Positions 1-6,701 of a stretch of 6,701 nt of DNA are shown here, in pieces; positions within the stretch are counted from its first letter, which is position 1, and each line of letters starts with the position of its first letter. Both the position numbers and the translations under genes were made by a program. Origin of the DNA: Candidatus Adiutrix sp. Its GTDB lineage: Bacteria > Desulfobacterota > Desulfarculia > Adiutricales > Adiutricaceae. The stretch is from contig JAITBV010000153.1 in NCBI GenBank assembly GCA_031283395.1, forward strand, positions 1 through 6,701. Direction: 5' to 3'. Under the pieces are notes generated by a model, which worked only from the letters and a program-made list of their open reading frames with translations, did no database searches and was not told where the DNA came from.

Positions 1-48
1 CTGCCAGCCGAGCAGCATTAAGAGAGAGGTGAGGATGGTCCTGAGCAT
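1..48 (-). CDS. 5' end of an unidentified gene with a hydrophobic N-terminus (partial)
   Basis: Reading leftward from an ATG at 48-46, an open frame of 16 codons (MLRTILTSLLMLLGWQ) continues off the window edge. The short basic start followed by a leucine-rich stretch looks like the beginning of a signal peptide or a first membrane helix. The start lies 15 nt after the stop codon of the upstream acyltransferase fusion gene on the same strand, which suggests co-transcription or translational coupling. The only ribosome-binding match is a weak GAGG that overlaps the upstream stop codon, about 13 nt away. No function can be assigned from 16 residues. A different start further inside the gene is possible. 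Confidence 0.5.
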   Translation of the reverse strand, partial: MLRTILTSLLMLLGWQ

Positions 49-63
49 GGGCGGGCCGCCGCC

Positions 64-3000
64 TCAGGTGGCCGGCCGGCTTTCGCCCGCGGCCTGGACC
101 AGAAGCTGGATTTCCGGGAGGTTGGGTTTGCCCAAGGGGGTCAGGGGCAGGGGGGCCAGGCGGTGGGATTCCCGGGGGCAGGCGATCTCCGCAAAGCCCG
201 CCCCTTTCAGGGCCCGCCTCAGGCCTTCCAGGTCCGGTTCCGCCTCTTCGGTCACCAGGACCAGTTTTTCACCCTTGCGGTCATCGGCCAGGGCCACCAC
301 GGCCAGGGGCCGCTCCGGCCACAGGGCGGCGGCCACGGCCTCCACCGAGGCCAGGGAGATCATTTCTCCGGCTATTTTGGCGAAGCGCCGGGCCCGGCCC
401 TTGATCCAGATGAAGCCCTCTGGGTCAAGGTCGACTATGTCGCCCGTGTCATACCAGCCGTCCGGAGGGGGGGTGAAGACGCCGGGCCGGGCCGGGTCGA
501 GGTAGCCCAGCATAATGTTGGGCCCCCGGGCCAGGAGCCGTCCCCCGCTTTCCAGGCCTTCCATCGGTTCCAGCCGGGCTTCCAGGCCCGGCAGGAGCGT
601 GCCCACGGAACCGGCCCGGCAGCGCATGGGGGTGCTTACGGCCAGGACCGGGGCCCCCTCGGTCACGCCGTAGCCCTCGTAGATACGCAGGCCGAATTTT
701 TGGGCGTAGAGGTCCCGGGTGCGCTCCTTCACCTTTTCCGCCCCCACCAGGAAGAAGCGGACGGTTTTGAAGTCATAGGGATGGGCGTGGCGGCCCCAGG
801 AGGCGGCGAAGGTGTCGCTGGTTATGATCACGGTGGCCCTGAGGTCGTAGATAAGTTCCGGGATGAGGTTGGCGTGGAGGGGACTTAGGTAGTTGAAGCT
901 TCTCATGCCCAGCATCAGGGGCAGGAGGGCCCCGATGTTCAGGCCGAAGGCGTGGAACAGGGGCATGGCGTTGAAAAGGAGGTCGTCTTCGTTCACTTCA
1001 ATGTGGCAGCGGGCCGCCAGGATGTCGGCCAGCATATTGGCGTGGCTCAGGGCCACCCCTTTGGGCCGGCCCTCGGAACCTGAAGTGAAGACCATGACGG
1101 CCGGGCTGTCCGGCGGGGCCGGCCGGCCCCGCCAGGTCAGGGCCGCCAGCTTGTCCCGGAGCCCCAAGGCCAGGTCTTCCAGGAACCAGAGCCGGGCCGG
1201 GAGCCTGGCCGCGGCCTCGGTCAGATTCACCGCTTCCAGAAAGCGCCGGGAGGTGACTATGGTTTTGACCCGGGCCGTGGCCAGGGCCTCGGTCAGGGCG
1301 GCCGGTCCCTGGGTGTGGTTAAGCGGCAGGGCGGTCCGGCCCCCGGCCCACAGGCCGAAAAGGGCCGTGACCGCGATGGAGGAATTGGGGAGCAGGAGCC
1401 CCACGGCCTCGCCGGGCAGGGTCTGGGCCGCCAGCCGCCGGCCCAGGACCCTGGCCCGCCGCCGGAGGCTCCGGTAGCTTAAGGGCCGGCGCTCGGTGTC
1501 TTCCAGGATGGGCCGGTCCGGTCCGTAAAGGCGGGCCGCGTCGCCCAGGGCGGTCCAGAGGTTGCGGTTCAGGTCTTCAGTCGCGAAGCGGCTTTGGATC
1601 AAGAGGGTCAGAAGAGTCTCGGCGGCCGCCCCCCGCCGCTCCCGCCGGCCTTCGCCTGGTTTCAGGGGTCGGGGGGGCAGCACGGTCAGGCTGACTTTGG
1701 GCCGGGCCGGGCGGTGGCGCATAAGGCTCCGCCAAAGCCCCCAGCGGGTGTATTGCAGGCCGTCCAGGATCACCGGCACCAGGGGCGCCTGGGCCTGGGC
1801 CGCGATGAGTCCGGCGGCCTCGGTGACTTTCATCAGGCCGCCCGTGGCCGTGGGCCGTCCTTCGGGAAAGATGACCACTGTTCCCCCGGCGGCCAGGGCC
1901 TCCAGAACGGCCCGGACGCTTTGGGGCTGGCCCGGGTCGAAGGGGAGGGGGTTCAACAGCTTGGCCAGGATCCGCGGTATATCGGCCCGGCCGTCTAAGG
2001 CGAAGGTCAGGCGGCGGGGCAGAAAGGCGGCCAGGAAGGCCGCGTCCAGTCTTGAAACATGGTTGGCCACCACCAGGGCCGGGCCGCCGGGCCCGGCCAG
2101 ATGCTCAAGGCCGGCCAGGCGGGGCCGATAGATAAGCCGGAAGCCCAGGCGCAGGAACTGCCCCAAAGCCTCGGCTGAAAGGAAGCTCAGGCTGGCCGCG
2201 GTGACGACCAGGGCGCTGGCGGCCACGAAGGCGAAGACCTCCGGCAGGCTGGCCCCCAGATAGGTCAGGAGCATCACCAAAAGGCTCCCCGCGCAGATGA
2301 AGAGGGAGTTGATGATGTTGTTGGCCGCTACGACCCGGGCCCGTTCCCCGGCCTCGGAGAGATATTGGATCATGGCGTTTAAGGGCACCACGAACAGGCC
2401 CCCCAGAACGCTGACCACCAGGCAGGAAAAGCCCAGCCGCAGGTGGTCCCGGGAGCTTAAAAAGGTGGTCAGGTCCACCGTGTCGGGCGCGGCTGGCGGC
2501 AGGCGCCAGAGGTTCCAGCTCAGGTCGGCCATAAAAACGGTCAAAAGCGCGGCCGAGGCCGGGACCAGGGCGGCGCTGACCCGGCCCTTCAGAAGGCCCT
2601 GGGCGGACACCGAGCCGATGGCCACGCCCAGGGCGAACATGGTCAACAGGAAGGTGCTGACTTCGGGCGTGCCGCCAATAACCTCCCGGCAGAGTATGGG
2701 GATCTGGGTCATGAACACCGCGCCCATGCCCCAGAACCAGGAAATGCCCAAAATGGCCATCCAGATATCCGGCCGGCTCTTGACCGAAGCGATTATCTCA
2801 TAGGTGGAGCGCCAGGTCCGGGCCTGGACCGCGACTTCCGGCCGGCCGGGCCGGGAATGGGGCTGCTTGAGGGCGAAAGACAGGCCGGCCAGGGCCACCA
2901 CGGTCAACCCGACCGGCATATAAAGGCTGGTCCCGGCCGGCCGGGTCACCAGCCAGGAGCCGGCCTGGGTGCCCAGGACTATGGCGATGAAGGTGGCCCC

Positions 3001-3450
3001 CTCCACCAGGCCGTTGCCGCCCAGAAGATCCTTTTCCTCCAATATTTCCGGCAAAAGGCCGTATTTGAGGGGGCCGAAAAAGGTCGATTGCAGGCCCATG
3101 AAAAACAGGATAATCAACAGGGCGTAAATGTGCCCGGTCGCGAAAAAAAAGGCGGCCAGGGTCATGGCCCCGACTTCAGCCGCCTTGGTGATCTTAACGA
3201 GGGTGGATTTGCGGCAATGGTCGGCCAGTTCCCCGGCCAGGGAGGAAAAGAGGAAGAAGGGCAGCATCAAAAGCCCGGTGGCCAGGCTGGCCAGGATGGT
3301 CTTTTCCGACTGGCTCAGGCCGGTGGCGCTGAAGGCCAGGTAGGCGATGAGGGCCTGGCGGAAGAAATTGTCATTGAAAGCTCCCAGGGCCTGGGCTCCG
3401 AAAAGGGGCCAGAAATCGCGCTGGCTGAGGATGCGGCGAAAGGTGTTCAT
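64..3450 (-). CDS. aas: LplT-PlsC-acyl-ACP synthetase fusion: lysophospholipid flippase and reacylation enzyme
   Basis: This protein of 1128 residues carries a complete lysophospholipid-recycling route. Residues about 10-430 are an MFS transporter of the LplT type (GAFNDNFF at 23-30, roughly 12 hydrophobic segments) that would flip lysophospholipids across the inner membrane. Residues about 440-610 are a PlsC acyltransferase, with NHVSRLD (463-469) as the catalytic NHxxxxD box and FPEGRPTATG (528-537) as the substrate-binding box. Residues about 625-1128 are an AMP-forming acyl-ACP synthetase with the P-loop TSGSEGRPKG (789-798), GYGVTEG (926-932), YDTGD (1000-1004) and a C-terminal GK lysine (1108). 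In E. coli, LplT (about 400 aa) and Aas (about 720 aa) are separate neighbouring proteins, so the summed length fits a head-to-tail fusion with nothing lost. The ATG at 3450 is preceded by AGAGG (3457-3461) with 6 nt spacing. All visible catalytic motifs are intact. The lipid substrate (2-acyl-glycerophosphoethanolamine in E. coli) is inferred. Confidence 0.93.
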   Translation of the reverse strand: MNTFRRILSQRDFWPLFGAQALGAFNDNFFRQALIAYLAFSATGLSQSEKTILASLATGLLMLPFFLFSSLAGELADHCRKSTLVKITKAAEVGAMTLAAFFFATGHIYALLIILFFMGLQSTFFGPLKYGLLPEILEEKDLLGGNGLVEGATFIAIVLGTQAGSWLVTRPAGTSLYMPVGLTVVALAGLSFALKQPHSRPGRPEVAVQARTWRSTYEIIASVKSRPDIWMAILGISWFWGMGAVFMTQIPILCREVIGGTPEVSTFLLTMFALGVAIGSVSAQGLLKGRVSAALVPASAALLTVFMADLSWNLWRLPPAAPDTVDLTTFLSSRDHLRLGFSCLVVSVLGGLFVVPLNAMIQYLSEAGERARVVAANNIINSLFICAGSLLVMLLTYLGASLPEVFAFVAASALVVTAASLSFLSAEALGQFLRLGFRLIYRPRLAGLEHLAGPGGPALVVANHVSRLDAAFLAAFLPRRLTFALDGRADIPRILAKLLNPLPFDPGQPQSVRAVLEALAAGGTVVIFPEGRPTATGGLMKVTEAAGLIAAQAQAPLVPVILDGLQYTRWGLWRSLMRHRPARPKVSLTVLPPRPLKPGEGRRERRGAAAETLLTLLIQSRFATEDLNRNLWTALGDAARLYGPDRPILEDTERRPLSYRSLRRRARVLGRRLAAQTLPGEAVGLLLPNSSIAVTALFGLWAGGRTALPLNHTQGPAALTEALATARVKTIVTSRRFLEAVNLTEAAARLPARLWFLEDLALGLRDKLAALTWRGRPAPPDSPAVMVFTSGSEGRPKGVALSHANMLADILAARCHIEVNEDDLLFNAMPLFHAFGLNIGALLPLMLGMRSFNYLSPLHANLIPELIYDLRATVIITSDTFAASWGRHAHPYDFKTVRFFLVGAEKVKERTRDLYAQKFGLRIYEGYGVTEGAPVLAVSTPMRCRAGSVGTLLPGLEARLEPMEGLESGGRLLARGPNIMLGYLDPARPGVFTPPPDGWYDTGDIVDLDPEGFIWIKGRARRFAKIAGEMISLASVEAVAAALWPERPLAVVALADDRKGEKLVLVTEEAEPDLEGLRRALKGAGFAEIACPRESHRLAPLPLTPLGKPNLPEIQLLVQAAGESRPAT

Positions 3451-3474
3451 GGGGCGCCTCTGAAAATTTACCCG

Positions 3475-3502
3475 ATTATATTAATTTTGGCCGGATTTTG
3501 AA
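3475..3502 (-). promoter_or_regulatory. Sigma-70-like promoter for the aas fusion gene
   Basis: Read on the minus strand, a perfect -10 hexamer TATAAT (3480-3475) follows a partial -35 TTCAAA (3502-3497, four of six matches to TTGACA) with a 16 bp spacer. The predicted start near 3468 gives a leader of about 18 nt containing the AGAGG ribosome-binding site. The -10 is convincing and the -35 is only moderate. Confidence 0.6.
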
Positions 3503-3515
3503 AGAGGTTTCCGAC

Positions 3516-3530
3516 CCGGCCCTTGGCCGG
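3516..3530. repeat. Short GC-rich inverted repeat
   Basis: CCGGCC and GGCCGG are separated by CTT, giving a perfect 6 bp stem with a 3 nt loop. It lies upstream of the minus-strand promoter and about 150 bp upstream of the sigma-54 start. There is no T-tract on either side, so it is not a standard terminator. GGCC-type words are so common in this DNA that it could be chance. Confidence 0.3.
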
Positions 3531-3557
3531 CTGTTACCTGGTTTGCGCGATTGCCAG

Positions 3558-3573
3558 GCCTGACAGCCTGACA
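3558..3573. repeat. Exact tandem 8 bp repeat, possible activator-binding region
   Basis: The octamer GCCTGACA occurs twice back to back with no mismatch. Relative to the predicted sigma-54 start near 3682 it sits at about -124 to -109, within the distance at which enhancer-binding activators usually bind. The first copy overlaps the palindrome CAGGCCTG (3555-3562). Its role as an activator site is inference. Confidence 0.35.
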
Positions 3574-3614
3574 AGTGTGATTTGAAATGCGCGGCGGGGG
3601 CTCGTTGAAATCGC

Positions 3615-3633
3615 TATCTTGAGATAACTATCT
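3615..3633. promoter_or_regulatory. Overlapping inverted repeats (TATCT/AGATA), candidate operator
   Basis: The 19 bp TATCTTGAGATAACTATCT contains three half-sites in alternating orientation at 7 bp intervals: TATCT, AGATA, TATCT, separated by TG and AC. Each adjacent pair forms an inverted repeat. It lies at about -67 to -49 from the predicted sigma-54 start, just before an AT-rich stretch (3632-3654) that could bend. A regulator-binding site is likely; which regulator is unknown. Confidence 0.45.
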
Positions 3634-3655
3634 AAAAATAAATTAAATTTTGTTG

Positions 3656-3671
3656 TGGCACGGACCTTGCT
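3656..3671 (+). promoter_or_regulatory. Sigma-54 (-24/-12) promoter for the J-domain gene
   Basis: TGGCACG-GACC-TTGCT matches the published sigma-54 consensus TGGCACG-N4-TTGCW at every defined position. The invariant GG (3657-3658) and GC (3669-3670) are separated by exactly 10 bp, as the family requires. The predicted transcription start is near 3682, giving a leader of about 34 nt ending in a strong ribosome-binding site. Sigma-54 promoters need an ATP-driven enhancer-binding activator; its sites are probably among the repeats at 3558-3573 or 3615-3633. Confidence 0.88.
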
Positions 3672-3715
3672 TTTGCTAGGGCAGACCAAGACCTCAAGGA
3701 GAGAGGAGGCCGCCC

Positions 3716-4336
3716 ATGTCCAGCCCCAGCTTATATAATGACTTGAATCTCAGCCAAGGCGCTTCCCTCAGGGAAATCAAGGCCGCCTTCCGGCAAGTGG
3801 CCAAAACCTGCCATCCCGATGCTGTCGGGGCCGGTCGGGCTGATGTGGAAAAGTTCATCAAGGCCCAGACCGCCTATAAAAAGCTCCTTCAGGCCGCCAC
3901 GGCCAGCAATCGGGCTCGCCGCCAAAAGAAGGTGGAGCCCAAGCCCGCGGGCCAGTTTTATCGCTGGGAAGAACGCCGGGAAGATGGCCTGGATGTCATC
4001 TACCGCCTGACCGTCCTTAGGCCCGCGGCCGGCGAAGGCCGCCGCCTGGTTCTGCCGGCCCGGGCCCAGGAAGCCTGTCCCCGTTGTTTGGGGCAGGGAC
4101 GCACCCTGGCCAAACTGGGCAATAATGGCCTTTATCGCCCCACCTTATGTCCCAAGTGTGAAGGCCGGGGGGCCCTGGACCGTCCCGTCAGCCTGGCTGT
4201 GACCATCACCGCCGACCAGGTCGGCCGGGGCCGGATCCGCCTCCGGGGGGCCGGTCTCTACCAGGCTTCCCAGGCCCGGCGCGGCGATTTGATCCTGGAA
4301 CTGGTCTGGGCGGACCGCCTGGCCCCGGCCAACTGA
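3716..4336 (+). CDS. Shortened DnaJ-like J-domain co-chaperone with a half zinc finger
   Basis: This 206-residue cytoplasmic protein probably stimulates an Hsp70 (DnaK) ATPase. Residues about 5-62 are a J domain with the essential HPD triad at 33-35 (context CHPDA). A basic linker (RARRQKK, 66-72) replaces the usual Gly/Phe-rich region. Residues about 95-118 resemble the first strands of the DnaJ substrate-binding domain. Two CxxCxGxG motifs follow (121-128, 145-152), enough for one zinc site, whereas standard DnaJ has four motifs and two sites. The segment 172-197 (GRIRLRGAGL...GDLILELV) matches the closing part of that same domain. The second C-terminal domain and dimerisation end are missing; full DnaJ is about 375 residues. 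The ATG is preceded by AGGAGG (3704-3709) with 6 nt spacing, plus a second AAGGAG at 3697-3702. It is expressed from a sigma-54 promoter, unlike housekeeping dnaJ. The J-domain call is firm; the client is unknown. Confidence 0.9.
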   Translation: MSSPSLYNDLNLSQGASLREIKAAFRQVAKTCHPDAVGAGRADVEKFIKAQTAYKKLLQAATASNRARRQKKVEPKPAGQFYRWEERREDGLDVIYRLTVLRPAAGEGRRLVLPARAQEACPRCLGQGRTLAKLGNNGLYRPTLCPKCEGRGALDRPVSLAVTITADQVGRGRIRLRGAGLYQASQARRGDLILELVWADRLAPAN

Positions 4337-4349
4337 CCAGGGCCGGGGC
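4322..4349 (+). repeat. GC-rich hairpin spanning the stop codon of the J-domain gene
   Basis: GCCCCGGCC (4322-4330) and GGCCGGGGC (4341-4349) form a perfect 9 bp stem with a 10 nt loop that contains the TGA stop. It is followed by AT-rich DNA (AGTATAAATATAAAT) but not by a run of T. It could be a weak or Rho-assisted terminator or a 3'-end stabiliser. If it terminates, the downstream MORN gene depends on its own promoter. Confidence 0.45.
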
Positions 4350-4386
4350 AGTATAAATATAAATTATTATAAAAATATTTAAATAA

Positions 4387-4402
4387 CCATATTTTTATAT
4401 GG
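4387..4402. promoter_or_regulatory. AT-rich inverted repeat upstream of the second sigma-54 promoter
   Basis: CCATAT and ATATGG flank TTTT, a perfect 6 bp inverted repeat with a 4 bp centre. It ends 14 bp before the -24 element of the MORN promoter. The whole stretch 4350-4415 is almost pure A/T, in a genome where the coding DNA is clearly GC-rich. It may be a regulator or DNA-bending-protein site; the sequence alone does not say which. Confidence 0.35.
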
Positions 4403-4415
4403 AAAATAGAAAAAA

Positions 4416-4431
4416 TGGCGTGTTATTTGCA
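4416..4431 (+). promoter_or_regulatory. Sigma-54 (-24/-12) promoter for the MORN-repeat gene
   Basis: TGGCGTG-TTAT-TTGCA keeps TGGC, the final G of the -24 box and the full TTGCA -12 box, differing from consensus only at two less-conserved bases (GT for AC). GG (4417-4418) and GC (4429-4430) are separated by exactly 10 bp. The predicted start near 4442 gives a leader of about 56 nt. Finding a second such site 760 bp from the first, again directly before a gene on the same strand, strengthens both calls. The surrounding AT-richness also gives many loose sigma-70 -10 matches, so a second promoter cannot be excluded. Confidence 0.78.
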
Positions 4432-4450
4432 TTATATAAATGCCGGCCCG

Positions 4451-4481
4451 GGGCGGCCAATTTTGCCGCCCGGCTTCGGCC
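4451..4481 (+). promoter_or_regulatory. Structured 5' leader of the MORN-repeat mRNA
   Basis: Just after the predicted sigma-54 start, GGGCGGC (4451-4457) pairs with GCCGCCC (4465-4471) across a 7 nt AU-rich loop. It is followed at once by GGC-UUCG-GCC (4472-4481), a short hairpin with the very stable UUCG tetraloop. The two stems could stack. They end 4 nt before the ribosome-binding site and leave it free, so a role in mRNA protection is more likely than repression. Confidence 0.45.
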
Positions 4482-4497
4482 TGACGAGGTGGAGAGC

Positions 4498-5241
4498 ATG
4501 AAAAAAATAATTTTCTCATGGTGGCTCGGCTTGGCTTTGGCCCTGACCCCGATTCCGGCGGTGGCCGCGGAAAAGGCGCCGGTGTGGCCGAAGGCGGATG
4601 AGCTTATTGACCCGGCCCTGTTTACGGCCTCGGCCGAGGAGCAGAAGACCTTTAAGGCGGCTTTCGCCGTGGCCGGGGGGCCGGAGGGGCTCCGGCGCGG
4701 CCCCGGCGGCCCGTCCGTTTATTGCGCGGCCCTCGACCAGCCCCTGGAATTCCACTGGCATAAGGCCCCGCCGGGCGCGGGGCCGGAAAACCTGGCCCTG
4801 GGTTATGGTGAAATGACCCTTCGGTATCAGGGGGAGCAGTTGGTGCTGCAGCGCTATCGAGGCGAGTTCAAAAACGGGTTCCGCGAGGGGCCCGGGGAGC
4901 TTTTGGCCCGGGAGCCTTACGCCGACCACGCCTTCGTTTACCGGGGCGATTTCCGCCAAGGCCGCCTGGAGGGCCGGGGGGTCTATCTCAGCACGGATTT
5001 TCACCAGGGCGGCGAGGCGCCCTTCATTTACGAAGGCGAGTTTCATAACGACACTTTTCATGGCCGGGGCGTCATGACCGATCTGGCCACCGGCCGGGTC
5101 ATCCACAGCGGGCTGTGGTTCGAGGGGTTTCCCTTCAAGGGCAGCGAGGTCAAATGGGCCAGGGCCGACCGGCGGATAGGGCCTGAAAACCGCCTGGCCG
5201 TCCGTTCCGCCACGGCTGATTCGGCCGGCGGCCGCAAATAA
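4498..5241 (+). CDS. Secreted MORN-repeat protein
   Basis: This 247-residue protein is probably exported to the periplasm. Residues 1-24 form a signal peptide: MKK, a hydrophobic core containing WWLGLALAL, and an AVAA cleavage region. After a stretch with no recognised domain (25-100), three clear MORN repeats begin at Y120 (YRGEFKNGFREGPG), Y148 (YRGDFRQGRLEGRG) and Y178 (YEGEFHNDTFHGRG). A degenerate unit precedes them (about 102-118) and another follows (HSGLWFEG, 203-210). The spacing is 25-30 residues instead of the usual 23, with extra residues between strands. MORN units form an elongated beta-sheet used for protein or lipid contact, so this is a binding or scaffold protein rather than a recognisable enzyme. 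The frame stays open upstream to an ATG at 4399, but that lies before the predicted transcription start and would bury the signal peptide. The ATG at 4498 has GAGGTGGAG (4486-4494) before it. A terminator follows 10 nt after the stop. Its partner is unknown. Confidence 0.85.
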   Translation: MKKIIFSWWLGLALALTPIPAVAAEKAPVWPKADELIDPALFTASAEEQKTFKAAFAVAGGPEGLRRGPGGPSVYCAALDQPLEFHWHKAPPGAGPENLALGYGEMTLRYQGEQLVLQRYRGEFKNGFREGPGELLAREPYADHAFVYRGDFRQGRLEGRGVYLSTDFHQGGEAPFIYEGEFHNDTFHGRGVMTDLATGRVIHSGLWFEGFPFKGSEVKWARADRRIGPENRLAVRSATADSAGGRK

Positions 5242-5251
5242 AAAACGGCTG

Positions 5252-5290
5252 AAAAGCCAACCGGGCGCGGGCGGCGCCCGGTTGGCTTTT
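5252..5290. terminator. Strong bidirectional intrinsic terminator after the MORN gene
   Basis: A perfect 17 bp inverted repeat (arms 5252-5268 and 5274-5290) encloses a 5 nt loop. The GC-rich core GCCAACCGGGCGC is flanked by AAAA on the left and TTTT on the right, so it can act on both strands. It starts 10 nt after the MORN stop codon and separates the sigma-54 genes from the riboswitch-controlled hppA unit. Confidence 0.93.
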
Positions 5291-5295
5291 ATCTG

Positions 5296-5324
5296 TTGTC
5301 AACATAAGGGGTCTGTGATATAAT
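5296..5324 (+). promoter_or_regulatory. Sigma-70 promoter for hppA
   Basis: The -35 TTGTCA (5296-5301, five of six matches) and a perfect -10 TATAAT (5319-5324) are separated by the optimal 17 bp. TGA immediately before the -10 adds an extended -10 element. Transcription should begin near 5331, about 8 nt before the riboswitch aptamer. The perfect inverted repeat ATATAAT-CA-ATTATAT (5318-5333) overlaps the -10 and the start point and could also be an operator. Confidence 0.85.
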
Positions 5325-5338
5325 CAATTATATGATTT

Positions 5339-5398
5339 GGGAATGAAGTTCTCCCACGGCCAGGCCGAAACCGCTTTAAAAGCTGATGACTTCTGCTG
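5339..5398 (+). promoter_or_regulatory. Fluoride riboswitch aptamer (crcB motif)
   Basis: The leader shows the features of the fluoride aptamer in order. GGGA (5339-5342) can pair with TCCC (5352-5355) as the pseudoknot. The conserved AUG (5343-5345) leads into helix GAAGT (5345-5349) with ACTTC (5389-5393). The conserved AAACCGC (5368-5374) opens a small hairpin GCTT-TAA-AAGC (5373-5383). GCUGAUG (5382-5388) supplies the second fluoride-site strand, with the U (5394) expected after the helix. Order and spacing match, as I recall them, the characterised Thermotoga petrophila and Pseudomonas syringae examples. An extra hairpin, CGGCC-A-GGCCG (5357-5367), sits in the variable junction. Fluoride riboswitches are normally ON switches. 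The downstream gene is a pyrophosphatase, a fluoride-sensitive enzyme class already known among targets of this motif. One deviation is UGC instead of UAC after the helix (5394-5396). Confidence 0.85.
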
Positions 5399-5418
5399 CG
5401 GGCAGTTATCGGCTTTTT
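5378..5418 (+). terminator. Riboswitch expression platform: conditional intrinsic terminator in the hppA leader
   Basis: AAAAGCTGATGACT (5378-5391) pairs with AGTTATCGGCTTTT (5404-5417) in a 14 bp stem with two G-U pairs and a 12 nt loop, ending in a TTTTT run (5414-5418). Its left arm reuses the conserved GCUGAUG and part of the closing aptamer helix, so aptamer and terminator cannot form together. Ligand-stabilised aptamer would therefore allow read-through into hppA, the usual logic for fluoride switches. Confidence 0.75.
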
Positions 5419-5469
5419 ATATTTCCGGTTCCGCGCCGCCGCCATTTTGAAGCTACAAGGAGACGAGTA

Positions 5470-6701
5470 ATGAGATTTTCAGCCTCTGGTTTTCTGAAGA
5501 AAACGGTTTTTTTTCTTCCGGCCGTTCTGGTCCTCTTGGCCGCCGGCGCCGGCGGGGCCCTGGCCTCCGAGGCCGACCTGGTGGTGCCCGATCTAAGCCC
5601 CGGCCAGCATAACCTCCTGGTGGCCGGCCTGGTGGTCTGTGTCCTGGGCATGCTGTTCGGGCTCTACCAATACCTGAGCATCAGAAAACTCAAGGCCCAC
5701 CCGTCCATGCTGGCCGTGGCCGCCATGATTTACGAGACCTGCAAGACCTATATGTTTCAGCAGGCCAGGCTGCTTTTGATCCTCTTCGCCTTCGTGGGCA
5801 CGGCCATAGCCTTCTACTTCGGCTTTCTTCAGCATATGTCCGCGGGCGGGGTCCTTTTGATCCTCCTGTGGACCATCATCGGCATCCTGGGTTCCTACAG
5901 CGTGGCCTTTTTCGGCATGAGGGTCAACACCCTGGCCAACAGCCGCATGGCCTACGCCTCGCTGGAAAAGAAACCCCTGAATCTTCTGAACATCCCCCTG
6001 AACGCCGGCATGAGCATCGGGGTGCTTCTGATTTCCGTGGAACTGGTGATGATGCTCATCATCCTCCTGTTCGTGCCCCGCGAATTGGCCGGGGCCTGTT
6101 TCATCGGCTTTGCCGTGGGTGAATCCCTGGGGGCCAGCGCCCTGCGCATCGCCGGCGGCATCTTCACCAAAATCGCCGACATCGGTTCGGACCTGATGAA
6201 GATAGTCTTTAAGATCAAGGAGGACGATCCCCGCAATCCCGGCGTCATCGCCGACTGCACCGGGGACAACGCCGGAGACAGCGTCGGCCCCACCGCCGAC
6301 GGCTTTGAGACTTACGGCGTCACCGGCGTGGCCCTGGTCACCTTCATCTGCCTGGCTGTGGGCCAGAGTCTCGGAGTCCAGGGGCAGCATCTGATCCAGA
6401 CCACCTTGCTGACCTGGATCTTCGCCATGCGCGTCCTGATGGTCGTCACCTCCATCGCGGCCTTCTACGCCAACGGGGCCTACAGCCGGGCCAGGTTCGG
6501 CCACCTGGAAGACTTCGATTTTGAAGCCCCCCTCACCTCCCTGGTCTGGGTGGCCTCGATCCTCTCCATCATCATGACCTTCGCGGCCAGCTACATCCTC
6601 ATCGGCCCCGGCACGGAAGTGGCCGCGCTTTCCCCCGGGCTCTGGTATGTCCTGGCCGGCATCATAAGCTGCGGCACCCTGGGCGCGGCCCTGATCCCCG
6701 A
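5470..6701 (+). CDS. hppA: Membrane-bound proton- or sodium-pumping pyrophosphatase (partial, N-terminal 410 residues)
   Basis: This enzyme couples hydrolysis of cytoplasmic pyrophosphate to ion export across the inner membrane. The frame is open to the window edge, giving 410 residues of a family usually about 660-750 long. Residues 1-32 look like a signal peptide (basic start, hydrophobic core, ALA before SEA), followed by multiple membrane helices. The pyrophosphate-binding loops are clear: K234 and the aspartates of ADIGSD (236-241), EDDPRNP (251-257), and DCTGDNAGD (262-270) with D262, D266 and D270 as metal ligands. D277 and E280 (ADGFE) follow at the ion gate. The wording DCTGDNAGDSVGPTADGFETYG differs from canonical DNVGDNVGD-type enzymes and may mark the divergent H+-pumping group described from Chlorobium limicola. 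Residues that set potassium dependence lie beyond the window, so ion specificity stays open. The ATG has AAGGAG (5457-5462) with 7 nt spacing, though a long leader with a fluoride riboswitch precedes it. Confidence 0.94.
   Translation, partial: MRFSASGFLKKTVFFLPAVLVLLAAGAGGALASEADLVVPDLSPGQHNLLVAGLVVCVLGMLFGLYQYLSIRKLKAHPSMLAVAAMIYETCKTYMFQQARLLLILFAFVGTAIAFYFGFLQHMSAGGVLLILLWTIIGILGSYSVAFFGMRVNTLANSRMAYASLEKKPLNLLNIPLNAGMSIGVLLISVELVMMLIILLFVPRELAGACFIGFAVGESLGASALRIAGGIFTKIADIGSDLMKIVFKIKEDDPRNPGVIADCTGDNAGDSVGPTADGFETYGVTGVALVTFICLAVGQSLGVQGQHLIQTTLLTWIFAMRVLMVVTSIAAFYANGAYSRARFGHLEDFDFEAPLTSLVWVASILSIIMTFAASYILIGPGTEVAALSPGLWYVLAGIISCGTLGAALIP

Follow-up and report, generated by a model that had tools for sequence, protein, structure and literature searches.

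Fluoride riboswitches of the crcB motif have been described as RNAs in which a terminator overlaps the aptamer and fluoride turns expression on (PMC2864571; PMC13273304). The genes reported behind them include exporters, Na+/H+ antiporters, enolase and pyrophosphatase, the last being the Mn-dependent ppaC where the type is specified, and Na+/H+ antiporters are said to be second to exporters (PMC11139923). Bacillus cereus crcB, the type of RF01734 (PMC8752731), shares with the locus analyzed here the same aptamer anatomy, the pseudoknot and a terminator laid over the 3' half, but controls a fluoride exporter, whereas the present switch precedes a gene for a membrane pyrophosphatase and further differs in having 9 nt in the P1 loop and one additional hairpin, located between P1 and P3. 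A fluoride riboswitch directly before a pyrophosphatase gene, as found here, is likewise described for Enterobacter cloacae FRM (PMC5533749). Its ppaC, however, encodes a soluble, Mn-dependent enzyme and shares an operon of six genes with, among others, crcB, eno, gpmA and uspA; here, the target is a membrane pump, and the analyzed sequence, which ends inside hppA, shows no gene after it. The membrane pyrophosphatases of Adiutrix-type bacteria (PF03030, NF001950-like) represent the same gene as this hppA but, unlike it, are not preceded by a detected fluoride riboswitch. The switch itself adds nothing new to riboswitch biology, and it is the target gene that is unusual.

The window, i.e., the whole analyzed stretch of 6,701 nt, matches the full RF01734 model (positions 1-64) at 5330-5402 of the + strand with 45.8 bits and an E-value of 1.7e-10 (cmscan), the gathering score of the family being 34. 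The aptamer is composed of the following elements:

5330..5402, + strand: fluoride riboswitch aptamer (RF01734 full-model match)
5338..5356, + strand: P1 hairpin UGGGA-AUGAAGUUC-UCCCA with a 9-nt loop (sequence, folds)
5345..5350, + strand: 5' strand of the pseudoknot, GAAGUU, with its partner at 5388-5393 (sequence; register according to the RF01734 alignment)
5357..5367, + strand: additional hairpin of 4 bp, CGGC-CAG-GCCG, located between P1 and P3 (fold; insert relative to the Rfam consensus)
5373..5383, + strand: P3 hairpin GCUU-UAA-AAGC, GCUU 5373-5376 pairing with AAGC 5380-5383 (RF01734 alignment, fold)
5388..5393, + strand: 3' strand of the pseudoknot, GACUUC, which the terminator also uses in its 5' arm (sequence, alignment, fold)

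P1, P3 and the loop-tail pseudoknot are thus all present and every pair is a standard one. P1 pairs UGGGA (5338-5342) with UCCCA (5352-5356) and carries the AUG in its loop, AAACCGC follows at 5368-5374 and GCUGAUG at 5382-5388, and six of six pseudoknot pairs between 5345-5350 and 5388-5393 are standard, including one G-U. The site for Mg and fluoride is presumably formed by the AUG of the P1 loop together with U, A and UG of the tail (numbering of the Ren 2012 structure), and the corresponding residues are found in the sequence as A5343, U5344 and G5345, U5384, A5386, U5387 and G5388, and U5394. A model built from 29 Desulfobacterota riboswitch sites, the window excluded, also matches (30 bits, E-value 1.5e-6), but independently supports the 3' half only, because it aligned the extra hairpin 5357-5367 as P1. 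Judging from these elements, 5330-5402 is a genuine and ordinary fluoride riboswitch that would be expected to bind its ligand. The window has seven further Rfam matches, among them CRISPR-DR29, IRES_mnt and FsrA, but all lie below their gathering scores and were attributed to chance.

Several features depart from the consensus. The P1 loop comprises 9 nt in place of the usual 8, with C5351 as the extra base, and P1 is closed by the pair A5342-U5352 at a position that is invariably G and C in all 29 aligned Desulfobacterota sites; despite this closing pair, the full Rfam score stays above the threshold. Among the 126 of 146 Desulfobacterota sites that could be parsed by a simple script (20 were missed), the loop measures 8 nt in 114 and 9 nt in four cases. 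At least 8 bases separate P1 from ACCGC in 16 of the 126, and P1 is fully paired in five of these 16. Both the 9-nt loop and the extra hairpin therefore have precedents among Desulfobacterota sites, and the combination of A-U closing pair and 9-nt loop may lower the affinity for fluoride.

The aptamer is embedded in the following arrangement of expression signals and coding sequence:

5252..5290, + strand: terminator-like hairpin with 17 pairs, 11 of them G-C, and a TTTT-rich tail, which would close the upstream MORN-repeat gene and insulate the unit
5296..5324, + strand: putative sigma-70-type promoter TTGTCA-17-TATAAT with extended -10 (TG), a consensus match only
5378..5418, + strand: predicted terminator, hairpin 5378-5417 plus T run 5414-5418 (-18.9 kcal/mol; comparison with shuffles)
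5457..5463, + strand: AAGGAGA, the ribosome-binding site of hppA, 7 nt upstream of its start (sequence)
5470..6701, + strand: hppA, membrane-integral pyrophosphatase, first 410 residues (PF03030, NF001950), continuing past the end of the window

The 5' arm of the terminator captures the 3' strand of P3 as well as the 3' strand of the pseudoknot. The minimum-energy fold of 5333-5425 (-29.1 kcal/mol) is the terminator hairpin and not the aptamer, and hairpin 5378-5417 appears in the fold from nt 5410 onward. The stability of 5333-5425 as a whole exceeds that of shuffled sequences only moderately (z -2.61, 2 of 200 fold as well). With 5378-5395 kept fixed and the next 30 nt shuffled, an equally stable structure arose in none of 1,000 dinucleotide and in two of 2,000 mononucleotide shuffles. 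Compared with 124 of the 146 Desulfobacterota sites (the 22 lacking the motif used for the search were dropped), the terminator is of average strength for its class: over 65 nt it reaches -22.2 kcal/mol, the median being -22.1, and 61 of the 124 sites equal or exceed its stability. At the end of the hairpin stand five T's and then ATATTT, with four of the T's paired. Consequently, it was absent from the list returned by a simple terminator scan of the window, the T run at 5414-5418 being mostly paired in the stem.

The promoter-like site agrees with the consensus at 11 of 12 positions, and one such site was found where shuffles give 0.3. Since this match ends at 5324, the transcript should begin at the aptamer or within a few bases of it, near 5331, and its leader would extend for about 139 nt to the ATG at 5470. 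The first-pass annotation had proposed a fluoride aptamer with its elements in the canonical order, a terminator sharing the 3' half of this aptamer and a leader of 138 nt, and on all three points the present analysis agrees: the covariance-model score exceeds the gathering score, the hairpin uses P3 and pseudoknot strands and outperforms its shuffles, and the leader lengths nearly coincide. Promoter, aptamer, terminator and the upstream closing hairpin together form what appears, from the sequence, to be a self-contained unit that is predicted to be switched on by fluoride.

The product of hppA matches PF03030 with an E-value of 1.5e-72 (245.7 bits, cut-off 29.7). It also aligns to positions 20-404 of the 807 in profile NF001950 ("sodium-translocating pyrophosphatase"), where truncation of the gene by the end of the window keeps the score, 593.5 bits, below the cut-off of 826. 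When aligned to solved pumps, the PPi-binding segment EDDPRNPxVIADxxGDNxGD is found as IKEDDPRNPGVIADCTGDNAGD, the segment itself reading EDDPRNPGVIADCTGDNAGD. A longer ORF beginning with the in-frame ATG at 5386 was rejected, as this codon lies inside the aptamer and the start at 5470 has a good ribosome-binding site. In an 81-sequence tree, whose bootstrap had not fully settled, the protein pairs with that of Candidatus Adiutrix intracellularis (84% identity over 277 columns; sister support 99/83), and this pair falls into a clade of 14 rows (100/100), the other 12 being Deltaproteobacteria MAGs. In the motif GNTFKATAK, seven of seven inspected loci of relatives carry the lysine that is also present in the K+-insensitive solved pump 8b37, which suggests a K+-independent pump. 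Upstream of the riboswitch-hppA unit lies a gene for a MORN-repeat protein (domain scan). Further genes of the window encode a 206-aa DnaJ-like protein (3716-4336, + strand), much shorter than DnaJ, which combines a J domain with a brief segment resembling the cysteine-rich domain (CxxCxGxG match below the cut-off), and a 1128-aa fusion of MFS transporter, acyltransferase and AMP-binding ligase of the acyl-ACP--phospholipid O-acyltransferase type (64-3450, - strand).

The first-pass annotation had also pointed to the target gene as unusual, and this impression was supported: at none of 302 fluoride-riboswitch sites from four phyla was a membrane pyrophosphatase the next gene (HMM, all reading frames). 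The sites, which are the best-scoring ones of each search, comprise 146 from Desulfobacterota, 76 from Bacillota, 50 from Acidobacteriota and 30 from Bacteroidota, the last three names being derived from the search-centre genomes G426, G428 and G427; three of the 302 are below the RF01734 cut-off, and four Desulfobacterota sites with too little downstream sequence were left out. The HMM, run on 253, 19 and 30 sites, was built from one subfamily and recovered 30 of 30 positive control loci, some of which are among its own building genes. Its reach extends to a membrane pyrophosphatase 45% identical to the window protein (L161, genome G262), the only match in the 302. This locus was rejected as a precedent, as the gene lies about 2 kb downstream of the riboswitch behind a gene for a dynamin-like GTPase, with a promoter-like sequence between the two (by eye). 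A membrane pyrophosphatase as direct riboswitch target is therefore rare among the sampled sites.

The reverse search, starting from hppA, gave a similar picture, with no convincing riboswitch at 110 loci of hppA relatives (97 distinct genes). For 80 relatives searched with the 29-site model, the best match besides the window reached 13 bits (E-value 0.41), and 30 hppA loci of the family, 13 of them already among the 80, gave no match up to an E-value of 1. The loci were fetched with about 1.5 kb on each side, a few contigs ending within 0.6 kb; several have little upstream sequence, and three (L050, L052 and L273) contain no leader, one of the three being the nearest relative, whose contig lacks the start of hppA. 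Weak matches to the 29-site model (L038, 13 bits; L032, 12.2 bits) and to RF01734 in genome searches (15.6-21.6 bits) were taken as chance. An RF01734 match over the cut-off was present in none of 37 genomes of the nearest family (the Adiutrix-type family of G007), in 152 of 395 Desulfobacterota, 120 of 348 Bacillota, 90 of 297 Acidobacteriota and 39 of 345 Bacteroidota. The number of first-look candidates scored per genome was 104 in the family search and 12-17 in the phylum searches; the absence from the family is not proof, because only part of the candidates was scored, although its search went deeper than those of the phyla.

Open-access literature joining riboswitch, fluoride and translocating pyrophosphatase came down, in the text covered by the search, to a single paper on Bacteroides transporters. 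No open-access paper was found that joins a fluoride riboswitch with hppA or a sodium pump; Baker et al. 2012, which reportedly lists fluoride-riboswitch genes, was outside this search. A review citing that work gives, in the passage concerned, "pyrophosphatase" without a type (PMC11139923).

The computed results are the family of the aptamer, its overlap with the terminator, the match to a promoter, the identity of the gene and the rarity of the pairing; from these we infer ligand binding, the ON direction, the amount of read-through, the status of hppA as only pyrophosphatase and a benefit to the cell. Most probably, the locus functions as a canonical fluoride riboswitch of the transcriptional type, switching on hppA, a PPi-driven ion pump. 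RNA polymerase would start near 5331 and produce the aptamer. Upon binding of fluoride with Mg2+, the pseudoknot would lock 5388-5393 and P3, making the 5' arm of the terminator unavailable and allowing transcription into hppA, and without fluoride the hairpin 5378-5417 would form and transcription would stop near 5418. Under fluoride, more of the pump would clear PPi and move ions outward, which would counter the acid load and the loss of gradient caused by fluoride. Removal of PPi and outward pumping of ions would fit the occurrence of Na+/H+ antiporters as common riboswitch genes (PMC11139923; this census). Besides the atypical closing pair and loop of P1 and the absence of the hairpin from the terminator scan, two further points count against this explanation. 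The switch is found in none of the 37 family genomes, so that its use with hppA draws no support from conservation, and if hppA were the only pyrophosphatase, the cell would be harmed by a tight OFF state.

The second point is closely linked to the pyrophosphatase content of the lineage. Within the 37 family genomes, for the most part MAGs that may lack some genes, a soluble pyrophosphatase of family I was found in one and of family II (DHHA2) in none, and a membrane pyrophosphatase was found in 33, of which 32 have one match and G016 has two, the second being distant. The Adiutrix-type family thus seems to run on the energy-conserving membrane pyrophosphatase alone; the idea that the pump backs up a soluble enzyme loses weight, as the relatives are nearly devoid of such enzymes. 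If the window organism resembles its relatives, hppA is perhaps its only pyrophosphatase. In this case, it must be made without fluoride too, and the switch would adjust its dose over a basal level, which, we think, is a real one. A rival explanation holds that a leaky terminator lets many transcripts pass and that hppA is essentially constitutive, with only a small boost by fluoride. Such a modest regulation of dose is conceivable, if short of probable. It would agree with the partly paired T run and with the stretch between 5419 and 5469, where no second promoter was obvious by eye or found by a promoter scan. On the other hand, the strength of the hairpin is average for the class, and another pyrophosphatase may exist in the organism, as illustrated by the second one in G016 (1 of 37). 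A more specific proposal, which is tentative and leans toward the doubtful, is that the switch sets the level of the only pyrophosphatase, an energy-conserving and fluoride-tolerant pump, that the response to fluoride consists in spending PPi on the ion gradient and not in exporting fluoride, and that the switch was recently gained in one Adiutrix-type lineage.

It was originally reasoned that fluoride inhibits pyrophosphatases and that more pump is hence needed, so that the switch would supply additional copies of an inhibited enzyme, as with enolase and ppaC. This explanation is unlikely. Fluoride-induced ppaC and eno have indeed been read as extra copies of inhibited enzymes, but in the same account ppaC is a Mn-dependent inorganic pyrophosphatase and no membrane pump (PMC5533749). 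Moreover, the premise was not supported as it stood: membrane pyrophosphatases, of other subfamilies than the window pump, are handled as fluoride-resistant activities in PMC11593465, and their activity in yeast microsomes is called "fluoride-insensitive" (PMC7438732). The title of a reference cited in PMC11486809 contrasts classes of membrane-associated pyrophosphatases by their fluoride sensitivity. By analogy with these assays, the window pump is more likely to be fluoride-tolerant, and it is more likely that the switch raises a tolerant PPi-driven pump than that it compensates for an inhibited enzyme.

A longer operon, in which a fluoride exporter or another classic fluoride gene would follow hppA beyond the window, appears quite unlikely. 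The window ends inside hppA, and the lack of a visible fluoride exporter in its 6,701 nt says little, because crcB is present in 20 of the 37 family genomes. In relatives, however, a hairpin directly follows the hppA stop codon in six of six distinct genes inspected by eye (seven loci, as L007 and L262 represent a single gene; the hairpin of L244 is without a T run), which favors a single-gene unit. That the leader of another organism was joined to hppA during metagenome assembly is highly improbable. The DnaJ-like and MORN neighbors were absent from the vicinity of hppA at all 110 relative loci within the available, in part short, flanks, and the family genomes are devoid of over-cut-off riboswitches; on the other hand, the signals from the promoter through aptamer and terminator to the ribosome-binding site and start codon are lined up in workable order within 175 nt. 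Because these neighbors are absent near the hppA genes of relatives, the leader may stem from a local rearrangement.

If the proposed control of hppA by a canonical fluoride riboswitch is correct, having a membrane pyrophosphatase as direct target would tie fluoride stress to the energetics of pyrophosphate in a bacterium that seems to be an anaerobe of the termite gut. With this pairing, it could also be tested in a simple way whether natural membrane pyrophosphatases act as the fluoride-tolerant type of the enzyme.

The census also revealed which genes commonly follow fluoride riboswitches in Desulfobacterota. The first ORFs behind the 146 riboswitches (L091-L236), grouped by single linkage and, with wrong frames picked at some G+C-rich sites, labeled by sequence reading except for two GTPases and one NADHdh protein that were domain-scanned, include 49 dynamin-like GTPases, 33 antiporter-like and 12 CrcB-like proteins, and the smaller groups contain two enolase-like and two CLC-like proteins. 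Dynamin-like GTPases (e.g., L113:1596-3062 and L161:141-1892) are thus the largest class of first genes in this sample, both scanned members being PF00350 Dynamin_N proteins, and no open-access paper joining fluoride riboswitch and dynamin was found. At five sites (L100, L106, L168, L199 and L234), the riboswitch precedes a membrane subunit of the NADH dehydrogenase/formate hydrogenlyase type (the single scanned case, L168, has PF00146), in agreement with the association with formate hydrogen lyase reported for the crcB motif (PMC2864571). A cluster of seven RF01734 matches, four over the cut-off and three below, is located in Candidatus Formimonas warabiya (G426; L274 and L276-L281), where it spans about 10 kb (2360217-2370439) on both strands.
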